Part shown: piece after piece, positions 1 to 64,000 of the stretch
How positions within the stretch are numbered: the stretch's first letter is position 1
How the letters are laid out: every line of letters begins with the position of its first letter
Source: Listeria ivanovii subsp. londoniensis
Lineage (GTDB): Bacteria; Bacillota; Bacilli; Lactobacillales; Listeriaceae
Assembly (NCBI RefSeq): GCF_000763495.1
Contig: NZ_CP009576.1
Coordinates: 754,001-818,000, forward strand
Length of the DNA: 64,000 bases
Direction: 5' to 3'
Made by a program: the position numbers and the translations under genes
The notes under the pieces: model-generated
Seen by the model: the letters and a program-made list of their open reading frames with translations, nothing else
Database searches by the model: none
Told to the model about the DNA's origin: nothing

Positions 1-576
1 AATAATTAGAATGACAAGGGCTACGACGATACCAATTGCTTCTGATGAACCGCCAATATCCATTGGTGTAATCATAACGTTTCCAGTCAATTCTGTTTGC
101 AGATTTTTATCATCCATAGCTTGAAGGGAATCTTTGACTTTGTTTATGGATTCTTCATTGACAGCTAAAGCATTGATGCTGTAACTAATATCAGCAAAAG
201 CAGTTGTCATATCTGGGCTGATCGTTTTTGCTTCATAAGGATTTGCAATAGCATCTATCTTAGGATCATTTTTCTCGATTTCAGTTAATACTTCTGTGAT
301 TGCAGCTTGAGATTCCGGCGTTAAGATGCCTTGCTTCTGCTTGCTTTTGAAAACAACACGAATGCTCCCTTTTTGACTATCCTGTTTAAACTCTTCCTCG
401 ATTTTATTTGATGTATCAAGTGATTTTAGACCATTCATTTTGATATCGTCCGTAAAATTAACACCTTTGATTGCTAATACCGTGACGATAATTCCTAAAA
501 TAACAAACCAAGAGAAAATGGTTTTCCATTTATGTTTAGCGAATGTTTGTCCTAGTTTGTAAAGTAAATTTGCCAA
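1..576 (-). CDS. MMPL/RND-family membrane transporter, N-terminal part
   Basis: The first 192 residues of a gene that runs off the left edge. A TTG start at 576 is chosen because GGAGG lies about 10 bases upstream. The protein has a short basic N-terminus, one transmembrane helix at about residues 20-38, then a long extracytoplasmic domain, and enters a second helix (AIGIVVALVILI) at the edge. This layout is that of MMPL-type drug or lipid exporters (known for the family). The substrate cannot be told. It is divergent from a TetR regulator at 710, which probably controls it (inference). Confidence 0.75.
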   Translation of the reverse strand, partial: MANLLYKLGQTFAKHKWKTIFSWFVILGIIVTVLAIKGVNFTDDIKMNGLKSLDTSNKIEEEFKQDSQKGSIRVVFKSKQKQGILTPESQAAITEVLTEIEKNDPKIDAIANPYEAKTISPDMTTAFADISYSINALAVNEESINKVKDSLQAMDDKNLQTELTGNVMITPMDIGGSSEAIGIVVALVILII

Positions 577-709
577 TTAGTTGTTTCCTCCTCCAATTCG
601 AGCTATTATATTTATAAGCATACAGTGTATATTACATGAGTATAAGCGAAAAAGTAAGCACCAGATTGTATATAGTGTATAGTTAAGTGACAGTTTAGGG
701 GATGTGTAG
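577..709. promoter_or_regulatory. Divergent MMPL/tetR intergenic region with repeated AGTGTATA
   Basis: The 133-bp gap between two divergent genes. AGTGTATA occurs at 624-631 and again at 674-681, and TATAAT reads leftward at 605-610 toward the transporter. The repeats are candidate operator half-sites for the TetR protein. This is inference from position and repetition only. Confidence 0.35.
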
Positions 710-1255
710 ATGAATCAAACAGATTTGCGTGTACAAAAAACAAAAAAAGCGCTTTACACAACGCTTTTAGAATTACTTAAAACAGAAAAATTTTCAAGTG
801 TTACTGTAAATAGTATTTGTAAACAAGCTTTAATCCATCGAACCACTTTTTATAAACATTTTTTGGATAAATATGATTTATTATTATATGTTTTACATGA
901 GCAGTTTCAAGACTATTTTGCATTAGATATTAAAGCACGTATTAAACATCCATTTCAGTCAGGTTTTGACACAATTTATCAAAATGTAGAGCTTATTTTA
1001 GAAAAACAAAAGGATGATGAATTTTTCTTAAAAACAATGGCCACTTTTTTCTTTACGGAGTTTCAAAAAGATATAGAGGCAAACATGGATAAGTTAAAAT
1101 TGTCCGATGAAATCCCAGCTGAGTTATTTACTTATATTTATGCTGCTAATTTGGGCGCAATTATGTATTGGTCTCAACAAATGCCAACACCAGCAGATTG
1201 GGCGCATATGGATAAACTTTTTAACGCTATTTTAGCAGTGGAGATTGATTGGTAG
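710..1255 (+). CDS. TetR/AcrR-family transcriptional regulator
   Basis: 181 residues, normal for the family. The N-terminal 50 residues form the DNA-binding helix-turn-helix: a first helix (KKALYTTLLELLKTEKF), then SVTVNSICKQALIHRTTFYKHF, the TetR signature ending in an F/Y-Y-x-H-F pattern. The rest is an all-helical ligand and dimer domain. It is divergent from the MMPL transporter gene, the usual layout of a local repressor and its efflux pump. The ligand is unknown. Confidence 0.85.
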   Translation: MNQTDLRVQKTKKALYTTLLELLKTEKFSSVTVNSICKQALIHRTTFYKHFLDKYDLLLYVLHEQFQDYFALDIKARIKHPFQSGFDTIYQNVELILEKQKDDEFFLKTMATFFFTEFQKDIEANMDKLKLSDEIPAELFTYIYAANLGAIMYWSQQMPTPADWAHMDKLFNAILAVEIDW

Positions 1256-1603
1256 AGGTATATATACATAAAGTATTATGATCTCTCTTGCACATATTTT
1301 GACTGTTTTAAGTTTTTATAGGTGCCCAATTGATAAGAATAAAATGTTACTATAAAAGAAGATTTGGTAGTATATAAGTGAGTTTCCTAGAAGAATTCAA
1401 CCATGTTAGAAGCGTGTAGAGAATTGGAGTAATGAAAATGAGACAAATTCCATATTTATCGAGTAACCAATTATTTTGTATATGGGCAATCTATTTACGC
1501 TTCCAAAAGGTTTCATTTAGTACTTTTAATAATCTTTTTTATCTTCTAAAAAAATTGTTATAATAAGAACAGGTGAAAATGAACAATAGGAGGAGTAGCT
1601 TAC
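1256..1603. other. Intergenic stretch without a gene
   Basis: About 350 AT-rich bases with no convincing ORF. The only element I can point to is a TATAAT at 1559-1564 about 40 bases before the next start, without a clear -35 box. Confidence 0.4.
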
Positions 1604-1963
1604 TTGATTATTACTTTATTGATTATTGTTGGGATAGTTATTGTCATTATTATCTCGTTATACTTTATTATTGCGACTGCAGTGAAAAAAGCGAGCAATA
1701 CAAACTGGGAGGAGACTAATGCTCTCGTCGTAGCTAGCAGATTCACTAGCCGAACAATGGGAGATGAAATATCACGTGCACAAGGCGAGACTGTCCGTAG
1801 AGTGGAGCTAACAGTACGGTTCAAATTACGAGATGGAAGTGAGTTTGAAGGGAAAAGGTGGGTAAATATAAAGACTAAACATAGCTCATGGTTATATGAA
1901 AACAAAGTAGTTACAATCATGTACGATATAAGCAATCCAAAACGGTTTAAAATTAAAGAATAA
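1604..1963 (+). CDS. Small membrane-anchored protein of unknown function
   Basis: 119 residues from a TTG start with a good ribosome site (AGGAGGAG at 1590-1597). Residues 1-27 are one strongly hydrophobic helix rich in Ile and Val. The rest is a soluble beta-rich domain (RRVELTVRFKLRDGSEFEG, then VVTIMYDISNP), which resembles the DUF3592/DUF2500 style of small periplasm-facing domain, though I cannot assign a family. The opposite-strand ORF is its shadow. Confidence 0.6.
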   Translation: MIITLLIIVGIVIVIIISLYFIIATAVKKASNTNWEETNALVVASRFTSRTMGDEISRAQGETVRRVELTVRFKLRDGSEFEGKRWVNIKTKHSSWLYENKVVTIMYDISNPKRFKIKE

Positions 1964-2253
1964 GCAAAATACAGCTATTAACAGAAAATCATATAACTAG
2001 TGCTAAAATAAATCGTATATTGATAAACTCGTTTGCTCTTTTTTATGAAAAATATATCAAGCCAAAATCGCTGGCACTGTCATGTTTACTAGAGATAAAA
2101 CGTGATAAAGACAATAGTACTAAGCGAAAAGTTGAATGAAATCGAAAAAAATTATTCATGCGTTTAGTATTGCACTTTACAAAGAATTATTCAACATCAT
2201 ATGTCATAGCAAATTCGTGGTAAAAATTCTCTAAAATATGCTGATTTAAATAG

Positions 2254-2313
2254 AAAAAATCATCTTTTATAAGCCGGATTAGTAGAGCCGTTTTATAAAA
2301 GATGATTTTTTTT
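2254..2313 (-). terminator. Intrinsic terminator downstream of tRNA-Ser
   Basis: A long inverted repeat: left arm around 2256-2272, right arm around 2291-2309, almost all A/T except a small GC clamp at the apex. It lies directly beyond the 3' end of the leftward tRNA gene and has T-runs on both strands. Confidence 0.7.
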
Positions 2314-2328
2314 AACGAATTAATAAAA

Positions 2329-2418
2329 CGGAGAAACGGGGATTCGAACCCCGGCGCGGCATACACCGCCTAACAGATTTCGAGTCTGTCCCCTTCAGCC
2401 GGACTTGGGTATTTCTCC
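2329..2418 (-). tRNA. tRNA-Ser (anticodon CGA), phage integration target
   Basis: A 90-base class II tRNA on the minus strand. The acceptor stem is GGAGAAA paired with TTTCTCC plus G as discriminator. The anticodon stem ACAGA/TCTGT encloses loop CTCGAAA (anticodon CGA, reading UCG). A long variable arm and a T-arm GGGG-TTCGAAT-CCCC are present, and CCA is not encoded. The 5' half, from the anticodon arm to the 5' end, is duplicated at 38435-38465, so this copy is a hybrid: 3' half from the host, 5' half supplied by the prophage. Its upstream promoter region is therefore phage DNA. Confidence 0.95.
2388..2418. repeat. Prophage attachment site attL (31-bp core)
   Basis: 31 bases identical to 38435-38465, beginning GTCCCCTTCAG and ending GTATTTCTCC. 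The core is the 5' half of the tRNA-Ser gene, so integration restores an intact tRNA on this side. Identity breaks just outside the core on the tRNA side. On the phage side some similarity continues because an older related prophage lies next to attR. Confidence 0.9.
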
Positions 2419-2458
2419 TTGTAGTTGTATCAACGATTTGAGAGTATTTATGATTTTT

Positions 2459-2479
2459 TGACTATCATTTTGACTATCA
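2459..2479. promoter_or_regulatory. Putative integrase arm-type sites (left)
   Basis: Two direct copies of TGACTATCA at 2459-2467 and 2471-2479, a 12-bp period. The same pair with the same period is at 38290-38310 near attR, and one more copy is at 38508-38516 in the older remnant. Repeats placed at both ends of a prophage beside the core are the expected layout of arm sites for a tyrosine integrase (inference). Confidence 0.6.
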
Positions 2480-2497
2480 AATCAATTTCAACAGATT

Positions 2498-3643
2498 TTA
2501 TTTTAGCATAAAATCAGAAAAAAGAGAAGCTGTAGAATCTTTCTTTTCTTGAGTCACATGTGTATAAATATTAGACGTAGTTTGTATATCCGCATGTCCT
2601 AAACGTTCTTGTACGTCTTTTAGTGATGCGCCAGCTTCAAATAACAGTGAAGCGTGCGTGTGACGGAAGCCATGACAAGTTATTTTTTTAAATTCAGTGT
2701 GATGTTTAAAAATGGTATCTAACCATGAGTAAGTAGCGCTGGGGTTATAGTATTTACCTTCATTGTCGAATGTGATTTGTACTTTATCTAATCTCAAAAT
2801 ATGATGATTTTCACGTTGATACTTTTTCCATTTTTTTAACACATCAACTGTAGATACATCTATACTTATGTCTCGCTTACCAGCTTTTGTTTTAGTAGTA
2901 TTCACTAAAATGCGAGCATGTTCGCCACGTGAGAGAGTTTTATTTATATACAAACGTTTGTTGTTTAAATCTACATCTTTCCATGTCAGCGCTAGTGCCT
3001 CAGACTTTCTCAATCCCGTAAAAGCTAACAGATAGAAAAATGTATATTTGAAAATATCGTCTTTGACAGTATCTAAAAACGAACGTAATTCATACTTGTC
3101 ATAGAATGTAATATCTTTTTCCTCTTTTTCTATCATTTCTCCGCGCGGAATAATGACAAACGCAAACGGATCAGTATCAATTAAGTGTAATGATATTGCA
3201 TATTTAAAGACACGAGAAGTTAAATTTTTCAAACGTTTATATGATGTCGAATTTGTTTTTGACCATGCGTTTATGACTTGCTGACAGAAATGTATGTCTA
3301 TTTTATCGATAAACTTATCGCTAAAAAATGGTAATATGTGATGATTGAAGAATATTTTAGTGCGTTCTAACGTGCTTTCTTTGACTGTTTGCGTATAGAG
3401 ATCTAACCATGAAAAATACACTTCTTCAAATTTCAGCGCCTTTTTTTTGGTTTTCAATCCACCTTCCTCTAATATTTGCATTTCAATGCGCTTTAGCTCC
3501 ATTTTAGCTTCTCTCTCTGTTTTAAATCCTCGGCGAGTGGTCTGTTTTCGTTTTCCAGTCATGTTATCTATACCAGCATAAACTCGAAACATATAACGAA
3601 TTTCATTTTTTGAATTCAAATATGATTTAATACGTTTATCCAT
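2498..3643 (-). CDS. int: Phage tyrosine integrase
   Basis: 381 residues, normal for the Tn916/phage integrase family. An N-terminal arm-binding domain (residues 1-60, AP2-like) is followed by a core-binding SAM-like domain (70-165) and the catalytic domain (175-365). All key residues are present: R212 in TGLRKSEA, H324 and R327 in HGFRHTH, H350 in RLGH and nucleophile Y360 in SNIYTHV. It lies beside attL, pointing out of the phage toward the tRNA. A broken homologue lies just outside attR. Confidence 0.95.
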   Translation of the reverse strand: MDKRIKSYLNSKNEIRYMFRVYAGIDNMTGKRKQTTRRGFKTEREAKMELKRIEMQILEEGGLKTKKKALKFEEVYFSWLDLYTQTVKESTLERTKIFFNHHILPFFSDKFIDKIDIHFCQQVINAWSKTNSTSYKRLKNLTSRVFKYAISLHLIDTDPFAFVIIPRGEMIEKEEKDITFYDKYELRSFLDTVKDDIFKYTFFYLLAFTGLRKSEALALTWKDVDLNNKRLYINKTLSRGEHARILVNTTKTKAGKRDISIDVSTVDVLKKWKKYQRENHHILRLDKVQITFDNEGKYYNPSATYSWLDTIFKHHTEFKKITCHGFRHTHASLLFEAGASLKDVQERLGHADIQTTSNIYTHVTQEKKDSTASLFSDFMLK

Positions 3644-3731
3644 TTTTATCCTCCTAACCGAATGTATGTTCTTTTGAAGGGTACAGCAAATTATGTTAAA
3701 ATGAATTTACATACTCCTATGTGTGTATTTG

Positions 3732-3766
3732 AAAACGCTTATCTCTGTGCGGAGAGGGCGTTTTTT
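3732..3766. terminator. Hairpin terminator between integrase and membrane-protein genes
   Basis: AAAACGC (3732-3738) pairs with GCGTTTT (3758-3764), with an inner CTCT/AGAG helix; a T-run follows on the plus strand and a weaker one on the minus strand. It separates the integrase gene from the repressor operon to its right. Confidence 0.55.
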
Positions 3767-3771
3767 GTTAT

Positions 3772-4104
3772 TTAAATATCAAGTTTTCTAGTTTCTACAT
3801 TCTTCTTTTTATTATTTGTTCTATATTTCTTCCAGTCATCTTTTGTGATATAGAATTTATCGTAAGTACTGATATCCTGAACATAAACCTTTTTGCCGAA
3901 AAAATATTTGAATAAGTAAATAAAGAGCAAAATAAATGAAATGCCTAAAGTCGGTATCAACAAAACAAGCCATAGCACAAACAACCAAATGTCAATCTTG
4001 TCATTCATTCTTTTTAAAATTAATTTATTTCCATTGATTGCCGCTTGCTGTTCCATTTGTCTCATTCTTTGCAGTGCTGCTAATGAATCAAAAGCCAAAT
4101 CCAA
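3772..4104 (-). CDS. Phage lysogeny-module membrane protein, unknown function
   Basis: 110 residues. The N-terminal third is a charged helix rich in Gln and Met. Residues 38-69 form one or two hydrophobic helices (IWLFVLWLVLLIPTLGISF), and the C-terminus is basic. It lies between the 4114 gene and the integrase, in the same direction as the repressor. Genes in this position are often lysogenic accessory genes such as superinfection exclusion, but nothing in the sequence proves that. Confidence 0.55.
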   Translation of the reverse strand: MDLAFDSLAALQRMRQMEQQAAINGNKLILKRMNDKIDIWLFVLWLVLLIPTLGISFILLFIYLFKYFFGKKVYVQDISTYDKFYITKDDWKKYRTNNKKKNVETRKLDI

Positions 4105-4113
4105 TCACTCCTT

Positions 4114-4587
4114 TTAATTTTTTATGGTTTCACCAGGTCCATCTGCTCCAATTTGTATCGCTCCATCGTCTGTATAAGCATGTTTATAAGTAGCAATCAG
4201 GTCTCCAAATTTTGAGTCTTTATTTTCTGGCGATTCATAGAAATAGATGAATATACTATTAAGATCTTTGTTATCATCGATAATCTTGTTTAAGTTTTCT
4301 TTAATGTTCTTTTCAGATGTGTTTTTTAAAGTCACTCGATAATAATTTTGTTTAATCTTTTCTTTTTTTGTTGTTTCTACAATTTGATATCCATTTTCTT
4401 TGGAATTCTTTTCATTAATAGCAGATGTTCCCATTATCAATCCTATTAAAAATAATGAAAAACCAACTATCAAAATAATAATAGGAACCTTCTTTTGTTT
4501 CTTTCTAAAAAGATTAACAATTAGCCAAACGATCCCAACTAAAAACCCCAGAATTCCTAATATCGCAAAAATTGAATCCAAATTCAT
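4114..4587 (-). CDS. Membrane protein with C-terminal extracytoplasmic domain
   Basis: 157 residues when started at ATG 4587, which has AAAGGGAG close upstream; an in-frame ATG at 4620 has no ribosome site. Two hydrophobic helices (about residues 5-25 and 34-53) are followed by a soluble domain of about 95 residues with the segment YRVTLKNTSEKNIKENL. I do not recognise the family. It sits between the ImmA-like gene and the 3772 membrane gene in the leftward lysogeny operon, so a lysogen-expressed envelope role is plausible (inference). Confidence 0.55.
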   Translation of the reverse strand: MNLDSIFAILGILGFLVGIVWLIVNLFRKKQKKVPIIILIVGFSLFLIGLIMGTSAINEKNSKENGYQIVETTKKEKIKQNYYRVTLKNTSEKNIKENLNKIIDDNKDLNSIFIYFYESPENKDSKFGDLIATYKHAYTDDGAIQIGADGPGETIKN

Positions 4588-4632
4588 CTCTCCCTTTATC
4601 AAATTTTTATATAAACACATTTGTGCAAATAC

Positions 4633-5085
4633 CTAGCAAGCGATAATTTGAATGCTACTTCTAAAAATGATTACATATCCGTTACATTCAACTGTATTTC
4701 CGTACTTGTTCTTATAATACTCTATAGAATGTTTTAAAAAATCTTCGGTTACTTCTAGAAAATCCGCAACTTCGTAGTAATCAGTGAATCCTTCATAATA
4801 AGCATCTATGATTTTACGTAAAGAGACAAGTGATTTATAACCCCAGCCTCTTGCAAGTTTTTCTTGTTTTCTATCATTAACTGTTTTCTGATTAATGATA
4901 TTTCCAGCCGTCAATTTATGATGTCCGACTTCCTCAGCTAAAGTACAACGCATTTCAATGTCATTTTGTCGAGGATTTACGAATATTCTACTATTATAAT
5001 ATAATCCTTTGTGAAATTCTTGCATATTTTTGTCTTCAATGATAGTTAGTTCAGGATATTGCTCTCTGTATTTATCTAACCACAT
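4633..5085 (-). CDS. ImmA/IrrE-type metallopeptidase
   Basis: 150 residues. Residues 45-62 contain LAEEVGHHKLTAG, the phage ImmA variant of the zinc motif in which EExGHH replaces HExxH. Phage proteins of this family often work with the adjacent CI-like repressor, in known cases by cleaving it to trigger induction. It follows the repressor gene (5102-5425) by 16 bases in the same direction, the usual repressor-ImmA order. A decayed homologous 5' end is found near 40380. Confidence 0.8.
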   Translation of the reverse strand: MWLDKYREQYPELTIIEDKNMQEFHKGLYYNSRIFVNPRQNDIEMRCTLAEEVGHHKLTAGNIINQKTVNDRKQEKLARGWGYKSLVSLRKIIDAYYEGFTDYYEVADFLEVTEDFLKHSIEYYKNKYGNTVECNGYVIIFRSSIQIIAC

Positions 5086-5101
5086 AAATCCATCTCATTT
5101 C

Positions 5102-5425
5102 TTATTTATATTTTTGTTGAATCAAGTCAATATATTCAAGAATTTTTTTCATATCTTCTTCCGTTGCAGCGGGATCAATGTGCGCTGCAAGTGTTGCCGC
5201 TTCTTGAGGAATGTCGTTGTCGACATAGGGGTTTTCAGTTCTTCCTAAAAGATAGTCTGTAGAAACGTTGAAAAAATCGGCTACTTTTTTTAAACTTTCT
5301 CCATTTGGAATTTTTTTCTTCCAAGAATAGAGCGAATTCCTGCCAAATCCTAATTTTTCTTCTAGTTCAACAATACTAATTTTTTGCTTCTCAGATAAAA
5401 ATTTTACTCTATCAAACGTAGTCAT
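5102..5425 (-). CDS. CI-like phage repressor (XRE-family HTH)
   Basis: 107 residues from ATG 5425; AAAAGG lies 8 bases upstream, better than the GTG at 5434. The HTH is at residues 5-60 with recognition region GFGRNSLYSWKKK, followed by DFFNVSTDYLLGR, the standard end of XRE domains, and a short helical C-terminal dimer region. It is read from the leftward promoter at 5619-5647 and should bind the AGCTAA...TTAGCT sites in 5520-5665. The remnant repressor at 39748 is a diverged relative. Confidence 0.85.
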   Translation of the reverse strand: MTTFDRVKFLSEKQKISIVELEEKLGFGRNSLYSWKKKIPNGESLKKVADFFNVSTDYLLGRTENPYVDNDIPQEAATLAAHIDPAATEEDMKKILEYIDLIQQKYK

Positions 5426-5481
5426 ATCATACACCTTTTCATATTAGCAACAAACATTTTAAATTTTAATAAAGAAAACAG

Positions 5482-5510
5482 TTGACATCTAACTTAAAGT
5501 TTAATATACT
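5482..5510 (+). promoter_or_regulatory. Rightward early promoter of the immunity region
   Basis: TTGACA (5482-5487), 17-bp spacer, TATACT (5505-5510). It reads rightward toward the Cro-like gene at 5693. An operator palindrome begins only ten bases after the -10 box, so bound repressor would block it. Confidence 0.75.
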
Positions 5511-5519
5511 ATGTTCATA

Positions 5520-5535
5520 AGCTAATTATTTAGCT
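5520..5535. promoter_or_regulatory. Repressor operator 1
   Basis: AGCTAATTATTTAGCT: perfect 6-bp arms AGCTAA/TTAGCT around TTAT. It covers the expected start point of the rightward promoter. A near copy (AGCTAATTATTTAGTT) occurs at 40173-40188 in the remnant immunity region. Confidence 0.7.
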
Positions 5536-5618
5536 AAACAAGTCAACAAATAACCCCATAAAATTCTCGTTCCCCAACGATTTATGGCTTGATTGTATGC
5601 TTATTTAGCTATGTCTAG

Positions 5619-5647
5619 ATTCTACACTAAAGTTTAAATTTTGTCAA
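5619..5647 (-). promoter_or_regulatory. Leftward repressor promoter
   Basis: On the minus strand: TTGACA (5647-5642), 17-bp spacer, TAGAAT (5624-5619). It drives the repressor/ImmA operon. The rightward promoter at 5482 points toward it, so the two transcripts would overlap by about 100 bases. Confidence 0.7.
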
Positions 5648-5650
5648 CAA

Positions 5651-5667
5651 TATGCTAAATAATTAGC
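5651..5667. promoter_or_regulatory. Repressor operator 2
   Basis: GCTAAATAATTAGC within 5654-5667, arms GCTAA/TTAGC around a 4-bp centre, just upstream of the leftward -35 box. A half-like site (GCTTATTTAGC) is at 5599-5609 between the two promoters. Confidence 0.6.
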
Positions 5668-5692
5668 TAAAAAGATAGAAAGGAGCAAAAAC

Positions 5693-5884
5693 ATGTCAGT
5701 TGAACACCAGCGTTTTGCGGTTGCAGTATACGCAAAATTAAAAGCGATAAACATGAAACAATCTGATTTAGCAAAAATGTTAGGTATTAGCAATCCTTAT
5801 TTATCAGATATCATAAACGGCAAAAGAGACGCGGCGAAAGTTAGAAAAGAGATTGCGGAAATTTTAGAAATAGATGTTGATTAG
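5693..5884 (+). CDS. Cro-like XRE-family HTH protein
   Basis: 63 residues, essentially one HTH domain (MKQSDLAKMLGISNPYLSDI). AGGAG is placed 8 bases before the ATG. It is the first gene rightward from the immunity region, where phages carry the Cro-type antagonist of the repressor (inference from position). Confidence 0.75.
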   Translation: MSVEHQRFAVAVYAKLKAINMKQSDLAKMLGISNPYLSDIINGKRDAAKVRKEIAEILEIDVD

Positions 5885-5902
5885 AAAGGAGATTGACATT
5901 AA

Positions 5903-6091
5903 ATGATCATCAAATTAGACAAGGACAGTTATTATTCGCAACAAGAGTTACTTAAACAATTAAGTATTGGTTATGAAACATTAAGGAAACTTGAAATCAA
6001 AGGAGAACTTTCCGCACGTAAACTAGGAAAGACTATCTACTATCAAGGTGCAGATGTTCTAGATTCTTGGGACAGGATGCTAAAGAGGTGA
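5903..6091 (+). CDS. Excisionase-like small DNA-binding protein
   Basis: 62 residues with the helix-turn-helix 17 / Xis pattern: YYSQQELLKQLSIGYETLRKL, then LSARKLGKTIYYQGADVLDSW. AGGAG is 13 bases before ATG 5903. It could act as excisionase with the integrase or as an early regulator; the sequence alone does not decide. Confidence 0.6.
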   Translation: MIIKLDKDSYYSQQELLKQLSIGYETLRKLEIKGELSARKLGKTIYYQGADVLDSWDRMLKR

Positions 6092-6115
6092 ATATGAATA
6101 TAAGAAGGTGTGAAG

Positions 6116-6301
6116 ATGAACAAAGAAATTCAAGATTTAATTGTTGAGATACGAAAATACGACCCAAGTTACGTTCCAAAATCAGTTGGAAAATATTTGC
6201 TAGTTGAACTTCAATCAAAGCATTTAGATCATCAAATTAAATATAAAAAAAGACCAAAGTACAAACATCGCTTCGCTAATTCACTTGAGAGGCATTGGTA
6301 A
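6116..6301 (+). CDS. Small early phage protein, unknown
   Basis: 61 residues from ATG 6116 (AAGAAGG 8 bases upstream). Basic, hydrophilic, with C-terminus rich in Lys, His and Arg. No recognisable domain. Small early proteins of this kind vary between Listeria phages. Confidence 0.5.
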   Translation: MNKEIQDLIVEIRKYDPSYVPKSVGKYLLVELQSKHLDHQIKYKKRPKYKHRFANSLERHW

Positions 6302-6304
6302 AAG

Positions 6305-6357
6305 AAAAACCCACAGCTATAAATAGTAAGTTAGAGCTTACTAAAACTGTGAGTTAC
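6305..6357. other. Hairpin in early leader
   Basis: A two-step inverted repeat between genes: CACAG/CTGTG outside and TAGTAAG/CTTACTA inside. There is no T-run, so it is not a simple terminator. It may be an RNA processing or stability element in the early transcript. Confidence 0.35.
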
Positions 6358-6403
6358 GAAATAATATTTGAATTAATTATATCACAGAAGCGGAGTTTTG
6401 AGA

Positions 6404-6526
6404 ATGAAGAAATTAATCAAAAAACATGAAAATACATTGTTAATTTATCTGTTTTGCTTACAAGTCGGCATGTTTATATCAGTAATTTATATTTTGCTTG
6501 AATGGTTTCAATTATTTATGAAATGA
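6404..6526 (+). CDS. Very small single-span membrane protein
   Basis: 40 residues with a central hydrophobic helix (TLLIYLFCLQVGMFISVIY) and basic N-terminus. CGGAG lies 9 bases before the ATG. First of three short hydrophobic ORFs in a row (6404, 6536, 6681). No family recognised. Confidence 0.45.
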   Translation: MKKLIKKHENTLLIYLFCLQVGMFISVIYILLEWFQLFMK

Positions 6527-6535
6527 GGTTTTAGA

Positions 6536-6688
6536 ATGAAAATATTACGATTTTTCGGACTTATAAGTATTGACGAGGACGGAAAAGAATACATTGAAAA
6601 ATCAGACATAAATACAGTAGTATGCTTAGCTTTGACTGTTTTAATTGCATTTGTGGTCTGTATAGGAAGTCTGATATTAAATGGTTGA
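6536..6688 (+). CDS. Small membrane protein, unknown
   Basis: 50 residues. A polar N-terminal half (SIDEDGKEYIEKSDI) is followed by one transmembrane helix (VVCLALTVLIAFVVCIGS). It starts 9 bases after the 6404 gene and overlaps the next tiny ORF, as in a translationally coupled early operon. Confidence 0.45.
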   Translation: MKILRFFGLISIDEDGKEYIEKSDINTVVCLALTVLIAFVVCIGSLILNG

Positions 6689-6752
6689 ATTAATAACGAT
6701 TATTGCATTGATTCTTTTGCTAATGCTACTTGCCAGAGGTGATAGAGAATGA
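6681..6752 (+). CDS. 23-residue hydrophobic peptide
   Basis: A hydrophobic ORF (MVELITIIALILLLMLLARG) whose start overlaps the end of the 6536 gene. Overlap and consistent hydrophobicity suggest it may be translated, but at this length chance is possible. A further 19-codon ORF (6749-6808) overlaps its stop and is weaker. Confidence 0.3.
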   Translation: MVELITIIALILLLMLLARGDRE

Positions 6753-6842
6753 ACGTAGAAAATCCGCTAATAGTTGATGATTTTTGGGACGATGGATTCC
6801 GACATTGAAGAATTTAAATAAGCGAAAAGAGGAGGGCTAAAA

Positions 6843-7070
6843 ATGACACAAACAATAATAAAAAACACGACAGATAAAAATGGAATGGAACAATACAACG
6901 ATATTGGCTATTTCCCTACTATAGAAAAAGCTTTAGAAGCATTCGCTGAAAACCACATCAGAACATCAGAGATTAGTGGTTTTAAAGAATTAGCACAGGA
7001 AGTGAAAATGGTAAGGGAATTGCTAGATGCAATAAAAAGCAGGTTGGAGGTAGGATATGAGACCAATTGA
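6843..7070 (+). CDS. Early phage protein, unknown
   Basis: 75 residues with a good ribosome site (GAGGAGGG). An N-terminal soluble segment is followed by an amphipathic helix (FKELAQEVKMVRELLDAIKSRLEV). Its 3' end overlaps the YopX-family gene by 14 bases, so the two are probably translated together. No function can be read from it. Confidence 0.55.
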   Translation: MTQTIIKNTTDKNGMEQYNDIGYFPTIEKALEAFAENHIRTSEISGFKELAQEVKMVRELLDAIKSRLEVGYETN

Positions 7071-7488
7071 GTTTAGAGGTAAGGTAACATGCAGTATCAA
7101 AGAACTGGAAGAAATCGGAATCAAGCACACAAACGGATGGATTTACGGGAGCTACATTGATGGTTTTATTATTGACGGAGTCGTGGAAGCAAATACTGAG
7201 TATATTGCAATTGAAAAGTGGTGTGCAGTAGACTCGAAAACAGTTGGGCAGTATACAAACGTCAATACACCGAGCGGAAAGAAGATATTTGAAGGGGACA
7301 TAGTAGAAATTGATGTACATGATCACTTAGGTTGGAATGTGATTAAAGGCAAAGTTATTTTCTTAGAAGGCGCTTGGCTAGTTACAGATAGTGGGAGTTT
7401 CGCTATTCCGTTGTGGTCTGAAATAAACGAAATAGAGGTTATTGGAAACATACACGAAAATCCGGAATTGTTGGAGGTGTCGGAATGA
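7057..7488 (+). CDS. YopX-family phage protein
   Basis: 143 residues. It begins MRPIEFRGK and contains the YopX pattern: VGQYTNVNTPSGKKIFEGDIVEI, ending with a terminal VIGNIHENPELL. The YopX fold is a beta-barrel common in early regions of Firmicute phages; its role is unknown. It overlaps both neighbours by a few bases. Confidence 0.8.
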   Translation: MRPIEFRGKVTCSIKELEEIGIKHTNGWIYGSYIDGFIIDGVVEANTEYIAIEKWCAVDSKTVGQYTNVNTPSGKKIFEGDIVEIDVHDHLGWNVIKGKVIFLEGAWLVTDSGSFAIPLWSEINEIEVIGNIHENPELLEVSE

Positions 7489-7775
7489 CAATGCTAATAC
7501 ACAAAAGTAAAAAGTACAATATACTGTCTCATGACAAATTAATGTATGCAAATAAAATATTACTAACAGCTCAATATAAATATGGTGTTCAAAATCGCTG
7601 GGTTAATCACTTCGATTCAACCGAACTTGGAATTGTTTTAGACATAGACTATACAGTATCTGCAAATCCGACACAACTTTATGGAGGAATCTGGATTAGA
7701 GATAATGATTTTGATATTAGGTATGTTGATGTTGAATTTGCTCAATTAATTGTGATTGAAGAGGTGTCGGAATAA
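7485..7775 (+). CDS. Early phage protein, unknown
   Basis: 96 residues, overlapping the YopX gene by 4 bases (ATGA). No domain recognised; mostly beta-prone, with LYGGIWIRDNDFDIRYVDVEF near the C-terminus. It ends with VSE like its upstream neighbour, reflecting a shared GAGGTGTCGGAATAATG junction that serves as ribosome site for the next gene. Confidence 0.5.
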   Translation: MTMLIHKSKKYNILSHDKLMYANKILLTAQYKYGVQNRWVNHFDSTELGIVLDIDYTVSANPTQLYGGIWIRDNDFDIRYVDVEFAQLIVIEEVSE

Positions 7776-7951
7776 TGTGCGAATTTTGTAATAAGGATGT
7801 AAATAAGAGAGTTAAGAATATAAGCGACGATAACGACGAAATGCGGTTGAATAAATCAAGTCAATTAGAAGTTGCAGCAGGCTGGCAACATGGATTTACT
7901 TATGCTGAATTTAATATTAAATACTGTCCAATGTGCGGAAAGGAATTATGA
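7775..7951 (+). CDS. Small zinc-ribbon protein
   Basis: 58 residues. CxxC pairs at the N-terminus (CEFC) and C-terminus (CPMC, in KYCPMCGKEL) make a two-knuckle zinc ribbon. The ATG overlaps the upstream stop. Such short ribbons are frequent in phage early operons; the partner is unknown. Confidence 0.6.
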   Translation: MCEFCNKDVNKRVKNISDDNDEMRLNKSSQLEVAAGWQHGFTYAEFNIKYCPMCGKEL

Positions 7952-8160
7952 AAGTAGAATTAGATTTCAGCGGATTTATCGAGATTGACACTTTAATCAA
8001 ACTGGAAAATATAAACATATGTGCGTGGTGCGGCGGAATTGGCACTATAAAAACACTTGTGGGTTACGCTCGATATGATGCAGGTGCGCTAACCAAAAAA
8101 GAATATATAGAATGTCCAAAGTGCAAAGGGACAGGATATTCTCAGAACGGCAGACTTTAG
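7948..8160 (+). CDS. Small DnaJ-type zinc-finger protein
   Basis: 70 residues from ATG 7948, overlapping the upstream stop (ATGA). CAWCGGIG and CPKCKGTGY form the CxxCxGxG pair seen in the zinc domain of DnaJ, here without a J-domain. Probably a protein or RNA binding module (inference). Confidence 0.6.
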   Translation: MKVELDFSGFIEIDTLIKLENINICAWCGGIGTIKTLVGYARYDAGALTKKEYIECPKCKGTGYSQNGRL

Positions 8161-8181
8161 TATGTTGAAGGAGGAAAAAAC

Positions 8182-8472
8182 ATGAAAAAAATAAAAAGCC
8201 TCCTGTCAAAACTGAACAGAAAGGTAAATCCAGATGATTATTTTAAAGCGAATGAAGGAATAAAAGTCATACAAAACAATGTAGAAATCGAAAAAATAAC
8301 AGCTAGCTACAAAGTAAATAACGACGAACCTATCCCTATCGAATTTATCCACAAGCGTTTAGCTCATTCGCTAGCTGATCAACTAAAACATTTTCATGTG
8401 CATGAAAAATTCGAGGCTGAATATATAGAATATCGCGCAGAAATTAAAGTTATTAAAGGGGATGCAGAGTAA
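8182..8472 (+). CDS. Early phage protein, unknown
   Basis: 96 residues with a strong ribosome site (GAAGGAGG). A basic N-terminus (MKKIKSLLSKLNRK), then a segment with AHSLADQLKHFHVHEKF and a beta-rich C-terminus. No known domain. Confidence 0.5.
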   Translation: MKKIKSLLSKLNRKVNPDDYFKANEGIKVIQNNVEIEKITASYKVNNDEPIPIEFIHKRLAHSLADQLKHFHVHEKFEAEYIEYRAEIKVIKGDAE

Positions 8473-8883
8473 GTGAATTTATTTGAAGAAGAACTAGCAG
8501 AAGCAAAGGAAATGGTGGCAGAACGCTCTACAGAGGAACTATTTGACAATTTAAAAGAAATGAATCGTGACGTGCAGGAATATACCTGCGGAATACAAGT
8601 GATTCTTGATGAGCTTAGTAGAAGAGAAAAACAAAATAAGGAGGAACTATATTTTGTAAAATATCCACTTCTCAATTTCACTAAATATGGGGTAACTTTC
8701 GAGGAGTTGAAAATATCTACTATCAAACGTCTAGGTAATGTTTTTCCCACATATAGAGTAGACAAACGTCATTATGAGCTTAAACAAATTATTAAAAATG
8801 CAAAGTCGATAGACGAAATGGTAGAACGGATAAATACTCAAACAGATTTTCATATTGTTGTAAAGGAGGAGGAAATAAAGTAG
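8473..8883 (+). CDS. Early phage protein with helical N-terminus, unknown
   Basis: 136 residues from GTG 8473 directly after the upstream stop. The first 60 residues are a charged helix with coiled-coil tendency (ELFDNLKEMNRDVQEY). It ends in GGAGGAGG, which is the ribosome site of the next gene at 8884. Confidence 0.5.
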   Translation: MNLFEEELAEAKEMVAERSTEELFDNLKEMNRDVQEYTCGIQVILDELSRREKQNKEELYFVKYPLLNFTKYGVTFEELKISTIKRLGNVFPTYRVDKRHYELKQIIKNAKSIDEMVERINTQTDFHIVVKEEEIK

Positions 8884-9306
8884 GTGAAGAAATATAGAAT
8901 TATTGATGTAGAGAGTGGGTGTCCTATTCTACTAACAGGGATAACATCAACAAGGTTATCTTGGGCAATAGTGAGACCGTCGGAGGAAACGGTATTAGAG
9001 AAAAAACTATTTGCAGAACGATTAATCCGATTTTTAGAAGAACAGAATGCCATGTATAAATTTAGAGTAGAAGAAATACTAGAAAAATGGTTTGTTGAAT
9101 ATGTAAATGATTTAGGGATAGTACAGTATTTATTCGCAATAGATAACAATACGCAAACACGACAACTAAGATTCTCGTGGACAAAAGAAAATGATGAAAT
9201 GTACACGACTGTATCACTTGCTCAAGCAGAAGCTATTTGCACTTTAGTAAGCACCTGTGAAAGATATAAAAATGCAAAGTTAACTGTAAAGGAGGTTCTA
9301 AATTGA
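8884..9306 (+). CDS. Early phage protein, unknown
   Basis: 140 residues from GTG 8884, coupled to the upstream gene. It contains EKWFVEYVNDLGIVQYLFAI and an alpha/beta C-terminal half. No family recognised. It overlaps the next small ORF by 4 bases. Confidence 0.5.
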   Translation: MKKYRIIDVESGCPILLTGITSTRLSWAIVRPSEETVLEKKLFAERLIRFLEEQNAMYKFRVEEILEKWFVEYVNDLGIVQYLFAIDNNTQTRQLRFSWTKENDEMYTTVSLAQAEAICTLVSTCERYKNAKLTVKEVLN

Positions 9307-9476
9307 CAAAACAAATCATCATCAACGAAGCTAACAGTTTACTTCACAGAAAAAGCAAAGAACTAAGTAAATCAATCATCAAAACGCCTAAAGATCTCGA
9401 ACGTTTCGCGATTGGGCTTGATAAATTATCGCAAGATATGTGGGATTATAAAAATGAAGTGGAGGGATTAAAATGA
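9303..9476 (+). CDS. Small helical early protein, unknown
   Basis: 57 residues from TTG 9303, in the overlap with the upstream stop and with GGAGG before it. All helical and hydrophilic (DLERFAIGLDKLSQDMWDY). It overlaps the following gene by 4 bases. Kept because both ends are coupled to neighbours. Confidence 0.45.
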   Translation: MTKQIIINEANSLLHRKSKELSKSIIKTPKDLERFAIGLDKLSQDMWDYKNEVEGLK

Positions 9477-9673
9477 GTATTCAACCGGGCGATAAAGTAG
9501 AAGTGCAGGATAGGGCAGGAGTGGAAAAATATGTAATCGATGGGGAAATTTATAGAGTCATTGGATTACATCAAAGTGGAATGTTAAAGATTCAAGATAT
9601 TGATGGATTTGGAGTGATTTTTATTCCACGCAATCAAGTTAAAAAAGTTGTGGAGGACGTGAATGTTTATTGA
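9473..9673 (+). CDS. Small beta-barrel (KOW/SH3-like) phage protein
   Basis: 66 residues: GDKVEVQ, YRVIGLHQSGMLKIQDI and VIFIPRNQVKKV form a run of short strands like a small SH3 barrel. GGAGG precedes the ATG. Function unknown; the stop overlaps the TTG start of the next gene. Confidence 0.5.
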   Translation: MSIQPGDKVEVQDRAGVEKYVIDGEIYRVIGLHQSGMLKIQDIDGFGVIFIPRNQVKKVVEDVNVY

Positions 9674-10281
9674 TTGAATGGAAAATAATTTCATCAGGCA
9701 GTAAAGGGAATTGTGTGATTATTGATAATGTGATGGTTGATTGTGGAGTCTCATTTAAAAGGATTAAAGAACATTTGTATGATATTAACTATTTATTGTT
9801 AACTCATATTCATTCTGATCATATTAATTCTAGTACATTAGAAAACATCAGAAAGTTGTTTCCTAAAATAACTATTATAGGAAATTATCAAATAGCACAA
9901 ATGTATGACATTGATATCATTGGAAACAGTGGTTTTACAATTAGGTCATCATCTTTTGAAGTCACACCTTTTGAGTGTTTTCATGATGTTATCACACAAG
10001 GTTACACGTGGTGTGTGGATGGTAAAAACATTATTTACGCAACAGATACTAGTTCACTTGAAAATGCTCCTTCATTGAAATTTGATTATTTATTTCTCGA
10101 AAGTAATCATGATGAGAAAAAACTTGAAATGGCGCGTAATAAATCAAAGTATGGATACGACCCTTATAAAGGTGGTAAACGACATCTTAGCACACAACAA
10201 TGTAAAACTTTCTACTATTTAAATAGACGAAACAAAGAAAGTCAATTGATTGAACTGCACAAGAGCGAAAGATTTTATTAA
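9670..10281 (+). CDS. Metallo-beta-lactamase-fold phage hydrolase
   Basis: 203 residues from TTG 9670. SSGSKGN leads the fold; THIHSDH gives the HxHxDH metal site; FHDV and IYATDTSS supply further metal ligands. It resembles the YycJ/WalJ type (nuclease-like) proteins found beside phage replication genes. A role in DNA processing is reasonable from fold and position but is inference. Confidence 0.75.
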   Translation: MIEWKIISSGSKGNCVIIDNVMVDCGVSFKRIKEHLYDINYLLLTHIHSDHINSSTLENIRKLFPKITIIGNYQIAQMYDIDIIGNSGFTIRSSSFEVTPFECFHDVITQGYTWCVDGKNIIYATDTSSLENAPSLKFDYLFLESNHDEKKLEMARNKSKYGYDPYKGGKRHLSTQQCKTFYYLNRRNKESQLIELHKSERFY

Positions 10282-10297
10282 GGAGGGACAGAAAAAA

Positions 10298-10531
10298 ATG
10301 GTCATGACAGAGGAAGAGGCGATGGTTTTGCTTCTATATAAGGAATGCGACAGTGTCGAGTTTAAAAAATTTAATACAAACGTGGAAAAAGCAACAAGTT
10401 TTACCAGATTAGCTAATAAACCTAATTTTGAAAGTAACTATGATGAAAATTTAGGTGTGTTAAATTGGTTTACTTCGAAACATAAAAATATCGACGTTAT
10501 AGCTTTTTTGAAAAGAGGTGAAAATAATTGA
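10298..10531 (+). CDS. Early phage protein, unknown
   Basis: 77 residues from ATG 10298, which has AGGAGGG 11 bases upstream; the earlier in-frame ATG at 10250 lacks one. It is acidic at the N-terminus (MTEEEAMVLLLYKE) with no recognised domain, and overlaps the next gene by 4 bases. Confidence 0.5.
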   Translation: MVMTEEEAMVLLLYKECDSVEFKKFNTNVEKATSFTRLANKPNFESNYDENLGVLNWFTSKHKNIDVIAFLKRGENN

Positions 10532-11298
10532 ACACTTTGCCAAAAATTAATATCGAATCGCCTGTTGTCACGCGAGGTTCTATCTTATTTCCTGCATATG
10601 AAAAAATAAAAAGCGACTCTTTATTGTTAGCACAGCAGATTGAAACCATTGAGGTGACAGAAGAAAACGTTAAACAATCTAAAAAATTACTCGCAGCAGT
10701 GAATAAAGAAGTAAAGAATTTAGAATCGGAACGTATTTCAATCAAAAAAGAAATGCTGGAACCTTATAACGAATTTGAAAAACAAGTAAAAGAAATTGTA
10801 TCAATCGTAAAAAAGGCAGACGAAATGGTTAGACAACAAATTACACAATTGGAAGAAGAAGAAAGAGAAGATAAAAAGCTTGTGCTAAAACGAATGTTTG
10901 AAAAGCGTATTAAAGCATATGATTTTAAAACATATTTCACATTTGATGATTTTTTAGAAAACAGGCATTTGAATAAATCGCTATCTATCAACAAGATAGA
11001 AAATGAAATGGTTGAATGGTTAACTAAAGTTGAGAACGAATTAAAAGTCATTGAAACAATGCCTTATGCTGATGAAATCATCGCAGAGTATAAAGAAACA
11101 AAGGATTTAGCAGTCAGTGCGCAATTGGTTTCTGAGAGGCACAAAGCGCAAGAAGTAATCAAAGAAGCGAAGAATGATATTAAAGATGATCAACTGCATA
11201 GCAAAACTATATTTACATTGTTTGATGAGAAAGACGCAAAATTAGTAGAAATGTTTATGCAACAAAATAAAATAAAATTCGAAAAGGTGGAGAAGTAA
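10528..11298 (+). CDS. DUF1351-type phage replication-module protein
   Basis: 256 residues from TTG 10528. Residues 40-115 are a long coiled coil (NKEVKNLESERISIKKEMLEP), typical of DUF1351, then a segment with TYFTFDDFLENRHLNKSLS. Members sit in replication/recombination clusters of Firmicute phages; their biochemical role is not established. It is immediately followed by the 11300 gene. Confidence 0.7.
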   Translation: MNTLPKINIESPVVTRGSILFPAYEKIKSDSLLLAQQIETIEVTEENVKQSKKLLAAVNKEVKNLESERISIKKEMLEPYNEFEKQVKEIVSIVKKADEMVRQQITQLEEEEREDKKLVLKRMFEKRIKAYDFKTYFTFDDFLENRHLNKSLSINKIENEMVEWLTKVENELKVIETMPYADEIIAEYKETKDLAVSAQLVSERHKAQEVIKEAKNDIKDDQLHSKTIFTLFDEKDAKLVEMFMQQNKIKFEKVEK

Positions 11299-11299
11299 A

Positions 11300-11935
11300 A
11301 TGGCACAAGGTGAAAAATTAGAACAATTAGAATTGGTAGAAGTAGTAATCAAAGAAGGCAAAGCGACTTTACAATTCGTTGATATGGAACGTGGGGAATT
11401 GAGAGAAGTTATTTTTAATAAGAATGTATTTGATAAAGAAAAAAATGAGTTTATACCAGATGAGGAAAAGGCAGTAAAAGTGGAAGAGTGGTGTCAAGAG
11501 TACTTCCAATTAACTTTTGATGAATTAGCAAAAGCGATCGGTGTGAAAAAAGATGTTTATGCTTATGATACATTCAACAGTCTGTGGAAATCCGAGCAAA
11601 TTGCTAAGTTTGATAAAGACATGGTTGGACAAATTATTTCATCCACTGTAAAAGATGTTACAGATGACGGAATCGGAGTTCATATTAAATTTGAATATGA
11701 GGGGGAAGTTTATCAATCTAATATGACCTATTCAGATTATGTGGAAACAATGAAAAAGTGGTTTACAAATCCTCAGAGACAAAGAAAACAATATGAAAAA
11801 TTTGAAGAGAAATTTGGGATTAGTATTGACAATAAAGAAGAACTGATTGGTAAAGATATCATGGTCGAAGTTAAGTCGGCTTTCGGTAAATTTGTTTATC
11901 CTGACATCAAACCATTTCCAAAGAAAAAGAAATAA
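11300..11935 (+). CDS. Phage replication-module protein, unknown
   Basis: 211 residues, acidic with a basic tail (PKKKK). The middle and end have alternating strands (GVHIKFEYEGEVYQSNMTY) and may be a nucleic-acid-binding fold. By position (between DUF1351 and the DNA polymerase) it could be a single-strand-binding type protein, but I see no decisive motif. Confidence 0.55.
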   Translation: MAQGEKLEQLELVEVVIKEGKATLQFVDMERGELREVIFNKNVFDKEKNEFIPDEEKAVKVEEWCQEYFQLTFDELAKAIGVKKDVYAYDTFNSLWKSEQIAKFDKDMVGQIISSTVKDVTDDGIGVHIKFEYEGEVYQSNMTYSDYVETMKKWFTNPQRQRKQYEKFEEKFGISIDNKEELIGKDIMVEVKSAFGKFVYPDIKPFPKKKK

Positions 11936-11961
11936 TCATGAAATGACAATCTAGTAACTTG

Positions 11962-11986
11962 AGAGCGAGCCACGTGTTCGCTCTTC
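11962..11986 (+). other. Hairpin before the DNA polymerase gene
   Basis: AGAGCGA and TCGCTCT pair around a 9-base loop (GCCACGTGT). It ends 6 bases before AAGGAGG, the ribosome site of the polymerase gene. There is no T-run, so translational or RNA-stability control is more likely than termination. Confidence 0.4.
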
Positions 11987-12000
11987 AATAAGGAGGACAA

Positions 12001-13692
12001 ATGAACAATCTACTTTTTTACGATATAGAAGTTTTCAAAGAAGATACACTAGTTGTGTTTAAAGATATTGACAAGAAACTAATCAAGTTATTTCATAATG
12101 ATTTTGATGGTATAAAAGACCTTATCACTGAAAAAACACTAGTAGGTTATAACAACCATTTTTACGATGACTTTATACTGACCGCAATGTTAGATGGATT
12201 TACTCCGTGTCAAATAAAGAAACTAAATGACGAGATAATCGGAGGACAGCGAAAGAAAAGAATACATCCCTCTATTCATTCTCTCGATTGTTTTCAACAA
12301 ATAGATGTCGCAAAGCCCGGTTTGAAAAAGATTGAAGGGAATATGGGGAAAATGATTTTAGAATCTAGTGTGGACTTTACACTGGATAGAAAGCTTACAA
12401 ATGGGGAGTTAGAAGAAATTATTGATTACTGTTCTTATGATGTAGATACAACTATAGAAGTATTTCAAATGCGTGAATATAATTATTTCAATGTCAAAGA
12501 CACATTAATCGAAATGCTTCCTCACAATCTTCAATCTAAAGCGCACAAATGGAACACGACGACAATTAGCGCAAATGTTTTGATGGATAAACCATCACCA
12601 AAATGGTCAGATGTTCGACTTGGTGAATATGATCCAGAGGGAAATTATGAAATGTTAAAACTTATACCTCGAGAAGTAGTCGATATTTGGCAAGATAAAG
12701 AACAGAAGAAGAAGAAAAGTATTACAATAAAAGAATTTGATTGTGATGTTCAGTTTGGATTTGGTGGATTGCACGGTGTTCATTCAACTAGAAAAAGATT
12801 TGAAAATGTAAAATTATTAGATGTAGCTTCTATGTATCCGCATATCATTTTAAATCTACAAGCATTGGGACCAGCAACAAATAAATATCATGAGATTTTA
12901 AATAAACGAATTGAAGTGAAACACAAAGATAAAAAATTATCTGATGCATTAAAGCTTGTTCTTAATTCAGTTTACGGAAATTTGAAAAATCAATACTCAC
13001 TGCTCAATAATCCAAACGCAGCATTGAGTGTTTGTATTTACGGACAGATAGCTTTATACGAGTTATGTAAACGCCTTTCACCATTTGTTACTTTAGTCAA
13101 CATAAATACCGATGGAGTTGCTTTTACTACTACAAGTGATGAGTATAAAACAATCTGGAAAGAATGGGAAGAAGACTTTCACCTAACACTCGAAGAAGAC
13201 AATTTCGAACTATGGATTCAGAAAGATGTAAATAACTACATCGCTCTACAAAATGGTGAAATTAAGACAAAAGGTGGCGATGTAAGTCGTTATCATTCAG
13301 ACCAGTTGTTTAAAAATAATAGTATACGAATTATAGATATTTGTTTAGTAGAATACCTCGTCAACAATCAAGACGTTTTAACTACAATACAAGAAAATCT
13401 AGATAAACCGCACCTGTTTCAGTATATTTTACAAGCAGGTGGGACTTATAAAGGCACTTTTGACAGCAGTGGTAAACAATACAATAAGATTAATCGTGTA
13501 TTTGCATCACGAAAAGAAGGAGTTTTGTTACAGAAAAAAAGGCAGGATGATGGGTTAGTAAGATTTCCCGATACACCTGACAACATGCTTGTGTGGAATG
13601 ATGAGTGTGACAAGATAGAAAACTTTAGTCAATTGATTGATATTACTTTCTACTATAATTTAGCGAAACAACGCATTGAGAGGTGGGAATAA
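12001..13692 (+). CDS. Family-B-like phage DNA polymerase
   Basis: 563 residues. The 3'-5' exonuclease motifs are intact: DIE at 8-10, NxxxYD around 51-57 and YxxxD at 143-147. Polymerase motif A is DVASMYP (D274), motif B is KLVLNSVYG (318-326) and motif C is NTDG (D371), where the usual first Asp of DTD is Asn. Motifs A and B are only about 40 residues apart, so it is a compact polymerase with short fingers. It directly precedes the primase-helicase gene, and together they form the phage replication core. Confidence 0.8.
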   Translation: MNNLLFYDIEVFKEDTLVVFKDIDKKLIKLFHNDFDGIKDLITEKTLVGYNNHFYDDFILTAMLDGFTPCQIKKLNDEIIGGQRKKRIHPSIHSLDCFQQIDVAKPGLKKIEGNMGKMILESSVDFTLDRKLTNGELEEIIDYCSYDVDTTIEVFQMREYNYFNVKDTLIEMLPHNLQSKAHKWNTTTISANVLMDKPSPKWSDVRLGEYDPEGNYEMLKLIPREVVDIWQDKEQKKKKSITIKEFDCDVQFGFGGLHGVHSTRKRFENVKLLDVASMYPHIILNLQALGPATNKYHEILNKRIEVKHKDKKLSDALKLVLNSVYGNLKNQYSLLNNPNAALSVCIYGQIALYELCKRLSPFVTLVNINTDGVAFTTTSDEYKTIWKEWEEDFHLTLEEDNFELWIQKDVNNYIALQNGEIKTKGGDVSRYHSDQLFKNNSIRIIDICLVEYLVNNQDVLTTIQENLDKPHLFQYILQAGGTYKGTFDSSGKQYNKINRVFASRKEGVLLQKKRQDDGLVRFPDTPDNMLVWNDECDKIENFSQLIDITFYYNLAKQRIERWE

Positions 13693-13694
13693 AT

Positions 13695-15500
13695 GTGTAT
13701 GTCGAATATTTAGAAGGGGAAAAACACGATGTGTCAGGGGCAGACATATCAGAAAACCATGAAACATTTCAAGATGCTGGTTATTTGCTAACAGATGTTG
13801 ACTTGATTATTGATATTGATAATTTAAGTAAAGAGCAAATTAAAGATATCATTTCTTTTTTTGAAATAAAAACACAAATTGTCTGGACTGAAAGAGGAGC
13901 GCATTTTTATTTTAAAAAACCTGGCGCTTTTAGAGGAGCAAAAGGGATTTGTGCTTTAGGAATAGAAGTTGAATATAAACATGTTACTAATACAAAGTCA
14001 ATAACAATAAAACGACACGGTCAATTGAGAAAAATAGAAAACAATGGTATCCGCGAAGAACTGCCTGACATATTCAAAAACATTCGAAAAGCTTCTAATT
14101 TGAACGGTTTAGATGAAGGAGATGGTAGAAATCAAGCGTTGTTTAGACATAGAACAGTGATTGCAAATATTTCTTCATGGTCAAGAATAGTGACATTTAT
14201 AAATAACGTGATATTTGCTACTCCACTTCCTCAAGATGAAATAGACACAATATCACGTGACATGGAAGTAAAAGCAGTGAAAGATGGAGAAGCTGCAATT
14301 GCGGACTTGATAATGAAAGAAAAACGTATTGTCAAATATTCAAAACAATTGTATTACTTTGATGGGAACGAGTATATCAGTGATGACGATCAGTTAAAGA
14401 GATTAGTATTTAATTACTGCAATGGTCAAAAAACAAGATATGTAGATGAAGTTATTAATCAAATGCACTACAGAGCGAAGTTGATACCTGATGATGATGT
14501 GTTTGACATCAAATTAAAGAATGGGATTTTGCGTGATGGTAAGTTTATTGAAATTGATTACACCGATTTCACACCGTACTCCATTAATGCAAAGTATGAC
14601 CCTGAAACGGAATCATTGCAAATAGTTGATGATTATTTGGACCACTTGACAGATTCAGACGAGGATTATAAGAAATTCGTTCTCGAAATGATGGGATATT
14701 GCTTTGTTGTAGATAAAGAAATAAAACGAATGATTGGTCGCTTCTTTATTCTTGTAGGAGGTGGAGGAAACGGAAAAGGAACACTTCTTTCTATTATAAG
14801 GTCTATTTTAAATCAGAAGAATTGTACAGGGTTGTCTATTAAGAATATGACAGATGAGAGATATTTCAATGTGTTGCAAGGTAGACTTGCAAATTTAGGT
14901 GATGATATACAAGATGAGCCAATTAACAATGAGCAGATGAAAGTCTTGAAAAACATATCTACATGTGACTTTGTCGAAATGAGAAAGCTATACGGAAACG
15001 CAAGAAGTGTAGAGATGACACCGACATTGATATTTACTAGTAATCACATTATTAAATCATTTGAAAAAGGAGATTCTTATAAACGAAGAGTGACATGGAT
15101 GCCGATGTTTACGAAAGTTAATAAAAAGGACAAAAGGTTTATATCTAACATCACGAGCGAAAAAGCGTTGCAATACTGGACTAAATTGGTAGTTGAAGCA
15201 TATTTCCGTATTTATGAAAATGAGGATTTTACCAAGACGAGTAAAGTGGAAGAATTTAACGCAAGGTATCATGAAGACAATGACAGTACTTTGGAATTTG
15301 TGCATGATCTGGACATTTTAGATGTAGAAGGTAAGCGTGGGCCAGAGATTTACGAAGAGTATGAACTTTGGGCAGAAGAAAATGGATTGAATGTTCAGAG
15401 TAAAAGAGGACTGAATGCGACAATTAAAGATGTGATGAATTTAGAGACGAAGGCAGTCAAAATAAATGGGAAGACTGCAAGGATTTATCAGAGGTGTTAA
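13695..15500 (+). CDS. Primpol-helicase (D5/P4-family primase-helicase)
   Basis: About 601 residues from GTG 13695, chosen because GAGAGGTGG lies 8 bases upstream and the polymerase stop is at 13692; GTG 13683 is the alternative. The N-terminal 150 residues look like a primpol domain (LIIDID with the DxD pair, then GAHFYF). The C-terminal half is an SF3/D5 helicase with Walker A GGGGNGKGT at about 355-363 and acidic Walker B LGDDIQDE at about 395. Its 3' end is followed by the GTAAC-repeat region, a likely origin. Confidence 0.8.
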   Translation: MYVEYLEGEKHDVSGADISENHETFQDAGYLLTDVDLIIDIDNLSKEQIKDIISFFEIKTQIVWTERGAHFYFKKPGAFRGAKGICALGIEVEYKHVTNTKSITIKRHGQLRKIENNGIREELPDIFKNIRKASNLNGLDEGDGRNQALFRHRTVIANISSWSRIVTFINNVIFATPLPQDEIDTISRDMEVKAVKDGEAAIADLIMKEKRIVKYSKQLYYFDGNEYISDDDQLKRLVFNYCNGQKTRYVDEVINQMHYRAKLIPDDDVFDIKLKNGILRDGKFIEIDYTDFTPYSINAKYDPETESLQIVDDYLDHLTDSDEDYKKFVLEMMGYCFVVDKEIKRMIGRFFILVGGGGNGKGTLLSIIRSILNQKNCTGLSIKNMTDERYFNVLQGRLANLGDDIQDEPINNEQMKVLKNISTCDFVEMRKLYGNARSVEMTPTLIFTSNHIIKSFEKGDSYKRRVTWMPMFTKVNKKDKRFISNITSEKALQYWTKLVVEAYFRIYENEDFTKTSKVEEFNARYHEDNDSTLEFVHDLDILDVEGKRGPEIYEEYELWAEENGLNVQSKRGLNATIKDVMNLETKAVKINGKTARIYQRC

Positions 15501-15533
15501 TTATGTAGAATACGAGTAATATTCTGACAATTG

Positions 15534-15772
15534 GTTACAAAAAAATGTAACCCGAAGCAAAAAATGTAACCTCCCAAAATCGCATAGTACCAGTAGCTAG
15601 GCACGTAAAAGTTACAAGTTACATTTTTTTCTTAATAAAAAGTATTATATTTAATTTATATTTAAGAACTGTGTACGAAAATAAAAACTTTTTCGCCGTT
15701 TTTTTTGTAACCTGTAACCGCGTTCTGGGAGAGTGGGTTTGACGGTTACAGTTACAAAATAGGTTTTGTAAC
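15534..15772. repeat. GTTAC/GTAAC repeat array, candidate phage replication origin
   Basis: A gene-free region holding ten copies of GTTAC or its complement: GTTAC at 15534, 15611, 15618, 15745 and 15751; GTAAC at 15547, 15566, 15707, 15714 and 15768. Some pairs are tandem at 6-7 bp; others form inverted repeats, the best being 9-bp arms at 15751-15772. The two clusters flank an AT-rich tract (15623-15700). Iterons beside an AT-rich element directly after the initiator-helicase gene are the classic origin layout (inference). Confidence 0.6.
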
Positions 15773-15804
15773 CGAGTGATTTTGAAAATTGTGGAGGGTT
15801 AACA

Positions 15805-17064
15805 ATGTTTAACTGGTTTCGAAAATTTATAAACAAATGGAAATTTAATCAAGGTATGTACATTGAAACTATGAGTTTCGATGTGATAATTCCGTTGAAC
15901 AAGGAGGATGAACAAATGAAATTATATCATACAGAGACACAAGAGGATTTTGATGCTTTATTGGAAGAATTAAAAAACGAGGGGTATTGTTGGAGTACCG
16001 ATGAAGTTATTACGCCAGATGACTATCGATTATGGAAGAAATATGAACAAGATACGGCGATATCTGTAGGGGAAAAGGGACTTTCTTTCGGCAATATACA
16101 TTATCGTAAGCGTCTCTATCCCGAAATTGAAATTAAAGAATACAAAGCGAAGAGCCTAGAAGAAGATTTAAAGTTATATCGCACAGAAACACAAGAAGAT
16201 TTTGATGCTTTACTGAAAAAGCTGGGAAAAGAAGGGTATCGCTGGTGGTCCGGTAAAGTTATTACGTCAGATGACTCTGGCTGCTGGGAATTTTATAAGC
16301 AAAATACTGTTGTATTCGTATTGGGAGAAGTAGTAATGTATTGGAACATTAGTTATGCTAAAAATAAATACCCTTTCATACCAATTGAAAAATACAAAGC
16401 GGAGAAACTAAAAGACAGCATAAAGTTATACCAAGTAGAAACACAAATAGATTATGATGAGCTAATGAAAGAGTTGGAAAATGAAGGCTACAGTTGGGAG
16501 GGATGCACTTGTCCTACCTCGAAGGAGCGGAATTTTTGGGAATTACATGGGTCAGACAGTGTTGTACGTGCAGGGGAAGAGGTACTACACTATGGACACA
16601 TTCAATATTATAAAAATAAGTATCCAGATACGCCGATTGAAACCTTTAATGCAAATAAAAATCTAGAAGAGTTCAGTGATATACCAGAAGAAGTTTTAGG
16701 GGCAGTTGTTAAATTCTGGGATACTTGGAACGAAAAAGGTCCAGTAGGGGATTATACAGATATTATAAACATAATTAATAAGTATGCAGATAAAAGACAA
16801 CTTTTTAAGGACCGTTCATTTGGAGTGTCCTCCGGATTTGACAAAGATGGAGTATTTCGCAGCGACAACGTAAACAATCCCGCGCATTATACGAGCGGTG
16901 GCATTGAAACTCTAGACTACATCAAAGCAAAAGTATCTGATTATCCGTCATATGCGGTCGGAAATATACTTAAATATGTTTCGCGATATGAACATAAAAA
17001 CGGCTTAGAAGACTTGAAGAAAGCGCGGTTTTATTTAAATGATTTAATCGAATGGATGGAGTGA
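15805..17064 (+). CDS. Triple-repeat protein fused to C-terminal DUF3310
   Basis: 419 residues. Three tandem copies of an 84-residue domain start at about 38, 122 and 206, each beginning with a KLY...ETQ(E/I)D(F/Y)D motif and ending near an IE(K/T) segment. The C-terminus (about 356-417) is DUF3310: NPAHYTSGGIETLDYIKAK then NILKYVSRYEHKNGLEDLKK. DUF3310 is common in phage early regions, sometimes called a nucleotide-kinase-like protein; its activity is uncertain. A second start at ATG 15916 with AAGGAGG 8 bases upstream would begin exactly at repeat one, dropping a basic 37-residue leader. Confidence 0.7.
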   Translation: MFNWFRKFINKWKFNQGMYIETMSFDVIIPLNKEDEQMKLYHTETQEDFDALLEELKNEGYCWSTDEVITPDDYRLWKKYEQDTAISVGEKGLSFGNIHYRKRLYPEIEIKEYKAKSLEEDLKLYRTETQEDFDALLKKLGKEGYRWWSGKVITSDDSGCWEFYKQNTVVFVLGEVVMYWNISYAKNKYPFIPIEKYKAEKLKDSIKLYQVETQIDYDELMKELENEGYSWEGCTCPTSKERNFWELHGSDSVVRAGEEVLHYGHIQYYKNKYPDTPIETFNANKNLEEFSDIPEEVLGAVVKFWDTWNEKGPVGDYTDIINIINKYADKRQLFKDRSFGVSSGFDKDGVFRSDNVNNPAHYTSGGIETLDYIKAKVSDYPSYAVGNILKYVSRYEHKNGLEDLKKARFYLNDLIEWME

Positions 17065-17068
17065 TACA

Positions 17069-17494
17069 ATGACAAAACGATTAACTAAAGCGCAATTTCA
17101 ATATATAGAAGATGAGCTTAGACATTACTACGATACCAAAAAAGAATTAGAGCAGTTAAGGTTAAATGTTATAACAGGTTCAATATATCAAGAATACTCA
17201 GATGAAAACATCGGTGGTAGTTCTTCAGGAAATATTAGTAATCAAGTTGAACAAAGAGTTACATTGCTTGATATGGATGTTCAAATACAACGAATGAATA
17301 AAGTTGTCAGGGTCATTGATAAAGTGATTGCAAACTTAAACGAGAATGACAGGATGGTTATTAAGCTTCGTTACTGGTCACGTGAAAGATACACATGGGA
17401 ACATATTGGAATGAAGTCTCATATGGGAAGAGCAACAGCGATAAGACATCGAGACGTTGTAATAAAAGAAATTGGTAGGTTTCTTGGATTTTAA
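17069..17494 (+). CDS. RinA/ArpU-like late transcription regulator
   Basis: 141 residues. An N-terminal coiled-coil segment is followed by a sigma-region-4-like HTH (NDRMVIKLRYWSRERYTWE then GRATAIRHRDVVIKEIG). ArpU/RinA proteins end the early region of many Gram-positive phages and switch on late genes. The position here, last before the nuclease/RNA/terminase block, fits. The exact subfamily is not certain. Confidence 0.7.
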   Translation: MTKRLTKAQFQYIEDELRHYYDTKKELEQLRLNVITGSIYQEYSDENIGGSSSGNISNQVEQRVTLLDMDVQIQRMNKVVRVIDKVIANLNENDRMVIKLRYWSRERYTWEHIGMKSHMGRATAIRHRDVVIKEIGRFLGF

Positions 17495-17499
17495 TTGTG

Positions 17500-17572
17500 A
17501 GACGAAAGTGAGACTTTCGGGCATCGAAAAAGGTTTATTATAGTATTATAGGCAGGGCCTATTAAAAATGAA
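17500..17572 (+). other. Two leader hairpins before the nuclease gene
   Basis: CGAAAGT/ACTTTCG (perfect 7-bp stem, 3-base loop) at about 17504-17520, then ATAGGC/GCCTAT around 17549-17564. An AT-rich TATTATAG stretch lies between. They may be a late-region leader or operator recognised by the upstream regulator (inference). Confidence 0.35.
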
Positions 17573-17587
17573 AGTCGAGGGGACTAT

Positions 17588-18331
17588 ATGAATTTAGTTA
17601 GGTGTTGGGAATGCGAGCAATATATTTCGCAGGAAGCTTCCGTACATTTCAGAGATTTGTCTGGAGGTAGAAACTTATGCGTTGAATGCCAACATAAGTA
17701 TCGAAAAAAAATAGAAGAAAAGAAAAAAGAATATATTGCGCACAAAATCGAAGCAACACTTGAAAGAGCAATACATCTTATAGAAATGCAAGAACACTGT
17801 AGTATGAAAATGGATGAATACCTTGACCCATATAACACAGTAGCCCAATTTTATAGGAATGACAGTAGCAAGTTTGATTCTGCCCATGAAGTAATGGCTT
17901 GTATCGAATTGTTAAGAAGTCAGATTAAAGTAAAAACACAACAAAGAATAGGGCGCAAACGAGTAGATTTTATTTTGCCAGACATGAAGGTTGTATTAGA
18001 GATTGATGGAGGGCACCATCGTTTTAGGATTGGTAAAGATTCAGAACGAGATGTGTTTATCCTTAATACTTTGAATAAATCTGAACACGGTTGGGAAATT
18101 ATTAGAATACCAACTAGATTTATTGAACAAAATATTAGACGTCTTGTTCCTTCTATTAAAGCATTATATAAAGAACGTCAAGAACTAAGAAACAAACATA
18201 ATGGGTTCATTCCGTCTTATTACTCAAGAACAAATAAGATGTCTCACATATCAGCGATTAAAGGTGTTGCTTCAGATAATGAAATCGAAGCAATGGGACA
18301 TGAACTGTTAGACGGAACTGAGCATCTATAA
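17588..18331 (+). CDS. Zinc-ribbon PD-(D/E)XK endonuclease-like protein
   Basis: 247 residues. The N-terminus is a zinc ribbon with C6/C9 and C31/C34. A helical linker leads to a VSR/DUF559-type nuclease core: RVDF (D127), then VVLEIDGGHHR with E138 and D140, the D...ExD arrangement of PD-(D/E)XK enzymes, followed by WEIIRIP. It lies between the late regulator and the structured RNA region, upstream of the HNH/terminase genes. It could be a homing-type or packaging-associated nuclease. The TATAAT box of the RNA region overlaps its stop codon. Confidence 0.7.
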   Translation: MNLVRCWECEQYISQEASVHFRDLSGGRNLCVECQHKYRKKIEEKKKEYIAHKIEATLERAIHLIEMQEHCSMKMDEYLDPYNTVAQFYRNDSSKFDSAHEVMACIELLRSQIKVKTQQRIGRKRVDFILPDMKVVLEIDGGHHRFRIGKDSERDVFILNTLNKSEHGWEIIRIPTRFIEQNIRRLVPSIKALYKERQELRNKHNGFIPSYYSRTNKMSHISAIKGVASDNEIEAMGHELLDGTEHL

Positions 18332-18332
18332 T
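18327..18332 (+). promoter_or_regulatory. -10 box for the structured RNA region
   Basis: Perfect TATAAT overlapping the end of the nuclease gene. The -35 region (around 18304-18309, ACTGTT) is poor. The predicted start, near 18339, is just before the first hairpin of the RNA region, which supports a dedicated promoter. Confidence 0.45.
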
Positions 18333-18465
18333 CACATGATGACATAGCAGGAGGATGCTATGTTGCCTGGCAGAGGCTTTGTATCTGATCGTTGGTCTTG
18401 ATGGGAGACGCATCTCATTCCAACCTCACTAGTCCCAACAAGAGACACCTTCTTGTTCAATCTCA

Positions 18466-18595
18466 ATACTCGTGGCGGAATAGGTAGACGAAGCACAGGA
18501 TAGAACTAATGTAGCTAAGGAACGTATGTCTTAGCTTAAAACTCCTGTAAAACAAACTAATTAGTTCATGCAAGGTGCAAATCCTTGCCGAGTAT
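18466..18595 (+). ncRNA. tRNA-Leu-like domain inside the structured RNA
   Basis: A perfect 7-bp acceptor-like stem (ATACTCG at 18466-18472 with CGAGTAT at 18589-18595), a Leu-type D-arm sequence (TGGCGGAATAGGTAGACG) and a T-arm-like GCAAGG/CCTTGC hairpin with loop TGCAAAT. It is not a working tRNA: the T-stem is 6 bp, the loop has G in place of T55, no CCA follows, and the anticodon arm is replaced by ACAGGA/TCCTGT (18495/18543) around an inner AGCTAAG/CTTAGCT hairpin. A second helix GAACTAAT/ATTAGTTC (18503/18560) crosses it, giving a possible pseudoknot. Confidence 0.65.
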
Positions 18596-18808
18596 ATTAA
18601 CTGAATAGAACTTCGGACACCTCTTAGAAATGTGCCACAGCCGAGGACGTTTTATAATATCCATGCAACTGCTGTACGCAGTAAGTAGCTACCTCAGCCA
18701 AATCGGTAAGCAGTAGTTTGTTAAATGAGGGAAATAAAAACAAGTCATTGACGAATGGCACCGTAGAAGTTTAATGGTTTTATAACTACGGATTATATTA
18801 ATAATCAC

Positions 18809-18834
18809 AGCTCCGAATCATTCGGGGCTTTTTA
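18809..18834 (+). terminator. Intrinsic terminator of the structured RNA
   Basis: AGCTCCGAA pairs with TTCGGGGCT (9 bp, one T-G) around a 3-base loop and is followed by TTTTT. It lies just before the ribosome site of the HNH gene, separating the RNA from the packaging operon. Confidence 0.8.
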
Positions 18835-18851
18835 TATAGGAGTTGCATATC

Positions 18852-19226
18852 ATGAGTTACAAACCAACAGACCCATTTTATCTAACACAGAAGTGGAAAC
18901 GCAAACGCAAGAAGATACTTAGAAGAGATGAATACCTTTGTCAAGAAGCGAAGCGCTATGGTCGAACGGAGTCTGCTGAGATGGTTCATCATATCTTTAC
19001 AAAAGAAGAATACCCAGAACTTGCATTTGAAGATTGGAATTTAATTTCTTTATCAAATCGTTCGCATAATTCAATGCATAAGCGTGAATCTCATGAATTG
19101 ACCAGAGAAGGTCTGATGTGGGAAGAAAAGCGCAAAAAGGAATTCGAGGCATTTTATTCATCCCCCCTACCAAACGTTCTAAAAAAAGGCTCTGGGGATA
19201 CCGAGGGTGGGGACTTTTTCCAATAG
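18852..19226 (+). CDS. Phage HNH endonuclease
   Basis: 124 residues from ATG 18852, with AGGAG 9 bases upstream; the TTG at 18843 is too close to it. Contains MVHHIF, then EDWNLISLSNRSHNSMH, the HH...N...H pattern of HNH nucleases. HNH genes directly before the small terminase gene are a fixed feature of HK97-type phages with P27-family terminases, where the nuclease assists packaging. Confidence 0.85.
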   Translation: MSYKPTDPFYLTQKWKRKRKKILRRDEYLCQEAKRYGRTESAEMVHHIFTKEEYPELAFEDWNLISLSNRSHNSMHKRESHELTREGLMWEEKRKKEFEAFYSSPLPNVLKKGSGDTEGGDFFQ

Positions 19227-19266
19227 CGCGATGATGAGAAAACTTTTTTAGAAAGGAGGAACTTCA

Positions 19267-19641
19267 ATGGCAAAAAAGAGTAAAGTTGAAAGTATAGAAA
19301 AATATAAACCTCTCTCTGTAAAAGAAAGAGTGATCCAAGATATGAAAGGATTGGGAGTTTATAAAACGGAGTACGACAATATCATAACTATTTATTGTGA
19401 TTTATTAACTCAATACGATGATGCGCAGAAGAAATTTATTGACTCTAATTATCAATACGAAACTTCAACAGCAGCTGGCGGAACAAAGAAATCTGCTATT
19501 GTAGCAACTCTGGAAAATCTAAGAAAAGACATCATTGCTTACTCTGACCGATTGTGTTTAAACCCGCGTGCAATCGAAAACATCACAACTGAAAATAAAA
19601 AGCAATCTAGCTTATCGGATATATTGAGTGAAATGCGATGA
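19267..19641 (+). CDS. Terminase small subunit (P27 family)
   Basis: 124 residues, preceded by AGAAAGGAGG. Helical throughout with the P27-type order: [19 protein letters not shown] then a conserved ending with [11 protein letters not shown]. The subunit recognises phage DNA and feeds it to the large subunit. Its stop overlaps the terL start (ATGA). Confidence 0.85.
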
Positions 19642-21389
19642 CTGCAATAGATTTTTCAAATTACGATAGTGTGATGAATTATGTAAATGATGTTGTGAAA
19701 GGCAAAAAAATAGCGGGGAAAGAAATACAACAAGCGGCGAAAAGATTTAAAAAGGATTTGAAAAATAAAGAATACGAATTCAATCCTAAAGATGCAGAAT
19801 TTGTGATTGGGATTATTGAAAGAACTTTTGTTCATGATCAAGGGGAAAGAATTGACGGAACTCCGCTTCGAGGTAGTCCGTTTATTTTAGAGCCCTGGCA
19901 AAAATTTATTATTTATTCCTTATTGGGATTTTATATAAAGGGTACAATCATTAGACGTTTCAAAGAAGCGTTTATTTTTTTACCTCGAAAAAACGGTAAA
20001 ACTAGATTTGTTGCAGCATTGTCGTGGGCGTTAGCACTTTTAGAAAGAAAGTCGGGGTCAAAAATTTATATCGTTGGCGCTGCTTTGGAACAATCTTTAC
20101 AAAGCTTTAATTTCATTAACTTTAATATTAAAGAAATGGGAGAAGAGGATTCATTTCGTGTTTTAGATAATAACCAAGAGCATAGCATTTCTGGTGATTT
20201 TGGAGATGGTTCTTTATATATTAAAGCACTAGCTGCTAACCCAGACCGACAAGATTCCCTCAATTGCAATGTAGGAATTGCAGACGAATTACATGCGTAT
20301 AAAACTCCTAAACAGTACAACATTATAAAGGAAGCAATGAAGGCATATACAAATAAACTGATGATTGGTATCACTACGGCTGGTGATAATATGAGCTCTT
20401 TTTGTTATCAGCGCTTACAGTATTGCAAAAAGATTTTAGACGACACTGTAAAAGATGAGGCTTATTTTGTTTTTATAGCAAAAGCGGATGAAGATAAAAA
20501 AGGCGAAGTGGATTACACAAATCCAATACAACATGAAAAAGCAAATCCAAATTACGGGATTACTATCCGACCTGCTGATATGACAAATGACAGTTTACAA
20601 GCGCAAAACGATCCGCAGCAAAGAAAAGACTTTCTATCTAAATCTTTAAATATATATACTAGCGCAATGAAAGCATACTTTAATATAGATGAGTTTAAAA
20701 CTTCTGATTCAAAATATAACTGGACCTTAGAAGAATTAGCTAAACTGCCGATTAAATGGTACGGCGGTGCCGACTTGGCAAAACTTCATGATTTAACAGC
20801 AGCCGCGCTTTATGGAAGATATGTAATGAATGACGGTGTGGAAGTAGACATTGTTATCACACATGCTTTCTTTCCAGTTGTAATGGCAAATAAAAAAGCG
20901 GATGAGGACAATATACCATTATTTGGTTGGAAGGATGATGGAGTATTGACAATGACGAACACTCCGACTACCAATTTCGCGGTGATAGTCAACTGGTTTA
21001 AAGAAATGAAGAATAAAGGTTTTGACATTAAACTTGTAGGCTTTGACAAAAAATTCGGTCGTGAATTCTTTTACTTGATGAAAAAGAGCGGTATTAAAAT
21101 AGTAGACCAACCTCAATATTTCTATAAAAAATCAGAAGGATTTAGACGTATTGAAACAAAAGCAAAAGATGGACATTTTTATTATTGTCACAATCAATCA
21201 TTTGAATATTGTGTTCAAAATGTCCGAGCTATTGAAAAAACGGATGACATGATTCAATACGAAAAAGTAGATGGCGATGGTGGTTCGCAACGTATTGACT
21301 TGTTCGATGCCGCAGTATTTGGAGCTGTGCAAATGTTAGAAGATATACAAATGAGTGCAGTAGCAAGCAAATGGCTTAATTCAAATTGA
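19638..21389 (+). CDS. Terminase large subunit
   Basis: 583 residues, the usual length. Walker A PRKNGKT at 116-122, Walker B/catalytic GIADE (D214, E215) and, in the nuclease domain, [13 protein letters not shown] with D377 and D383. It packages DNA into proheads and cuts concatemers. It belongs to the HK97/phi-type terminase group that pairs with P27 small subunits and an HNH protein, both present just upstream. Confidence 0.95.
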
Positions 21390-21402
21390 GGGAGGTGAAC
21401 AA

Positions 21403-22584
21403 ATGAATTGGAGAATTAAAGTTCCGTGGAGAAAGAAACGATCTCAAGACTTTGGTTTTGTTTGGAATGGAGAGTCTTATAATTTTGCGTTGAATAGCGG
21501 ATATACTAAGCTTTCCGATAATGCAGAGGTGAAAATTGCCGTCGATAAAATAGCAGACTTAGTTTCTAACATGACGGTGCATTTGATGGAAAATACGGAA
21601 AAAGGAGATATTAGAATTAGAGACGAATTGTCTCGAAAGATTGATATTAATCCGTACTCACTCATGACTCGAAAAACATGGATTTATAACATCGTATCTA
21701 ATTTGTTACTTTATGGTGATGGAAATGCGATTGTTTTACCTGAAATAAAAAATGGATTGATTAGCGAGTTAAAACCCCTTGACCCAGCTCTAATTGATTT
21801 CGATGTAAGCGACGATTCGTATAAGATTCATTATAAAAATAAAACATACTATCCTGACGAAGTGGTCCATTTTGCTATTAATCCAGATCCGGAATATCCG
21901 TTTATCGGAACAGGTTATAGGATAGCTTTAAAATCACTTGTGGATAATTTAAATCAAGCAACAGCAACAAAAAAAGCATTTATGAGCAGTAAATTTATGC
22001 CGAACTTGATTGTAAAAGTAGATGCAAATGCGGCAGAATTGGCATCGGAAAAAGGCAAAAACAAAATTGAAGATATGTATTTAAAACGGACAGAAGAAGG
22101 AAAACCTTGGATAATTCCAGCGGATTTAATAGAAATAGAACAGGTTAAACCTTTGAGCTTGACTGATATTGCTATTAATGAAGCAGTAAATATTGATAAG
22201 AAAACAGTAGCGGGACTCTTAGGAGTACCTGCTTTTTTTCTTGGTGTTGGAGAGTTTAACAAAAATGAATTCAATAATTTTATCAATACTCGAATTATGT
22301 CAATCGCAATGATTATCTCGCAAACGTTGACTAGAGATTTATTAATCAGTCCATCACGATTTTTCAAACTAAATCCTCGAAGTTTATACTCATACGACAT
22401 TACGGAATTAGTTACTGCAGGTGGTCAAATGGTGGATAGAATGGCAATGAGCAGGAACGAACTTCGTGACTGGATTGGTATGGCGCCTCGTGAAGACATG
22501 GAAGAATTACTTGCGTTAGAAAACTTCATCCCTGTTGAAAAGCTAGGAAACCAAAACAAGCTTAAAGGAGGTGATGATGAATGA
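21403..22584 (+). CDS. Portal protein (HK97 family)
   Basis: 393 residues, typical. It has the phage portal core: [10 protein letters not shown]-like segment [15 protein letters not shown], then [19 protein letters not shown] and a [12 protein letters not shown] loop. GAGGTG is 7 bases before the ATG. It forms the dodecamer through which DNA enters the capsid. It overlaps the protease gene by 4 bases. Confidence 0.95.
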
Positions 22585-23165
22585 CTAATAGAAATGGAGC
22601 ACGTCAAATAGTCAATAGACGAGCAGAACTAAATACAAATGAAACAGATGAAAGCGAAAAAGTCATTGAAGGCTATTTCGCTGTTTTTAATTCTGAAACA
22701 GAATTATTTCCCGGCGCTTTTGAAGAAATATTACCCGGCGCTTTTGACAATACGTTAGAAAACGATGTTAGAGCTTTAATCAATCATGATACCGCACTTG
22801 TTTTAGGACGGAATGTTTCTGAGACTCTATCACTCCGTGTAGATGACAAAGGACTTTGGGGACAAATAAAAATTAATCCTTTAGATTCCGATGCAATTAA
22901 TTTGTATGAACGAGTGAAACGAGGGGATGTAAGTCAATGCAGTTTCGGTTTCAACATTATTAAAGAACAAGAAGAATGGCGTGATGATGGTTCAGTCAAA
23001 TGGTCGTTAGAAGAAGTAGAACTACATGAAGTTTCTGTTTGTACATTTCCAGCTTATTCAGATACAGGTGTCGAAGCGAGACAAAATGATGTCAAAAAAC
23101 ATGAACAACGAAAACTAGAAGCAAAAAAAAATCAATTAAAGGAGAGATTGAAATTATGGCATTAA
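22581..23165 (+). CDS. Prohead protease (HK97 family, U35/S78)
   Basis: 194 residues. [11 protein letters not shown] opens the fold, LINHD carries the catalytic His (H69) and SQCSFGF the catalytic Ser (about 118-121). It cleaves the delta domain of the major capsid protein encoded next. It overlaps the capsid gene by 10 bases. Confidence 0.92.
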
Positions 23166-24343
23166 AACAATTAATGATTCAAAAAAAATTAGATTCAAAA
23201 CGCAGTGAATTAGAGGAGTTGGAAACTCGTTCTAAATCTTTTAAAGAACAAGAAGACGTATTAACTCGCGCACTTGAAGAAGCAAAAACGGAAGAAGAAG
23301 TTAACACTGTTGAAAAAAGTGTTGATGATTTGGAAAACGAAAAAGAAAAATTAGAAAAAGAACGTGACGAATTAACAGCAAAAATAAAAGAGTTGGAAAA
23401 AGAACTAGAAGAAGCAAATGAAAAACCTAACGCTTCTAAAGACGAAGAAAAAGGAGAGGACGAAGAGCGCATGGGAAAATATAAAGATAAAGAAGTACGT
23501 AGTGCAGTAAATACATTTATTCGTACGAAAGGGCAAACGCGAGCTGGGTTAGTATCTACTGATGCAGGCGTTATTATTCCAGAAGAAATTATTTATTCAC
23601 CTGAAAAGGAAGTCAAGACTGTCACTAATTTAGCTGAATTAGTATCTAAAACAAAAGTTAGCACCGCTTCTGGTAAATATCCGATTTTAAAACGTGCTAC
23701 AGCTCGATTAAATTCTGTACCTGAACTGGAAGCTAATCCTCAACTAGCAAAACCTGAATTTGAGCAAATTAATTGGGAAGTTGTAACTTATCGTGGAGCT
23801 ATTCCGATTTCTCAAGAATCTATTGACGATGCGGCAGTCGACTTAGTTAGCATCGTATCGGAAAATGCACAGGAACAAAAAATCAATACAACAAATTATG
23901 CTATTTCAGAAGTGTTAAAAACATTTACTGCTAAAGCTGTGACAGATACAGATGATATTAAACAAATTCTAAATGTAACATTAGATCCTGCATACGAACG
24001 TAATGCGGTCGTATCTCAAAGTTTTCTACAGTGGGTTGATACTTTGAAAGATTCCGACGGTCAATATATTTTACATCGTGATATTACTTCACCTTCCGGA
24101 ACTTCTCTGTTCGGAATTAAATTGGAAGTTGTTAATGATGAACTTCTAGGTCTCGCAGGAGAAGCACATGCATTTTTAGGCGATTTAAAACGTGCTGTTC
24201 TATTTGCTGACCGTGTGGACATCACCGCGCGTTGGGTAGAGAACGAAATCTACGGTCAATATTTACAAATCGGCACTCGTTTTGATGTAAAACAAGCAGA
24301 TTCTAAAGCTGGATATTTCTTAACATTCACACAAGGAGCGTGA
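23156..24343 (+). CDS. Major capsid protein (HK97 fold)
   Basis: 395 residues. Residues 5-90 form a strongly charged coiled coil, the delta scaffold domain removed by the protease; the mature shell protein likely starts around 100-110. GYFLTFTQGA and AGLVSTDAGVIIPEEI are typical of Firmicute HK97-fold capsids. It is the structural coat of the head. Confidence 0.95.
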   Translation: MALKQLMIQKKLDSKRSELEELETRSKSFKEQEDVLTRALEEAKTEEEVNTVEKSVDDLENEKEKLEKERDELTAKIKELEKELEEANEKPNASKDEEKGEDEERMGKYKDKEVRSAVNTFIRTKGQTRAGLVSTDAGVIIPEEIIYSPEKEVKTVTNLAELVSKTKVSTASGKYPILKRATARLNSVPELEANPQLAKPEFEQINWEVVTYRGAIPISQESIDDAAVDLVSIVSENAQEQKINTTNYAISEVLKTFTAKAVTDTDDIKQILNVTLDPAYERNAVVSQSFLQWVDTLKDSDGQYILHRDITSPSGTSLFGIKLEVVNDELLGLAGEAHAFLGDLKRAVLFADRVDITARWVENEIYGQYLQIGTRFDVKQADSKAGYFLTFTQGA

Positions 24344-24347
24344 GAAT

Positions 24348-24527
24348 ATGAGTAAATATGTTGTGCTAAAAAGTTTTTCTGATTTGGAAGATGGAAAGCA
24401 TATTTATCGTAAAGGGGATAAATATCCTTTTCGCGGGAAACCGAAAAAACCTCGTGTAGATGAATTATTGTCATCTGATAATAAATTAGGTGAACCGCTT
24501 ATTGCAGAGTTAGAAAGTGATAAGTGA
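24348..24527 (+). CDS. Small head-region protein
   Basis: 59 residues starting 5 bases after the capsid stop. It begins SKYVVLKSFSDLEDGKHIYRKGDKYPF, the short beta-hairpin motif seen in small proteins that follow capsid genes in such phages (often compared with an SH3-like or Rho-N type domain). Exact role unknown; the stop overlaps the next gene. Confidence 0.65.
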   Translation: MSKYVVLKSFSDLEDGKHIYRKGDKYPFRGKPKKPRVDELLSSDNKLGEPLIAELESDK

Positions 24528-24817
24528 TGAATACAGACACTGTTTTAGAACTTGTTAAAGCAAGGGAAGGTATTTCTAGCAATGTTAGAGATACCTATTT
24601 GCTTGCAATAATCAGCGGAGTAATTCAAGAATTAGAAAATGAAAAAAGCATTGTTTTAAATGCTGACGATGCGAATCATTTAATGTTTGTAGTTGACTAC
24701 ACTTCTTGGAGATACAACAATCGTGAATCTGAAAACATGCCACGCCATTTACAGTATCGTTTACACAATCTTATTATTCAATATCGAGAGGTGGGCATAG
24801 ATGAACTGGAACAATGA
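24527..24817 (+). CDS. Head-tail connector (gp6-like adaptor)
   Basis: 96 residues from ATG 24527. All-helical, with NVRDTYLLAIISGVIQELENE and YTSWRYNNRESENMPRHLQYRLHNLII, the pattern of phage connector proteins that bind under the portal ring. The location right after the capsid cluster supports it. Confidence 0.8.
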   Translation: MNTDTVLELVKAREGISSNVRDTYLLAIISGVIQELENEKSIVLNADDANHLMFVVDYTSWRYNNRESENMPRHLQYRLHNLIIQYREVGIDELEQ

Positions 24818-25106
24818 GGTCACTTTAGTTTCAGAAAAATTGATTATGGACGATGTAGGGAATCAAATTCCACAAACATTCGAAAATGTCATACTCTGTG
24901 AAAAGAAAAACGTCACACGTCAAGAATTCTACGAAGCTAGTTCTAGCGGATTCAAACCATCCCTCGTTTTGAATATACATGCTTACGAATATAACAATGA
25001 AACAAAGCTTATTTTTGAAGGCGAAATGTATGTAATTATTCGAACGTATAATGTTGATTTAGAAAGATTAGAATTAACATGTGAACGTGATTTGGGAAAG
25101 CGGTGA
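24801..25106 (+). CDS. Head-tail joining / head closure protein
   Basis: 101 residues, beta-rich (TLVSEKLIMDDVGNQIP, LIFEGEMYVIIRTYNV), matching the SPP1 gp16-like head-closure family. It overlaps the connector gene by 17 bases, as usual for compact head-tail operons. Confidence 0.75.
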   Translation: MNWNNEVTLVSEKLIMDDVGNQIPQTFENVILCEKKNVTRQEFYEASSSGFKPSLVLNIHAYEYNNETKLIFEGEMYVIIRTYNVDLERLELTCERDLGKR

Positions 25107-25112
25107 TAGAAT

Positions 25113-25466
25113 TTGAAAGTTAAAAATTTGAATAGCGTTATCGCTGAATCATTAAAAGCATATACAAAAGATGTTGAAAAAGATCTGGAAGTAGTTCAAA
25201 AAAAGGTTGTTAGCGACGGTGTGCGAAAGATAAAACAAAAAAGTCCAGTTCTAAAAGGGACATATGCTTCTGGCTGGAAAATGAAAAAAGTGGCTAATGG
25301 TTATGTTATCTACAATGCGAAAAGACCTGGACTAACACATCTCTTAGAAAATGGTCATGCTAAACGTGGTGGTGGTCGAGTGAAAGGTATTAAACACATA
25401 GAACCTGTAGAACAAGAAATTATCAAAGATTATTTAGCAGAGACGGAGAGGGTGCTTAAAAAATGA
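25113..25466 (+). CDS. HK97 gp10-like tail completion protein
   Basis: 117 residues from TTG 25113. KSPVLKGTYASGWKMKK then THLLENGHAKRGGGRVKG is the diagnostic HK97-gp10_like pattern. It joins tail and head during assembly. It overlaps the next gene by 4 bases. Confidence 0.88.
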   Translation: MKVKNLNSVIAESLKAYTKDVEKDLEVVQKKVVSDGVRKIKQKSPVLKGTYASGWKMKKVANGYVIYNAKRPGLTHLLENGHAKRGGGRVKGIKHIEPVEQEIIKDYLAETERVLKK

Positions 25467-25786
25467 ATTTAAAAGAAATATTAGATAGCACTGAAATACC
25501 AGTTGCGTATGATCATTTCACAGAAACAAGTGAAACACCTATCCCCTCTCTGCCTTTTATAACTTATGTAGAAGGAGATAGTGACAACTCGATGGCAGAC
25601 AATAGCGTTTGGAAAATCATCAATGACTATACTATTGAACTCTACACAGAATTTAAAGCAATAGACATAGAACGAAAATTAGAAAATGTTTTATTGGCTA
25701 ACAAACTGCCTTTTAACTCTTCAACTACAGAGTGGATTGAGAGCGAAAAAATGTTTGTAAAATATTATTATGTGAGGATGATTTAA
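25463..25786 (+). CDS. Tail terminator-like minor protein
   Basis: 107 residues. FITYVEGDSDNSMADNSVW and YTIELYTEFKAIDIERKLE are typical of the small tail protein (DUF3168/gp17-like) that caps the tail tube. Assigned mainly by order: gp10-like, terminator, major tail protein. Confidence 0.7.
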   Translation: MNLKEILDSTEIPVAYDHFTETSETPIPSLPFITYVEGDSDNSMADNSVWKIINDYTIELYTEFKAIDIERKLENVLLANKLPFNSSTTEWIESEKMFVKYYYVRMI

Positions 25787-26365
25787 ATGGAAGGACAAGA
25801 AAATAAAGTATTGTTTGGACTTGAAAATGTACATTATGCAACATACAGTGAAACTGATGGAGTAATCACATACGATACTCCTAAACCATTGCCGGGTGGA
25901 GTAGAAATTTCCGTGGAACCGCAAGGAGATATGATTAAATTTTATGCGGACAACATTGTTTATTATCAAGCACCGAATAATCAAGGTTACGAAGGAACGT
26001 TGACAATTGCAAGTATTCCCGAAGGTTTCGCAACAGACTGCTTAGGGGAAGAACTGGACACGGTTGATGGTGTACTTACCGAAAAATCGGATGCTAAACC
26101 GAAACCATTCGCTTTGTTATTTGAATTTGATGGTGATGTAAAATCAGTTCGTCAAGTTCTGTACAATTGTACTGCTAGCAGACCGACAGTTGCTTCTTCT
26201 ACAAAAACTGATTCTGTAGAACCTAACACGAATGAGCTTTCATTTTCAGCAGGACCACGCGCAACAGATAAAGCAGTTAAAACAAAAACAGCGGCGGGAG
26301 TACCTGATGAAATTTACAACAATTGGTATAAAGCAGTTTATGAAAAAACACCAGCGGGAGCCTAG
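25787..26365 (+). CDS. Major tail tube protein
   Basis: 192 residues of the phi13/TP901-1 type (NKVLFGLENVHYATYSE...GGVEISVEPQGD, then LSFSAGPRATDKAVKTK). It polymerises into the tail tube. It lies directly before the tail chaperone gene. A strong hairpin with T-run begins at its stop codon, which would lower downstream expression compared with this abundant protein. Confidence 0.9.
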   Translation: MEGQENKVLFGLENVHYATYSETDGVITYDTPKPLPGGVEISVEPQGDMIKFYADNIVYYQAPNNQGYEGTLTIASIPEGFATDCLGEELDTVDGVLTEKSDAKPKPFALLFEFDGDVKSVRQVLYNCTASRPTVASSTKTDSVEPNTNELSFSAGPRATDKAVKTKTAAGVPDEIYNNWYKAVYEKTPAGA

Positions 26366-26387
26366 AATTTTTCTAGGTTCTTTTTTT
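26361..26387 (+). terminator. Attenuating terminator after major tail gene
   Basis: CCTAGAA (26361-26367) pairs with TTCTAGG (26371-26377) around TTT and is followed by a seven-T run. It is inside the late operon, so it probably acts as a partial terminator. Confidence 0.7.
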
Positions 26388-26407
26388 AATATTTAGGAGG
26401 ATGAGAA

Positions 26408-26764
26408 ATGGAAAAAACAATAGAAGTTGATGGTAAGAAAATCCCGCTTAAAAGCACTGGGGCAACTGTACTTAGATATAAACAGCAATTCGGTAAAGAT
26501 TATTTTGGTGAATTATTGAAAATGACAAAAGCTATTGAGCCAATGAAGAAAAATAAAAAAATGACCAATTTAGCGGATAGTGATTTATCACTTCTGGATT
26601 TTGAGGTCCTTTATAATTTCATCTGGGTTCTTGCTAAAACTGCTAATCCCAATATTCCGGAACCGCTAGAATGGTTGGATGGATTCGACTCATTCCCAAT
26701 CGTGGATATCATGCCCGATATTGAGGACCTTCTTGCTGCAAGTATTCAAACGAAAAAAAAGTAA
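26408..26764 (+). CDS. Tail assembly chaperone, short form (gpG-like)
   Basis: 118 residues, helical, between major tail and tape measure genes, the fixed site of gpG/gpGT chaperones. AGGAGG precedes the ATG. The last codons run over eight A residues followed by G (26753-26761), a -1 slippery site next to the stop, giving the longer form listed separately. Confidence 0.85.
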   Translation: MEKTIEVDGKKIPLKSTGATVLRYKQQFGKDYFGELLKMTKAIEPMKKNKKMTNLADSDLSLLDFEVLYNFIWVLAKTANPNIPEPLEWLDGFDSFPIVDIMPDIEDLLAASIQTKKK

Positions 26765-26973
26765 CTGATACGTCTCAAAGTGCTAGCGATGAACCGCTGA
26801 CTGCTGAGTCGTTTTTTTATATTTGTAAGCAAGTTGGATTGACGATTGATGATTTAGAAATAATGACTCTAGGCTCTTGCTTGGATTATTTTGCAGAATT
26901 TGAAGAAGCACAAAATCCGGAGAAAAAGAAAAAAGCTAGAAGAGCATCACAAGCAGACTTCGATGCATTTTAG
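26408..26973 (+). CDS. Tail assembly chaperone, frameshifted long form (gpGT-like)
   Basis: A -1 shift on the A-run at 26753-26760 continues translation from GTA at 26761 to TAG at 26971-26973, adding 70 residues (SFFYICKQVGLTIDDLEIM and a basic end KKKKARRASQADFDAF). This downstream frame has no start codon of its own. In lambda the long form recruits tape measure protein; the same layout is known in most siphophages. Confidence 0.85.
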
Positions 26974-26987
26974 GAGGTGGAAATAAA

Positions 26988-29900
26988 TTGGCAAAAGGTA
27001 GAATACAAGGTATTACTATTGAACTCGATGGTGATACAAAGGGATTAAATAGCGCTCTTAAAAGTGTCAACAGTCAATCAACTAAATTGACAAGTGAGCT
27101 AAAAGATGTTGAAAAACTATTGAAGTTTAATCCCGGAAATGTTGAAGCTCTTGCGCAAAAACAACAGTTATTGACGAAGCAAATAGAGACAACTACGCAG
27201 AAATTAGACCAATTACGACAAGCAGAAAGTCAAGTTGAAGCGCAATTTAACAGCGGTGAAATTGGAGAAGAACAGTATAGAGCTTTCAGACGTGAGATAG
27301 AATATACAGAAGGCGCTTTAAACGGGTACAAAGGTCAGTTAAACAATGCGCAACTAGAGCAAGAAAAGTTAGGTCAAAATACAAAACGCATTAACACACT
27401 GTTTGAAGCGACAGGTTCCAGCGTAGATGATTTTGCTGACATTTTAGGTGGTCGTTTGACAAATGCAATAAGAAATGGTACAGCGACATCTGACCAGCTC
27501 GAACAAGCAATCAATAAAATTGGACGCGCGGCGTTAGGCACTGATGTAGATGTGGGTAAAATGAAAAATGCGTTGGATACAGTAGATGATGGAAAAAGTA
27601 TTCAAAATGTAAAAACAGATTTAAAAGGTTTATCGACAGAAAGTAATGAGACTGGCGAAGCCCTCGAAGGCATGAGTAAGAAAATGGACACTGGAATACT
27701 GTTGGAAGGAGCCGAAGCAGTTCAAGGCGTTACAGATAAGGTAATTGAGCTTGGGAAAGCTTCATTTGACAGTGCTTTAGATGCAGATGCTGCAACAGGA
27801 AAATTTAACAAAAATTTTGGTCTGGTTGGTAACGAAGCAAAGAAAACTAAAGATACAATTGTAGATTTTTACAATACTGGTTTAGTTGACTCGTACGAAG
27901 AAGCCGGCGAAGCGCTGACTCAAACGAAAAGACAATTGAATGACCTCAATGCAACAGATTTAGAAAGTGTGACAGAAAAAGCACTTGCATTTTCTAAGAC
28001 ATTCGATTCTGATATGAACGAAACTTTGCGCGGCGCTAATGCTTTGATGGAAACCTACGGGCTGTCCGCTGAACAATCATTTGATTTAATGACTGTGGGA
28101 GCGCAAAACGGACTCAATAAAACGGACGAATTGGGGGACAATCTAGCAGAATATTCCGGGCAGTTCAAGCAAAACGGCTATAGCGCACAAGGGATGTTCG
28201 AAACTTTAGAGGCTGGCTTGGATTCAGGCGCTTATAATTTAGACAAGGTTAATGATTTAGTAAAAGAATTTGGGATTCGTGTGTCAGATGACTCGATAGA
28301 AAAAGCTGTCGAAGGTCTGGGCGGAAAGTGGAAAACCATGTATGCGGACATGAAAAAGGATGGCTACGATAACAATGAAATTTTCGCTAATTTGGCTACT
28401 GAAATAAATAAAGTTGGAGATGAACAAGAAAGGGCATCTATTGTATCAGCAATATTTGGGTCTCTCGGAGAAGACAATACTGTAAAAGTTTTAACTGCGA
28501 TGGGCGATTTAAATGGTGAGCTAGGTGCAGTACAAGGGAAATATGATGATGTAAAAGGCGCATCAGAAAAATTGACAGAGACAAATAGCAAACAAGACTT
28601 AACTAAAATGTGGCATGAATTACAAACGGCACTCGCGCCAATAGGAGAATATTTATTGGAACTAGCTAATACAATAGTCCCGAAAGTTGTAAGTGTAATT
28701 AAAGATTTAAAAAAATGGTTTGATGAATTAAGCCCGTTTTCGAAGAAAGTCATGGAATTTGTAGGAATAATGACAGGGGTGTTTACAGTTATTATGTCAA
28801 TTGTATCTGCATTGGCTCCAGTAATTGCTGCGTTTGTAATATTAGGAAGCGTTGTGGGTACTGTGATTGCCGTCATTGCTGCAATAGCCGCAGCAATAGC
28901 CGCCGTCATTCTAATTATAAAAAACTGGGGCGCTATTGTCGATTGGTTGAAAGGCGTTTGGGAAACGATAGCAGACTTTTTCAGTGATTTATGGGAAAAT
29001 GTTAAGCAAATTTTTTCAGATGCATGGGAAGGAATAAAAGAATGGCTTATGGACCTTTTCATTGCGTGGGCTAAATGGAATTATGATATTTGGAACGGTA
29101 TTGTTGAGTTTTTCGCAAACATTTGGAATGGATTAAAAGAAAAATGGATGGAGTTCTGGGACCCGATTATTGAGTGGTTTAAAGAAAAATGGGAATTAAT
29201 AAAAACGACTGCTTCGGAAGTTTGGCAATCTATTGTGGATACTATCGTTACCGTTTGGGACGGGTTAATGACTTTCTTAGACCCGATTATTAGTCTAATT
29301 ACTACTCTAATCGAAGGGGCTTGGTTAACAATTGTTGCGGTGACTCAAATAGCTTGGGGAGCATTCGAAACATTTATAATAGAGCCTTTGAAAAATGTAT
29401 GGAAATGGGTTCAGGATATATTTAAAAAAATAGTGAATTGGATAAAAGAGAAATGGGAACAAGTAAAACTCATTACAAAAGTTGCCTGGTTACTATTTAA
29501 GAAATATATGATTGACCCTGTGGTTGCGGCTTATAACTATGTTAGACAAAAATTTACTGATTTAGCAAATTGGATAAAAGAAAAATGGGAGTTTGCTAAA
29601 GCTATTACAAAAGCTGCATGGGCAGCGTTGAAACAAAGAATGATTGACCCAGTTGTCGAAGCATACAACAAAGTCAGAGAGAAAATTAGTAACTTAGTTT
29701 CTTCTATTAAAGAAAAATTTGATGACGCAAAAAGGGCTGTTAAAGAAAAATTTGATGCAATAAAAAAATCAATCATTGATCCGATTGAAAAAGCAAAAGA
29801 CAGTGTAAAAAAAATTATTGATAAAATTAAAGGATTTTTCAAAAACTTGATCTTAAAAATTCCTAAACCATCCATGCCCGACTTACCACATTTCAGTTTA

Positions 29901-30269
29901 AAAACAAGCACAAAAAAGGTCTTCGGCAAAGAGATAAAATTCCCGTCAGGCATAGATGTAGATTGGTACGCAAAAGGTGGAATTTTAACAAAACCTACCA
30001 TGTTTGGCATGAATGGAAGCTCTGCGATGGTCGGCGGAGAAGCTGGGAAAGAAGCTGTGTTGCCGTTGAATGCAAAAAATTTAGGCACGATAGGTAAAAT
30101 GATTGCTGACACAATGCCGCAAAGTGGTGGAGACACATACGATTTGACTATCAATGTGAATGGCAATGTGGACAAGTCAATGATTAATTTAATGAAGAAA
30201 GAAATGCAAAAAATTCTTGTTGAACAAACGAGACGGAAAGATAGTAGCATGGGGGGTGTGACAATATGA
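26988..30269 (+). CDS. Tail tape measure protein
   Basis: 1093 residues, the largest phage gene. Residues 1-130 are coiled coil (LNSALKSVNSQSTKLTSEL), the middle is TP901-type tape measure, residues about 595-650 are a hydrophobic block of probable membrane-inserting helices, and 660-900 contain Trp-rich repeats (WxxIxxxVKxxW). The ending GGEAGKEAVLPLN is conserved in Listeria and Lactococcus tape measures. It sets tail length and enters the membrane at DNA injection. Confidence 0.95.
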   Translation: MAKGRIQGITIELDGDTKGLNSALKSVNSQSTKLTSELKDVEKLLKFNPGNVEALAQKQQLLTKQIETTTQKLDQLRQAESQVEAQFNSGEIGEEQYRAFRREIEYTEGALNGYKGQLNNAQLEQEKLGQNTKRINTLFEATGSSVDDFADILGGRLTNAIRNGTATSDQLEQAINKIGRAALGTDVDVGKMKNALDTVDDGKSIQNVKTDLKGLSTESNETGEALEGMSKKMDTGILLEGAEAVQGVTDKVIELGKASFDSALDADAATGKFNKNFGLVGNEAKKTKDTIVDFYNTGLVDSYEEAGEALTQTKRQLNDLNATDLESVTEKALAFSKTFDSDMNETLRGANALMETYGLSAEQSFDLMTVGAQNGLNKTDELGDNLAEYSGQFKQNGYSAQGMFETLEAGLDSGAYNLDKVNDLVKEFGIRVSDDSIEKAVEGLGGKWKTMYADMKKDGYDNNEIFANLATEINKVGDEQERASIVSAIFGSLGEDNTVKVLTAMGDLNGELGAVQGKYDDVKGASEKLTETNSKQDLTKMWHELQTALAPIGEYLLELANTIVPKVVSVIKDLKKWFDELSPFSKKVMEFVGIMTGVFTVIMSIVSALAPVIAAFVILGSVVGTVIAVIAAIAAAIAAVILIIKNWGAIVDWLKGVWETIADFFSDLWENVKQIFSDAWEGIKEWLMDLFIAWAKWNYDIWNGIVEFFANIWNGLKEKWMEFWDPIIEWFKEKWELIKTTASEVWQSIVDTIVTVWDGLMTFLDPIISLITTLIEGAWLTIVAVTQIAWGAFETFIIEPLKNVWKWVQDIFKKIVNWIKEKWEQVKLITKVAWLLFKKYMIDPVVAAYNYVRQKFTDLANWIKEKWEFAKAITKAAWAALKQRMIDPVVEAYNKVREKISNLVSSIKEKFDDAKRAVKEKFDAIKKSIIDPIEKAKDSVKKIIDKIKGFFKNLILKIPKPSMPDLPHFSLKTSTKKVFGKEIKFPSGIDVDWYAKGGILTKPTMFGMNGSSAMVGGEAGKEAVLPLNAKNLGTIGKMIADTMPQSGGDTYDLTINVNGNVDKSMINLMKKEMQKILVEQTRRKDSSMGGVTI

Positions 30270-31006
30270 GGAATGGAGAGTTTATTTTTAACGGTGTAAA
30301 TTTTTATGAAAATAATGTATACATTCAAGAACGACCGGAAATTCCGCGAGCTGAAAGGAATGAAACACTTGTAGATATTCCGGGAAGATTCGTTCCACTG
30401 ACGAATTGGGACGGGACATACTTACCTGTCGAATTTACATTATCGTTATTTTTGAAAGCACAAAATACAGAAACTGCTATTGATGAATATTATCAAATTA
30501 CTTCTAAATTGCAAGATTCTGTGAATCATCTAGCAAAATTCTATTTTGATGAAAACTATTATTATTCTGTAAAATTCACAGAAATAACTTTATCATATCA
30601 AACAAGCTATATCGAAGGTGTCCCTTTCACAGTGAAAGTCACATGCTCGCCTTTAAAAAATGATTTGTCAGGTATCTATCCTACCGTAATTGAAAACGGG
30701 GCTAAAATTTATAAAATGAATTCTTCCATTTCTCAACCGCTCATTGAGTTTTCAGGTTCGGGAGATATTACTATTAATGTGAACGGTAATGAATTTGTAT
30801 TTAAAGATTTACTACAAGGAGATTATGGAATAGACAGTGAAGTGCGAGAAGTTTATCAAGTGATAGATAGCGCTTATGTATCGATAAATAATAAATATTA
30901 TAGCAAAAACATATTTCCGTTTTTTGATTTAGAAGAAAATACGATTTCTTGGAGCGGAAATGTTTCGAAAGTGCAGGTGACGACTCGATGGGCGAGCGTA
31001 ATTTAA
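30266..31006 (+). CDS. Distal tail protein (Dit)
   Basis: 246 residues, 4-base overlap with the tape measure gene. The N-terminal half fits the Dit ring domain (FIFNGVNFYENNVYIQERPEIPR) and the C-terminal half is a galectin-like beta domain (KMNSSISQPLIEFSGSG, then TISWSGNVSKV). It forms the hub joining tail tube and baseplate. Confidence 0.85.
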   Translation: MRNGEFIFNGVNFYENNVYIQERPEIPRAERNETLVDIPGRFVPLTNWDGTYLPVEFTLSLFLKAQNTETAIDEYYQITSKLQDSVNHLAKFYFDENYYYSVKFTEITLSYQTSYIEGVPFTVKVTCSPLKNDLSGIYPTVIENGAKIYKMNSSISQPLIEFSGSGDITINVNGNEFVFKDLLQGDYGIDSEVREVYQVIDSAYVSINNKYYSKNIFPFFDLEENTISWSGNVSKVQVTTRWASVI

Positions 31007-33129
31007 ATATTCCGCTTCTGTACGAAGTAAATGAAACAGAGTTCCTTCACAGTGGAATTTGTTCGTTGTCGGAAACTGTGCGTTGTGAGGTTCATGAGGT
31101 CATGAATGCAGAGTTTGAACTTGAACTAGAATATCCTGTAAACGGTTCTCAGGCGCACGAATTGATAAACGGACGTTATATTTCTGCATTTGTTGATTCG
31201 CAGAGAGGTTATAATCCTTTTGAAATAGACACGGTGGAAAAGAGTTTGTTTGCTGATACATTCATTATTAAAGCGTCACATCAAACAAATAAATTAAGAA
31301 AAAAAATGGTCAAAGAATTCAAAGTAGAGAAAGTTTCGTGTGGAACTGCGATGAATAGATTGAAAGACTCGTTACTTGAACCTACAAACATTGAATTTTA
31401 TTCAGATATTTCTACATTGAATAGTACATTTTTGCGTTTTAAAAATGCATTATCGTGCATAGGCGGCGTGGAAGGCTCTATTTTAGATACATGGCGCGGT
31501 GAAATTGAAAGAACAACAAACAAAATTTCAATGTTGAAAAAAAGAGGGACAGACAGCGGTGTTGTGATTGCATATAGAAAGAATATGACAGGTTTGAACA
31601 TAAATACTGATACGCTTGATATGGTAAACGCAATCATGCCTTACGCAATTAAAACAGTGAACGACTCAGATACAGTTATTTCTTTGTTAGAGAGTTATAT
31701 TTACTCTCCTAATTACAAAATGGGGGATGAGATAAACGCCGTTGAAATTGATTATTCCTCTGATGAAAATGTAGTTGATGAAATCACACTTCGGAATGCA
31801 GCTAAAAATTATTTTTCTAGTAATACTATTAGTGAGCCTAAATTAGATTTAGAAATAAGCTTTCAAGATTTAGGACAAACAGAAGAGTATAAAATGTTTC
31901 AAAATATGAATAGAATATTTATCGGTGATACATTATCTGTATTTCATACTGAGTTAAATATAGAAGCAACTGCACGCATGGTAGAGTTCACGATGGACAG
32001 CTTGAGAGGTAAATATATTACTTGCGTTGTCGGTTCTGTCAAAAGTGACTTAAAATCAACTATGACCGCAGGAATGGCAACGTTGGACGAAATAGAAGCT
32101 GGCGATAATCGAATGCAAGAATATGTTGACGATTTGACAAATCAGATTACTGGAAATCAGGGCGGTAATCTAGTCATTCGCCCTCCTGAAAAACCGGCGG
32201 AATTACTGATAATGGATACGGATAATGTTGGCACGGCAGTAAATTTGTGGCGATTTAATCAAATGGGTCTTGGACATTCAAAGACTGGTTATAATGGAAA
32301 ATACACGATTGGTCTGACACAAGACGGAAAAATAGTAGCTGATCTAATTGCAACTGGAACCCTCCGAGCAATCGACATTGAAGGTGTAACCATCACAGGT
32401 TCGAGCGGATATTTCGATGTTTTATATTCTAGTTTTCTACCGGGACTCCCTGCGCCTCAGTATCGCGAAGAGTTGCAAATGGGTGGCGGCACAGGCTTTA
32501 ACTTAACTACACAGTCAACAAGTAAAGCTTATCCTGCAATGCAAGTCAGACTGAACACGAACGGCGATTTAGGGCTTGCTATTGAAGCGGTCAACGAAAA
32601 TACAGGAGCAGTAGATGCGGATAGAGTTGTTCGACTATCTCCTTTCGCGGGTATCGAAACGCCTTTACTTCAAAGTGACGGCTGGTGTTGTATCGGCGCT
32701 AATCCTGACGGCAAAACAGCTTCAATTGACCGCTACACGTGGGTTTCTGGTGGAGGTCCTCAACTACGTTACGTGCCACATCGAGCTAGTAATTTTGAGA
32801 CTGCTAGTTCAGAAGAATATAAGAAAAACATACGAAAAGTGAAGAAAACCGCTTTTGGTAAAACTGCTAAGCAAGTTATTACTGAAACGGACGTTTATAC
32901 GTATTCACATATCGCAGATAAAACTAATGAGAAAAAAATCGGTTTTATTGCGGAACAAGCTTCTGATTCATTGACCACAGCGGACGGAAAAGCAATTGAT
33001 TTATATAATTCGGTTGCTTGGCTTTATCAATACGCGAAAGAAAATGAAGCAGAAAAAGAAGCGTTAAAAGCAGAAGTAAAAGAGTTGAAGGACTTAGTAA
33101 ATAAATCAGTAAATGAGGTGAACAAATGA
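30988..33129 (+). CDS. Tail-associated protein with C-terminal S74 chaperone domain
   Basis: 713 residues from ATG 30988, overlapping the Dit gene by 19 bases. Residues 1-350 match the phage tail endopeptidase / Tal-type domain that closes the tail tip. The middle is glycine-rich with beta structure. The end (from SSEEYKKNIRKVKK to the coiled coil EKEALKAEVKELKDLV) is a peptidase S74 intramolecular chaperone, which folds a trimer and then cuts itself off in known phage fibres. Confidence 0.8.
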   Translation: MGERNLNIPLLYEVNETEFLHSGICSLSETVRCEVHEVMNAEFELELEYPVNGSQAHELINGRYISAFVDSQRGYNPFEIDTVEKSLFADTFIIKASHQTNKLRKKMVKEFKVEKVSCGTAMNRLKDSLLEPTNIEFYSDISTLNSTFLRFKNALSCIGGVEGSILDTWRGEIERTTNKISMLKKRGTDSGVVIAYRKNMTGLNINTDTLDMVNAIMPYAIKTVNDSDTVISLLESYIYSPNYKMGDEINAVEIDYSSDENVVDEITLRNAAKNYFSSNTISEPKLDLEISFQDLGQTEEYKMFQNMNRIFIGDTLSVFHTELNIEATARMVEFTMDSLRGKYITCVVGSVKSDLKSTMTAGMATLDEIEAGDNRMQEYVDDLTNQITGNQGGNLVIRPPEKPAELLIMDTDNVGTAVNLWRFNQMGLGHSKTGYNGKYTIGLTQDGKIVADLIATGTLRAIDIEGVTITGSSGYFDVLYSSFLPGLPAPQYREELQMGGGTGFNLTTQSTSKAYPAMQVRLNTNGDLGLAIEAVNENTGAVDADRVVRLSPFAGIETPLLQSDGWCCIGANPDGKTASIDRYTWVSGGGPQLRYVPHRASNFETASSEEYKKNIRKVKKTAFGKTAKQVITETDVYTYSHIADKTNEKKIGFIAEQASDSLTTADGKAIDLYNSVAWLYQYAKENEAEKEALKAEVKELKDLVNKSVNEVNK

Positions 33130-34229
33130 GCAACTTACGAAAAATAAATGCAACGCTAGATTTAAACAGAAAAAGCTGGAGTATTGAACGTATTGAGGCG
33201 GTTCAGGGGGATATTAATTCATTAACAATTGCGGCGCGAATCGTCTTAGACGGTAAAGGAATGAACTTAACTGAGTATACGCCCACGTTTGCGGTAGTTT
33301 TACCGGGAACAAACGAATACGTTATCGACGATTTACATTTTGATACCGGCAGATTGAGCGAAGGATATTTCGAGTACACTTTCGTAAAAGAAGCGTTTTC
33401 CGTTCCGGGCGTATATGATACAGCCCGTTTTATTTTGCAAAAAGCGGATAAAACTGAACTAAGCGGAATGCCTCGCTTCACATATTACGTAGAGAAAGAC
33501 CCGCTTCAAGGTAAAGTTATTGCTGAGAGTTATATAAGTGATTTCGAGCGATTAGAAAGTTTGATTGCTGATGTTGAAACAGAAATTACAGGTTTGCACG
33601 ATGAAGTGACAAGTGAAAGTATGCGGCTAGATAATGAAATAGCTGGACTTGACGCAAAAATTGACACAGAAACGAGCAAACTACAGACAGAAGCGAGTAA
33701 TCTACAAACGCAATTTGACAGTTTTAATCCGTCACAATTTGCACAACAAACGGACTTAAATGCACATGTAAATAATGCGGATATTCACGTAACTTCAGCA
33801 GATAAAACGAATTGGAACGCAAAGGAAACAACAGAAGGCGCACAAGCAAAAGCAGATAAAGCGCTTGATGACGCGAAAACAGATGCTGCAAGTTTGTACG
33901 AGCCGAAAATCACGAAAACGGCATGGACGGTGCCTGTGCTGAATAGCGGATTTTCTATATTAGACAGTAGATTCCCGCCCCTTTACAGATTAAAAGGGTC
34001 TAAATTGCAAATAAAAGGCGCTGTGGGGCGCACATCAGCAAAAGGTGCAATGTTTAACTTGCCCGTCGGATTTCGAACATCAGAGAGAAGAGGCTTTTCA
34101 GTATCTCTCGTATCTTCCGTAGGTGGTAACGTTGGTACAGTATACTTTCAAACAAATGGCGATGTTGAACTTGTTGCCGCATCGCAAGATTCGCCGGTTT
34201 GGGTTGAAGTGTCGTTTGATATTGATTAA
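33126..34229 (+). CDS. Baseplate/receptor-binding protein (BppU-like N-terminus)
   Basis: 367 residues. Residues 1-130 resemble the BppU N-terminal domain (ITLTPEYTPTFAVVLPG-type segment YTPTFAVVLPGTNEYV). A heptad-rich stalk follows (LQTEASNLQTQFDSF), then HVNNADIHVTSADKTNWNAK, a short fibre motif, and a compact beta-rich C-terminal head (about 270-367), the likely cell-wall binding part. Confidence 0.75.
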   Translation: MSNLRKINATLDLNRKSWSIERIEAVQGDINSLTIAARIVLDGKGMNLTEYTPTFAVVLPGTNEYVIDDLHFDTGRLSEGYFEYTFVKEAFSVPGVYDTARFILQKADKTELSGMPRFTYYVEKDPLQGKVIAESYISDFERLESLIADVETEITGLHDEVTSESMRLDNEIAGLDAKIDTETSKLQTEASNLQTQFDSFNPSQFAQQTDLNAHVNNADIHVTSADKTNWNAKETTEGAQAKADKALDDAKTDAASLYEPKITKTAWTVPVLNSGFSILDSRFPPLYRLKGSKLQIKGAVGRTSAKGAMFNLPVGFRTSERRGFSVSLVSSVGGNVGTVYFQTNGDVELVAASQDSPVWVEVSFDID

Positions 34230-34263
34230 GGTTTTTATTTTTTTGAGGCGGTGAGTTAATGAA

Positions 34264-34647
34264 ATGGAACAAGAATTAAAAATTTCGAATGCTGAGTATT
34301 TAAAATTGAACAAACGAATACAAAGCAATGAAAAATATGTCGAGTCGCTAAAAGAAGACTTGCAAGAACACAGCGTAGCAATGAGTAAAATGCAAGCGGA
34401 GCTAGAAGAAGTAAAACACAATCGTGTTTTAAATGAGGATACTCTATCGCTAATGATGGAGAACGCTGTACGTAACGGACTAAGTGATGTGATGAATGAG
34501 ATAAAAGCACAGGACGAACGTATTAGAAAGCTAGAAGTAGACAAGTATAAAACAGCTTATAAATCGTTGTCATGGGCTTCAACTGTCGGCGGTGCCGTAG
34601 TGATTGGCGCTATTGTCACAGCTATCATCAAAGCAATTATTAATTAA
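34264..34647 (+). CDS. XhlA-like membrane-anchored protein
   Basis: 127 residues: a long coiled coil (about 1-95) and one C-terminal transmembrane helix (ASTVGGAVVIGAIVTAIIKAII). This order, just before a holin gene, is that of XhlA-type lysis or tail-tip proteins. Function inferred from layout only. Confidence 0.6.
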   Translation: MEQELKISNAEYLKLNKRIQSNEKYVESLKEDLQEHSVAMSKMQAELEEVKHNRVLNEDTLSLMMENAVRNGLSDVMNEIKAQDERIRKLEVDKYKTAYKSLSWASTVGGAVVIGAIVTAIIKAIIN

Positions 34648-34666
34648 AAAATAAGGAGTGAACAAA

Positions 34667-34924
34667 ATGAAAAATATTAATTGGAAAGTACGATTTAAAA
34701 ACAAAACGTGGGTGATTGCGATGATAGCGGCACTCTTCTTCATTGTACAAGCGGTATTGCTTGTATTTAATGTTACATGGGACTACAACGAGCTGTTACA
34801 GCGTTTAATAACTGTAGTAACTGGTGTGTTTGCTGCATGGGGGCTAATTATCGACCCTACAACAGCAGGAACAGGTGATAGTGAACAGGCGAAGGAATAT
34901 TCTGAACCACGAAAGGATGAGTAA
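34667..34924 (+). CDS. Holin (phi LC3 family)
   Basis: 85 residues from ATG 34667, AAGGAG 9 bases before. KNINWKVRFKNKTWVI and a two-helix membrane hairpin (IAALFFIVQAVLLVF; LITVVTGVFAAWGLI) followed by DPTTAGTGDSEQAKEY are standard phi LC3 holin features. It permeabilises the membrane so that the endolysin encoded next can reach the wall. Confidence 0.92.
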   Translation: MKNINWKVRFKNKTWVIAMIAALFFIVQAVLLVFNVTWDYNELLQRLITVVTGVFAAWGLIIDPTTAGTGDSEQAKEYSEPRKDE

Positions 34925-34926
34925 AA

Positions 34927-35787
34927 ATGGCATTAACAGAGGCTTGGTTAATTGAGAAAGCTAATCGAAAGTTAAATGTAGCAGGGATGAATAAAACCAC
35001 ATCTGATAAAACTCGCAATGTCATAAAAAAAATGGCAAAGCAAGGTATTTATTTATGTGTTGCACAAGGATACCGCTCTAAAACAGAACAAAACGCACTA
35101 TATGCGCAAGGAAGGACAAAGCCGGGAAGCATTGTCACAAATGCAAAAGGTGGGCAATCGAATCATAATTTTGGTGTAGCTGTAGACCTATGTTTGTATT
35201 CAAATGACGGAAAAAAAGTCATTTGGGAGTCAACAACAAGCCGATGGAAAAAGGTTGTTGCGGCGATGAAGGCGGAAGGCTTTAAATGGGGCGGAGACTG
35301 GAAAATTTTTAAAGATTATCCACATTTTGAATTATGCGACGCTGTGAGTGGTGAGAAGGTGCCAGCTCAAAAAAATAAAAATCCGAACAGACACGAAGGG
35401 AAAGTGGTTGATAGTGCGCCGCTACTGCCGAAAATGGACTTTAAAACAAATCCTGTTCGCATGTACAAAGCGGGAACTAAATTCTTAGTCTATGAACATA
35501 ATAAATATTGGTATAAAACGTATATCAACAACAAACTATATTACATGTATAAAAGTTTTTGTGTTGTTGCTGGCAAAAAAGACTCGAAAGGTCGCCTTCC
35601 TGTTCGCATTAAATCGGCGAAAGATTTGCGAATTCCAGTGTGGAATAATACTAAACTAAACAGCGGAAAAATTAAATGGTATAAACCGGGCACTAAATTG
35701 GCTTGGTATGACAATAAAAAAGGTTATTTGGAGTTGTGGTATCCCGCAGATGGGTGGTATTACACAGCTAACTACTTTTTGAAATAG
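34927..35787 (+). CDS. ply: Endolysin, L-alanyl-D-glutamate peptidase (Ply500-like)
   Basis: 286 residues, strongly like Ply500 of Listeria phage A500 as I remember its sequence. The catalytic VanY-type domain (1-135) shows CVAQGYRS, NHNFGVAVDL and a YPHFEL metal ligand. A short linker (KNKNPNRHEGK) leads to the SH3b-like wall-binding domain (about 150-286), which determines serovar-related binding in known Listeria lysins. Last gene of the lysis cassette. Confidence 0.95.
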   Translation: MALTEAWLIEKANRKLNVAGMNKTTSDKTRNVIKKMAKQGIYLCVAQGYRSKTEQNALYAQGRTKPGSIVTNAKGGQSNHNFGVAVDLCLYSNDGKKVIWESTTSRWKKVVAAMKAEGFKWGGDWKIFKDYPHFELCDAVSGEKVPAQKNKNPNRHEGKVVDSAPLLPKMDFKTNPVRMYKAGTKFLVYEHNKYWYKTYINNKLYYMYKSFCVVAGKKDSKGRLPVRIKSAKDLRIPVWNNTKLNSGKIKWYKPGTKLAWYDNKKGYLELWYPADGWYYTANYFLK

Positions 35788-35795
35788 AATGAATG

Positions 35796-35824
35796 CCCTC
35801 GCTTTTGCGGGGGTTAATTTTTTT
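35796..35824 (+). terminator. Late-operon terminator
   Basis: CCCTCGC (35796-35802) pairs with GCGGGGG (35807-35813), a TTTT loop, followed by TTAATTTTTTTT. It ends the structural/lysis transcript and isolates the cargo operon that follows. Confidence 0.85.
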
Positions 35825-36110
35825 GTATAAAAAAAGATACTTTTGTGATACTTTGTAAATCATTAAATACATTACTATAAAGATATCCATTATTGTATCT
35901 GAATTATTATCCGAAAAATCTAATAAAAGTAGACCTTATTAACTAAAAACGTTCGCTATAGGGGAACAAAATATGAATTTATGAGTATATATCTTTCTTT
36001 TCTTTCTTGTTTGGGTTATTGTGTTATTAAGAGATAACGTTTTTAAATTATGCAAAGTATCACATTTAAGCTATAATTATATATTATAGCTAGATGAAAG
36101 GGATACGTAT
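35825..36110 (+). promoter_or_regulatory. Gene-free leader of the cargo operon with palindromic operator
   Basis: About 290 AT-rich bases without a gene. Near the end, 36070-36090 is a 21-bp palindrome (arms GCTATAAT/ATTATAGC around TATAT) that contains a TATAAT -10 box at 36072-36077, 33 bases before the first start codon. An operator placed over the -10 fits autorepression by the HTH antitoxin of the operon (inference). Confidence 0.6.
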
Positions 36111-36494
36111 ATGACCTCAAGACGAGATGTGGATATTGTTATTGAGCAAGTGAAAAAGTCATTTAAAGATAATAAATTCCAAATGTGGCAGACTAAAAAA
36201 AATGGGAATTTCATGAGAAAGTTAGGGTGGACTTATACCCAAATACAAAGCTATATTTGCAACAATCTTTGTTGTGAAAATTATTATAAGGGACCTAATG
36301 CAAATCGTAGTTCTACCGGTGGTAAAGGAGCTATTATTTGGGAATTTGGAATGGGAGTAGAAAATTACGAAGTGTACGTTAAGGTAAGCATCTTGGAAGA
36401 AAATGGTGAGTTTAAGTCAGCTTGTTTGTCTTTTCATGAATGCGAATATCCAATTATATACCCATTTAGGAGAGGAAGTGGTATAAATGGCTAG
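36111..36494 (+). CDS. Candidate MqsR-like toxin of a TAC module
   Basis: 127 residues. The order of elements fits MqsR/RelE-fold ribonuclease toxins: LGWTYTQIQSYICNNL, ENYYKGP, then IIWEFGM...YEVYVKVSILEENGEFKSACLSFHECEYP, comparable to the LGL...DFYK...W...VYLKITV...VSFKE pattern of E. coli MqsR. It precedes and overlaps (8 bases) a clear MqsA-type antitoxin gene, the same order as mqsRA. Assignment rests on weak similarity plus context; another toxin fold is possible. Confidence 0.55.
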   Translation: MTSRRDVDIVIEQVKKSFKDNKFQMWQTKKNGNFMRKLGWTYTQIQSYICNNLCCENYYKGPNANRSSTGGKGAIIWEFGMGVENYEVYVKVSILEENGEFKSACLSFHECEYPIIYPFRRGSGING

Positions 36495-37206
36495 ACATTT
36501 TTGCTTTGAATGTTTAAATGAGACCGAATTTAAAGAAGTAGAATTTAAAGAAGATATTGAAATAAAAGGTGAAATGTTTTCAAATACTCATCATTATTTA
36601 GAGTGCGAAAATTGTGGTGTTCAAATTGAAAATCCTGCAAATCTGGATAGAAATTTAGAATCTGACTATAATTTCTATCGAAAAGCAAAGAATTGGCTTA
36701 CTCCCGATGAAATTAAATCTGTCAGAGAGCAATACGGTCTAAGTCAAAGGACTTTTGCAACATTATTGGGAATGTCACATGCCACACTGAGCCGATATGA
36801 AGGAGGAGCTTTACAAACTGATTTGCATAATACCTTGTTTATAATGGCAAATGACCCAAATGCGTTTCATATGGTAATGCTTACTAATAAAAGCAAAATA
36901 AGTGAGGATATTTATAAGAAAACTGAAAATAAAATTATCAACCTTCTGAAAGAAAGAGAAGGTTTTGTTTATAAGTATGTCGAAGAAAATATTAAAAGAA
37001 TGAATAAAAAAGTTGCTAGAATAGAAGCTCAATCAGAACTAGCTCATGACTACGTAAATGCTTTAAAAGTTGAAAATAATAGGAATGAAGCAATTGTACT
37101 TAAAAATAAAACTAATGCTAAATTAAAAAGTAATGATAAAAATAGTTTGGCTTCTACTTTCGCAAGTCTTTTCAAAGGTGGTAAAACAAATGGAAATAAC
37201 ATATAA
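36487..37206 (+). CDS. MqsA-type antitoxin with long C-terminal tail
   Basis: 239 residues, much longer than the 131 of E. coli MqsA. The zinc ribbon has C6/C9 and C40/C43. The HTH at 73-108 reads LTPDEIKSVREQYGLSQRTF then MSHATLSRYEGGALQTD, the YgiT/MqsA pattern. Residues about 130-239 are an extra Lys/Asn-rich helical tail. In TAC systems such an extension carries the sequence that makes the antitoxin depend on a SecB-like chaperone, and a SecB-like gene follows here. Confidence 0.75.
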   Translation: MARHFCFECLNETEFKEVEFKEDIEIKGEMFSNTHHYLECENCGVQIENPANLDRNLESDYNFYRKAKNWLTPDEIKSVREQYGLSQRTFATLLGMSHATLSRYEGGALQTDLHNTLFIMANDPNAFHMVMLTNKSKISEDIYKKTENKIINLLKEREGFVYKYVEENIKRMNKKVARIEAQSELAHDYVNALKVENNRNEAIVLKNKTNAKLKSNDKNSLASTFASLFKGGKTNGNNI

Positions 37207-37582
37207 AGATACGCAACTAAAATCTATAAATACTTCTATTGAAGGAATAAGTGGAGGAGAATTAGAACGTAAAAACAGTTTAATGTTTGATGCTGTTTAC
37301 GAAGATGAAATACAAAATATTATAGTTAGAAACGAAGAAAAAATAGTTTTAGATGGAGAACAAGTGTTATTTCAAATAACTTTAGAATCCCATTTTACTT
37401 GTGATGAAAAAATCGAAGATATCCGAACTATTTTAGATGTTTCGGAAGAAAGAGAACGGTTAACTATACCTGTCCTAAGCGAATCATCTTTAATTATCGG
37501 TTTTATTACAGGAAAATTATTTGGTATACCCATGGTGGTGGCACCAATGGAAACTGAAATGGAAACTGAAAATGATGAATAG
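37190..37582 (+). CDS. SecB-like chaperone of a TAC module
   Basis: 130 residues from ATG 37190, overlapping the antitoxin gene by 17 bases; the longer ORF from 37133 lacks a ribosome site. SecB-like traits: an N-terminal strand-rich part, VLFQITLESHFTCDEKIEDI and the end VLSESSLIIGFITGKLFGIPMVVAP, parallel to the SecB stretch from its LFPYARE segment to APVNF. Firmicutes normally lack SecB for secretion, so a solitary SecB fold after an antitoxin gene points to a dedicated antitoxin chaperone as in Rv1957 (inference). Confidence 0.65.
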   Translation: MEITYKDTQLKSINTSIEGISGGELERKNSLMFDAVYEDEIQNIIVRNEEKIVLDGEQVLFQITLESHFTCDEKIEDIRTILDVSEERERLTIPVLSESSLIIGFITGKLFGIPMVVAPMETEMETENDE

Positions 37583-37600
37583 CTTCTCGCAATTAACCAA

Positions 37601-37629
37601 CCCTAACCTCACCGTTAGGGCTTTTTTTT
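37601..37629 (+). terminator. Terminator of the TAC operon
   Basis: CCCTAAC pairs with GTTAGGG around CTCACC and is followed by CTTTTTTTT. It lies 18 bases after the SecB-like stop. Confidence 0.85.
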
Positions 37630-37663
37630 ATGCAAAAAACGCCAAGCATGTGCTTAGCGTGCA

Positions 37664-37870
37664 TCATTTATCCTTAATCATTCCCTTATGATTAATTTTT
37701 CCCTCTATAATTAATTTTTCAAGTTCCTTCAAATCTTCCAACGTAGCTTTATTCTTTATAAAAGAACGCGCAGCTGAACGGCTTTTTAAATAATTTGCAT
37801 GTTCTTTATTTTTATCTTGCCATGCCTTGTTTGCTTTCAACTGCGCGTCAGAGGTCGTTTTTTTCGTCAT
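37664..37870 (-). CDS. Small basic protein conserved in Firmicute phages
   Basis: 68 residues, very basic: AQLKANKAWQDKNKEHANYLKSRS then AARSFIKNKATLEDLKELEKL. The pattern, two helices after a basic arm, is common near the ends of Firmicute prophages and mobile elements, possibly a ribbon-helix-helix type DNA binder. AGGAAG is 9 bases upstream of the ATG. Last of three small leftward genes. Confidence 0.6.
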   Translation of the reverse strand: MTKKTTSDAQLKANKAWQDKNKEHANYLKSRSAARSFIKNKATLEDLKELEKLIIEGKINHKGMIKDK

Positions 37871-37876
37871 AATTAA

Positions 37877-38017
37877 TCACTTCCTAATTTTTATTAAGTA
37901 CACTAGACAAGCTAATGTGGTCAGTATAGCAATGATGGTCAATGCTATATTCTGAAAGTAACTAGCGAGTCCGTTAACACAGATAACAATTAATATAACC
38001 CAGATATATTTATTCAT
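37877..38017 (-). CDS. 46-residue two-span membrane peptide
   Basis: MNKYIWVILIVICVNG then LTIIAILTTLACLVYLIKIRK: two short hydrophobic helices. No clear ribosome site, but it fits between the 33-residue gene and the 68-residue gene in the same direction. Function unknown. Confidence 0.45.
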   Translation of the reverse strand: MNKYIWVILIVICVNGLASYFQNIALTIIAILTTLACLVYLIKIRK

Positions 38018-38075
38018 AATTTATGAAAGACGTGATATACTTTTAATAGAGGGAGGGGAGTTTCACCCCTCAACT

Positions 38076-38177
38076 TTACTTGTCCTTGTTTTTGTCCTTC
38101 TTGCGTAATGTTATCAGCGCTACTGCAAGAGTGATAATTTCAAGGACTGTTTTTATTTCCTCTAAGATGTCTTTCAC
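38076..38177 (-). CDS. 33-residue hydrophobic/basic peptide, toxin-like
   Basis: From GTG 38177 with AAAGGAG 8 bases upstream. MKDILEEIKTVLEII then TLAVALITL and a Lys-rich tail (RKKDKNKDK). Short peptides with one membrane helix and a charged tail resemble type I toxins or holin-like toxins. It has its own strong promoter (38203-38231), which is why I keep it despite its size. A GAGGGG/CCCCTC hairpin follows at about 38053-38071. Confidence 0.5.
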   Translation of the reverse strand: MKDILEEIKTVLEIITLAVALITLRKKDKNKDK

Positions 38178-38200
38178 TTTCTCAACTCCTTTCTATATTT

Positions 38201-38231
38201 ATATTATAATACATGTATTATAATATAGCAA
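38201..38231 (-). promoter_or_regulatory. Strong leftward promoter overlapping a 26-bp perfect palindrome
   Basis: Minus strand: TTGCTA (38231-38226), 17-bp spacer, TATAAT (38208-38203). 38201-38226 is a perfect 26-bp palindrome centred on ACATGT that spans the whole spacer and the -10 box, so a dimeric repressor bound there would shut the promoter. Confidence 0.7.
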
Positions 38232-38289
38232 GTGTTTTTATAAATTAATTTTAAAATACTCAAATAAATTTGTAGCGGTTGAGAGGTTT

Positions 38290-38310
38290 TGACTATCATT
38301 CTGACTATCA
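38290..38310. promoter_or_regulatory. Putative integrase arm-type sites (right)
   Basis: Two direct TGACTATCA copies (38290-38298 and 38302-38310), same 12-bp period as the pair near attL. Confidence 0.6.
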
Positions 38311-38346
38311 CTTTAAACGAGGTTTTAGTAAATCGTCAGAGTAGTA

Positions 38347-38398
38347 GAAAAAAACAACCCTCTTAAAATAGCTTTAAATAGCTGTTTCAGAGGGTTGT
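38347..38398 (-). terminator. Terminator before attR, leftward
   Basis: ACAACCCTCT (38354-38363) pairs with AGAGGGTTGT (38389-38398); the minus strand continues into a seven-T run. It would stop transcripts entering the phage from the remnant integrase side. Confidence 0.7.
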
Positions 38399-38434
38399 AG
38401 AAATTTATAGAAATTAGCAGAAGAATAACTTTTC

Positions 38435-38465
38435 GTCCCCTTCAGCCGGACTTGGGTATTTCTCC
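38435..38465. repeat. Prophage attachment site attR (31-bp core)
   Basis: Identical to 2388-2418. The 5' half of tRNA-Ser without the 3' half, hence not a gene. The distance from attL gives a prophage of about 36.05 kb. Confidence 0.9.
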
Positions 38466-38534
38466 ATGCAGTCGTATCAATGATTTGAGAGCTTTTATGA
38501 TTTTTATTGACTATCAAATCGATTTCAACAGGTT

Positions 38535-38945
38535 TTATTTTAGCATAAAATCAGAAAAAAGAGAAGCTGTAGAATCTTTCTTTTCTTGTGTAACATGCGT
38601 ATAAATATTAGATGTAGTTTGTATATTCGCATGTCCTAAACGTTCTTGTACATCTTTTAGCGATGCGCCAGCTTCAAATAGCATTGATGTGTGCGTATGA
38701 TGGAATCCGCGATAAGTTTTTTTAGGTCAGAGCGATATTTAAAAAAGGTTTCTAACCATGCGTATGTTGAACTAGAATGGTCATATTCGCTTTTATAACG
38801 AATATGATTTGAGCTTTATCTAATTTCAAAGTAGGATGATTTTCACGTTGATACTTTTTCCCTTTTGTTCATACGCATTTAGTAGGTTGGATTAAACTTT
38901 GACCATATGTATATGATTTGATGATAAGTTTAGAGTTTATTTACC
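38535..38945 (-). pseudogene. Broken integrase of an older prophage
   Basis: 38535-38720 is close at the base level to the 3' end of the integrase gene at 2498-2690 (same residues around the nucleophile region), but frameshifts and stops follow, and the part up to 38945 matches only in patches (for example the segment near TTTGACCATAT). Its position directly after attR, in the same orientation as the intact integrase after attL, shows an earlier related prophage used the same tRNA. Confidence 0.8.
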
Positions 38946-38975
38946 ATAAAAAACACCCCTTGTATTGTATTTTGT

Positions 38976-39021
38976 AGTGACCAAAAAAGTTAGATTTTTT
39001 GGTCTAACTTTTTTGGGTCGC
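38976..39021. terminator. Long inverted repeat, bidirectional terminator
   Basis: Near-perfect 19-bp arms (38976-38994 and 39003-39021) with A/T-rich stems and an 8-base loop. It lies after the leftward lipoprotein gene. Confidence 0.6.
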
Positions 39022-39105
39022 TTTATTTCGTACTGCACAACCTAAGAGGTGCTTTTCATCAACCCCATATAAAGGGGGAGACTAGTGAGGGAAGGGCATT
39101 TTTTA

Positions 39106-39618
39106 TTATTTTGATTTTATTTCGTATTTAGCTGTTTTATATGTGACTACTTTACCTGTTTCTTTATCGTTATCAAATTGAACGACTTTGATCTCATGTG
39201 TCCCTACTTCATATTCACTTGCTGCTGTTAAGTCTAAAAAGGTTTGTATATCTGAAAATTTTGTTTTTAGATTAAGTGCATCGTCAATGTAGATATATGA
39301 CAATTTGGAATCATCGAATTCCCATGCTTCGAAACCGATAAAAGGTGTTAATTCATCTTTTTCTCTATACATAAATGGAATATTTCCGTTCTCAGACGAG
39401 CCTGACTCTGTTCTTAGAATAAACCTTCCTTTACCTAATTCTTTATCAGGAAATTTGATGCTGGTTTTCTTTTTTTCTTTTCCCGCATCTTCTTTTTTAG
39501 AAGCACTTTCTGCTTTTTTTGGAGCACTTTCTTCTTTTTGGGCACCATTATTTCCGCATGCAGTTAAACCTAAACTTAAAAAAATTGACAGACTAACTAA
39601 TAAAAGTAATTTTTTCAT
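39106..39618 (-). CDS. Putative lipoprotein in prophage remnant
   Basis: 170 residues from ATG 39618, with AAAGGAG upstream. Signal peptide MKKLLLLVSLSIFLSLGL with lipobox LTAC, then a Lys/Glu/Ser/Ala-rich linker (about 25-55) and a C-terminal soluble domain. It would be anchored outside the membrane. It is downstream of a phage repressor in the same direction, where lysogenic conversion genes such as superinfection exclusion lipoproteins are found; that role is inference. Confidence 0.75.
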   Translation of the reverse strand: MKKLLLLVSLSIFLSLGLTACGNNGAQKEESAPKKAESASKKEDAGKEKKKTSIKFPDKELGKGRFILRTESGSSENGNIPFMYREKDELTPFIGFEAWEFDDSKLSYIYIDDALNLKTKFSDIQTFLDLTAASEYEVGTHEIKVVQFDNDKETGKVVTYKTAKYEIKSK

Positions 39619-39747
39619 TCTAAATCTCCTTTTATAAAATATTATCTTTTGCATTCCATTCATCTGACATTCCTATAGCTGTTTCATCGGCTTTAAGCAC
39701 AGCTATACCGCCAGACTATTATACGAGTGATGCGCATTTTTTGCTTA

Positions 39748-40077
39748 TTATTTTCGTCCGTATTTTAATTTTATTAGCTCAATGTAGTTTATTATTTCAT
39801 TCATTTCTTCTTCACTGACATTTTTATCAATATGTGACACGATTTCAGTAATTATTTCTGTTTGCTCGTTGTCCATGTATGGATTATCAGTGCGATCAAG
39901 CAGATAATCAGTTGATACGTTGAAGTAATCAGCAACTAATTTTAATTTATCTGCTCCAGGAGTCTTTACTTTCCATGAGTAAATCGAATTCTCACCCATT
40001 TCTAGTTTTATAGCAAGTTCTTTAAGAGATATTCTCGCTTCTTCTGCTAACTTTTTTACTCTTCCTAATGTTGTCAT
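39748..40077 (-). CDS. CI-like repressor of the remnant prophage
   Basis: 109 residues, intact. XRE HTH (ISLKELAIKLEMGENSIYSWK) followed by DYFNVSTDYLLDR. It is related to the repressor at 5102 (same ends DRTDNPYMDN versus GRTENPYVDN) but differs at the recognition helix. It has its own leftward promoter at 40269-40297, so it may still be expressed. Confidence 0.8.
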   Translation of the reverse strand: MTTLGRVKKLAEEARISLKELAIKLEMGENSIYSWKVKTPGADKLKLVADYFNVSTDYLLDRTDNPYMDNEQTEIITEIVSHIDKNVSEEEMNEIINYIELIKLKYGRK

Positions 40078-40172
40078 ATAAGTATTTCCTCCAAAAAAAG
40101 CTCACAAAAGTACTAAAAAGAATTAATGAAACGATTAACTAGAACTCCAAAGAATACTTTATAATATTCATA

Positions 40173-40188
40173 AGCTAATTATTTAGTT
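40173..40188. promoter_or_regulatory. Operator-like palindrome in remnant immunity region
   Basis: AGCTAATTATTTAGTT, one base from the operator at 5520-5535. A second degenerate site (GAATAATTAGCTAA) is at 40307-40320. Confidence 0.6.
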
Positions 40189-40268
40189 AAACAAAATAAC
40201 AATTAAATCCGTTTTATGCCCATTCCCAAGGATTAATGACTTTTAAGAAGGCTTGTTTAACTTTGCTT

Positions 40269-40297
40269 ATAATACTCTATAGAATTATTTTTGTCAA
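40269..40297 (-). promoter_or_regulatory. Leftward promoter of remnant repressor
   Basis: Minus strand TTGACA (40297-40292), 17-bp spacer, TATTAT (40274-40269). Same position relative to the repressor gene as the active promoter at 5619-5647. Confidence 0.7.
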
Positions 40298-40364
40298 TAA
40301 TCAGTTGAATAATTAGCTAATATATCAAAAAGTGAGATGAAAGAATGAAAAATAACAGTCGTCT

Positions 40365-40560
40365 TCTAAGGTAGTTAGCTCTGGAGATTGTTCTATTTAT
40401 CTAACCACAAGTACTCATCTCATTGCGTATTTGTATGTTTATTGAATTAAATCAATATATTTAAAGATTTTTTCATACCTCCCTCGGTAGAAGCGTAATG
40501 TGCGATCTGATTTTAAAGTTTTTCTGACAAGCTAGTCAATAAATACATTGAAATAATTGG
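40365..40560 (-). pseudogene. Fragment of a further repressor/ImmA pair
   Basis: Base-level similarity to 5040-5265: the start of the ImmA-like gene around 40377-40420, then the 3' end of a repressor gene around 40430-40560, with indels and stops. The order ImmA-repressor is kept, so this is a third, decayed lysogeny module beyond the intact repressor at 39748. Confidence 0.6.
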
Positions 40561-40655
40561 CTAACTTCATGACATAGAAAGCTGACTGGAAGTATTGTAT
40601 AATAAAATTAGCTAAAGTATAAAATACCGATTTTTTATAAAAAGGAGGACCATAC

Positions 40656-41189
40656 TTGGAAAGAAAATTAATAGAGGAAATAAATTTACTTGAAAATAAA
40701 AAGTTAGTTATAAATTTGAATATTGTAGCCATCGTTATTGTACTTGTATTAACCGTTTTAGGAATTGTTTTTTCAGGAGGTTTTGAAATAGTAAATGGCT
40801 TTGTAGGTGTCGTCTGGCTTTGTTTGGGCTATTTATTATCACTCGTCATTCATGAAGCGGTTCACGGAATATTCTTTAAAACATTTCATCCAGAAGGAAA
40901 AGTGAAATTTGGCTTTAAAAATGGGATGGCTTATGCAACGAGTCCTGGATCTTTTTATACGAAAACACAATTTTTTATTATTTCGATTGCTCCATTTGTC
41001 GTTCTTACAGGTTTGTTTTTATTTCTTCGTTTTCTTGGTGTGAATGAAGCAGTCGTATATTTGATATTTGCACTACATACATCAGGTTGTGTTGGTGATT
41101 TCTACTACTGTATTTTACTGCTTAATAAGCCAGCTGGAATACTAGTAGAAGATACGGAAAAAGGGATTAATTTTTATTCAGAAGGTTAA
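40656..41189 (+). CDS. DUF3267-type putative membrane metallopeptidase
   Basis: 177 residues from TTG 40656 (AAAGGAGG upstream). Four hydrophobic helices; HEAVHG at about 69-74 is an HExxH zinc motif inside a membrane helix, the layout of DUF3267 site-2-protease-like proteins. First chromosomal gene beyond the prophage debris. Confidence 0.75.
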   Translation: MERKLIEEINLLENKKLVINLNIVAIVIVLVLTVLGIVFSGGFEIVNGFVGVVWLCLGYLLSLVIHEAVHGIFFKTFHPEGKVKFGFKNGMAYATSPGSFYTKTQFFIISIAPFVVLTGLFLFLRFLGVNEAVVYLIFALHTSGCVGDFYYCILLLNKPAGILVEDTEKGINFYSEG

Positions 41190-41252
41190 GTTTGGTAACG
41201 ATTACAACAAAGTGGTAGAATAAGGATATACTTTTAGGAAGAGGTGCTTGAT

Positions 41253-42170
41253 TTGAAACGAATAACTATTGGTAATAGCGCTTTAACAGCTTCAGAAATT
41301 TCACTTGGCTGTATGAGAATGGCGGACTTAAGCAAAGCGGACGCCAACAAGGTGATTAATACAGCACTTGAAAACGGTATTGATTTTTTTGACCACGCGG
41401 ATATTTATGGTGGTGGTAAATCAGAAGAAGTTTTTGCTGATGCGATTGATATGAACCCAACGATTCGTGAAAAAATGATTCTTCAATCAAAATGTGGTAT
41501 TCGTCAAGGATTCTTTGATTTTTCAAAAGAGCATATCATTTCTTCTGTGGAAGGTAGCTTGAAGCGCCTGAAAACAGATTATTTAGATACACTTTTACTT
41601 CATCGTCCAGATACATTATTTGAGCCTGAAGAAGTAGCAGCAGCTTTTACAGAACTTGAAAAAAGTGGGAAAGTTCGTCATTTTGGCGTAAGTAACCAAA
41701 ATCCTGGTCAAATTGAACTACTTAAAAAATATGTGGAACAAGATTTAATTGCGAACCAACTACAATTTAGTATTATGCACACAGGAATGATTGATACTGG
41801 ATTTAATGTAAATATGACAATTGATCCTTCACTTGATCGTGATGGCGGCATTTTAGAATATAGTCGTTTGAACAATATGACGATACAAGCTTGGTCTCCG
41901 TTCCAGTATGGCTTTTTTGAAGGGGTATTCCTCGATAATGATAAATTCCCTGAATTAAATAAAGTCATTGATAAAATTGCTGCAGATAAAGCTGTGACAA
42001 ATTCAGCGATTGCGGTTGCTTGGATTCAGCGTCACCCAGCAAATTTCCAAACAGTGGTAGGTACAATGAATTCAGGGCGTTTAGCAGATATTGCGAAAGG
42101 TTCAGATATTACCTTAAGCCGTGAAGAATGGTATGAAATTTATCGTGCAGCTGGTAACCAATTACCATGA
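41253..42170 (+). CDS. Aldo/keto reductase
   Basis: 305 residues from TTG 41253 (AGGAAGAGG 7 bases before). TIM-barrel signature: GIDFFDHADIYGGGKSEEVF with catalytic Asp and Tyr, KCGIRQG with Lys, LLLHRPD with His. YdhF-like NADPH oxidoreductase; substrate unknown. Probably lmo0640 in EGD-e terms. Confidence 0.9.
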   Translation: MKRITIGNSALTASEISLGCMRMADLSKADANKVINTALENGIDFFDHADIYGGGKSEEVFADAIDMNPTIREKMILQSKCGIRQGFFDFSKEHIISSVEGSLKRLKTDYLDTLLLHRPDTLFEPEEVAAAFTELEKSGKVRHFGVSNQNPGQIELLKKYVEQDLIANQLQFSIMHTGMIDTGFNVNMTIDPSLDRDGGILEYSRLNNMTIQAWSPFQYGFFEGVFLDNDKFPELNKVIDKIAADKAVTNSAIAVAWIQRHPANFQTVVGTMNSGRLADIAKGSDITLSREEWYEIYRAAGNQLP

Positions 42171-42182
42171 TTTTCATCAACG

Positions 42183-42213
42183 CTTGAGCTTACAATAGCT
42201 CAAGTGTTTTTTT
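42183..42213 (+). terminator. Terminator after aldo/keto reductase
   Basis: CTTGAGCT pairs with AGCTCAAG around TACAAT, followed by GTTTTTTTT. Confidence 0.85.
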
Positions 42214-42222
42214 ATATTTTAA

Positions 42223-42243
42223 TGATAGTGAAATTCATTATCA
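42223..42243. promoter_or_regulatory. Fur box upstream of frvA
   Basis: TGATAGTGA, 3-base centre, TCATTATCA: an inverted repeat with a single mismatch, very near the Fur consensus. It fits the known Fur control of frvA in L. monocytogenes. Confidence 0.75.
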
Positions 42244-42433
42244 ATTAGAAAAATATTTTATCATTTAGCTTGATGTGAATATCTATAAGTGTTAATATAA
42301 TGAGTATAAAAGGAATGTTTATGTGCATTCTTAATTAGAATTATTATTGTTTAATCTGTTTCTCGCGATTGCGAGAGCAGATTTTTGTGTTTTTAAGGGT
42401 AATGCGAATAATTATCAATTAGAGAGGATGAGC

Positions 42434-44317
42434 GTGGTGAGACACTGGATGGAGCGGAATTGGCAATTTGTTACAACTGGAATCAGCGGGATTTTGATTA
42501 TTATCGGTTGTATTGTTGGGAGTGAAGTGGGAAACTTTTGGACAGCAGTGATTTTTCTTAGTGCATTTATTATCGGCGGTTTTGAGCAAGCAAAAGAAGG
42601 AATACAAGCTACGATAAAAACGAAAAAACTAAATGTAGAATTGCTGATGATTTTAGCTGCTACAGGTGCCTCGATAATCGGTTATTGGTTTGAAGGGGCC
42701 GTACTTATTTTTATTTTTTCCATTAGTGGAGCATTAGAAACGTATACAACAAATAAAAGTAAACGGGAAATTACGAAATTAATGGCATTCCAACCTGAAA
42801 GAGCATCCCGGCAACGACCAAATGGAGATTTAGAAGAAGTTGCAGCGAAAGATTTGCAGTTGGAGGATTTGGTTATTGTACGTCCGGGCGAGAGCGTACC
42901 GATAGACGGTGTAATTGTGCGCGGATCAACCACTTTAAATGAGGCAGCAATCAACGGGGAGTCTGTTCCAACGATGAAAACACGTGGTGCAGAAGTATTT
43001 GGCGGAACGATAAATGTCAGCAGTGCGATTACTGTCAAAGTAACACAAACATTTGATAATACAATTTTCAGTAAAATCATTCGACTGGTGGAAACTGCTC
43101 AGAATGAACCTTCAAAAACGGCACGATTTATTGAACGATTTGAAGACACGTATGTAAAAGCCGTGCTCTTATTTGTTCTAGTAATGATGTTTTTACCACA
43201 TTTTGTCCTTGGGTGGTCATGGAATGAAACATTTTATCGTGCCATGGTCTTACTCACGGTAGCATCTCCGTGCGCACTTGTTGCTTCGGTGACTCCAGCT
43301 ACACTTGCTGCTATTTCAAATGGAGCACGCCACGGAATCTTGTTTAAAGGCGGGGTTCATTTAGAAAACTTGCGTGGGGTGAAGGCAATTGCGTTTGATA
43401 AGACGGGGACACTGACAAATGGAACGCCACGACTAACAGACCAATTATTTAAAGCGAATCTGAATAAAAAACGTATTATTAATGTGGTTGTTGCGATGGA
43501 ACGACAATCACTACACCCACTTGCTGCTGCCATTACAAAGGAATTGGAAGCCGAAGTGACCGAAAAATTGATGGAAATCGAAGTCACCGATGTGCCTGGT
43601 TGGGGTGTGAAAGCGATTTATGAAGGTAAAACTTGGCAAATTGGGAAAGCTGGTTTTGTTGGTGAAGAAGTGGCAAAGCAATTTTCAGGAGAGGCTTCTG
43701 GAAAACTTGCTAGCGAAGGGAAAACCATTGTATATGTGGCAGCAGATAGCGAAGTAATGGCGATGTTTGCGCTCAAAGATACATGTCGGCCAGAAGCAAT
43801 TCAGACTGTTAAGGCGTTGAAATCAAAAGGTATCAAAACAATTATGGTTACGGGTGATAATCAACAAACAGGAGAAGCGATTCAAACAGAGCTTGGAATG
43901 GACTACGTCGTTGCGGGCTGTTTACCGGCGAAAAAAGTCGATGTTATAAAAGAATTAGCCGTCACATATGGAAGTGTTGCGATGGTTGGTGATGGAATAA
44001 ATGATGCGCCAGCACTTGCACATGCAGCTGTTGGTATTGCCATGGGGGAAGGAACAGATATTGCCATGGAAACGGCTGATGTTGTATTGATGAAAAATGA
44101 TTTAGAAAAAATTGCCTATGCGTATACACTTTCGGAACGGCTTCACAGGATTAGTTGGCAAAATATTTGTTTTGCGATTGCAGTGATAGTTTCCTTAATT
44201 GCCGCAAATGTATTCCAATTAATTAATTTGCCATTTGGTGTCGTAGGGCATGAAGGAAGTACGATATTAGTTATTTTGAATGGTTTAAGGTTGTTAAAAA
44301 ATAATCGAAACCTATAA
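42434..44317 (+). CDS. frvA: P1B4-type metal-transporting ATPase FrvA
   Basis: About 627 residues from GTG 42434 (GAGAGG upstream; ATG 42428 is the alternative). Membrane metal site ASPCALVASVTPA (SPC, as in P1B-4 pumps), phosphorylation site DKTGT, nucleotide site with HPLAAA, TGDN and GDGINDAPAL. No N-terminal CxxC metal domain. Lmo0641/FrvA is reported as an Fe(II)-exporting, Fur-regulated virulence factor in L. monocytogenes; identity here rests on motifs, the Fur box and gene order. Confidence 0.85.
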   Translation: MVRHWMERNWQFVTTGISGILIIIGCIVGSEVGNFWTAVIFLSAFIIGGFEQAKEGIQATIKTKKLNVELLMILAATGASIIGYWFEGAVLIFIFSISGALETYTTNKSKREITKLMAFQPERASRQRPNGDLEEVAAKDLQLEDLVIVRPGESVPIDGVIVRGSTTLNEAAINGESVPTMKTRGAEVFGGTINVSSAITVKVTQTFDNTIFSKIIRLVETAQNEPSKTARFIERFEDTYVKAVLLFVLVMMFLPHFVLGWSWNETFYRAMVLLTVASPCALVASVTPATLAAISNGARHGILFKGGVHLENLRGVKAIAFDKTGTLTNGTPRLTDQLFKANLNKKRIINVVVAMERQSLHPLAAAITKELEAEVTEKLMEIEVTDVPGWGVKAIYEGKTWQIGKAGFVGEEVAKQFSGEASGKLASEGKTIVYVAADSEVMAMFALKDTCRPEAIQTVKALKSKGIKTIMVTGDNQQTGEAIQTELGMDYVVAGCLPAKKVDVIKELAVTYGSVAMVGDGINDAPALAHAAVGIAMGEGTDIAMETADVVLMKNDLEKIAYAYTLSERLHRISWQNICFAIAVIVSLIAANVFQLINLPFGVVGHEGSTILVILNGLRLLKNNRNL

Positions 44318-44326
44318 ATTGTTTGA

Positions 44327-44371
44327 CTGCTCATCTATTACTAGTCTAAGATAGATGAGCAGTTTCTTTTT
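44327..44371 (+). terminator. Terminator after frvA
   Basis: 12-bp perfect arms CTGCTCATCTAT / ATAGATGAGCAG with 12-base loop, then TTTCTTTTT. Confidence 0.9.
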
Positions 44372-44412
44372 GTATAAAAAGGGGTATTACTAGATAGATT
44401 GGAGATGAGTAC

Positions 44413-45141
44413 ATGAAGAAAATTAATTGGACACAATGGATTGCGCTGTTCGTTTTTGCATCAATGGGTGTTTCTGTCATTTTTACTATTTACGAGATTT
44501 TCACAGCACCAATAAAGCAACCGGCCACTGGACCGCATGTAACGCTAAGAGGGGATTATATTTTTTTACTATTTGAAATTTTGTTAGGTATTATCATTTT
44601 GTTATTACCATCCATTATTTCAAGACGATTTAAATTTGAAATACCTGGACTTGTTTATATTTTGTTTATTATTTTTTTATATGGATCCATTTATCTCGGA
44701 ACCGTGCAACAGTTTTACTCCAACGTACCTCATTGGGACAAAATTCTCCATACCTTTAGCGGAGCAATGTTAGGGGCAATTGGTTTTTCTTTTGTCAGCT
44801 TGTTAAATGCTAATAGTAAAGTAGTAATGAATTTAAAGCCTGGTTTCATCGCCGTTTTTGCTTTTTGCTTTGCGGTTACGATGGGTGCGTTCTGGGAAGT
44901 TTATGAGTATACTTTTGACGGCATTATGAATTTGAATATGCAACGTTATAACCTATCAAACGGAACGCCGCTAACTGGCCGAGCTGCCCTTCAAGACACG
45001 ATGACCGATATTATTGTCGATATTATCGGCGCATTATTCATCGTCATTATTGGCTACTTCGCTTTGAAAAAAGGTCGCCCGTGGATGGAACGATTTGAAT
45101 TCAAACGAAAAAACTGGAAAAAAGAGCCTAAGAAAAAATAA
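44413..45141 (+). CDS. YjdF/DUF2238-like membrane protein
   Basis: 242 residues with about six transmembrane helices. FWEVYEYTFDGIMNLNMQR then LTGRAALQDTMTDIIVDIIGALF matches the DUF2238 (YjdF) core. Role unknown. GGAGATG precedes the ATG. Confidence 0.75.
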   Translation: MKKINWTQWIALFVFASMGVSVIFTIYEIFTAPIKQPATGPHVTLRGDYIFLLFEILLGIIILLLPSIISRRFKFEIPGLVYILFIIFLYGSIYLGTVQQFYSNVPHWDKILHTFSGAMLGAIGFSFVSLLNANSKVVMNLKPGFIAVFAFCFAVTMGAFWEVYEYTFDGIMNLNMQRYNLSNGTPLTGRAALQDTMTDIIVDIIGALFIVIIGYFALKKGRPWMERFEFKRKNWKKEPKKK

Positions 45142-45146
45142 ACGAG

Positions 45147-45178
45147 AAAACATCTGTTCCGTGGAGCAGATGTTTTTT
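45147..45178 (+). terminator. Terminator after YjdF-like gene
   Basis: AAAACATCTG / CAGATGTTTT with 10-base loop and T-run. Confidence 0.85.
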
Positions 45179-45282
45179 GATGCACACTATTACGAACAAA
45201 TTTGGGTCTCGGAAATGATTGACCCTATCTTGGAACTTTTCTACACTTAATGTGAGCAGGAAAATTATAAAGGAGTGAGGAA

Positions 45283-45933
45283 ATGTTTTTAGATTCGGGG
45301 AACTTAGAGGAAATAAAGAAAGCGCTTCAATTTCCGTTTTTTGAAGGGGTAACAACAAATCCAACTATTTTATTAAAAGAAAATCAACCAAGAAAGTCGC
45401 ATATTACTCAAATTTCTGCCAAACTGGTTTTTGTACAGGCAGCAGGATTATCTGAAGCAGAAATCTGGGAAGATGTTCTCCGGATTCAAGCAATTCAACC
45501 AGCTGATGGAATGATGATTGGTTTGAAAATACCTGCCCATGAAGCGGGAATCAAAGTAATTACCAACGTTCGCGCCAAGTTTCCGGAAGCGACTATTCTA
45601 GCAACAGCAATCTTTTCATCTGAGCAAGGCTACATTGCTGCACTTGCAGGAGCAGATTACCTGGCACCCTACTACAATCGTATGGAAATTAGTGGGTTAG
45701 ACGCTGCGAAAACGATAGAAGAATTGCGTTATGTATTAGACTTACAAGAGTTGCAAACGGTGAAAATTATGGGAGCAAGCTTTAAAAACAGTCGTCAAAT
45801 CATGCAGGCACTAGCAAGTGGAGCAGATACTGTTACCATTAGCTATGACTTATTTTTACAAATGATGAATAAACCACTAGCACTTGAAAGTATTGAGAAA
45901 TTTAACGAGGATAATGAAGCTTTACCTAAATAA
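45283..45933 (+). CDS. Transaldolase / fructose-6-phosphate aldolase-like protein
   Basis: 216 residues, the short TalC/FSA length. FLDSGNLEEIKKAL, GVTTNPTILLKE, GLKIPAHEAG with the Schiff-base Lys, ATAIFSSEQGYIAALAGADYLAPYYNRM and ASFKNSRQI. Cytosolic sugar-phosphate metabolism; it may be an aldolase rather than a true transaldolase. Confidence 0.88.
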   Translation: MFLDSGNLEEIKKALQFPFFEGVTTNPTILLKENQPRKSHITQISAKLVFVQAAGLSEAEIWEDVLRIQAIQPADGMMIGLKIPAHEAGIKVITNVRAKFPEATILATAIFSSEQGYIAALAGADYLAPYYNRMEISGLDAAKTIEELRYVLDLQELQTVKIMGASFKNSRQIMQALASGADTVTISYDLFLQMMNKPLALESIEKFNEDNEALPK

Positions 45934-45935
45934 CC

Positions 45936-45973
45936 AAAAAGGAAGTATCCATCAAAAACGGATACTTCCTTTT
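45936..45973. terminator. Bidirectional terminator between convergent genes
   Basis: AAAAAGGAAGTATCC / GGATACTTCCTTTT with a 9-base loop, serving the transaldolase-like gene and the convergent ltaP. Confidence 0.9.
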
Positions 45974-45975
45974 GC

Positions 45976-47835
45976 TTATTTATCTTCATCGCGCAGTGGT
46001 AAATTGTTTACATAGCTATCTGAGTACTGCAAGAGTTTTCGGCTAGCATCGAATTTTTTCTTCACTTCGCTGGATAACGCTTTATTTGTTCCATTGTAAT
46101 TAGTTGCTGCACCAGTTTCGAAGCTTTCGTCTGGTTGATACATGTAGGAGTTTGTGAAATAACTTCCTTCTGGCATCGTGTAACGCTCAGGGACATAGTT
46201 GTTCTTTGTGTTTAAGATGTCATCGCCAAACATAATTTGGTCGCCTGTATTGATACCAAGCAAGTTCATGACAGTCGGCATAATGTCAACTTCACCACCA
46301 ACATTTTTGATTTCGCCGGGGTTTTCCATCTCAGGATAATGTAAGAAGAACGGAATGCGGTAGTCGTCTGCTGGGTCTGCTTTTAGCTCAGTGGAACGAT
46401 TAACGTATTTTTTTTGTTCTTCCGGAAGTTGATCCGTTTTAATAATATGATGATCACCGTAGAAAACAACTACTGAATCATCCCAAATGCCACTATCTTT
46501 CAATTTTTGCACAAAGGCGCCAAGTTGCTTATCTGCATAATGAACGGCTTCGAAATAATTACCAAGTTCGGTATCTTTTAAATCACTTGGTAAATCAATT
46601 TCTTTTTTATCGTCTGGAATATCAAATGGCATATGACTACTTACACTAATCAATTGCGCATAAAATTTTTGGTTGTTTTTGTACTGGTCTTCTAAAATTG
46701 GGAAGGCTTTGTTGTACAGAACCTCATCACTTGGCGAAAATCCGATAACGTCTTCATCACCAAAAAATTTTCGATCATAAAAATTATCAAAGCCGACTGC
46801 TGGATAAAATTCATCACGATTGTAGAAACTAGCATCATTTGTGTGGAAGGTTTCTGTTGCGTAATCATTCTTACCGAGCAAACGTGGCATTGACGGAATT
46901 ACACGATCGCCGTAAGTTTGCGTATTAGTATAATAACCACTTGGGAAGGTAGAAGTATAAACCGACCATTCCGCATCTGCTGTATTTGATTTTGAAACCG
47001 TTTGGAAAAATTTGTTAGAATACATCGTTTCGCTTTCTAAGCTATCTAACGTAGGTGTAATCGACTGGCCATTAATTTCAACATGCGTTAAATTACGTTG
47101 GAATGACTCTAATTGAACGATGATAAGATTTTTCCCTTTAGCTGCACCGAAATAATTTGGATTTTTGTTTTGCTCAACGCCTTTAATATCTCGGACGTTT
47201 TTTGCAGTGATATCAGCTGCTTTTACATGATCAGAACCGGTAATTGCTGCGCTAACATTAAACGTGAAAATACCCATTCTTTTAGCACGTTTGGAGTCGC
47301 TAATAATATTTTGTTGCATCATGAAATAAGTAAATCCACTAAGTACAAGTAAAATACTAAGGGAAGACATACCATACACCCGGCTAGTTAAACGGAACGA
47401 AGGAAACTCATGTCCTTTTTTTATACTGAAATAAAGGATGAAAGGAAGCAGTATAATATCCATAATGTAGAGCCAATCTGTTCCGCTAAGTAAACTGGTA
47501 GCACTCGTTTTTACCACGCCAACTTCGCCGATAAGGGAAAAGCTATGGTAAGTGGGAATTTCATTATAAAAACGAGCATAAAGCACGCAAACGAGCATTA
47601 AGATACCAACAAATAACGACATTCCGGCATACCAATAAATATGTGAGCGAACTGGAGCGAACAAATGAATAAGCCCAAGAATTAATACAATGAAAAGGAG
47701 GTCCATTCCAAGTGCCAGAAAATTAGGGTCTTTAAAAATTTGGAAATAGGCAAAAGTAAACTTACCAATAATTAATAAAAAATAAAATAAAATCAAGTTA
47801 ATTCCTCTTTCTAGCATGCTTTGTGGTAAATACAC
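45976..47835 (-). CDS. ltaP: Lipoteichoic acid primase LtaP (LtaS-type sulfatase-fold enzyme)
   Basis: 619 residues from GTG 47835, AAGGA about 10 bases upstream. Five N-terminal transmembrane helices (1-175), then an extracellular sulfatase-fold domain: NLIIVQLESFQ, SKSNTADAEW with the nucleophile Thr, YGDHHIIKT metal ligands. In Listeria, LtaP (Lmo0644) makes the first glycerol-phosphate addition to the glycolipid anchor, with LtaS extending the chain. LtaP versus LtaS is decided by gene order. Confidence 0.85.
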   Translation of the reverse strand: MYLPQSMLERGINLILFYFLLIIGKFTFAYFQIFKDPNFLALGMDLLFIVLILGLIHLFAPVRSHIYWYAGMSLFVGILMLVCVLYARFYNEIPTYHSFSLIGEVGVVKTSATSLLSGTDWLYIMDIILLPFILYFSIKKGHEFPSFRLTSRVYGMSSLSILLVLSGFTYFMMQQNIISDSKRAKRMGIFTFNVSAAITGSDHVKAADITAKNVRDIKGVEQNKNPNYFGAAKGKNLIIVQLESFQRNLTHVEINGQSITPTLDSLESETMYSNKFFQTVSKSNTADAEWSVYTSTFPSGYYTNTQTYGDRVIPSMPRLLGKNDYATETFHTNDASFYNRDEFYPAVGFDNFYDRKFFGDEDVIGFSPSDEVLYNKAFPILEDQYKNNQKFYAQLISVSSHMPFDIPDDKKEIDLPSDLKDTELGNYFEAVHYADKQLGAFVQKLKDSGIWDDSVVVFYGDHHIIKTDQLPEEQKKYVNRSTELKADPADDYRIPFFLHYPEMENPGEIKNVGGEVDIMPTVMNLLGINTGDQIMFGDDILNTKNNYVPERYTMPEGSYFTNSYMYQPDESFETGAATNYNGTNKALSSEVKKKFDASRKLLQYSDSYVNNLPLRDEDK

Positions 47836-48030
47836 ACAAATCCATTCCTTCTAATTTTAGCTTATACGAGCAAACTGTGCAAATCGTGAAAGATGATTCA
47901 GATATATTTAGGTAATAGGTGCTAGTTTAGGGAATTTTAATTATAAATTGTATTATTTCTTACAAAGTTATTGACCTTTAAAGCACAAAAGTATATTATT
48001 TGAGAAGATTGTAAAAAGGTAGGAGAAAAA

Positions 48031-49422
48031 ATGAATTCTTTATTTAGAAAAAAGCCATTAAACGAATTACTGCATAATAAAAGCGGCAGTACACAACTGA
48101 AACAAACGCTCGGTCCGCTGGATTTAACAATGCTCGGAGTTGGAGCGATTGTTGGGACAGGGATATTTATTTTACCAGGGACGGTTGCTGCGAAAAGTGC
48201 TGGTCCGGCAATTATTTTTTCCTTTGTTATTGCTGCCATTGTTTGTGCCATCGCAGCGATGTGTTATTCGGAGTTCGCGTCTAGCGTTCCTGTTGCTGGG
48301 AGTGCTTATACATATGGCTATGTGGTTTTTGGAGAGTTAATTGGTTGGTTGCTAGGGTGGGCACTTATTTTGGAATATGGGCTTGCTGTGGCTTCTGTCG
48401 CAAGTGGCTGGTCTTCGTATTTAAATGCACTGCTTTCTGGTTTCCATATTACAATACCGCAAGCCATTTCTGGGCCTTTTAATCCAGAAGTAGGTACATG
48501 GATTAATTTACCTGCTATCTTTATCGTACTCATCATTGCTTTTTTACTAACTCTTGGAATAAAAGAGTCAACGCGAATTAATACGATTATGGTTGCGATT
48601 AAAGTGGGGGTTATTTTATTATTTTTAGTTGTAGGGGTATTTTATGTCAAACCTGATAATTGGCAACCTTTCATGCCATTTGGAATAAGCGGTGTGATGA
48701 ACGGGGCGGCATTAGTATTTTTTGCTTACTTAGGTTTTGATGCTGTTTCCTCAGCTGCTGAAGAGGTGAAGAATCCACAGCGAACGATGCCGATAGGAAT
48801 TATTGGTTCCTTGCTAATTTGTACCATATTGTATGTAGCTGTTTCGGCTGTTTTAACGGGGATGGTTCCTTATACAGATTTAAATGTGACAGATCCAGTC
48901 GCATATGCTCTTCAAGTAATTCATCAAGACTGGGTGGCGGGAATTGTTTCGCTTGGTGCAGTTGTGGGGATGATTACCGTGATCTTAGTTATGAGCTACG
49001 GAGCAACAAGGCTTATTTTTGCAATGGGACGAGACGGGCTTTTACCAAAAGTATTAGCGGAAATTAGTGAAAAACATCAAACTCCTGTTAAGAATACTTG
49101 GATATTTGCGGTGATTGTTGCTGTTATCAGTGGACTTGTACCACTCGATAAACTAGCAGAACTCGTAAATATTGGGACCTTACTTGCTTTTATGATGGTG
49201 TCAATTGGAATTATCTTCTTACGTAAAAATAAATCAATTCAACAAAGTGGCTTCAAAGTACCGTTTTATCCTGTATTACCAGTTGTATCATTCCTGTTAT
49301 GCGCATTTTTAATTAGTCGTCTATCAGTTCATACCTGGATTCTTTGTGGTATTTGGTTTGTTATTGGTTTCATTGTCTATTTCAGTTATGGTAGAAAACA
49401 TAGTGAATTGTCGAAAAAATAA
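48031..49422 (+). CDS. APC-family amino acid permease
   Basis: 463 residues, 12 helices. LTMLGVGAIVGTGIFILPG is the APC substrate motif; FFAYLGFDAVSSAAEE and RDGLLP follow. YfnA/CAT-like cationic or branched amino acid transporter. AGGAG precedes the ATG. Confidence 0.9.
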   Translation: MNSLFRKKPLNELLHNKSGSTQLKQTLGPLDLTMLGVGAIVGTGIFILPGTVAAKSAGPAIIFSFVIAAIVCAIAAMCYSEFASSVPVAGSAYTYGYVVFGELIGWLLGWALILEYGLAVASVASGWSSYLNALLSGFHITIPQAISGPFNPEVGTWINLPAIFIVLIIAFLLTLGIKESTRINTIMVAIKVGVILLFLVVGVFYVKPDNWQPFMPFGISGVMNGAALVFFAYLGFDAVSSAAEEVKNPQRTMPIGIIGSLLICTILYVAVSAVLTGMVPYTDLNVTDPVAYALQVIHQDWVAGIVSLGAVVGMITVILVMSYGATRLIFAMGRDGLLPKVLAEISEKHQTPVKNTWIFAVIVAVISGLVPLDKLAELVNIGTLLAFMMVSIGIIFLRKNKSIQQSGFKVPFYPVLPVVSFLLCAFLISRLSVHTWILCGIWFVIGFIVYFSYGRKHSELSKK

Positions 49423-49510
49423 TTAACTTACTTTTTGTAAGTCATTTTAATGGAAAAGAAACGTTCCTTGTGTTGTAATGAATGTATTACAATAAAAGGA
49501 GCGTTTTTAC

Positions 49511-50350
49511 ATGAATAAAATAAATGAGATGATGCGACTCGGTGAAGTAGTACTAAATGTAGGTCATTTAGAAGAGATGGCAGGATTTTATCAAGAAGTC
49601 ATTGGTTTAACATTACTGGAAGAAAATGAACGAGTAGTTCGGCTTGGAGTGAGCGGATCAAATGAAGCGCTACTCGTTTTACGAAAAATAGATGATGCAG
49701 TCGTACCAAAAGTGCCACGGATTGGTCTTTTCCATACAGCTTTTCTTTTACCGACGAGAGAGAGCTTGGCAAATGTATTAGTTCATCTGGCAAAATCAGG
49801 TTATCCAATTGATGGAGCAGGAGATCATGCTTACAGTGAAGCACTTTATTTGCATGATATAGAAGGAAATGGAATTGAAATTTATGCAGACCGAGCTAAG
49901 GCAGATTGGATGCGTGATGGCGAAGGGAACTTGCCAATGGTGACCGAAGAAGTAGATGTGGATAGTTTGCTTCAAATTGCTAAAGAGGAAACTTTTGCTG
50001 GATTGCCTGCTGGTACGAAAATTGGTCATGTTCATTTACAAGTGGCTGATGTTGATAAAGCAGAACAGTTTTATCGCAGTGCGCTTGGGATGAATTTAAC
50101 GACGACGATTCCTTCTGCGCGTTTTTTTGCAGCAGGGGATTATCACCATCATATTGGAACAAATATGTGGGCGGGGCGAAATCTTGAAAATCGGCAAGAG
50201 CGAGAAGTGGGACTTGCTTGGTTTACCATTATAACTCCGGATAAAGAAGCGATTAGCAAACAGTTGGAGGAACAAGGTTATCAAGTGAATCGCTTTGAAA
50301 ATACGATTTCTGTAATAGATACTAGTGGGATTATGATTCATTTTAAATAA
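49511..50350 (+). CDS. Glyoxalase/extradiol dioxygenase-fold protein (CatE-like)
   Basis: 279 residues with two VOC modules: HLEEMAGFYQEVIGLTLLEE (about 17-36) and VHLQVADVDKAEQFYRSALGM (about 175-195). Metal ligands H and E are at GLFHTAF, GNGIEIYADR, GHVHLQV and the terminal region. YfiE/CatE-type; substrate unknown. Confidence 0.85.
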   Translation: MNKINEMMRLGEVVLNVGHLEEMAGFYQEVIGLTLLEENERVVRLGVSGSNEALLVLRKIDDAVVPKVPRIGLFHTAFLLPTRESLANVLVHLAKSGYPIDGAGDHAYSEALYLHDIEGNGIEIYADRAKADWMRDGEGNLPMVTEEVDVDSLLQIAKEETFAGLPAGTKIGHVHLQVADVDKAEQFYRSALGMNLTTTIPSARFFAAGDYHHHIGTNMWAGRNLENRQEREVGLAWFTIITPDKEAISKQLEEQGYQVNRFENTISVIDTSGIMIHFK

Positions 50351-50356
50351 AAAAAG

Positions 50357-50393
50357 AACTGTTTAAGCAAAAAATGCGCTTAAACAGTTTTTT
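50357..50393. terminator. Bidirectional terminator
   Basis: AACTGTTTAAGC / GCTTAAACAGTT with A/T tracts on both sides, between convergent genes. Confidence 0.85.
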
Positions 50394-50433
50394 GATGTAA
50401 TAATAAGGGAAAGGTACATAAGTATAAATATTT

Positions 50434-50718
50434 TCAATGTCTTCGCTGTATGGTTTTCTTAAGAAGCCAGTTGCTTGACCCAAAAATGGTTTGGAGAATG
50501 AGAAAAATCCCAATTCCAAGATTTAAGTAAGATAGAGCTAATGCGGCGTTTTCTGGAAATGCGCTTTGTACAACGAGAAAAGTAATGAAGAAACCGCTGT
50601 TTGCACAAAATGCTATCCAAAACCAAGACATGCCACTGAGCTTACTTACTCCAAAAGAAAGTCCAGATATAATGGTAGCTAAGATAAGTCCAGTTACTAT
50701 CATCGACATAAATTCCAT
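50434..50718 (-). CDS. Small three-span membrane protein
   Basis: 94 residues from the ATG at 50718 (AAAGGAG 8 bases upstream). Hydrophobic helices at about 5-25, 30-50 and 60-80, with basic C-terminus KKTIQRRH. No family recognised. Divergent from the corA-like gene. Confidence 0.65.
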   Translation of the reverse strand: MEFMSMIVTGLILATIISGLSFGVSKLSGMSWFWIAFCANSGFFITFLVVQSAFPENAALALSYLNLGIGIFLILQTIFGSSNWLLKKTIQRRH

Positions 50719-50814
50719 TTCCATCGCTCCTTTGTTACAAATGAATTATTATTAATAATAATGTAACACAAATGAAATGTATTGTAAAGAAATACAAAGA
50801 GAGGAGATTCGCAG

Positions 50815-51765
50815 ATGATTGAATTTTTTAAGACAACTAATGAAAAAATGGAGCAACTTTCGTCTTTAGAAGAAGGTTGCTGGGTTAAAGTGACTGATCC
50901 TACCGAAGAAGAAATTGGGCGCTTAAGCAAGGAAATGGACGTTCCAAAACCTTATATCTTAGATGCACTTGATTCAGAAGAGCGTTCTCGAATAGAATTA
51001 AAACGAGCCGAGCAAGATGTAAGGCACTCCCTTGTTATTGTTGATTGTCCTTATGAATCGGAGGATGAGCTTGGCTACGCAATGTATGAAACACTTCCGA
51101 TTGGTATTGTTTTAACAAAAGGGCACCTTGTTACCATTTCCTTACGAGACTTGCCAATCTTGTCGGATGTGCGTTCGATGAAGTTAGAAGTCTATGAGAC
51201 AACCAATCACAAGCAATTTTTGTTAAAATTATTATATGCTGTTTCTTATTATTACCTCAAATATTTAAATCAAATCATCAAACAGACAAATAATTTAGAA
51301 TTACAGATTAAACAATCCATGAAAAACGAGCAACTCTATGCGTTTATGGCTGTTCAGAAAAGTTTAGTTTTTTTTGCAACAGCGCTTCAATCTAATAAAG
51401 CTATCCTCGATAAAATGGAAGATGTCGAACATTTTATGCAGCAAGAAGAGAATCATGATTTACTCAGAGATGTTATTATTGAAAATAAACAAGCAATTGC
51501 GATGACGGACACATATACACAAATCATTAGCGGAATGTCGGATGTATTTTCATCAGTTATTTCTAATAATCTAAATATTGTTATGAAATTTTTAACTTCT
51601 TTTACAATTATTTTATCATTACCAACCATTGTAGCGAGTATTTATGGGATGAATATTAAGCTACCATTTATGCATAACGATCATGCATTTGCATTAATTC
51701 TTTTATTTACGCTACTAATCACAACGGGAGTAACAGTGATTTTTTGGCGTAGAAAATACTTTTAA
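50815..51765 (+). CDS. CorA-family divalent cation transporter
   Basis: 316 residues. A long cytosolic N-terminal domain, then two C-terminal helices with the signature YGMNIKLPF between them (GMN plus the rest of the loop). Forms pentameric Mg2+/Co2+ channels in the family. GAGAGGAG upstream. Confidence 0.9.
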   Translation: MIEFFKTTNEKMEQLSSLEEGCWVKVTDPTEEEIGRLSKEMDVPKPYILDALDSEERSRIELKRAEQDVRHSLVIVDCPYESEDELGYAMYETLPIGIVLTKGHLVTISLRDLPILSDVRSMKLEVYETTNHKQFLLKLLYAVSYYYLKYLNQIIKQTNNLELQIKQSMKNEQLYAFMAVQKSLVFFATALQSNKAILDKMEDVEHFMQQEENHDLLRDVIIENKQAIAMTDTYTQIISGMSDVFSSVISNNLNIVMKFLTSFTIILSLPTIVASIYGMNIKLPFMHNDHAFALILLFTLLITTGVTVIFWRRKYF

Positions 51766-51788
51766 ATATAGAAAACGGGGGAATAAGC

Positions 51789-52430
51789 ATGGAAAAACAA
51801 ACATACGAAAAACTAGCATATTATACAATCAAAGAAAAAATTCTCAGTGGTAAGCTCCATGTCGGGCAGCATATTTCAGAAGCGGGTATTGCAAAAGAAT
51901 TATCTATTAGTAGAACACCAGTAAGAAAAGCAATCGCAGTTTTAGTATCAGAAGAATTGATTGAATATGAACTAAACCGCGGAGCAATTGTGATTGAAAG
52001 CAGTATGAGTGCGGGGCGTTTTATTGAATTGTTAGAAATGGCAGAAATCCTTATTGTCCAAACTATCGACAAGTGTCAAAATAAAAATTTAACGTACAAA
52101 CCAGAAAAAGGAGACGAAATACTCAATGAAATGCGGCAAATACATACAGAAGAAGACGTGGATGTATATTTAACATTACTCAGCAAATGGCTGTTACAAT
52201 TCGTTTCACAATTAGCCAATATTTATGCAGAAGATATTGTGCGGAAAATGAAGCGTGATTTCTTTAATAAAGCACAAAAAGATATTAAAATGATTCCAGT
52301 GCTGTTAGAAGATGAGACGCTTGATGGCATAGATCAACTGACAAATCATATGGTGGCAAAAGAATATGATTTAGCAAAAGAAGTAATAAATAGATTAGTG
52401 AACTTGTATATAATTCGTACATTTAGATAA
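51789..52430 (+). CDS. GntR-family regulator
   Basis: 213 residues. Winged HTH at 5-70 (KIL SGKLHVGQHISEAGIAKEL, then SRTPVRKAIAVL) and an all-helical FCD-like C-terminal domain. It precedes yhgE; a second similar GntR gene follows yhgE at 55195. Confidence 0.85.
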   Translation: MEKQTYEKLAYYTIKEKILSGKLHVGQHISEAGIAKELSISRTPVRKAIAVLVSEELIEYELNRGAIVIESSMSAGRFIELLEMAEILIVQTIDKCQNKNLTYKPEKGDEILNEMRQIHTEEDVDVYLTLLSKWLLQFVSQLANIYAEDIVRKMKRDFFNKAQKDIKMIPVLLEDETLDGIDQLTNHMVAKEYDLAKEVINRLVNLYIIRTFR

Positions 52431-52460
52431 GATTTACCGCAAAATTAGGGGGTGCTTTTG

Positions 52461-55151
52461 ATGCGGAAAGTATACGAAATTTTTATTTTAGACTGGCGCC
52501 GCTTATTTAAAGCGCCTTTAGCATTATTATTAGTTATAGCACTAATTATTTTACCATCACTTTATGCCTGGTTTAATATCGAAGCACTTTGGGACCCATA
52601 CTCTAATACTTCTGGGATTAAAGTAGCGGTTTCGATTGATGACGAGGGGGCAGAAGTGGATGTCCCTGGAACCGAGCCAGAGCAGATTAATGTCGGAAAT
52701 CAATTGAAAAAAGCATTAGAAAAAAATGACAAACTTGGTTGGACTTTTGTTAGTGAAAAAGAAGCTGAAAAAGGTGTGAAAAGCGGGAAGTACTACGCAG
52801 CTATACATATCCCGAAAGATTTTTCTGCCGACATGGTTTCAGTTGTTAGTGATAATATTAAAAAGCCGACCATTGATTACTATGTCAACGAAAAGATTAA
52901 TGCCATCGCGCCAAAAATGACAGAAAGTGGCGCAACAACCATTGTCAATCAAATTAGTTCGGAATTTGTCGGGACTGTCAGTAAAGCTGTTTTAGAAGAA
53001 TTTAATAAAGCTGGAATTGATCTTGAAAATGAACTTCCAACAATTAGACGTTTAAAAACAAAAGTTTTCCAAGTACAAGATGCATTACCAGAAATAAAAA
53101 AAATGGGTGCAGAAGCTGTGAAAATCGAAGCGAAACTCCCAGAATTAAAAGCCAAAGCGAATCAGGTTGTGGAGTTAAATAAAAAAATTCCAGAACTTAA
53201 TCAAGCAACCGAAAATGTATTATTAGTTGAGCAACAATTGCCGAAAATAGATCAACTCGGTGAAGATATACTCGTTCTTCAAAAGAAAATTCCTGAAATT
53301 AAGCAAATTGCTTCCTCAGTAAAAGAAGTGGATGAAAATTTTGGAACGATTAAAAAGACAGTGAACGATGCTGTGGATGAGTCTGGAAAAGCACTTGATG
53401 TCATTAACGGAGCAATGGATGCCATTCCTACTGTTCAAAAAATTGCTCAAAATGGTAGTGGCTATGTAGATAAAGTAGCCGATTTTGCAGAGGAGATTAA
53501 CCAGTCATTCAACACATTAGCGCCAGCAATTAAACAAAATCTGACCTTAATGAAACAAATGGCAGATAATGTGTATCAAGTTACCGAAGCAATCAAAAAT
53601 GGGTCCATCAGTCGAGACCAGGCAATTACGGAATTAAAGAAGATGGAGCAAGACATTGATTCATTGCAACAAATGATTACAGAACAAACCAAGACGTTAG
53701 AAAGTTTAAATGAGACTTTGCCGAATAAGCCGTTTACTGATTTGATTGCCAATCTAAAATCCATCCATTCAGGGTTAACCGCGCAAAAAGCAACGATTAC
53801 AAAAGTTCGCATACAGCTTGAAAATGGCGAGCAGCCTTCCGAAGAACTTTTAAATACGTTGAACGAACAAGCAAAAACAGTGAGCGAGAAATTGCAGCAA
53901 ATTTTGGCCAATTATGATACAGCAATTGTTCCCAACATTAAAACGGGCTTAAATCAAATTCAAGCTGATTTAAAAGATAGCCAAAAGCTACTGCAAAATT
54001 TACAAGCAAAAATTCCGGAAATCACTCAAGTGTTACAAGACTCTAAAAAAACACTCCAAACCGGTCAGACCTATTTAAAAGAATTCCAAGCTCGTTTGCC
54101 AGAAATTCAAAAAACATTAGATGATGCAACCCAAGTAATTGACACCAAGTTGGATACAATTATCGCTGGCATTAATGAAGCTGCTAACTTTTATCAAAAT
54201 GATTACCCTAATGTGAAAGCAAATATCAAAAAAGCTGCCGATTTTATTCGCAACGATTTACCAGGCTTAGAAAAAGAAATTAATCAAGCCTCCAACCTGA
54301 TTCAAGAAAAAATGCCAGAATTTGAAAAAGCCGTGACGATTGCCGCGAACCTTTCTCGTGAAGAATTACCAGAATTTGAAAAAGCAATTAATAATGCAGC
54401 GAATAAAATTACCGACTTTGATAAAAATTATGATTTGCAAAGTATCATTAAAATGCTAAGAAATGATGCAGATAAGGATAGTTCGTTTATTGCGAGTCCT
54501 GTGAGCTTAAAAGAAACAAGTTACTATCCAATTCCGAATTATGGCTCTGCTAGTTCCCCATTCTATACAGCACTTTGTTTGTGGGTCGGGGCATTGTTGC
54601 TTATTTCCTTACTTCGAGTCGATGTAGAAGTGCCGGCGGGAATCTTTAACCATTACCACCGTTATTTCGGTCGACTGCTTACTTTCTTATCTATTGGATT
54701 GATGCAGGCTTTAATTGTTACACTAGGTAATATTTTCTTATTAGGTGTTTCTATTGCAGAACCACTCTTACATGTACTCTTTAGCATGTTCATTAGCGTT
54801 GTGTTTATGACAATCGTTTATACACTCGTGTCGCTATTTAACAATGTCGGAAAAGGAATCGCGATTATCTTACTCGTGCTTCAAATTTCCGGAGCGGGTG
54901 GGAATTTCCCAATCCAAGTATCTCCGCCGTTTTTCCAAGCAATCTACCCATTCTTACCGTTTACTTATGCGGTTAGTTTAATTCGAGAAAGTGTTGGTGG
55001 ACTCTACATGCCAACTGTTTGGATAGATATTAGTGTTCTTGCTGGATTTGCGATTTTATTTATTGGATTCGGAATATTGCTCAAGAAACCGCTTGACAAA
55101 ATTATTCCCAAACTGTCGGAAAAAGCCAAACGAAGCAAGTTAATCCATTAA
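52461..55151 (+). CDS. YhgE/Pip-family membrane protein
   Basis: 896 residues from ATG 52461 (AGGGGG 8 bases upstream). One N-terminal helix, a large extracellular region of coiled-coil repeats with recurrent LPE-type turns (ELPTIRR, ALPEIKK, KLPELKA), then five C-terminal helices. The family includes the phage-infection protein Pip, receptor of lactococcal phage c2, and ESX-like secretion partners. Its link with this prophage is not implied. Confidence 0.85.
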   Translation: MRKVYEIFILDWRRLFKAPLALLLVIALIILPSLYAWFNIEALWDPYSNTSGIKVAVSIDDEGAEVDVPGTEPEQINVGNQLKKALEKNDKLGWTFVSEKEAEKGVKSGKYYAAIHIPKDFSADMVSVVSDNIKKPTIDYYVNEKINAIAPKMTESGATTIVNQISSEFVGTVSKAVLEEFNKAGIDLENELPTIRRLKTKVFQVQDALPEIKKMGAEAVKIEAKLPELKAKANQVVELNKKIPELNQATENVLLVEQQLPKIDQLGEDILVLQKKIPEIKQIASSVKEVDENFGTIKKTVNDAVDESGKALDVINGAMDAIPTVQKIAQNGSGYVDKVADFAEEINQSFNTLAPAIKQNLTLMKQMADNVYQVTEAIKNGSISRDQAITELKKMEQDIDSLQQMITEQTKTLESLNETLPNKPFTDLIANLKSIHSGLTAQKATITKVRIQLENGEQPSEELLNTLNEQAKTVSEKLQQILANYDTAIVPNIKTGLNQIQADLKDSQKLLQNLQAKIPEITQVLQDSKKTLQTGQTYLKEFQARLPEIQKTLDDATQVIDTKLDTIIAGINEAANFYQNDYPNVKANIKKAADFIRNDLPGLEKEINQASNLIQEKMPEFEKAVTIAANLSREELPEFEKAINNAANKITDFDKNYDLQSIIKMLRNDADKDSSFIASPVSLKETSYYPIPNYGSASSPFYTALCLWVGALLLISLLRVDVEVPAGIFNHYHRYFGRLLTFLSIGLMQALIVTLGNIFLLGVSIAEPLLHVLFSMFISVVFMTIVYTLVSLFNNVGKGIAIILLVLQISGAGGNFPIQVSPPFFQAIYPFLPFTYAVSLIRESVGGLYMPTVWIDISVLAGFAILFIGFGILLKKPLDKIIPKLSEKAKRSKLIH

Positions 55152-55194
55152 AAATATTTTTATGGTATAATTACGAGCAGCGAGGAGGCAGACA

Positions 55195-55845
55195 ATGGTA
55201 GCAAATCGATACAATACACTCGAAAAGATGGTTTATGATCGACTTTTATTAAAAATTAAAAAGGGTGAATTAAGTCCCAATCAACATTTAGCAGAAGAAA
55301 AATTGGCAGCTGAATTTGGCGTTAGTCGCTCACCATTTCGAAAAACCATTGCCACTCTTGCGGCTCAAGGGATTGTAACTTATCATGAAAATAGTGGTGC
55401 GGTCTTAAATGATGTGTTAATTGACGCAGGACGTTATGTTCAATTAATGGAAACCATCAACATCTTAGTGGATGCAGCAATGGTAAAAGCAGCACATTAT
55501 GGACTGAAAATGGAGGTAGAAAAACTTCACGAACGCCTTCAAGAAATGGAACGTTATTCTTATTTAACGGATTTAGAAAATTATTTTGATGCGCATCATC
55601 GCTTTATTCTGTGTTTGATTAGCTTTGCAGACAATCCTTATCAAATGACTATCGCTAAGCAGATTTTCTTTCAGATAGTCTCTTTCTCTGATGGAATTCA
55701 TATTTTTAAATCAGTCGAGATTCGTGAATGGACAAATAAAAAAAGCAGCCAAATATATGAGCTACTTGCAAAAGAAGACACCGAAGCCGCTCGAAAAACA
55801 ATTAAAGCAATGTTTGCCGAGTTAACAATTCAGGCATATAGATAA
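55195..55845 (+). CDS. GntR-family regulator
   Basis: 216 residues. HTH with KKGELSPNQHLAEEKLAAEFGVSRSPF then an FCD-like helical domain (DAHHRFI metal-type His). Paralogous in style to the 51789 gene; the two flank yhgE. Confidence 0.85.
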   Translation: MVANRYNTLEKMVYDRLLLKIKKGELSPNQHLAEEKLAAEFGVSRSPFRKTIATLAAQGIVTYHENSGAVLNDVLIDAGRYVQLMETINILVDAAMVKAAHYGLKMEVEKLHERLQEMERYSYLTDLENYFDAHHRFILCLISFADNPYQMTIAKQIFFQIVSFSDGIHIFKSVEIREWTNKKSSQIYELLAKEDTEAARKTIKAMFAELTIQAYR

Positions 55846-55890
55846 AAAGTTTCCACTTATCGTTTATTTAGATAGGTGGAAGCTTTTTTT
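55846..55890. terminator. Bidirectional terminator between convergent genes
   Basis: TTCCACTTAT / ATAGGTGGAA with A-run before and T-run after. Confidence 0.8.
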
Positions 55891-56404
55891 GATATAAATG
55901 AAAGCCATTTTTCTTACCCATAAATTGAAAATCATAACGGCGATACATTTGGTTAAGCTTATCATTTGTTTCAATACAATCCAAGCGTATATAAGGAACT
56001 TGATTGGTATTTGCTAACAGTTCAGACCAGTTAATCATCTGCGCACTTAAAGAAATCCCGCTAAACTGACGAGCAACCATAATCCGGTGCAGATAATAAG
56101 CATTTTCATTCGCTAAGTCTTCCCATAAATCTGTATCCCAATTGCTGGGTGTCTTTCGAATAATCATTGCTCCAGCAAGCAAACCTTCTTGTGTTTCAAA
56201 AAGAGCTACCTCGCCAAGTTTAATCCGTTCTTCCATTTGATGGACATCAAAGCCTTGCAAAATATCATTCCACTGACTGGAACCCGATTCTTTAAGCCAG
56301 CGAGCAGTATTTAGCATCAGTTCATTCATTTTTGAGTAGTCATTTGGCAAAGCAAAGCGGACTAGAAATTCCAGTCCGCCAGCAGAAATTTTATTTTGGT
56401 TCAT
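55868..56404 (-). CDS. GNAT-family acetyltransferase
   Basis: 178 residues. VRFALPNDYSKMNELML start, central VALFETQEGLLAGAMII strands, then YYLHRIMVARQFSGISLSAQMINWS as the acetyl-CoA motif A region. Substrate unknown. It overlaps the DUF975 gene by 14 bases. Confidence 0.8.
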   Translation of the reverse strand: MNQNKISAGGLEFLVRFALPNDYSKMNELMLNTARWLKESGSSQWNDILQGFDVHQMEERIKLGEVALFETQEGLLAGAMIIRKTPSNWDTDLWEDLANENAYYLHRIMVARQFSGISLSAQMINWSELLANTNQVPYIRLDCIETNDKLNQMYRRYDFQFMGKKNGFHLYQKKLPPI

Positions 56405-57281
56405 TTTCGTCTTTCGGAGCTTCGGGTTCTTTTACTGTTTCGGGTCCAAAACCATCTGGATGTGAGTCGCGAGCGAAAGGATCTTCTTCCGTTTTTCCAA
56501 ATGGATCAACGCTTTCTTCCTCAACAATAACGGTTTCTTCTACATAAGCTCCTTCGCTTGCAGCATATAAATCATCATAGAATACAGCGATAGAAGTGAT
56601 TAGGTAAGGATACACATAAAGTGAAATCCCTAAAGAAATGACCCAAGATGCTAAAATGAGGACGAGTCCACCAAATGTAGCTCCGGCTGCTAGGGCGCTA
56701 ATTAATTCAGTAGGATCAGTTGTGTAAGAGGTAGAAGCCATTCCACCTGCAACAATAACCCCACCTGCGATTGCAACTGCGATAGGAATTAAGTACCAAA
56801 GTAGGAACGTAAGAGACATGCCGAATAGTCTGCCTTTATGTCCATTCATCATGTGGCGACTTTCTGTAATAGCATCTAAAGCAGAGATGTTTGGATTATC
56901 GCGTAAAATGAAGAAAGTTTGTGAGTAAGAGTAAGTTTTAATAATTCCTGGAACGATTAAAAGTAAACTCCATAAGAATGTAAAAATACTAATTAGCAAG
57001 TAAGCTAAGAAAGTACGGCCAAACTCTTTGAAACCACTAAACATGTACGCAACATCAGGTTGTTCCCTTCTGCTAATTGCAAGATATACCCAAGAAACCC
57101 CCACATATAAAGGTCCTGTTAGTAAGAATAAGGCAATCCAACCAATAAATGGAATCCAGCCCAATACGCCACTTGCAACTGTTTCAAGCAACCATGCAAG
57201 CACAAATATTCCAATGGCAATACCCCAGTTGCCACGAAGCGACTCTTTCGCTGTTTGTTTTACTTGTGAAATAGTCATCAT
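56391..57281 (-). CDS. DUF975 membrane protein
   Basis: 296 residues. Begins TISQVKQTAKESLRGNW, the DUF975 signature, followed by five to six helices, including the LLLIVPGIIKTYSYSQTFFIL segment, and an acidic soluble tail (about 250-296). Function unknown. Confidence 0.85.
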   Translation of the reverse strand: MMTISQVKQTAKESLRGNWGIAIGIFVLAWLLETVASGVLGWIPFIGWIALFLLTGPLYVGVSWVYLAISRREQPDVAYMFSGFKEFGRTFLAYLLISIFTFLWSLLLIVPGIIKTYSYSQTFFILRDNPNISALDAITESRHMMNGHKGRLFGMSLTFLLWYLIPIAVAIAGGVIVAGGMASTSYTTDPTELISALAAGATFGGLVLILASWVISLGISLYVYPYLITSIAVFYDDLYAASEGAYVEETVIVEEESVDPFGKTEEDPFARDSHPDGFGPETVKEPEAPKDENEPK

Positions 57282-57464
57282 AATGAAAACTCCTTTTTAA
57301 TTTATTTTTAAGTATAATAGCAAAAATACCTACTCTTAAAATAGCATACTTTCCGGGACTAATACAGTAATATGAAGTGTTTCATTTTTTTATTTAAATT
57401 AGGTGTAAGTTAATTCTTTTTGGGGAAAAGATTATATGGTATGATTAATTTGGAGGTGGCGCAA

Positions 57465-57674
57465 ATGGCCCATGAGAATTTAAGAGAACTAGAAGATCGC
57501 TTAATTGAATTACGACAAGAGTATCAAGAAACAATTAGTGAAACGAGAGATTTTGAAGACCCACAACTCCAAAACGGACCGATTAATGCTGCGGAAGTTA
57601 GATTAAGTGCATTACGTCACGAAATCTCAGAAGTGGAGAAAAAAATTAAAAAAGTAGAAGGTAATACTAAATAA
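57465..57674 (+). CDS. Small coiled-coil protein
   Basis: 69 residues from ATG 57465 (TGGAGG 9 bases upstream). Two heptad helices (ENLRELEDRLIELRQEY; LSALRHEISEVEKKIKKV). Function unknown. Confidence 0.7.
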   Translation: MAHENLRELEDRLIELRQEYQETISETRDFEDPQLQNGPINAAEVRLSALRHEISEVEKKIKKVEGNTK

Positions 57675-57680
57675 GGAAAT

Positions 57681-57725
57681 AACGTCCTTTTGCTAATATA
57701 AATTTAGCGGAAGGATGTTTCTTTT
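57681..57725 (+). terminator. Terminator after coiled-coil gene
   Basis: Imperfect long stem 57681-57696 / 57703-57719 (AACGTCCTTTTGCTAA with TTTAGCGGAAGGATGTT), then CTTTTT. Confidence 0.75.
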
Positions 57726-57748
57726 TATGTGAATTTGGAGGAATGAAA

Positions 57749-58456
57749 ATGAAACCAATTTTTGCTGTAGGGGATGTACACGGAGAAATAACTCTTTTAG
57801 ATGAGCTGCTCGAAAACTGGGATAAAAAGCGGGAACGACTTCTATTTGTGGGGGACTTAATTGATCGCGGTGAAAATCCTGCAGCGGTCCTTAGAAGGGT
57901 AAAAGCGTTAGCAGATAATGCAGGAGCTATTGTTTTAAAAGGCAATCACGAACAAATGTTACTGGATTGGCTAAAAATTCCCTCCGAGAAAATGCACTAC
58001 TATTTAAGCCAAGGTGGCATGGAAACCATTCAATCACTTATTTCGGACTCACTTGACAAAAAAACCACACCAGAAGGCTTAGCAGAGAGAATTAAGCAAG
58101 AATCGGCTGAACTAATTGAGTTTATCCGGAATTTACCGCTTTATTATGAAGAAGGTAAGTATGTGTTTGCCCATGCAGGAGTTGATTTTACTAAAGACGA
58201 CTGGCATGAAACGGAGGAACGAGATTTTTACTGGATTCGAGAGCCATTTTTGTTCGGTGAAAATAAAACGGGGAAAGTATTTATCTTTGGACATACCCCG
58301 GTGCAAAATTTACATAAAGATGGAAGCGCAGGCATCTGGGTTTCAGCAGATAAAACAAGGCTTGATATCGATGGTGGGGCTGTTTTTGGCGGAGAACTTC
58401 ACGGCGTTGTTGTGGAAGAAAAAGTCATTACAAAAAGCTTTACTGCGAAAAAATAA
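57749..58456 (+). CDS. Serine/threonine-type metallophosphatase
   Basis: 235 residues from ATG 57749 (GGAGG 7 bases upstream). FAVGDVHGE, FVGDLIDRGENP, LKGNHEQM and FAHAG, IFGHTP are the five PPP-family motifs. PrpE/ApaH-like; it could act on phosphoproteins or dinucleotides. Confidence 0.92.
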   Translation: MKPIFAVGDVHGEITLLDELLENWDKKRERLLFVGDLIDRGENPAAVLRRVKALADNAGAIVLKGNHEQMLLDWLKIPSEKMHYYLSQGGMETIQSLISDSLDKKTTPEGLAERIKQESAELIEFIRNLPLYYEEGKYVFAHAGVDFTKDDWHETEERDFYWIREPFLFGENKTGKVFIFGHTPVQNLHKDGSAGIWVSADKTRLDIDGGAVFGGELHGVVVEEKVITKSFTAKK

Positions 58457-58503
58457 GCGTTCAAGATGCTTCTCTCTAGGAGCATCTTGAACGCTTATTT
58501 TTA
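58451..58503. terminator. Strong bidirectional terminator
   Basis: Perfect 20-bp inverted repeat (58451-58470 with 58481-58500) around a 10-base loop, between convergent genes. Confidence 0.9.
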
Positions 58504-59064
58504 ATAATACGGCGCCATGAAAAGATAAACTAATACGCCAGTTAAACTTACATATAACCAAATCGGCATCGTCCAACGAACAATTTTTTTATGTTTTTCA
58601 ATTTGCATAGTCCAGCCCCAAACAAGTGCGAAGAGTGCAAGTGGAACGACGATTGCAGCTAAGAAACTATGTGTAATTAAGATAAAGAAGTAAATCGGAC
58701 GGATAATTCCAGTTCCACCAAATGTAGATGTTTCGGCGGATAAGTAATGAAATGTTAAATAAGATACTAAGAAGAATAGCGTAGATGTAAATGCTGCAAG
58801 GATAAATCCGCGGTGCATGTTAATGTTTTTCTTTTTTATAATCGCCCAAAGTGCAATAACTAAAAATACAAAGGTAAAACTATTAAAGATGGCGTTCATC
58901 CGTGGGAAAATCGTGATATCAAAATGCACGGCTCCCTGATAGCCAATTGGTGAAAAAAAGAGTAGTAAAATCACCACAACTGCGATAAATGAAATAATCA
59001 TTATCGGCCAAAAATAGTTTTTTTCTGATGTCGGCTTTGTGAGTTTTTCTTTATTTTGTTCCAT
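58501..59064 (-). CDS. DUF420 membrane protein (YozB-like)
   Basis: 187 residues, five or six helices with conserved His in membrane segments (MHRGFILAAFTSTLFF, THSFLAAIVVPLALFAL, KHKKIVRWTMPIWLYVSLTGVLVY). DUF420 proteins occur with cytochrome oxidase assembly genes elsewhere; role here unknown. Confidence 0.85.
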   Translation of the reverse strand: MEQNKEKLTKPTSEKNYFWPIMIISFIAVVVILLLFFSPIGYQGAVHFDITIFPRMNAIFNSFTFVFLVIALWAIIKKKNINMHRGFILAAFTSTLFFLVSYLTFHYLSAETSTFGGTGIIRPIYFFILITHSFLAAIVVPLALFALVWGWTMQIEKHKKIVRWTMPIWLYVSLTGVLVYLFMAPYY

Positions 59065-59183
59065 GAAAAAAATAGCCCCCTAAATAAAAAATTGCTGTAC
59101 CTTATTTCATTATACATGACGAACATATCGGATGCGAAAAATTGAACTTTTTGAGGTATAATGATTGGGAAAGGGTGTTTCTA

Positions 59184-59600
59184 ATGGCAATAATTGCGCG
59201 AGAGTTAACGAAAGCAGAAGAAGCGGAAATCATTCGTTTGAAAGAAGAAGGCGAAATCATGCTACAAACAGACGGGACTCCAGAAGAACGCGTTCAGAAA
59301 ATTGTAGATTACTTGAAAAATACCTCGCCAGACCCAGATTTAGCAGAAGAACAGGGTTATGTGTTAGGTTCTTTATACGGGGAAGCAGTGCGAGAAAAAT
59401 ACGGATGGAAATGGTTGTTTGTTTCTGAAAATGACTTAGAAGGCTATGCAATCACATCGAAAGAGCACGGTTATACCTTTATGGTACATGATTATTTTAT
59501 GCAAGTGATTGTTGGAAATAAACCGGATAATAGTAAAATGTTGTTTGAGTTAATGCCAGATATGACAGGGAATCGGAATGATTTTCGGATAATAGGATGA
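59184..59600 (+). CDS. Conserved hypothetical protein
   Basis: 138 residues from ATG 59184 (AAAGGG upstream). Helical N-terminus, then LGSLYGEAVREKYGWKWLFV and HGYTFMVHDYFMQVI. Looks like an Imm/SMI1-unrelated conserved Listeria protein; I cannot assign a function. Confidence 0.7.
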   Translation: MAIIARELTKAEEAEIIRLKEEGEIMLQTDGTPEERVQKIVDYLKNTSPDPDLAEEQGYVLGSLYGEAVREKYGWKWLFVSENDLEGYAITSKEHGYTFMVHDYFMQVIVGNKPDNSKMLFELMPDMTGNRNDFRIIG

Positions 59601-59601
59601 A

Positions 59602-59633
59602 AAAGCTAGCCGTTGATGTCGGCTAGCTTTCTT
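59602..59633 (+). terminator. Terminator
   Basis: AAAGCTAGCCG / CGGCTAGCTTT around TTGATGT, then CTT. Confidence 0.8.
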
Positions 59634-59640
59634 GTTATTG

Positions 59641-60366
59641 GTTGGATGTGGAGATTTTCATATACTAATAAGTCCATTTTAATCTAATCCTTAAATTCTT
59701 GGAAACGAAAATTAGTTCCTAGTGATTGGTTTGCTACTGTGTATTCCCTGAATTTATAAATTAATGGGGACCAATTATTAATATTTATTCTTTTTAATAA
59801 GTATATTAGAGATACGAAATTTGTTCGAAGCAGTGGAAATAACAATCTAATTATGGAGAAGGCAATTAAAGATGTAGTTGTATAATAGGAAATAGATTGT
59901 GAGAGTTAGGGGGGGATTATCCAAGCAATCTAGAAGGATTTGTAAAGGATTATCTTATAAGGTGTCTGAAATGTGGTTAGTTAGAAAATACTGGGTAAAA
60001 TGGAATGTAAAAGTTAAAAGATTTATAGTAATTTTAAACTTTCAAATGAATAAACATAAGATAATATACATTGGAAAATGTATTTCAATGAAATAAAAGA
60101 GAAATATTTAACATTAATGTTGTTTATGTTTGTATACTTTGTGACGTTTTTTCGAAAAGTGTATAAATTCGTGCATAATAACACAAATGGTGATTATTTT
60201 CACAATTATTTCTGTGAAATATTCAAAATGAGTTGAAAAAAACCATAATTTAAGCTGAATTTTGTTGTTCATGACAAGAATCGGACATTTCATTACATTT
60301 TTGGTTATACATCCAGTGATTATATTATAATTGTTCTAAAAAACACAAAAAGGGAGCGAATGTCAA
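59641..60366. other. Long AT-rich region without a convincing gene
   Basis: About 720 bases with no supported gene. An ORF at 59899-60096 exists but is basic, low-complexity and lacks a ribosome site, so I treat it as chance or a decayed gene. A TATAAT at about 60325-60330 precedes the next gene. This gap interrupts otherwise conserved gene order and may be a variable insertion point. Confidence 0.4.
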
Positions 60367-60642
60367 ATGGCAACAGAGACAATACAAAAGCAAGCAAAGA
60401 AATGTGTATGTGCTTTATTAGCTGGAGGATTAGCTAAAGTATCCTTTGGAGGTGTAGTTGCAAAAGCAATGGTTGGAACAATATTAAGTAATAGTTTTAA
60501 AAATTATAATTATATGAAGCAAACAATCTATAAAAAATCTGACAAGAACTATTATTATTATAAAGTAATAGATGAGTTTTCAAATAGCAAAACTAAATGG
60601 AAGGGGCCAGTAAATACAAGCTATCAAAAAGTTAGAAAGTAA
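60367..60642 (+). CDS. Small Gly-rich protein, possibly bacteriocin-like
   Basis: 91 residues with a good ribosome site (GGGAGCG). A hydrophobic, Gly/Ala/Val-rich stretch (ALLAGGLAKVSFGGVVAKAM) near the N-terminus, preceded by KKCVC, then a Tyr/Lys-rich C-terminus (NYYYYKVIDEF). Followed 23 bases later by a 50-residue two-span membrane peptide. Bacteriocin plus immunity is one reading; I recognise no family. Confidence 0.5.
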   Translation: MATETIQKQAKKCVCALLAGGLAKVSFGGVVAKAMVGTILSNSFKNYNYMKQTIYKKSDKNYYYYKVIDEFSNSKTKWKGPVNTSYQKVRK

Positions 60643-60665
60643 AAATAGGAGAGGAAGTAAAGCTG

Positions 60666-60818
60666 TTGAATTATAAAAAATTGATTGCAAGTATACTATT
60701 GTATATCGTGCTATTTATTGTAACGGGAATTATATTTGATAATTTCAATATATTTGTATTGGTTGTTGGAACTATTTGTTATGCACTCGCAATCATCCCG
60801 CTTGTAAAAAATAAATAA
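60666..60818 (+). CDS. 50-residue two-span membrane peptide
   Basis: From TTG 60666 with GAGGAAG 9 bases upstream. Two helices (LIASILLYIVLFIVTGIIF; IFVLVVGTICYALAIIPLV) and basic end KNK. Coupled to the gene before it; immunity-like size and topology. Confidence 0.5.
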   Translation: MNYKKLIASILLYIVLFIVTGIIFDNFNIFVLVVGTICYALAIIPLVKNK

Positions 60819-60972
60819 AGAAGTACAAAAAATTAATGTATTTACTTTTATGCATGAATATACGTTCGCAAATAGTAATAATTAACCTTTTAGTATCAAA
60901 AATGAGAAAAAAGACGCGCCGCAAATAAGAACGTATTTCTGTGTGAATTGCAATATGTCTTTCCAAGCTAGT

Positions 60973-61007
60973 AAAAAGAGCAGACAAATTTGTCCGCTCT
61001 TTTTTTC
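60973..61007. terminator. Bidirectional terminator
   Basis: AAAAGAGC-GACAAA / TTTGTC-GCTCTTTT with one mismatch, A-run and T-run at the ends; serves pdxK leftward. Confidence 0.85.
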
Positions 61008-61013
61008 AATATC

Positions 61014-61829
61014 TTATCTATTCTCCGCTTTATTATAAGCACCATGCCAAACAGGTCCGATGAATTCATTTAAAGCAAATCCGCCTTTGATAGCAGCTGT
61101 AACGAAATCTTTCGCTTTAGCAACTGCTTCTTCTACTGTTAAGCCTTTCGCAAGTCCAGCTGTAATTGCGGCTGCGAAAGTACAACCAGCGCCGTGATTA
61201 TGACTTGGAGAAATTTTTTCAACTTCATAAACAGTGAAATCTTTTCCATCATAAAGTAAGTCGATGGCTTTGTCGCTTTCTAGTGCTTTTCCGCCTTTAA
61301 TAACAACGTATTTAGCGCCGAGTTCGATGATTTTTTTCGCAGCTGATTTCATGTCGTCTAAAGTTGTTAATTTGCCAAGACCAGATAATTGACCAGCTTC
61401 GAACAGGTTTGGTGTCGTAATAGTTGCTTTTGGAAGTAACAAGTCACGGATAGCTTCCGCGTTTTCAGGTTGGATTAATTCATCTTCGCCTTTACAAACC
61501 ATTACGGGATCAATAACGACATTTTTTAAATCATATTTATCAATCGCTTCACGAGTAGCTTTGATGATGTCGATCGAGCCAAGCATACCTGTTTTCATTG
61601 CATCAACCGGGCCGCCAGAAAGGATTGTTTTCAGTTGTTCACGTACAAGACCTGCATCAATTGGAGTAACGCCATGCGCCCAATTGTTGTCTGGATCCAT
61701 TGTTACGATTGTTGTAATTGCGCTAAAACCATAAGTACCATATTCTTCAAAAGTTTTTAAATCTGCTTGTAATCCAGCACCACCGCTAGAATCAGAGCCT
61801 GCAATAGTTAATGTTTTTTTGATTGTCAT
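61014..61829 (-). CDS. pdxK: Pyridoxal kinase / HMP kinase (PdxK, ThiD-like)
   Basis: 271 residues. TIAGSDSSGGAGLQADLKTF, DAMKTGML, VIDPVMVCKGEDELI and HNHGAGCTFAAAITAGLAKG, the ribokinase-fold catalytic motifs. It is closest in memory to B. subtilis PdxK (ThiD-like vitamin B6 kinase). A HMP kinase activity is also possible. Confidence 0.88.
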   Translation of the reverse strand: MTIKKTLTIAGSDSSGGAGLQADLKTFEEYGTYGFSAITTIVTMDPDNNWAHGVTPIDAGLVREQLKTILSGGPVDAMKTGMLGSIDIIKATREAIDKYDLKNVVIDPVMVCKGEDELIQPENAEAIRDLLLPKATITTPNLFEAGQLSGLGKLTTLDDMKSAAKKIIELGAKYVVIKGGKALESDKAIDLLYDGKDFTVYEVEKISPSHNHGAGCTFAAAITAGLAKGLTVEEAVAKAKDFVTAAIKGGFALNEFIGPVWHGAYNKAENR

Positions 61830-61853
61830 GATTTTTCCTCCTAAAAATAAACT

Positions 61854-62720
61854 TTAGTCATTTGTTTCAAGCATTTTATAGATGGCAGCTGCAACCCCGT
61901 GTTCATCGTTGGTTGAGGTAACGTGTTCTGCTAAATCTTTTACTTCTTCTTCGGCATTTCCCATTGCGACACTGTAACCAGCCATTTTGAGCATTGAAAT
62001 GTCATTCATATTATCTCCAATTGCAAAAGTTTCATCAAGCGTTATGCCTAATTTTTCTACATAATATTGTAAGGAAATTCCTTTTTGTGCTTCACGGTGG
62101 GTAATTTCAATATTGTCGGAAAACGAAGAAGTAACAGAGAGCTCATTTTCTTTTTCCAGTTTTGCCTTAGCTTTTGCAAGGACTTCTTTGTCAGATGAGA
62201 AGGAAATGAATTTTAGGATAGTTAGTTCTTTATTGGCTAAAATTCGTTCTACATCAGGAATTTCGTGAACGTCTTTGGATTCAAAACGTTCTTCTACTTT
62301 TTCGGTGATTTCTGTTACAGGAATATCTGGGTGGATGCGCTGATGCATTTTTATCATAAATTCTTTGCCGCGTGCTTTGTCGGTTGTAATTGGTCCCATA
62401 TCTGTGAAAAACTCTGTATACATGCCAAGGTCAGATAGTGTATTATACGTATCTCGTGCTAAGTCTCTGTCAATTGGATGTTGTAAAACGATTTTGCCGT
62501 GTTCATCACGAATTTCCGCACCATTCATACAAATAGCTGGTGCGTATAAATTTGCTTTATTAATTAATCCCATCGCATCGTCATACATCCGTCCAGTACA
62601 TAGGACAAAATGAATCCCTTTTGTACGAGCTTTTTCGATTGCCTCGACGTTTTCTTGTGCAATCTCGATATCAGAGTTAAGTAGTGTGCCATCCATATCT
62701 GAAGCAATAACTTTAATCAT
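61854..62720 (-). CDS. Cof-type HAD hydrolase
   Basis: 288 residues. ASDMDGTLLNSD (motif I), LCTGRM (II), and GDNMNDISMLKMAGYSVAMGNA (IV) with a C2 cap. Phosphosugar phosphatase family; substrate not known. Same direction as pdxK, 24 bases apart. Confidence 0.92.
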   Translation of the reverse strand: MIKVIASDMDGTLLNSDIEIAQENVEAIEKARTKGIHFVLCTGRMYDDAMGLINKANLYAPAICMNGAEIRDEHGKIVLQHPIDRDLARDTYNTLSDLGMYTEFFTDMGPITTDKARGKEFMIKMHQRIHPDIPVTEITEKVEERFESKDVHEIPDVERILANKELTILKFISFSSDKEVLAKAKAKLEKENELSVTSSFSDNIEITHREAQKGISLQYYVEKLGITLDETFAIGDNMNDISMLKMAGYSVAMGNAEEEVKDLAEHVTSTNDEHGVAAAIYKMLETND

Positions 62721-62853
62721 AATATTTAATTCCTCCCCAATTTTACCTACTTAATTAGAATAGCATTTTTTAAAGAAAAATGCACAAAAGGTAGCTGCGA
62801 GTAGTTTTCTTTGCAGTCTGATTACTTTACTATATTTCTTTCTGTCATTTGGT

Positions 62854-62859
62854 TATAAT
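62854..62859 (+). promoter_or_regulatory. -10 box of acetyltransferase operon
   Basis: TATAAT at 62854-62859 with TTTGG/TCATTT region upstream. The start of transcription would be near 62866, so the ATG at 62894 is preferred over the ORF start at 62849. Confidence 0.55.
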
Positions 62860-62893
62860 AGATAAGAATAAAACGTGGATTGGATGTGGCAGG

Positions 62894-63457
62894 ATGAGTT
62901 CAGAACTAGAAAAGATGATTGCAGGAGAAATGTACGATCCAAGCGACAGAGAGCTTGTACACGGTAGAAGTCGTGCGCGGAAGTTCTGTCGGGAAATAAA
63001 TGATACGATGGATGCTGATTCCCGTCAAAGCGTGCTGAAACGTCTATTTGGTGGTACAAAAGAGAACGTTTATGTGGAACCTGCTTTTCGAGTAGATTAT
63101 GGTTCTAATATTTATGTTGGTGAAAATTTTTATGCTAATTTTGATTGTGTTATTTTAGATGTTTGCGAGGTACATATTGGTGAAAATTGCATGATGGCGC
63201 CTGGTGTTCATATTTACACGGCTACACATCCACTTGATCCAGTTGAACGAAATAGCGGTCAGGAATTAGGAAAACCAGTCGTGATTGGTGATAATGTTTG
63301 GATTGGTGGACGTGCGATTATCAATCCTGGTGTAACGCTTGGGAATAATGTAGTAGTTGCCTCTGGCGCAGTTGTAACGAAAAGTTTCCCGGATAATGTT
63401 GTTTTAGCGGGAAATCCAGCGCGAGTAATTAAAACTATTGAGGTTAAGGATAAATGA
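62894..63457 (+). CDS. Maltose/galactoside O-acetyltransferase (LbH fold)
   Basis: 187 residues from ATG 62894. [21 protein letters not shown] matches the Maa N-terminus; hexapeptide repeats with [36 protein letters not shown] (catalytic His) and [16 protein letters not shown]. Coupled to the next gene by a 4-base overlap. Confidence 0.9.
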
Positions 63458-63717
63458 TTATTTCAGATGCAAAGATTTTTGAACAAATGGAAAGTGAGTT
63501 AGCAAAAGCAAGAGCGGCAACGACAAAGGCGAGTCAAGATAAGCATTTGCATGGTTTGATGTTACTTGTCCAACTTGCGAAAACTGGTGATGAAACAGGT
63601 TTGGAAGTGGGACCAAGTGCAATTCCAAAATCAGAACCTGCGCAAATCGTCAACATGGACGGAAAGAAAATCGAGTTAGAAGATGGAGCAAATGGAGATT
63701 CATTGCTTGATTTTTAG
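63454..63717 (+). CDS. DUF5327/YwdI-like protein
   Basis: 87 residues. A helical N-terminus ([32 protein letters not shown]) and acidic C-terminal strand. Sits between the acetyltransferase and DUF423 genes like ywdI beside ywdK in Bacillus. Confidence 0.7.
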
Positions 63718-63726
63718 GGGGCTATT

Positions 63727-64000
63727 ATGAAAAAAACAATTATTACTGGAGCCATTTTTGCTGGGCTAGCAGTTCTACTTGGAGCTTTCGGAGCACATGC
63801 TTTAAAAGAAATGCTTGGAAGTTATGCAAGTACTTGGGAAACCGGTGTTCAGTATCAAATGTTTCACGCAGTTGGAATTTTAATCGTCGGCTTACTAATG
63901 GAAAAACAAACTAGTAGACTATATACGTGGGCAGTGATTTTATTTTCGGTTGGAATTGTGTTTTTTTCCGGAAGTTTATATGTCTTAAGTATTTCAAAAG
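63727..64000 (+). CDS. DUF423 membrane protein, 5' part
   Basis: 91 residues to the window edge. GAIFAGLAVLLGAFGAHALKEML, ETGVQYQMFHAVGILIVGLL and FFSGSLYVLSIS are the conserved DUF423 (YwdK/YgdD) segments; three helices are visible. Function unknown. Confidence 0.9.
   Translation, partial: MKKTIITGAIFAGLAVLLGAFGAHALKEMLGSYASTWETGVQYQMFHAVGILIVGLLMEKQTSRLYTWAVILFSVGIVFFSGSLYVLSISK

What the first reader, a model, noticed from the sequence alone, without database searches (positions are those of the whole stretch)
18327..18834. A roughly 500-nt, highly structured, gene-free transcription unit in the phage late region
Between the nuclease gene and the HNH gene there is no ORF but at least seven good helices, several perfect (8 bp at 18342-18363, 7 bp at 18437-18456, 5 bp at 18668-18682, 6 bp at 18761-18791). 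TATAAT at 18327 and an intrinsic terminator at 18809-18834 frame it as its own transcript starting near 18339. Phage setting, size and a tRNA-like part recall ROOL and GOLLD, two large ornate RNA classes of phages and mobile elements that assemble into RNA-only cages. It may be a divergent member or a new class.
Basis: partly seen in the sequence, partly recalled or inferred. Interest (0 to 1): 0.92.

Follow-up and report, generated by a model that had tools for sequence, protein, structure and literature searches.

The report
Anticodon-less tRNA-like RNA in phages
A gene-free stretch of a Listeria prophage encodes a composite RNA whose core looks like a transfer RNA with its decoding arm swapped for something else; the same core turns up in many phages of Gram-positive bacteria, including the laboratory phage SPP1, and it had no entry in the RNA family library where we looked.

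Summary
The RNA locus is real, but it is not ROOL or GOLLD by model search. It is a modular phage RNA: a 5' part related to rli62/Bacilli-1, a tRNA-like cassette (18466-18595), a swappable middle, the Rfam mcrA motif (18744-18794) and a terminator (18809-18829).

The tRNA-like cassette is the new thing: a 7-bp acceptor stem, a tRNA-Leu-type D arm and a T arm with loop UGCAAAU, but no anticodon arm; a hypervariable insert, usually closed by a helix, takes its place. A bare sequence pattern gives 173 distinct copies with 104 different acceptor strands; 148 pair 7 of 7. Rfam has no family there in the loci checked, and ARAGORN misses it in the window.

It lies before HNH/terminase genes in many phages, in tRNA arrays in others (in EFDG1 right after a tmRNA), and in SPP1 and phi3T. 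A sister genus of Listeria carries it as a chromosomal gene, 96.7% identical across nine loci against 60-69% in the flanks.

Most likely it is processed like a tRNA and acts in trans as a tRNA-elbow mimic with an exchangeable effector domain. Processing and function are inferred, not shown.

The parts
18327..18332 (+). TATAAT, candidate -10 element; start of the shared block in several homologues
   Evidence: Kept in 14 of 15 homologues (not P70) behind unrelated upstream contexts; BLAST blocks of L005, L006, L008, L009, L010, L013 and L014 start exactly at 18327. No -35 match.
18333..18465 (+). 5' module, rli62/Bacilli-1-like; helices 18342-18349/18356-18363, 18391-18395/18420-18424, 18400-18406/18413-18419, 18437-18443/18451-18457
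   Evidence: rli62 RF01486 77.9 bits (cut-off 83; the match starts at 18282), Bacilli-1 24.2 bits (cut-off 55.6); PSA 100.2 and LP-101 112 bits for rli62; first helix 100% paired with 2 pairs changed on both sides, the other three have none
18466..18595 (+). tRNA-like cassette: acceptor 18466-18472/18589-18595; D arm 18475-18491; T arm 18570-18588, loop TGCAAAT
   Evidence: In the window the outer D-stem pair is a G-A mismatch.
18503..18567 (+). helix Pv 18503-18510/18560-18567 closing the insert just before the T arm; inner hairpin 18513-18519/18530-18536
   Evidence: Family: Pv of 5 bp or more (G-U allowed) in 134 of 184 copies vs 29% of shuffles; Watson-Crick only 71 of 184 vs 5.5%. The free-energy fold of the cassette alone prefers a different, nested arrangement.
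18495..18548 (+). possible pseudoknot 18495-18500/18543-18548 between linker and insert
   Evidence: 91.3% of cells paired in the Listeria homologues; across the family only modest: 45% vs 28% of shuffles have a complement of 5 bp or more
18596..18743 (+). middle module, replaced by non-homologous sequence in relatives
   Evidence: Alignment A2
18744..18794 (+). mcrA RNA motif (RF03010): hairpin 18744-18749/18754-18759 and helix 18761-18766/18786-18791
   Evidence: 67.2 bits, cut-off 57.6; hairpin 6 of 6 pairs changed on both sides, 100% paired in 15 sequences; the second helix never varies, so it says nothing
18809..18834 (+). intrinsic terminator
   Evidence: 9-pair stem and T tail; most other homologues carry a different terminator sequence here
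17069..17494 (+). late transcription regulator (context)
   Evidence: phrog_36 3e-28; DUF722 1.8e-5, below its cut-off
17588..18331 (+). DUF559-type nuclease (context)
   Evidence: PF04480 5.5e-8
18843..19226 (+). HNH endonuclease (context)
   Evidence: phrog_119 6.3e-25; no Pfam HNH match at E<=0.1
19267..21389 (+). terminase small and large subunits (context)
   Evidence: PF05119 1.3e-14; PF03354 4.5e-24 and PF20441 4.4e-12

Best explanation
The stretch encodes a trans-acting phage RNA built from exchangeable cassettes. Its core belongs to an unnamed family of anticodon-less RNAs akin to tRNA-Leu. Shown by sequence: the tRNA body (7-bp acceptor, D arm, T arm) is kept, the anticodon arm is missing, and a hypervariable insert, in most copies closed by a helix, replaces it. 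Inferred: RNase P and RNase Z cut the cassette out of the longer transcript, as they would a tRNA. Inferred: the freed RNA uses its tRNA elbow to engage a tRNA-binding partner of the host (a processing or modifying enzyme, the ribosome, or a tRNA-directed defence), while the insert supplies the phage-specific activity, as decoy or adapter. It is probably not a translating tRNA and probably not charged in general.
For: Covariation: the pattern fixes the D arm and T loop but not the acceptor; of 173 distinct pattern-found copies (loci) 148 pair 7/7, 18 pair 6/7, 6 pair 5/7 and 1 pairs 4/7, against 3.9% at 7/7 with partners shuffled; 104 different 5' acceptor strands. On 76 aligned copies 99.3% of cells pair and 291 cells are changed on both sides against 72.5 in shuffles (these rows had been filtered for pairing). 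Found from the T arm alone, in loci first fetched: of 69, 57 have the D arm within 2 mismatches (25 exact), 55 pair 7/7 and 9 pair 6/7. Pv helix. tRNA-like handling: 39 of 184 copies have an ARAGORN tRNA call within 1.5 kb (5 of them with only an untyped tRNA nearest), a lower bound since some flanks are short; in EFDG1 it directly follows a tmRNA. Model R1 also finds hits of tRNA-Leu length (about 78-88 nt) in nearly all genomes of the phylum sample; one was checked, an annotated tRNA-Leu of EFDG1. Discrete unit: eight loci share little more than 18465-18597 with the window (L102, L127, L131, L137, L163, L166, L198, L204; their relatedness to each other was not checked). Not charged: CCA follows 1 of 184 copies but 29 of 87 neighbouring tRNAs; the discriminator is A in only 105 of 184.
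Against: No transcript ends, processing or binding partner has been observed here. CCA can be added after cleavage, so lack of an encoded CCA does not exclude charging. The pseudoknot signal is weak and 50 of 184 copies lack a Pv of 5 bp at the tested place. In A118 the model finds no cassette, in P70 it is degraded (20 bits) and in PSA the insert is short (89 nt in all), so the composite RNA can do without a full one. The insert shows no strong common motif. R1 scores do not separate the family cleanly from tRNA-Leu: 84-nt hits reach 45.3 bits, above the P100 (42.4) and Bacchae (44.5) copies, which therefore rest also on length and, for P100, on sequence.
Confidence: 0.5

Rival explanations
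1. The tRNA-like cassette is only a processing tag: RNase P and Z cut at it to give defined ends to the flanking RNAs (5' module, mcrA module), as in MALAT1/mascRNA (recalled).
For: Shared blocks begin or end at the cassette borders; the middle behind it is freely swapped; it sits in tRNA arrays.
Against: It also exists as a chromosomal gene conserved over its whole length, insert included, and in EFDG1 without rli62 or mcrA modules around it. A pure tag would not need an insert with a covarying closing helix.
Confidence: 0.2
2. Cis element of the late operon: leader, antiterminator or packaging RNA for the HNH/terminase module.
For: Of 70 copies with 1.5 kb upstream and 3 kb downstream, 33 have a terminase or portal cluster downstream, 14 an HNH cluster downstream, 19 a late-regulator cluster upstream, all members on the same strand (clusters labelled from one representative each).
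Against: 33 of the 70 have none of these clusters. Copies in EFDG1 and 8014-B2, in SPP1 between genes 9 and 11, in phi3T and on bacterial chromosomes are not before terminase genes. In the window a terminator separates it from HNH.
Confidence: 0.1
3. A divergent ROOL or GOLLD that forms RNA cages.
For: Size, phage setting, tRNA neighbourhood of relatives; the phage K authors compare their two lncRNAs to GOLLD/ROOL by location and abundant transcription (PMC9241854, passage), and phage K carries a piece of the 5' module inside one of them.
Against: No Rfam hit to ROOL/GOLLD at E<=10 in the window or at E<=0.5 in 12 relatives; the method detects a ROOL-like RNA in P100. Mosaic build and an overall z of -1.2 do not suggest one intricate fold.
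Confidence: 0.05
4. A decaying tRNA-Leu, or a tRNA-Leu with an intron in the anticodon loop.
For: The D arm is that of tRNA-Leu (recalled; and one search lists annotated tRNA-Leu genes under D-arm matches); the model also hits RNAs of tRNA-Leu length.
Against: Compensatory changes at 6 of 7 acceptor pairs and 4 of 6 T-arm pairs; near-invariant D arm; 117 of 131 columns invariant in the chromosomal copies; no intron family reported in the searched stretches.
Confidence: 0.05
5. A bacterial Y RNA (YrlA type) scaffold for a Ro60/Rsr protein.
For: Y RNAs mimic tRNA (recalled; also stated in PMC12282133, passages); P100 encodes a DUF2828/DUF7788 RNA-binding protein, and the authors of PMC12282133 liken a CKA15 protein (CKA15_055) to Rsr; that the two are counterparts was not checked.
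Against: TROVE found in 0 of 15 records, own genome included; YrlA does not match the cassette in the stretches searched; a weak YrlA hit in EFDG1 lies elsewhere in the record (28.4 bits, cut-off 69).
Confidence: 0.04

Closest known systems
tRNA-Leu (class II tRNA, RF00005)
   Same: D-arm sequence, 7-bp acceptor, T arm position; model R1 also finds RNAs of tRNA-Leu length
   Different: No anticodon arm; insert of 45-110 nt in 165 of 184 copies; T loop UGCAAAU in place of UUCRAAU (recalled consensus); sixth T-stem pair; CCA encoded in 1 of 184
tmRNA (RF00023)
   Same: tRNA-like ends around a non-tRNA domain; found directly after one in EFDG1
   Different: No tmRNA model hit at the cassette; far shorter; a tag reading frame was not searched for, but the insert is too variable for a shared one
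mcrA RNA (RF03010) and rli62/rliG/Bacilli-1 (RF01486, RF02415, RF02931)
   Same: These Rfam entries are the 3' and 5' modules of this composite RNA or of its Listeria phage relatives
   Different: In the alignments seen they do not cover the tRNA-like cassette; they are separate entries in Rfam
Bacterial Y RNA YrlA (RF02553)
   Same: tRNA mimic without translation role (recalled)
   Different: No model hit at the cassette, no TROVE protein found in 15 records
ROOL / GOLLD
   Same: Large phage RNAs near tRNA genes (PMC12286853, passages)
   Different: No model match; mosaic build

Membership tests
ROOL (RF03087) | Match to the Rfam covariance model | tested here: not met
   No hit at E<=10; the same search finds it in P100, E=2e-16, 86 bits, itself under the cut-off of 99.1
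ROOL (RF03087) | RNA-only eight-chain cage | not testable with these tools
   Feature as read in PMC12286853 passages
GOLLD | Match to the Rfam covariance model | tested here: not met
   No hit at E<=10
tRNA (RF00005) | Acceptor, D and T arms | tested here: met
tRNA (RF00005) | Anticodon arm; recognised by ARAGORN/Rfam | tested here: not met
   Window; other loci:
tmRNA (RF00023) | Model match | tested here: not met
tmRNA (RF00023) | Tag reading frame | not tested
   No search for a frame in the insert was made
YrlA Y RNA (RF02553) | Model match | tested here: not met
   Window; relatives
YrlA Y RNA (RF02553) | Partner Ro60/TROVE protein in the genome | tested here: not met
   0 of 15 records
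mcrA RNA (RF03010) | Score over the gathering cut-off | tested here: met
   67.2 vs 57.6 bits
rli62 (RF01486) | Score over the gathering cut-off | tested here: inconclusive
   Window 77.9 vs 83 bits; PSA and LP-101 relatives exceed it
unnamed tRNA-like family (model R1) | Match to the model built here | tested here: met
   Window 75.7 bits, but the window is one of the rows the model was built from; SPP1 (81.4) and phi3T (73.2) are not

The most novel reading that the evidence does not exclude
A new, widespread class of phage-encoded anticodon-less tRNAs: a conserved tRNA body processed by host tRNA enzymes, carrying a fast-evolving plug-in domain where the anticodon should be. Phages would use it to engage or deceive tRNA-binding machinery, possibly tRNA-directed defence, and one bacterial lineage has taken it over as a chromosomal gene.
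Probability: 0.45. Interest if true: 0.92.

Novelty: new variant of a known kind. Interest (0 to 1): 0.8.

Why it matters
tRNA-like RNAs without a decoding arm are rare and usually have striking functions (recalled). One that recurs across phages of Bacillota, that Rfam and a standard tRNA finder did not report in the loci checked, and that has become a conserved chromosomal gene in a Listeria sister genus, suggests an overlooked point of contact between phages and host tRNA machinery. Its presence in SPP1 and phi3T, phages of Bacillus subtilis, makes it directly testable. It also suggests that separately catalogued Rfam entries (mcrA, rli62/rliG, Bacilli-1, DUF3800-I) are swappable parts of long phage RNAs.

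Tried and rejected
ROOL/GOLLD/tmRNA membership: no model match. Exceptional folding energy: not found. Y RNA with a Ro protein: TROVE absent in 15 of 15 records. Strict link to packaging: 33 of 70 well-flanked copies have no terminase, portal, HNH or late-regulator cluster. mcrA as a widespread marker: 1 of 398 class genomes, our own (strict filters). Uniform pseudoknot: only weakly supported. Linking the abundant CKA15 ncRNA (PMC12282133) to this family: not shown; the ROOL-like hit in P100, about 1 kb upstream of gp165, is a likelier counterpart, also unchecked.

Caveats. The GTDB scan gave 72 stretches, mostly Bacillota, but also MAGs labelled Alphaproteobacteria, Bacteroidales, Neomarinimicrobiota and Methanoperedens. 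Of 261 distinct D-arm hits in the loci then held, 203 had the loop TGCAAAT, some had canonical tRNA loops, and for 29 no acceptor/T arm was found by the script (the set is biased by how loci were fetched). Alignment A1 used 75 of 147 length-filtered copies (of 184 non-redundant ones) plus the window, all pre-filtered for pairing. On A2 the number of further pair types (45) is not above shuffles (46.4; 415 of 500 as high), and terminator helix 13 is 41.7% paired because relatives carry another terminator. In one search, 369 of 398 genomes match R1, but most listed hits have the length of an ordinary tRNA-Leu; 8 genomes show a listed hit of 110 nt or more, and the list is truncated. Three of those (L384, L385, L423) have a TTC-type T loop. 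Gene clusters are named from one representative each; one search prints 37 of 70, of which 4 have only unlabelled, HNH or regulator clusters, leaving 33. Promoter-like and terminator-like sites of the chromosomal gene are read by eye; the scan reported no terminator and only one promoter-like site, downstream of the gene. In L320 Rfam gives only matches below cut-off, best STnc390 25.8 bits (cut-off 50) over the 3' end and terminator. For phage K the text and table of PMC9241854 give the two lncRNA names to opposite loci, so which one has the most reads is unclear; by its text it is the other one. Literature statements rest on 10 searches of one open-access library, judged by titles and starts of abstracts, and on passages or single sections of PMC12286853, PMC9241854, PMC12282133, PMC8040213, PMC6786865 and PMC3556495; no paper was read whole. 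Weinberg 2017 (mcrA, Bacilli-1) was not held. mascRNA, the role of azlCD, and tRNA-Leu and T-loop consensus sequences are recalled.

Full report
The locus. The window is G000:C1:754001-818000, a Listeria genome by content (rli48 at 38029-38178; Listeria phage relatives). The stretch 18332-18842 has no + strand ORF of 50 aa or more. It lies between a late regulator (phrog_36) plus a DUF559 nuclease and the genes for HNH, TerS and TerL.

Named pieces. Rfam gives mcrA RNA at 18744-18794, 67.2 bits over a cut-off of 57.6. With a loose threshold an rli62-like 5' part appears (77.9 bits, cut-off 83), with weak Bacilli-1; ROOL, GOLLD and tmRNA do not appear. In 12 relatives rli62 passes its cut-off in PSA and LP-101, rliG in A118, LP-LmcIH1-8 and vB_LmoS_188, and mcrA in PSA, LP-101, LP-LmcIH1-8 and P70. 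rliG and rli62 are reported as sRNAs of prophage A118 (PMC3556495, passage), rliG as induced during intracellular growth and enriched in secreted RNA (PMC6786865, passages). So the A118 relative is transcribed; the window RNA itself was not observed.

Module order. PSA, LP-101 and P70 keep the order 5' module, tRNA-like cassette, middle, mcrA (P70). An alignment of 15 relatives shows TATAAT in 14, unrelated upstream contexts, and several non-homologous middles. On it the mcrA hairpin is paired in 100% of cells with 6 of 6 pairs changed on both sides, and the 8-bp helix at 18342 is 100% paired with 2 such pairs. The CCGTAG/CTACGG helix never varies and so says nothing. Overall 18 pairs are changed on both sides against 9.9 in shuffles, but further pair types (45) do not exceed shuffles (46.4). 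A piece of the 5' module also lies in a transcribed lncRNA of Staphylococcus phage K, 13595-14229 minus, whose 3' part resembles DUF3800-I (43.4 bits, cut-off 44.2); S2G3 shows the same pair (45.5 bits for DUF3800-I). These long phage RNAs therefore look like mosaics.

The tRNA-like cassette. Inspection gave an acceptor 18466-18472/18589-18595, a tRNA-Leu D arm and a T arm. The acceptor is free to vary under this pattern: of 173 distinct copies 148 pair 7/7, 18 pair 6/7, 6 pair 5/7 and 1 pairs 4/7, with 104 different 5' strands; shuffled partners give 7/7 in 3.9%. Starting from the T arm alone, in loci first fetched, 57 of 69 have the D arm within 2 mismatches and 25 match exactly. Some D-arm hits are ordinary tRNAs and some have other T loops.

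Anatomy. In 184 non-redundant copies the median length is 118. The T stem gains a sixth pair (G-C in 170), CAT or TAT precedes it in 163, and the discriminator is A in 105. The insert has no strong shared motif, but a helix ending just before the T arm has 5 bp or more in 134 of 184 copies against 29% of shuffles (Watson-Crick only: 71 of 184 against 5.5%). A pseudoknot between linker and insert is possible, with modest support (45% vs 28% of shuffles, 115 of 165 copies tested). On 76 aligned copies the named structure is paired in 99.3% of cells, with 291 doubly changed cells against 72.5, bearing in mind that the rows were filtered for pairing.

Where it lives. Of 184 copies, 39 have an ARAGORN tRNA call within 1.5 kb. 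Among named phages it has tRNA or tmRNA genes close by in EFDG1 (directly after a tmRNA), phiLM33_01, 8014-B2, phiJL-1, PWc and LpeD, and a weaker, longer model hit lies in the tRNA array of P100. In Bacchae such a hit lies beside the 5' module and tRNA genes. Of 70 copies with 1.5 kb upstream and 3 kb downstream, 33 have a terminase or portal cluster downstream, 14 HNH and 19 a late regulator upstream; 33 have none. CCA follows 1 of 184 copies but 29 of 87 neighbouring tRNAs. Model R1 scores SPP1 81.4 bits (between genes 9 and 11), the window 75.7, phi3T 73.2, L320 73.0, PSA 58.3 and P70 20.0; A118 and phage K have no hit.

A chromosomal copy. In one sister genus of the family 9 of 9 genomes carry a hit; in the own genus 6 of 25, in another genus 2 of 2 (E<=1e-7). 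Nine loci compared: element 96.7% mean identity, 117 of 131 columns invariant; 63.6% and 69.0% upstream, 61.8% and 59.5% downstream. By eye there is a promoter-like site and a terminator; the scan did not report them. Rfam gives no match over a cut-off there. This copy, conserved over insert and body, argues for a free RNA with its own role.

Mechanism. Shown: the conserved tRNA body, loss of the anticodon arm, hypervariable insert, position in tRNA arrays in some phages, and existence as a discrete cassette whose borders match the acceptor ends. Inferred: processing by RNase P and Z; trans action through the tRNA elbow; the insert as phage-specific effector. Charging is doubtful: the discriminator is not constant and CCA is rarely encoded.

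Novelty. Rfam 15 has no family at the cassette in the window (E<=10) or in any of 17 further loci searched at the curated cut-offs. The paper searches listed nothing that describes it by title or start of abstract; that library lacks most subscription papers. I file it as a new variant of a known kind (tRNA mimics), with a real chance that it is a class of its own.

Noticed in passing
L401:2573-3124 (-), Listeria phage P100: ROOL-like RNA, 86 bits (cut-off 99.1), E=2e-16, about 1 kb upstream of gp165. It may be the counterpart of the very abundant ncRNA reported for the related phage CKA15 (26236-26727); not checked.
   Followed up: partly
L401:71-1591 (-), P100 gp165: DUF2828/DUF7788 protein, phrog_850 RNA-binding protein, near the tRNA array; candidate Ro-like partner of phage RNAs although the TROVE model does not match.
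   Followed up: partly
L390:31-131 (-), Enterococcus phage EFDG1: Weak YrlA-type Y RNA hit (28.4 bits, cut-off 69) inside the tRNA array, apart from the tRNA-like cassette.
   Followed up: no
L416:1316-1360, SPP1: Just after the tRNA-like RNA lies a second short element with acceptor-like ends and a canonical T arm (loop TTCAATT) but little room for D and anticodon arms: a possible mini tRNA-like RNA, read by eye.
   Followed up: no
L361, L065, L330, L236, L289, L247 (sequences): Some inserts or D-arm hits contain a second, canonical T arm (TTCGATT or similar), as if two tRNA-like elements were nested; read by eye.
   Followed up: no
L373:1133-1540 (-), Staphylococcus phage K: A phage K lncRNA combines a piece of the rli62-like 5' module with a DUF3800-I-like 3' part (43.4 bits, cut-off 44.2); S2G3 (L141) shows the same pair.
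   Followed up: partly
L320:5111-6336: The chromosomal tRNA-Leu-like gene lies just downstream of azlCD, a branched-chain amino acid transport pair; coincidence or link to leucine unknown.
   Followed up: no
window 2329-3643: tRNA-Ser beside a 381-aa minus-strand ORF (not identified here): by position the likely attachment end of the prophage.
   Followed up: no
   Followed up: partly
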